From Candidatus Fermentibacterales bacterium (GTDB lineage Bacteria; Fermentibacterota; Fermentibacteria; Fermentibacterales; JAFGKQ01): 13,074 nt of DNA. Position numbers and translations under genes: made by a program. The notes under the pieces are model-generated. The model was not told the DNA's origin. It saw only the letters and a list, made by a program, of their open reading frames with translations, and did no database searches. The stretch spans positions 1 through 13,074 of the forward strand of contig JAFGKQ010000149.1 in NCBI GenBank assembly GCA_016928495.1, in the 5' to 3' direction. Below are positions 1 through 13,074 of the stretch, in pieces (position 1 is the first letter of the stretch; each line of letters starts with the position of its first letter).

Positions 1-670
1 CGAAGGTTATGACTATCCTCCCGGTGTTGTCCAGAGCCCCCTCCATGTCGTCCATGGCGACTGCCTCGATCTCGGCTCCGAGAGGGAACCGGAAGGCGAG
101 AGTGTCTCCGGGGAATGCAGTTCTGGCGACCCTGCCGGTACCCGGAACGTGGCAGACCAGCAGCACGAGACCGTCGTAGCCCTCGATGCCCTCCGCCTCC
201 AGGATTGCTGTGTAGACGCCTGCCTGAAGGGATATCCTGCGGGACTGCTCGAGCAGCGCCAGGTGGTAGGCGGGAGAGACCGTGATCCGGGGGAGAACGC
301 TTGGTGCTATCGGAAGGAAGCTAATCGAGTCCGATGCGGATGGGGTCGAGACGGTTACCTTGACCGAGTCCGCGAGGCCCTCCTGAGGGAGCCAGGTGAC
401 GCTCCTGCCGTCGGCGTCCGAGGAGCCCGATTCGAGGAAGCTGCCCGTGCTGCAGGTCCAGACGGCCTGGTTCCCGTCGGGAAGCACCGTGGACAGGTAG
501 GTCCTTCCACTTCCGTCGGAGCTCATCGATGCGACTATCTGAGTCGGCTGGTTCAACTGCCCTCGGACCTGAGAGGCCAGCCAGAGCACCAGCACGACCA
601 CGGGAAGGGATATGGGGAGCGCCACCGAGAGCACGAATCTGATCTTGCCCGGCCGTCCGGCAATGCTCAT
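1..670 (-). CDS. Membrane-anchored protein with a possible bacterial Ig-like domain (C-terminus beyond window)
   Basis: I do not recognise this family. The frame is open without a stop from an ATG at 670 down to base 1, giving 223 residues with the C-terminus outside the window. A short basic start (residues 1-11, with R6, K9 and R11) leads into a hydrophobic segment at about 12-33 (VLSVALPISLPVVVLVLWLA), which is a signal anchor with the rest outside the cytoplasm. Residues 43-110 are beta-rich with spaced W71/C73, W93 and a VKVTVS ending, as in bacterial Ig-like domains. Residues 130-223 look like a second beta domain. It follows gmhB after 45 bases in the same frame, and no other in-frame ATG, GTG or TTG lies between gmhB's stop and 670, so the start is fairly firm although the ribosome site is weak. 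The Ig-like reading is by eye; the existence of the gene is well supported by an open frame with the local codon style. Confidence 0.72.
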   Translation of the reverse strand, partial: MSIAGRPGKIRFVLSVALPISLPVVVLVLWLASQVRGQLNQPTQIVASMSSDGSGRTYLSTVLPDGNQAVWTCSTGSFLESGSSDADGRSVTWLPQEGLADSVKVTVSTPSASDSISFLPIAPSVLPRITVSPAYHLALLEQSRRISLQAGVYTAILEAEGIEGYDGLVLLVCHVPGTGRVARTAFPGDTLAFRFPLGAEIEAVAMDDMEGALDNTGRIVITF

Positions 671-715
671 GGCGCTCGCCGCCCCGGCGTCCGGGTCATG
701 GCATGGGCTCGCGCA

Positions 716-1273
716 TCAGCAGCCCAGTATCCACTCAGCGGCCCGCGAGAGGTCGAGAGCGACATGATCGGGCTCCAGGCCCCCGCTAGACCGGATCAGG
801 AGGAGCTGCAAGCGTCCCCTTCCCGTCTGGACCAATACTGCCCTCAGGCCTGCCGCTCTGGCCATAGCCATGTCGGAGGCAGCGTCGCCTACCATGAACC
901 CGCCCCGGAGATCGATGGACAACTCGCTCGCAGCCCTCTCTATGAGGCCCGTGCGGGGCTTCCTGCACGCGCAGCCCTCGTCGGGATGATGTGGGCAGCA
1001 GTAGACCCCGGCAATCCTGCCTCCGAGTTCCGCCACTTCGGCGACCATCCTCTCGTGGATCCTGTCCACCTCATCGGATGTAGTAAGTCCCCTTGCGATG
1101 GCTGACTGGTTCGAGACGACGACGACGGGATGACCCGCTCGGGAAAGCCTGGCGATGGCCTGGAGGGAGCCGGCGATAGGGACCCACTGGCTCAGGCTTC
1201 TCACGTAGTCATCCCTGTTCTGGTTGATGACGCCGTCCCTGTCGAGAAAGACGGGCGGAGGGCGCCTGGTCAC
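716..1273 (-). CDS. gmhB: D-glycero-D-manno-heptose 1,7-bisphosphate 7-phosphatase (HAD family)
   Basis: The protein has 185 residues, the usual length for GmhB, a cytoplasmic HAD phosphatase that removes the 7-phosphate of heptose bisphosphate on the way to ADP-heptose for the LPS inner core. Visible HAD motifs are DRDGVIN with nucleophile D11 and acid/base D13, SNQS at 54-57, the lysine of CRKP (K105), and VGDAASD at 128-134. The structural zinc site typical of GmhB is present as C93-P-H95 and C101-A-C103, with a short loop between the two halves. I chose the GTG start at 1271-1273 because it overlaps the stop of the upstream epimerase gene as GTGA, and because the protein then begins just before the first HAD strand. 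A longer reading from 1420 only adds sequence antisense to nothing recognisable and buried in the epimerase gene. A related histidinol-phosphate phosphatase is the main alternative; the envelope-sugar context favours GmhB. Confidence 0.9.
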   Translation of the reverse strand: MTRRPPPVFLDRDGVINQNRDDYVRSLSQWVPIAGSLQAIARLSRAGHPVVVVSNQSAIARGLTTSDEVDRIHERMVAEVAELGGRIAGVYCCPHHPDEGCACRKPRTGLIERAASELSIDLRGGFMVGDAASDMAMARAAGLRAVLVQTGRGRLQLLLIRSSGGLEPDHVALDLSRAAEWILGC

Positions 1274-2208
1274 CGGGCGAGACCTTTCCGCAGGTGATCC
1301 ACCAGGTCGGCCAGGCCTTCCTCGAACGGGATCTCCGGCTTCCAGTCGAGGATCGCGGCGGCTTTGCCGGAGTCCAGGTATATCCGCCCGATCTCCTCGG
1401 GAAGGGCGGGACCGAAGCATGGCGTGACGGGTGTTCCGACCAGCTTCCTTATGATCTCGTCCAGTTCGAGCACGGAATGCCCCTCGCCCCAGCCGATGTT
1501 GAGCACGCTTGTTGACGCCCGGGCGTTGCCCGGATCGGCTGCGAGGAGGTTGGCCCTGGCTATGTCCCTCACGTGGACGTAGTCACGGAGTTGTGTCCCG
1601 TCACCGTTGATCCTGGGCTGACGGCCCTCGAGGTAGGCCATAGCGAAGATCGCCGTGACGCCCGCTTCGCCTCTCGGGTTCTGGCGCGGCCCGTAGACGT
1701 TGGGGTAGCGGAGCACGACGTAGTCGAGCCCGTAGAGGTGATGGTACAGGAACAGGTAGTGCTCCACCGTGTGCTTGCTTATTCCGTAGTGACAGATCGG
1801 GTTGATCGGATGCTCCTCGCGCACGGGAAGGCTCACCGGCTCGCCGTACACGGCGCCCCCGGTCGAGGCGTAGACCACTCTCTGGACGCCTCCTCTGCGA
1901 GCCGCCTCCAGCAGGTTCAGAGTCCCGCACACGTTGACGTCGGCATCGAACAACGGCTCCCGAACGGACCTCCGCACGTCCATCTGGGCCGCGTGATGGC
2001 TGATGACGTCGTAGCGGCCTTCCGCGACGAGCCTGGCGGCCTCTTCGCTGCGCAGGTCGAGCCTGTGGAAGCCCGCCGCGGGGTTCACGTTGTTCCTGAA
2101 GCCGGTGGAGAGATCATCCAGGACATCGACCGCGTGGCCCTTCTCGATGAAGGCATCTGCCACAGTCGAGCCGATGAAGCCGGCCCCTCCTGTAACGAGC
2201 ACTCGCAT
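1270..2208 (-). CDS. NAD-dependent sugar-nucleotide epimerase (GalE-like extended SDR)
   Basis: A 312-residue extended short-chain dehydrogenase, probably a UDP-hexose 4-epimerase or close relative supplying an activated sugar for surface glycans. The NAD-binding Rossmann motif GGAGFIG is at 7-13, with acidic D31-D32 at the end of the second strand, which favours NAD over NADP. The catalytic set is S115/T116 with Y141-x3-K145 (YGISK). RYPNVYGP at 168-175 and RDYVHVRD at 208-215 are substrate-side motifs of the GalE/WbpP-like group. Exact substrate cannot be read from sequence. Two adjacent ATG codons (2209-2211 and 2206-2208) could start it. The GGAGG at 2216-2220 is 4 bases from the first and 7 from the second, so I take the second; the difference is one Met. 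It is first in a leftward unit with gmhB, whose start overlaps its stop by 4 bases, and is divergent from ddl. Confidence 0.88.
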   Translation of the reverse strand: MRVLVTGGAGFIGSTVADAFIEKGHAVDVLDDLSTGFRNNVNPAAGFHRLDLRSEEAARLVAEGRYDVISHHAAQMDVRRSVREPLFDADVNVCGTLNLLEAARRGGVQRVVYASTGGAVYGEPVSLPVREEHPINPICHYGISKHTVEHYLFLYHHLYGLDYVVLRYPNVYGPRQNPRGEAGVTAIFAMAYLEGRQPRINGDGTQLRDYVHVRDIARANLLAADPGNARASTSVLNIGWGEGHSVLELDEIIRKLVGTPVTPCFGPALPEEIGRIYLDSGKAAAILDWKPEIPFEEGLADLVDHLRKGLAR

Positions 2209-2213
2209 CATTG

Positions 2214-2221
2214 CTCCTCCC
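2214..2221 (-). promoter_or_regulatory. Ribosome binding site of the epimerase gene
   Basis: On the minus strand the bases read GGGAGGAG, a strong Shine-Dalgarno match, followed by two tandem ATG codons. The 7-base spacing from GGAGG to the second ATG is closer to the usual optimum than the 4-base spacing to the first, which decided the start chosen for the epimerase. Confidence 0.7.
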
Positions 2222-2245
2222 GAGTGGGGACCGTGAAAGGTGTCC

Positions 2246-2280
2246 AGCAGCGCCACCGTGGTCAAGGGCGCAGCGCTGCT
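2246..2280. repeat. Perfect 8-base inverted repeat in the divergent promoter region
   Basis: The left arm AGCAGCGC (2246-2253) and right arm GCGCTGCT (2273-2280) are perfect reverse complements separated by 19 bases. The -35-like TTGACC of the minus strand lies between the arms. The position suits an operator shared by both units, or an RNA hairpin in the leader of one of them. Eight base pairs in GC-rich DNA can also arise by chance, so confidence in function is low. Confidence 0.3.
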
Positions 2281-2364
2281 CCCTCCCCGGGTCGTATGAC
2301 CGGCGTGGACAGCGGCAGGGAGTTTCGGCAATGTTGGCAGGAACACCGGAATGGAGCGGGGGTC

Positions 2365-3399
2365 ATGAGAGTCCTGCTGGCTTTCGGCGGCATCTCCGCC
2401 GAGAGGGAGATATCGATAGAGTCTGCCGGCTTCGTGAGGGATGCTCTGAGGTCTGCCGGCCACGAGGTCATCGACCTCGAGATCGGCGCTTCCGGCGAAT
2501 GGCTGGGCTGCGGAGGAGTCGAGTTGTCCCTGGATGCCGTCAGCCGCCCCTGGCGTCTTCTGGAAGCCCGAACCGGCAGAGCGATCCCGATGGACGTCGT
2601 GTTCCCGGTCCTGCATGGCCCCTTCGGCGAGGACGGGACGATACAGGGCCTCTGCGAGATCGCCGGCTGGCACTACGCCGGGACAGGGGTCATGACCTCG
2701 GCTCTGGCCATGGACAAGCTGGCCTGCAGGAAGATGCTGGAAGGTGCTGGATTCCCGCTGGCGCAATGGACATCGTGCGTGGGCCGGATGACCGGCGAGG
2801 AGCGCGCGGCCGTCCTCGATATGGGACTCCCGGTCTTCGTCAAGCCTTCGAGGTTGGGCTCGAGCGTCGGCATCTCGAGGGCCTCGACTCCCGAAGAGCT
2901 TGACGCGGCAGTATCTCTCGCCCTCGGTTACGACGAGAGGATCGTCATCGAGAAGGAGGTTTCCGAGGCCAGGGAGATCGAGGTGAGCGTACTGGGCGAT
3001 GGCGCATCCGTCTCCTCGTCCGTTCCCGGGGAGGTCCTGCCGGGCAGGCAGTGGTACGACTACGAGGCGAAGTATGCTTGCGCGGGCTCGAGGCTCGTGA
3101 TACCCGCAGCGCTCGATCCCGGCCTGACGGCGCGTGTCAGGAGCCTGGCGGAAGGGGCGTTCGATCTGATCGGGGGCATCAGGGGCTTCGCCAGGGTGGA
3201 CTTCCTGCTCTCGGCCGGGGACTCCCGGCTCTTTCTCAGCGAGATAAACACGATACCCGGATTCACTTCCATAAGCATGTTCCCCAAGCTATGGGAGGCT
3301 AGCGGAGTCCCGGCAGAGCAGCTCATGGACAGGATCCTGGCCGAAGCCGTCGGCAGACCCGGAAGAGGGCAGAGGAGAGAGCGGTCAGCATGTCAGTAA
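2365..3399 (+). CDS. ddl: D-alanine--D-alanine ligase
   Basis: A 344-residue ATP-grasp ligase that joins two D-alanines with ATP in the cytoplasm for peptidoglycan precursors; the length is slightly above the usual 300-320 or so. The N-terminal part has GGISAEREIS at 8-17 (E13 is the expected D-Ala1 contact) and HGPFGEDGTIQG at 84-95. The ATP-binding segment has VKPSRLGSSVGIS at 159-171. The loop YDYEAKY at 231-237 ends in K236-Y237; the tyrosine is typical of D-Ala-D-Ala rather than D-Ala-D-Lac enzymes. RVDF at 277-280 and E293-I-N295-T-I-P-G are the metal-binding C-terminal signature. I chose the ATG at 2365 because the family fold begins right there (MRVLLAFGG) and GGAG lies 8 bases upstream; the same frame is open far upstream but there it is antisense to the epimerase. 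It heads the rightward unit and overlaps ltaE by 10 bases. Confidence 0.95.
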   Translation: MRVLLAFGGISAEREISIESAGFVRDALRSAGHEVIDLEIGASGEWLGCGGVELSLDAVSRPWRLLEARTGRAIPMDVVFPVLHGPFGEDGTIQGLCEIAGWHYAGTGVMTSALAMDKLACRKMLEGAGFPLAQWTSCVGRMTGEERAAVLDMGLPVFVKPSRLGSSVGISRASTPEELDAAVSLALGYDERIVIEKEVSEAREIEVSVLGDGASVSSSVPGEVLPGRQWYDYEAKYACAGSRLVIPAALDPGLTARVRSLAEGAFDLIGGIRGFARVDFLLSAGDSRLFLSEINTIPGFTSISMFPKLWEASGVPAEQLMDRILAEAVGRPGRGQRRERSACQ

Positions 3400-4433
3400 G
3401 GCGTTTCAGAGTGGACCTTCGGAGCGATACCGTTACCGTGCCTTCCCATGGCATGAGGCAGGCCATGTCACACGCTCTGGTAGGCGACGACGTCTTCCGG
3501 GAGGATCCCACCGTCCGCGAGCTCGAGGCCAGGGTCGCCGAGATGCTCGGCAAGGAGAGCGGGCTCTTCATGGTCTCGGGGACCATGTCGAACGGCATAG
3601 CCCTGAGGGTGCTCGGAAAACCCGGGGACGAGATCATCTGTGGCCGGCATTCGCACATCTACTGCTACGAGGGCGGAGCCGCCGCCTTCATGGGCGGTAT
3701 GCAGTTGCACACGCTGTCGGAGAACGAGCACGGCCTCATCGAAGAGGATGAGCTGATGGCCGCGCTGGGAAGGCACGAGGATATCCACTTCGCGCCCAGG
3801 ACTGTCCTTGCTCTCGAGAACACGCACAACATCCGCGGGGGGCGAATCCTGCCCCCTGCAGCAGCGGCCAGGATCCTGAGCATAGGAGCCTCGGCCGGCC
3901 TGAGGGCATACCTCGACGGCGCGAGGCTATGGAACGCCGCCGTTTCACTGGAATGCGGCGTAGGCGAGCTGACCGGGGCCTATGACATGGTCTCGGTCTG
4001 TTTCTCCAAGGGCATGGGTTGCCCCATCGGGTCCGTGCTCGCCGGCTCGGGCGAGGACATGGATCGTGCGAGGTGGTTCAGGAAGAGGTACGGGGGAGGC
4101 ATGCGCCAGGTAGGCATAATCGCGGCCGCCTGCATATACGCCCTGGAGCACAACATCTCTCGTCTGGCGAAGACGCACGAGTACGCACGGAAGCTGGCAA
4201 GGGCCGCAAACTCCTCGCCCATCCTGTCCGCGGACCCTTCTTCGGTAGACACCAACATAGTCCTGGTCACCACTCCCGAGAGCACGGCCCCATCCGTGGT
4301 CAGGGCACTGGAAGAGCAGGGCATCGGGTGCTTCGCGACCGGCCCGTCGACGATAAGGCTCGTTACGCATCTCAGCCTTGGCGAGCGGGACGTGAAGTAC
4401 GCCGCCGACACGCTGGCGATGTTCGGGGCGTAG
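3390..4433 (+). CDS. ltaE: Low-specificity L-threonine / L-allo-threonine aldolase
   Basis: A 347-residue fold-type I PLP enzyme that splits L-threonine or L-allo-threonine into glycine and acetaldehyde. Family marks run through the chain: DLRSDTVT at 9-16, GDDVFREDPT at 32-41, SGTMSN at 63-68, a PLP-stacking histidine at H89 in HSHIYCYEGG, LENTHN at 142-147, YLDGARLWNA at 174-183 with D176, SVCFSKG at 202-208 with Schiff-base K207, RKRYGGGMRQ at 231-240, and substrate-carboxylate R323 in IRLVTHL. Every key residue I would look for is present. The ATG at 3390 lies inside the end of ddl, with AGGAG 12 bases upstream, a slightly long spacing. The gene sits between ddl and the lipid A cluster, where it is not normally expected. 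A role in glycine supply for envelope synthesis would be speculation. Confidence 0.93.
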   Translation: MSVRRFRVDLRSDTVTVPSHGMRQAMSHALVGDDVFREDPTVRELEARVAEMLGKESGLFMVSGTMSNGIALRVLGKPGDEIICGRHSHIYCYEGGAAAFMGGMQLHTLSENEHGLIEEDELMAALGRHEDIHFAPRTVLALENTHNIRGGRILPPAAAARILSIGASAGLRAYLDGARLWNAAVSLECGVGELTGAYDMVSVCFSKGMGCPIGSVLAGSGEDMDRARWFRKRYGGGMRQVGIIAAACIYALEHNISRLAKTHEYARKLARAANSSPILSADPSSVDTNIVLVTTPESTAPSVVRALEEQGIGCFATGPSTIRLVTHLSLGERDVKYAADTLAMFGA

Positions 4434-4436
4434 GGC

Positions 4437-5351
4437 ATGACGAGAGCGGGAGTCGTCGGAGTCGGCCACCTTGGCTTCCACCATGCGCGGATCCTCCGGA
4501 GCCTGGTCGACGAGGTCCGGGTTTGCGACACCAGGCCCGGGAGAGCCGCAGAGGTCTCCAGGGAGCTGGACGTGCGCTCCTCTCCGAGTCTGGATGCCAT
4601 CCTGGGGGAGTCCGATCTGATCGTGGCGGCCTGCACCACGAGCGCACACTACGATGTGGTTAGCTCCGCGCTCTCGGCGGGCCTCCCCGTCCTGGTGGAG
4701 AAGCCGATAGCCTCGACCCTCGACCAGGGCCAGCGGCTGGTGGGCATGGCGGAACGGGCCGGCCTTGTGCTGGCTGTCGGGCACGTCGAGCGCTTCAACC
4801 CAGCGATCACCGCGGCCGCCAGGCTCATCAAGGAGCCTATGTTCGTGGAGGGACACAGGTTGGCGCGCTTCCAGCCCAGGGGAACCGACGTGTCCGTGGT
4901 CATGGATCTCATGATCCACGACATAGACCTGGTTCTGTCCTTCGTCACTTCGGGCATCGCGGAGGTCCGGGCCTCGGGTCTTCCCGTGCTCTCGGAGAAG
5001 CACGACATAGTGAGCGCGAGGCTCTCTTTCCACAACGGCGCTGTCGTCAACATGACGGCAAGCAGGATCTCGAGGGAGCCCATGCGGAAGCTCCGGTTCT
5101 TCGAGTCCAACCGCTACGTCTCAGTGGACTTTGCAGCCAGGAAGGTCGAAGCCTACGCGCTGGTGAATGGTTCCATAAGCCAGCTTCCGACAGATGTACC
5201 CGAGCACGACGCGCTGGAGGAGGAGCTGAGGGATTTCCTGGCGGCCTGCCGTGGGGAGCGGGAGCCTGCGGTTCCCGGTCGCGCCGGTGTCAGAGCACTC
5301 GGCGCGGCAGAGGCGATCACGCGGGAGATCGAGAAGAGCAGCCGGGGCTGA
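4437..5351 (+). CDS. Gfo/Idh/MocA-family oxidoreductase of lipid A operon (GnnA-like candidate)
   Basis: A 304-residue NAD(P)-dependent dehydrogenase. The N-terminal Rossmann motif is GVGHLG at 8-13, followed by LVEKPIA at 86-92 with the family's catalytic lysine K89. The C-terminal half has GHVERFNPA at 115-123 and DLMIHDIDLVL at 157-167 with H161, both typical of Gfo/Idh sugar-nucleotide dehydrogenases. It starts 3 bases after ltaE, and its stop overlaps the start of lpxB as TGATG, so translation with lpxB is probably coupled. A Gfo/Idh gene immediately before lpxB is a recurring arrangement in lipid A operons. In some species this enzyme is GnnA, which oxidises the 3-OH of UDP-GlcNAc before transamination by GnnB. 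No GnnB-type aminotransferase is in this window, so assignment as GnnA is inference; the family call is secure. The ribosome site is weak, in keeping with coupling to ltaE. Confidence 0.88.
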   Translation: MTRAGVVGVGHLGFHHARILRSLVDEVRVCDTRPGRAAEVSRELDVRSSPSLDAILGESDLIVAACTTSAHYDVVSSALSAGLPVLVEKPIASTLDQGQRLVGMAERAGLVLAVGHVERFNPAITAAARLIKEPMFVEGHRLARFQPRGTDVSVVMDLMIHDIDLVLSFVTSGIAEVRASGLPVLSEKHDIVSARLSFHNGAVVNMTASRISREPMRKLRFFESNRYVSVDFAARKVEAYALVNGSISQLPTDVPEHDALEEELRDFLAACRGEREPAVPGRAGVRALGAAEAITREIEKSSRG

Positions 5352-6472
5352 TGAGCAGGCTGTTCGTGTGTGCCGGAGAGCCCTCCGGCGATGCAAGGGC
5401 GGCCGAGCTGATCCGCGAGCTCGGAGCCGTCCGTGACATCGAGGTAATGGGCTTCGGAGGCCCGGAGCTGGAGAGCAGTGGCGCCCGGCTCGTGGATCGG
5501 ATGTCCGGGTACGCGGTCATGGGCTTCTGGGAGGTCCTGGCCGGCCTTCCGGCGCTGGTCCGCCTCTACCGGAGGCTCCGCAGGTCCATCATCGAATGGG
5601 CCCCCGATGCCCTCGTGCTCGTCGACTATCCCGGCATGAACCTCAGACTGGCCAGGTGGGCCTCGAGAAGGGGCATACCGGTCGTCTACTACGTCTCGCC
5701 CCAGATCTGGGCCTGGGGCAGCGGCAGGGTCCGATCCGTTGCCAGGCACGTCACGCTGATGCTCACGCTCTTCCGCTTCGAGAAGGACTTCTACGATTCC
5801 CACGGAGCTAAGGCCGTGTGGGTGGGGCACCCGATCGTCGACGCTCTCCGGGAGCAGAGCTGGCCCCCCTCTGAAGAGCCTGTCCCGCAAAGGCTGGCCA
5901 TCCTGCCCGGGAGCCGGGCTCAGGAGGTTCGACGCAACCTCCCGGTGATGCTGGATGCCCTCAGGATCCTTCTGGAGGGGGGAGTGGTATCCGAAGCGTC
6001 CCTGTCCGTCCACACAGGCCTGGATCCCGCTCTCTACGACTCCGCGGGGGAGTTCCCGTGCCTCACCAGGACCTTCTCGGTGCCAGATGCGCTCCGGGGG
6101 GCGTCCGCAGCCGCAGTCTGCTCCGGCACGGCGACCCTCGAGACGGCCTTGCGCGGAGTGCCGCTCGTGGTGGTCTACAGGACCTCGCCCGTGACCTACC
6201 TCCTGGCCAGGCTTCTCGTCAGGGGCGTCAGGCAGATAGCCCTCGCCAACCTGGTGACCGGTTCCGCCTCGATACCGGAGCTGATACAAGGGAAGGCAAC
6301 GGGGCCGGCGATCGCTCTTGCGCTGGAACAGCTCATCAGAAGCGATGTTCAGGAACGCAGCACACTCGCGTCGAAGCTGGCCGGCGTTCGCGAGGCTCTG
6401 GGCCCGCCCGGGGCGGCGGCGAGGGCAGCGGCGGAGGTAGACCGGCTGCTCGGGGCTTCGGGTGATGCCTGA
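5351..6472 (+). CDS. lpxB: Lipid-A-disaccharide synthase
   Basis: A 373-residue GT19 glycosyltransferase, close to the usual 380 or so, that joins UDP-2,3-diacylglucosamine to lipid X at the inner face of the inner membrane to form the lipid A disaccharide. Signature blocks occur in order: CAGEPSGD at 7-14, VDYPGMNLRLA at 91-101 with the important D92, YYVSPQIWAWGSGR at 113-126, VGHPIVD at 158-164, LPGSR at 185-189, SGTATLE at 258-264, and VVVYR with a later PELIQ at 309-313. The ATG at 5351 overlaps the oxidoreductase stop by one base and gives a protein that starts directly at the first Rossmann strand. Its 3' end overlaps the next gene by 8 bases. This is one of the clearest identifications in the window and anchors the operon as lipid A synthesis. 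Confidence 0.97.
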   Translation: MSRLFVCAGEPSGDARAAELIRELGAVRDIEVMGFGGPELESSGARLVDRMSGYAVMGFWEVLAGLPALVRLYRRLRRSIIEWAPDALVLVDYPGMNLRLARWASRRGIPVVYYVSPQIWAWGSGRVRSVARHVTLMLTLFRFEKDFYDSHGAKAVWVGHPIVDALREQSWPPSEEPVPQRLAILPGSRAQEVRRNLPVMLDALRILLEGGVVSEASLSVHTGLDPALYDSAGEFPCLTRTFSVPDALRGASAAAVCSGTATLETALRGVPLVVVYRTSPVTYLLARLLVRGVRQIALANLVTGSASIPELIQGKATGPAIALALEQLIRSDVQERSTLASKLAGVREALGPPGAAARAAAEVDRLLGASGDA

Positions 6473-8357
6473 CCTCCTCGCACTCTCGCGAGGGGCGGGC
6501 AGGGTCCTGGTGAGCCTCCTGGGCAGGAGCTGGAGGGTGCTCTACATCCGTCCTTCCTCGACCGGGAGATCGGGGCGGGCTCGGGGCAGGCCCGTCCTGT
6601 TCGGTTGCTGGCACGGTCGTCAGCTTCCTTTCATACACACTCACCGGGGCGAGGGCGTGGCCGTCATGGTCAGCCGCCACAGGGACGGCCAGTATGTGGC
6701 TAACGTTCTGGAGTCCATGGGATTCGGTACTGTGAGAGGATCCAGCAGCAGGGGAGGTCTGCAGGCCCTGAGGGGAATGTCCGCTCTCCTCAGGAGCGGT
6801 GTCGATGGCGCGGTGACCCCCGATGGCCCCAGGGGGCCGGCGGAGAAGGCCGGCGAGGGTCTGGGCTTCATCTCCATGCTGGGGGGGCGCCCTTTCGTTC
6901 CCATGGGCGCGGCAGGATGGCCGGCAATAAGCTTCCGCTCATGGGACAGCTTCGTCCTGCCCCTTCCGGCTTCCAGGGTCGCCATCGTCGAGGGCAGGCC
7001 GATACCGCCCGTCCCCGCAGGGTCTTCAGACGGGATCAGAGAGGCCCGACTCGAGCTGATGGAATCCGAGATCAGAAGGGTAACCGCGCTGGCCGACTTC
7101 GTCGTCTCTCCGAGCGCCAGGATCCTCTATGCCTGTGCCAGGCTTCTCTCCTGCCTGGCGTCCCCGGTGGCCCGTGCGGCTCTGGTCGTGCTGGCGAGGG
7201 GCAGGGAGCGCAGGGAGCGCCTGGGCCTCCCGCAGTACAGGTCGGATCGCCCGGTGTGGCTTCACGGAGCGTCGCTGGGAGAGGTTCGCGGCTTGCTCCC
7301 CGTTGCCGGCATGCTCTCGAGGGGGGGGCTCCCCGTGCATGTCACATGCACGTCGCGGTCGGCCAGGGCCCTCATCGAGGACAGGGGCTACAGGGGCAGC
7401 CTGGCCCCACTCGACAGCGTGGGCTGCGTGCGCAGCTTCCTCCGGAGCGTGAGACCGAGGATGCTGGTGCTGGCCGAGACCGAGCTCTGGCCGTGTACCC
7501 TGACCGAGACGCTGCTCTCCGGTGTTCCAGCCATCATGGTCAACGCGAGGCTCTCTGAACGGCGGATGCCTTCCTACAGGGTGCTCTCGGGCTTCCTGGG
7601 CAGGCTGCTCTCCTGCTTCTGCGCGGTTCTCTGCCGGACACCGGCAGACCTCGAGAGGTTCGCGGAGCTGGGCGTCGATCGTCGCTGCCTGATGCTGGCG
7701 CCGGACACCAAGGCTGCCTCCGAGCCCGAGAAGCCTCCATCGAGCTGGAGGAAGTCCCTTTCCGTCGGAGGCAGGCGGGTTCTGGTCGCCGGCTCCACAA
7801 GGCCCGGTGAGGAGCTGCCCGTGGTGGCCGCAGCCCTGGATGCGGGCCTCTTCCCGGTCATCGCGCCGCGCCACGTCGAGAGGGCAGAGCAGATCACCAG
7901 GCAGCTCCGGGAGGATCTCGGAGCGGACGTGGCGAGATGGAGCGTTTCCGGCGCCGACCCCGGGGGTTCGGATTGCCTGCTGGTCGATGTTCATGGTGTC
8001 CTGGGGGCGCTCTACGGAGCGGCGGACGTCGCCTTCGTGGGCGGGACGATCGCGCCCATCGGAGGACACAACGTCCTCGAACCCCTGCAGCACGGCGTTC
8101 CGGTGGTCGTCGGGCCTCATCATCAGAGCTTCGCGTCGGAGACCGCGACCATGGTCGAGAGGGGCTGGGCTCTGATCTCGTCGAGCAGGGAGGAGCTCAG
8201 CGAGGCCTTCTCGAGGCTCGCCGACTCTAGACCGGACGCGGCGGCGATCCATATCTACCTCGCAGGGTTGGCGTCGGACGGCCTGGCCAGGCTCCAGGAG
8301 ATGATCTCGAGAGCATGCGGCACCTGCCGGGTCCCGTCCGCGAGGGGCAGCCGATGA
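6465..8357 (+). CDS. Fused LpxJ-type (DUF374) acyltransferase and 3-deoxy-D-manno-octulosonic acid transferase
   Basis: One unbroken frame of 630 residues joins two proteins that are usually separate. Residues 1-215 are a DUF374/LPLAT acyltransferase: CWHGRQLP at 48-55 with the likely catalytic H50, VSRHRDGQ at 69-76, VRGSSSRGG at 90-98 and TPDGPRGP at 118-125. Residues 218-630 are a complete KdtA/WaaA (GT30): a hydrophobic membrane-associated stretch at about 219-244, HGASLGE at 267-273 with probable catalytic base E273, ETELWP at 338-343, NARLSER at 360-366, GSTRPGEE at 443-450 and GGHNVLEPLQHGVP at 533-546. The family includes LpxJ, a lipid A secondary acyltransferase. KdtA adds Kdo from CMP-Kdo to lipid IVA at the inner membrane. 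I use the ATG at 6465; a GTG at 6462 would add one residue. No stop or good ribosome site lies at the domain border (about 7080-7140). It overlaps lpxB by 8 and lpxK by 4 bases. Substrate and Kdo number are unknown. Confidence 0.93.
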   Translation: MPDLLALSRGAGRVLVSLLGRSWRVLYIRPSSTGRSGRARGRPVLFGCWHGRQLPFIHTHRGEGVAVMVSRHRDGQYVANVLESMGFGTVRGSSSRGGLQALRGMSALLRSGVDGAVTPDGPRGPAEKAGEGLGFISMLGGRPFVPMGAAGWPAISFRSWDSFVLPLPASRVAIVEGRPIPPVPAGSSDGIREARLELMESEIRRVTALADFVVSPSARILYACARLLSCLASPVARAALVVLARGRERRERLGLPQYRSDRPVWLHGASLGEVRGLLPVAGMLSRGGLPVHVTCTSRSARALIEDRGYRGSLAPLDSVGCVRSFLRSVRPRMLVLAETELWPCTLTETLLSGVPAIMVNARLSERRMPSYRVLSGFLGRLLSCFCAVLCRTPADLERFAELGVDRRCLMLAPDTKAASEPEKPPSSWRKSLSVGGRRVLVAGSTRPGEELPVVAAALDAGLFPVIAPRHVERAEQITRQLREDLGADVARWSVSGADPGGSDCLLVDVHGVLGALYGAADVAFVGGTIAPIGGHNVLEPLQHGVPVVVGPHHQSFASETATMVERGWALISSSREELSEAFSRLADSRPDAAAIHIYLAGLASDGLARLQEMISRACGTCRVPSARGSR

Positions 8358-9493
8358 TTCCCGGGCTCCGGAGGGGGCTGTTCACGCTGTGGAGGAACAC
8401 GGCGGAGCGCAGGAGCATGCTGCACATCTTACTTGCGGTGCTCCTCCGGCCCGCGGCCCTGCTCTACAGGGGTCTTGCGGCTCTCAACCGTCTGTCCTAC
8501 GAGAGCGGGCTCCGCAGGAGGGTCAGGGTTCCTGCGGCAGTGGTCTCCGTGGGCAATATCGAGGTCGGTGGCGTCGGCAAGACTCCCGTGGTCATCTGGA
8601 TGGCGCGGCGGCTCTCTGAGCGCGGCCTTAGCGTCGCAGTCGTGGTCCGCAACCAGAGATCCGGCCCCGGGTGCGGGAGAGAGGCCGTTCCCGCCGACAG
8701 GGTGATCTCGGTCGCGAGGCGGAGCAGTGCCGGCTCGATGTTCAGCGACGAGGTGCTGCTGCTCGTCCAGAGCCTGCCGGGAATCAGCGTGTACGCCGGC
8801 AAGAGCAAGTCAAAGGCTGCGGTCAGGGCATGTCGGGAGGTTTCTCCCGACCTGGTTCTGGTGGACGACGGCTTCCAGCACCATGGGTTGCAGAAGGACA
8901 TGGAGATAGTCCTCGTCGACTTCGAACGCCCCTTCGGGAGCGGGGGGCTGCTTCCGTCCGGTAGCCTGCGAGAGCCTCCGTGCGTGCTCTCCAGGGCTGA
9001 CTGCTTCTGGGCCCACAGGCGTGGACAGGGGAGGAGCGAGGATTGGCTCAGGACACGGCTGGATGACTACAACTGGAGAGCTCCTCTGGTTTGCAGCAAC
9101 CTGATACCAGGGATGCTGAGACTGGCCGGGGACGATGATTCCGAGATCGATCCCGACGGTGTCTCCGTGGTTGCCTTCTGCGGCATAGGCAAGCCCTGGA
9201 GCTTCAGGAGGACCCTCGAGGCCGCCGGTTGCAGGGTGCTTGGCTTCATGGAGTTTCCCGATCATCATCGCTACGGAGCCGCGGACCTCGAGCGGCTGGA
9301 CAAGCTCCGCAAGGCCAGGGGCGCCGAGGCGCTGGTGACGACCACCAAGGACGTGGTGAAGATCGAGAGGCTGGCGGAGAGCCACCTGCTCTACTACCTC
9401 GATACCTCCCTGGCGGTCAGCAGCGAGGCGGAGCAGCTGCTCAGCAGCATCCACGGGCTCGTCAGCACCGGAAGGGGCTACCAGCGTGTCTGA
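8354..9493 (+). CDS. lpxK: Tetraacyldisaccharide 4'-kinase
   Basis: A 379-residue inner-membrane kinase that phosphorylates the 4' position of the lipid A disaccharide. It is longer than the common 320-350, with extra N-terminal residues before the membrane helix at about 23-45. The P-loop reads SVGNIEVGGVGKTP at 65-78, the second motif VDDGFQHH at 170-177, and FPDHHRY at 301-307 supplies the conserved histidine. The segment usually written SRGYG after the third strand is here VVRNQRSG (97-104), and the usual GDEP is S131-D132-E133, keeping the acidic pair but losing neighbours. I chose ATG 8354 because it overlaps the KdtA stop as ATGA and follows AGGGG by 7 bases; an earlier in-frame ATG at 8315 would overlap kdtA by 43 bases, and one at 8417 would leave 358 residues. 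It is followed by nadB with an 8-base overlap. Confidence 0.94.
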   Translation: MIPGLRRGLFTLWRNTAERRSMLHILLAVLLRPAALLYRGLAALNRLSYESGLRRRVRVPAAVVSVGNIEVGGVGKTPVVIWMARRLSERGLSVAVVVRNQRSGPGCGREAVPADRVISVARRSSAGSMFSDEVLLLVQSLPGISVYAGKSKSKAAVRACREVSPDLVLVDDGFQHHGLQKDMEIVLVDFERPFGSGGLLPSGSLREPPCVLSRADCFWAHRRGQGRSEDWLRTRLDDYNWRAPLVCSNLIPGMLRLAGDDDSEIDPDGVSVVAFCGIGKPWSFRRTLEAAGCRVLGFMEFPDHHRYGAADLERLDKLRKARGAEALVTTTKDVVKIERLAESHLLYYLDTSLAVSSEAEQLLSSIHGLVSTGRGYQRV

Positions 9494-11081
9494 CTCCGCG
9501 AGAAGGTGCGATGTGCTCATCATCGGAGGCGGGATGGCCGGTCTCGCCTGCGCTCTCGAGCTGCCCCGAGGGCTCGATGTCGTGCTTCTCAGCAAGACCG
9601 CCCTGCCTTCCGGGAGCACCTACCTGGCCCAGGGAGGGATGGCCGCGGCAGTCTCTCCCGCGGACACCATCGAGAGACATCTCGACGACACGGTCCGCTC
9701 CGGAGCGGGCCTCGTGGACCGGAGCGTGGCCCTGCGGATCATCTCCGAGGGCCCGAGGCTCGTGAGACGGCTGCTCGACTGGGGCGTTCCACTCGAGGGA
9801 ACCGGTGCCGGCGGCAGCATGGAGGGAGGGCACAGCATAAGGCGGGTGCTCCACTACAAGGACAGCACGGGCCGGTTCATCAGCAACAGGCTCGTCGACC
9901 TCTGCAGGCAGGAGCGCCGCGCCGAGATCATCGAGAGCGCGTTCGCGATAAACCTCATAACGAACCGGACGGGATGCCCTCAGTCCTCCGGTCCGACCAC
10001 GACGGGCGAGACCTGCCTCGGAGCCTACGTTCTGATGGACAGCCGGGTGGTGACCTTCCTGGCCGGTGAGACCGTGCTGGCGACCGGAGGAGCCGGCAAG
10101 GCCTATCGCTACACCTCCAACGACGACACCGCCACGGGTGATGGAATAGCGATGGCCTACAGGGCAGGGCTCCCGGTAAGGAACATGGAGTTCTTCCAGT
10201 TCCACCCGACCTGCCTGTTCCACCCCGACAAGAGGAACTTCCTCATCACCGAGGCGCTCAGGGGCGATGGGGCGAAGCTGCTGAACCTTGCCGGCGACAG
10301 GTTCATGAGCAAGTACGACCCCGAGCGGATGGAGCTTGCTCCCCGGGATGTCGTCGCGAGAGCCATCGACAGCGAGATGAAGCTACATGGGAACGACCAT
10401 GTGCTCCTCGACTGCACCCATCTCGACGAGGACGCGCTCAGATCGCGTTATCCACAGGTCACCGACGGTGTCATGGGTGTCGGGATACTGCCGTGGAAGC
10501 AACCCATCCCGGTGGTTCCCGCCGCGCACTACAGCGTGGGAGGGGTGAGCGCCGCTCCCGACGGCGGCACGGACATGCCGGGTCTGAGGGCGATAGGAGA
10601 GACCTCCTGCACAGGGTTCCACGGAGCCAACAGGCTCGGGAGCAACAGCCTGCTGGAGGCGGGGGTGATGGGCCTCCTCAGTGCGGAGTCCATCGCCCGC
10701 TCGCGCCCGCGTCCGTTCCCGGGCGAAGTGCGCGACTGGTACTTCGGCAGGGCAGAGCCTCTCGAGGAGAACGTGCTCGTGGACCATGCCTGGGCCGCCC
10801 TGCGGAGCGTCATGTGGGACTACGTCGGCATAGTCAGGACCGTCAAGAGGCTTCTAAGGGCCATGAGGGTCGTGGAAACCATCATGCGCGAGGCGGAGGA
10901 AGACTACTGGGATCTGCTTCCTCGGGTGGAGTTGCTCGAGCTCAGGAATCTCGCGTCGGTCTGCAGCATCGTGGTCGAGTCGGCGCTCGAGAGGAAGGAG
11001 AGCAGGGGGCTTCACTACAACCGGGACTACCCCGCGACGCTGCCGGAGCCCAGTGACACCATCATCCGGAAGAGGCCATGA
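9486..11081 (+). CDS. nadB: L-aspartate oxidase
   Basis: A 531-residue flavoprotein, the usual length for NadB, which oxidises L-aspartate to iminoaspartate for quinolinate and NAD synthesis in the cytoplasm. The FAD-binding site GGGMAG is at 14-19, with STYLAQGGMA at 44-53. Succinate-dehydrogenase/aspartate-oxidase family blocks follow: GGHSIRRVLH at 114-123, EFFQFHPT at 235-242, TEALRGDGA at 255-263, R287-D288, PAAHYSVGGV at 345-354 and GANRLGSNSLLE at 380-391. The C-terminal helical domain is present. The start is a GTG at 9486, with AGGGG 8 bases upstream; it overlaps lpxK by 8 bases. NadA and NadC are not in the window. Its place in a lipid A operon has no obvious pathway reason and may only reflect co-expression. 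A fumarate reductase flavoprotein subunit is the alternative but the HSIRRVLH block favours NadB. Confidence 0.95.
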   Translation: MSDSARRCDVLIIGGGMAGLACALELPRGLDVVLLSKTALPSGSTYLAQGGMAAAVSPADTIERHLDDTVRSGAGLVDRSVALRIISEGPRLVRRLLDWGVPLEGTGAGGSMEGGHSIRRVLHYKDSTGRFISNRLVDLCRQERRAEIIESAFAINLITNRTGCPQSSGPTTTGETCLGAYVLMDSRVVTFLAGETVLATGGAGKAYRYTSNDDTATGDGIAMAYRAGLPVRNMEFFQFHPTCLFHPDKRNFLITEALRGDGAKLLNLAGDRFMSKYDPERMELAPRDVVARAIDSEMKLHGNDHVLLDCTHLDEDALRSRYPQVTDGVMGVGILPWKQPIPVVPAAHYSVGGVSAAPDGGTDMPGLRAIGETSCTGFHGANRLGSNSLLEAGVMGLLSAESIARSRPRPFPGEVRDWYFGRAEPLEENVLVDHAWAALRSVMWDYVGIVRTVKRLLRAMRVVETIMREAEEDYWDLLPRVELLELRNLASVCSIVVESALERKESRGLHYNRDYPATLPEPSDTIIRKRP

Positions 11082-11596
11082 AGCGTCTAGTTGCGCTGTT
11101 CTGCCTCTGCCTGCTCACCCTCGTTCTAGGCTCCTGCTCGGCGCCCCTCTACAGAGGGGAGGGGGTCCGGTGCACGGGAGGGGACTGGTCCCTTGCCTCC
11201 ACTCATGGTCCGGCAGGCCCGTCCAGCGAGAGGGAGAGGCGCCTTCAGGCCGCGATCCAGAGCTACATGGGCACTCCCTACGTCTACGGAGGCAACGGAA
11301 GGAACGGCATAGACTGCTCTGGACTGACGCAGGCGGTTTTCAGGGAGGTGGGCGTCGAGATACCGAGAACCGCCAGCTCTCAGGCAGCCGCAGCCGCCAG
11401 CGTCTCACCGGCCGAACTGAGATTCGGCGACCTCATCTTCTTCGACACCGAAGGCAACGGGTCCATATCTCACGTCGGGATATACATCGGCAACGGCTTC
11501 TTCGTGCATGCCTCCAGCAGCAGGGGGGTGGTAAGGGAGAGCCTGGCGAACCCCTGGTACTCCGCGAGGATAGTCAGGGCCGGCCGGCTCCTCTAG
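11078..11596 (+). CDS. NlpC/P60-family lipoprotein, putative peptidoglycan endopeptidase
   Basis: A 172-residue secreted cysteine peptidase. The N-terminus (K2, R3, a hydrophobic run, then LGSC with C20) is a lipoprotein signal peptide, so the mature protein is probably tethered by a lipidated C20 in the periplasm or outer membrane. After a linker of about 30 residues, the NlpC/P60 domain covers about 55-170, with catalytic C80 in GIDCSGL, H132 in ISHVGIY and H144 in FVHASS. The family cuts peptide stems in peptidoglycan, often between D-Glu and the diamino acid; the exact bond here is unknown. The ATG overlaps the nadB stop as ATGA and follows GGAAGAGG. It is the last gene of the rightward unit and ends within one base of the opposing TPR gene's end. 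Codons are strikingly AGG/AGA and ATA rich: 11 of 15 Arg and 5 of 8 Ile by hand count. Confidence 0.92.
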   Translation: MKRLVALFCLCLLTLVLGSCSAPLYRGEGVRCTGGDWSLASTHGPAGPSSERERRLQAAIQSYMGTPYVYGGNGRNGIDCSGLTQAVFREVGVEIPRTASSQAAAAASVSPAELRFGDLIFFDTEGNGSISHVGIYIGNGFFVHASSSRGVVRESLANPWYSARIVRAGRLL

Positions 11597-11601
11597 GGGC
11601 C
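11586..11601. terminator. Small hairpin over the shared stop codons (possible weak terminator)
   Basis: GGCTCC (11586-11591) can pair with GGGGCC (11596-11601), including one G-T wobble, around a 4-base TCTA loop. It lies exactly where two convergent genes end and there is no other room for a terminator. There is no T-run on either strand after it, so it does not meet the usual form of an intrinsic terminator, and its function is uncertain. Confidence 0.25.
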
Positions 11602-12411
11602 CGTGCCGCCTCCGGAGCTGCGCCTCATCTCCTCGATGATGGCGTACCTGGCAGCCATCAGCCTCAGGCCGCTGTCCGCGTCAGGGTCGGCCAGGACCCT
11701 TCTCCAGAGCTGAGAGGCGTTGTAGGAGAAGCCCGCGACGCTATAGGCCAGAGCCGCCGCTGCCAGAGCCTCGGTGGGGGCGGCATCCGACATGAGGACG
11801 TACTCCAGAAGAGCGATGGCCTCGCTGGTCGCTCCCGCCTCCCAGTAGATGGATGCCAGAAGGAGAGAGACCCTGTACCTGTGGCTGAGCCCCGAGAGCA
11901 GGGCCAGTGCCCTCTCCGTGTCTCCGTCCTCGATGTACAGGACCGCCATGTCGTAGACCGGGACGGACCACGAGGTGTCGGCCTCCTGAGCCTCGACAAG
12001 AAGCGACAGGGCCCCTCGGCGGTCGTCCTGCCCGAGACGCTCCGTGGCCAGTCTGACCAGCCTCGCCGATTCCATCCTGTCCTCCAGGGCAGGACGCAGC
12101 GAGGGATCGAATGGAAGCGATACCCTGGCCCCGGGCATCGGAAGGGAGTCCGGACGGTAGCCGCTGCCTATGGCGAGCGCCCCGGCTGCGCCGGGATCAT
12201 CCATCGCAGCCCAGGCAAGGAAGGACCAGGAGTCGCCCTCGACCCAGTCGTAGTGCAGGCGTGGGAGAGATGTGTCCTCATCTAACTGGTGTTGAATGAT
12301 ATAGATCGGTGGACCGACTCTGCGTGTCGTGCAGGAGGTTGCCGCTACACCCACTACTAAACCCATTAGCACCCGATAACTGTGGCCTCGAGCCAGTCTT
12401 CCCAGCATCAT
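11593..12411 (-). CDS. Putative lipoprotein with TPR-like helical repeats
   Basis: A 272-residue protein of no family I can name. Residues 1-27 form a signal peptide: basic R5, R8 and R13, a hydrophobic run at 14-24, and ATSC at 24-27, an acceptable but imperfect lipobox with C27. Residues 28-110 are non-repetitive. From about 112 to 265 the sequence becomes alanine- and leucine-rich paired helices with TPR-like spacing, for instance YDMAVLYIEDGDTERALALL, so it probably binds another protein in the periplasm. The first of two tandem ATG codons (12409-12411) overlaps the dus stop as ATGA and has GGAG 7 bases upstream; the second ATG would remove one residue. The signal-peptide codons (TTA, CTA, GTA, GCA) are more AT-rich than those of the rest of the locus. 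Its stop lies in the same CTAG as that of the NlpC/P60 gene. Confidence 0.8.
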   Translation of the reverse strand: MMLGRLARGHSYRVLMGLVVGVAATSCTTRRVGPPIYIIQHQLDEDTSLPRLHYDWVEGDSWSFLAWAAMDDPGAAGALAIGSGYRPDSLPMPGARVSLPFDPSLRPALEDRMESARLVRLATERLGQDDRRGALSLLVEAQEADTSWSVPVYDMAVLYIEDGDTERALALLSGLSHRYRVSLLLASIYWEAGATSEAIALLEYVLMSDAAPTEALAAAALAYSVAGFSYNASQLWRRVLADPDADSGLRLMAARYAIIEEMRRSSGGGTGP

Positions 12412-13074
12412 ACAGGTTCTCCGCCCGCTTGCTGCTCTCGGGTCGTGGCACCCAGCATCAGCTCTTCCGCCTCCTCACACAGCTCCATCGCCTGCTCTCT
12501 CCCCGTCACGAGCCCCGCTCTCCTGCGCAGGTCCGCGGCTCCCTCGAAGCCGTGGAACAGCCAGATCAGGCGCCCCCTCATTATAGCGTAGATGTTCCTC
12601 GAGGGCTCCCGCTCGAGCATCATGCCGATCTGAGCATCGACGAGAGCCCTGATCTCGCCCGTCCGCGGCAGGGAGGGCCCCGATGTTCGGCCTTCGGCCA
12701 GGTCCCGGAATATCCACGGCTTCCTCGCGGCTCCCCGACCCAGCATGACCCCGGATGCTCCGGAGGCGCTCCGCATCCTCTCGATGGTCTCGAGGGTGAA
12801 GGAGTCCCCGTTCGCGACCACCGGGACCGACGCCGCTCCGACGCAGCGTGCCATCTCGTCGAGCCTGAGCGGCGCTCCGGCAGGGTCGGTCTGGAATCGC
12901 CCATGCAGTGCCAGTGCCGACACACCGAGCTTCGAAAGCCGCTCCAGGAGGCCGAGCGGGAGCTTCTCACCGGGTGACCATCCTACTCTCGTCTTCAGGG
13001 TCAGGGGAAGAGCCGAAGCCGCAGCCATCTCGGTGATGGTCTGCTCGAGCAGGCGCGGCCTGCGGATGAGGGCC
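12408..13074 (-). CDS. dus: tRNA-dihydrouridine synthase (N-terminus beyond window)
   Basis: The frame stays open to the right edge, and the 222 visible residues match the middle and C-terminal parts of Dus, an FMN enzyme that reduces uridines in tRNA. Reading from the edge, ALIRRPRLL is the helix before the strand with LKTRVGW (FMN/tRNA-contact lysine, codon at 12993-12995), then LHGRFQT with the conserved histidine, VVANGDS, which replaces the usual NGDI, and GVMLGRGAARKPWIF, the phosphate-binding end of the TIM barrel. The remainder is the C-terminal helical domain. The catalytic cysteine loop lies outside the window. An internal ATG at 13026-13028 is not the real start, since homology continues upstream of it. 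Its stop overlaps the start of the TPR lipoprotein gene by 4 bases. Which Dus subfamily, and so which tRNA position, cannot be told from this fragment. Confidence 0.92.
   Translation of the reverse strand, partial: ALIRRPRLLEQTITEMAAASALPLTLKTRVGWSPGEKLPLGLLERLSKLGVSALALHGRFQTDPAGAPLRLDEMARCVGAASVPVVANGDSFTLETIERMRSASGASGVMLGRGAARKPWIFRDLAEGRTSGPSLPRTGEIRALVDAQIGMMLEREPSRNIYAIMRGRLIWLFHGFEGAADLRRRAGLVTGREQAMELCEEAEELMLGATTREQQAGGEPV

Follow-up and report, generated by a model that had tools for sequence, protein, structure and literature searches.

The window analysed here, a stretch of 13,074 nucleotides from the genome of a Candidatus Fermentibacterales bacterium, holds one long open frame in which the motifs of an LpxJ-type acyltransferase are followed by those of the Kdo transferase KdtA (WaaA). 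Are the two genes truly fused, and if so, could a single protein carry out two steps in the building of lipid A? We find that the fusion is real and conserved, yet joins two known, normally neighbouring enzymes, and we consider below what it might do.

Results

One frame carries two enzyme domains of lipid A synthesis

The fused gene occupies positions 6465-8357 of the forward strand, starting with an ATG at 6465 (a GTG at 6462 is a possible alternative), and its reading frame of 630 amino acids contains no internal stop and has both Pfam and NCBIfam matches. An earlier note, made from the letters alone, had given these coordinates together with eight motifs, and all eight are present. The N-terminal acyltransferase domain (residues 1-188; 6465-7028, forward strand) carries the DUF374 core (PF04028) at residues 60-126, where a Pfam profile search returns 96.6 bits against a cut-off of 26.8, so that the N-terminal part falls in the family to which the earlier note had assigned it. 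It is followed by a border of two helices (residues 189-214 and 216-243; 7029-7193, forward strand), delimited from an AlphaFold2 model, the spacing in 33 sequences and dN/dS, and then by a GT-B glycosyltransferase domain of the KdtA/WaaA type (residues 244-630; 7194-8354, forward strand). In this last domain Glycos_transf_N (PF04413) matches residues 249-417 with 128.6 bits against a cut-off of 23.9, and the KdtA part aligns by sequence with Aquifex WaaA (2xci) at an E value of 3e-23.

The NCBIfam models for KdtA cover residues 216 or 227 to 595, with E values down to 1.8e-58, but the best score (198 bits) misses the equivalog cut-off of 438. Fusions from Acetobacter pasteurianus and from Elusimicrobia, described below, likewise stay under their NCBIfam cut-offs; that all three do so points to divergence from narrow models rather than to non-membership. 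Judged by sequence and by the residue comparisons that follow, the fused protein is a member of both DUF374 and KdtA. From the same comparisons, the KdtA half is predicted to have specific Kdo transferase activity, and the DUF374 half an LpxJ-type activity at the 3' position.

Both sets of catalytic residues are retained

In LpxJ of Rickettsia typhi (LpxJ-Rt), mutating W60, H61, D86, D132, W172 or D173 abolished function (PMC6148475). The equivalent residues in the window protein, W49, H50, D74, D120, W160 and D161, are invariant in 24 of 24 fused proteins, and their spacing is closely similar (H50 to D74, 24 residues against 25 in LpxJ-Rt; D74 to D120, 46 in both; D120 to W160, 40 in both). 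H84 of LpxJ-Rt, which is dispensable, corresponds to H72 here, and H72 is not conserved. The HX4D/E motif of PlsC-like glycerolipid acyltransferases is absent, H50 being followed by GRQLP with no acidic residue at +5; lack of an HX4D motif is expected for LpxJ (PMC6148475). The fused domain thus resembles LpxJ, the late acyltransferase of Helicobacter, Campylobacter, Wolinella and Rickettsia, in its family, its invariant catalytic H and D, its essential W and D, their spacing and the missing HX4D motif. Known LpxJ proteins, however, stand alone, whereas the DUF374 domain of the window is the N-terminal half of a fusion, and both its activity and the position that it acylates are predicted. The fold of this domain is assigned from the Pfam match and these residues.

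For the KdtA half we took the roles of the key residues of Aquifex WaaA from published work (PMC6286764). S28, G30, E31, E98 and W102 of the Aquifex enzyme correspond to S270, G272, E273, E338 and W342, and K162, R212, N273 and E276 to K416, R469, N536 and E539, all of them invariant in the 24 fused proteins; among these are the catalytic base (E31) and the CMP-binding residues (R212, N273 and E276). The WaaA of Aquifex aeolicus (2xci/2xcu) and that of E. coli also share with the fused KdtA the GT-B fold and an N-terminal hydrophobic helix. The fused protein differs in that this helix continues from the acyltransferase domain and in that the equivalent of R56 is S299, the position being occupied by residues other than Arg across the clade. 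Binding of the 1-phosphate by R56 of WaaA is itself a proposal (PMC6286764), and its loss is therefore not a family-defining failure.

The fusion is not an artefact of sequencing

The metagenome assembly behind the window is fragmented (337 contigs), which might lead one to suspect that an error had joined two adjacent genes. The order is represented by 42 genomes, however, and 39 of them share this stop-free, one-frame fusion. In two of the remaining three (G002 and G031) the gene is split by contig ends and in the third (G025) the frame changes within KdtA, near query residue 390; none is broken at the domain border, where the earlier note had proposed to look in related genomes for a stop or frameshift separating two genes. 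The border also lacks any homopolymer run of six or more, as that note had stated, and the runs of 7 G (at 6881) and 8 G (at 7321) lie inside the domains, with the frame continuous and conserved in relatives. Given, in addition, the independent fusions in the sequenced isolates A. pasteurianus LMG 1262 and Gluconacetobacter liquefaciens DSM 5603, sequencing or assembly error is ruled out, and we attach practically no weight to it. The earlier reading of a natural fusion joining an LpxJ-family acyltransferase to KdtA is thereby upheld, although the fusion is no one-off: it is fixed across Fermentibacterota and has arisen independently elsewhere.

Selection points the same way. Typical close pairs give dN/dS values of about 0.2 for DUF374, about 0.25 for the border and about 0.19 for KdtA, and no gap interrupts the border (77 codons) in the pairs compared; such low values indicate that purifying selection maintains both halves as well as the join.

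The border is helical and nearly constant in length

We modelled the window protein with AlphaFold2 on an alignment of the 24 fused proteins, obtaining two domains with a helical border (mean pLDDT 89.2, pTM 0.87). The C-terminal helix of DUF374 (residues 189-214) is nearly continuous with the N-terminal helix of KdtA (216-243), with block pLDDT of about 89-94 across the border. By fold the model matches 2xci with an E value of 1.2e-21, a Z score of 23.7 and an rmsd of 6.2 over 344 residues; the fold search returned matches on the KdtA side only, because the KdtA domain fills the match list. Helix 216-243 is the retained N-terminal hydrophobic helix of KdtA, and its hydrophobicity is much the same in fused and unfused proteins (median Kyte-Doolittle value 1.41 and 1.22, respectively, with overlapping ranges). 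Both enzymes must face the cytoplasm, and we infer from this that a helix lying in the membrane surface fits better than one crossing the membrane.

Some border sequences contain in-frame ATG codons, and one could imagine that the frame yields two proteins, through an internal start or through proteolysis at the border. Among 33 sequences, though, there is no conserved in-frame internal start with a ribosome-binding site at the border, on which ground we reject an internal start as the source of a separate KdtA, and the single ATG at the border of the window, 67 residues before the KdtA motif, has no Shine-Dalgarno sequence. Between the conserved SWD in the acyltransferase and the catalytic motif of KdtA, moreover, the distance is nearly constant (94-108 residues in the 33 sequences), and the border is under purifying selection, as noted above. 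We therefore think it very unlikely that two proteins are made.

The fusion sits between lpxB and lpxK

The genes on either side belong to the same pathway. lpxB (5351-6472, forward strand; TIGR00215, 214 bits, over the cut-off) ends with a TGA at 6470-6472, its last 8 bases being shared with the fused gene. lpxK (8354-9493, forward strand; TIGR00682, 201.8 bits, over the cut-off) begins with an ATG at 8354, and its first 4 bases (ATGA) are shared with the end of the fused gene (stop TGA, 8355-8357). In Fermentibacterota lpxK lies 3' of the fusion at 32 of the 32 loci read and lpxB lies 5' at 31 of the 32, the exception being a contig that starts within the fused gene. The genome of the window, whose assembly is 81% complete, contains no second KdtA or DUF374 protein that we could find. 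It also has, on another contig (C241), the full kdsB, kdsA, kdsC and kdsD set for the supply of CMP-Kdo, adjacent to one another at positions 865-3851 (forward strand) of locus L162, and it encodes two proteins of the LpxL family. These would be available for other acylations, so the DUF374 domain need not be a replacement for LpxM.

Further upstream in the window, immediately 5' of lpxB, a gene at 4437-5351 (forward strand) encodes a Gfo/Idh/MocA oxidoreductase whose best NCBIfam match, below the cut-off, is UDP-GlcNAc 3-dehydrogenase; the enzyme may perform a GnnA-like step on the way to lipid A with a diamino-sugar backbone. The gene for a PLP-dependent aldolase of the GntG/threonine aldolase type (3390-4433, forward strand) stands between one for a D-Ala-D-Ala ligase and those of lipid A synthesis.

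Fusions have arisen more than once

The named relatives of the window protein belong to Candidatus Fermentibacteraceae and Candidatus Aegiribacteria, which places the genome in Fermentibacterota. Among 385 genomes sampled, a stop-free fusion outside the order occurs in one genome only (G110), and 11 further genomes outside the order have both domains in one match with at least one stop between them. The best related loci of named genomes add fusions from Asaia platycodi, A. pasteurianus, Acetobacter pomorum, G. liquefaciens, Gluconobacter wancherniae, one Elusimicrobia MAG and one uncultured bacterium, and a further family has members with a fusion (G110 and G398). At most other best related loci of named genomes DUF374 lies directly 5' of kdtA; in very many genomes the two are immediate neighbours in this order, often in the same frame with just a stop between them, and the frequent adjacency that the earlier note had mentioned is thus seen in many other bacteria. 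A stop-free fusion is present in 19 of the 150 genomes of the family to which A. pasteurianus belongs, and in all five isolate genomes of acetic acid bacteria that we examined the fusion is the only full-length copy.

A tree of KdtA groups the Fermentibacterota fusions in one clade with full support and those of the acetic acid bacteria in another, with six changes needed under parsimony. At least three origins are reasonably supported (Fermentibacterota, the acetic acid bacteria, and G110 in its own family), whereas the cases known from single genomes (L055, L062 and G398) could include sequencing errors. The fusions arose from adjacent genes in matching order. Those of the acetic acid bacteria (Acetobacter, Gluconobacter, Gluconacetobacter and Asaia) have the same domain order and single frame as that of the window and, besides their separate origin, differ in sharing about 26% identity with the window protein and in having a longer, poorly predicted linker. 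The model of the A. pasteurianus fusion has a pLDDT of 83.3 and a pTM of 0.60, with low confidence at residues 250-258, and was built on a shallower alignment than that of the window; a fixed or rigid geometry is thus not shown as a general property, and the model suggests that the Acetobacter linker is probably flexible.

In the family of G110, DUF374 and KdtA of three loci (L133, L134 and L136) are in the same frame with one TGA between them, as if one codon short of fusion, and relatives nearby are truly fused.

Discussion

We think it likely, from the sequence comparisons, that the fused gene encodes one bifunctional inner-membrane enzyme, from which a single lipid IVA-type precursor receives both Kdo and a secondary acyl chain. 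Such an enzyme would lie at the inner membrane on its cytoplasmic side, and its substrate would be the tetra-acylated precursor that LpxB and LpxK, encoded to either side of the fusion, produce. The secondary acyl chain, probably supplied by acyl-ACP, would be attached by the DUF374/LpxJ domain to the hydroxyl of one of the primary 3-hydroxyacyl chains; analogy with LpxJ makes the 3' position the likeliest. The GT-B domain would use CMP-Kdo to place Kdo on the 6' hydroxyl of this molecule. Characterised LpxJ enzymes, among them the epsilonproteobacterial ones, have no requirement for Kdo (PMC6286764, PMC6148475), in agreement with what the earlier note had stated, and KdtA accepts differing acylation states (PMC6286764), so that the two steps could occur in either order. 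Both activities would then be directed to one substrate pool, with the enzymes at 1:1 levels. The uninterrupted frame, its conservation across the clade, the two sets of catalytic residues, purifying selection, the fact that these are the only copies detected, and the kdsB-A-C-D cluster all favour a bifunctional enzyme, while the loss of the R56 equivalent (S299), the missed NCBIfam KdtA cut-offs, the two LpxL-family proteins and the pTM of 0.60 for Acetobacter count against it.

It is a separate matter whether the cell gains anything from having the two activities in one chain. The fusion may go back to two overlapping, co-transcribed genes in the same orientation that lost the stop separating them, and the change may have been neutral, with the domains acting independently and without channelling or coupling; the chemistry would be as in the bifunctional enzyme, and only the benefit of fusion is in dispute. 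We give this an even chance. DUF374 lies directly 5' of kdtA in very many genomes, often one in-frame stop away; repeated fusions out of this gene order have occurred; DUF374 has also become joined to LpxK and to GT9, and the Acetobacter linker looks flexible. Retention in 39 of 42 genomes, the near-constant spacing and the confidently predicted helical join exceed what bare neutrality would lead one to expect, although ancient inheritance alone could suffice to explain them. Functional coupling and a neutral product of gene adjacency therefore appear to us about equally probable. A stronger proposal, that the Fermentibacterota fusion is an obligate, rigid two-headed enzyme performing Kdo transfer and secondary acylation on one bound precursor, in place of the E. 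coli logic in which Kdo precedes late acylation, strikes us as improbable.

A different doubt concerns the acceptor. With a Kdo transferase in the KdtA half, the acylation catalysed by the DUF374 half might be directed elsewhere, to another acceptor or position such as the 2' chain or a Kdo-bearing or sugar-modified lipid A. DUF374 is a broad family with few characterised members, LpxJ enzymes vary in substrate preference (PMC6286764), the position is not given by sequence alone, and the genome has LpxL-family enzymes. Yet every residue shown to be essential for LpxJ is invariant here, and the place of the gene in the operon between lpxB and lpxK fits lipid A. An acceptor or position other than the one proposed is thus a possibility to which we attach a minor share of the probability.

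Few members of the LpxJ family have been characterised, and the fusion connects this family with Kdo transfer as firmly as genome data allow; the architecture of one lipid A enzyme also sets apart an entire group of bacteria. In A. pasteurianus the lipid A is substituted with Ko and has six acyl chains (PMC8036547), and, with the same fusion present in cultured, harmless acetic acid bacteria of known lipid A, any coupling between late acylation and Kdo transfer is directly testable. We found no published description of a DUF374-KdtA fusion among the open-licence papers searched, which does not prove that there is none; the isolate fusion proteins must already be in sequence databases. A fusion of LpxC with FabZ is known from Bacteroidetes, Chlorobi and Verrucomicrobia (PMC3087551) and also joins neighbouring genes of the lipid A pathway, but it involves different enzymes and a different step.

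DUF374 itself fuses repeatedly to enzymes of lipid A and core synthesis. Long DUF374 frames in five genomes (G373, G248, G102, G092 and G126) proved to be high-GC read-through 5' of an ordinary DUF374 gene and are not fusions. In two genomes of different families DUF374 is N-terminal to LpxK in one frame (L033, 250-1977, reverse strand, 576 aa; L037, 368-2311, reverse strand, 648 aa). In three small genomes of one family it is followed in one frame by a heptosyltransferase-like GT9 domain (L034, 1548-3242; L036, 1433-3097; L041, 1494-3164; all on the forward strand), an arrangement confirmed with Pfam for L034 and L041.
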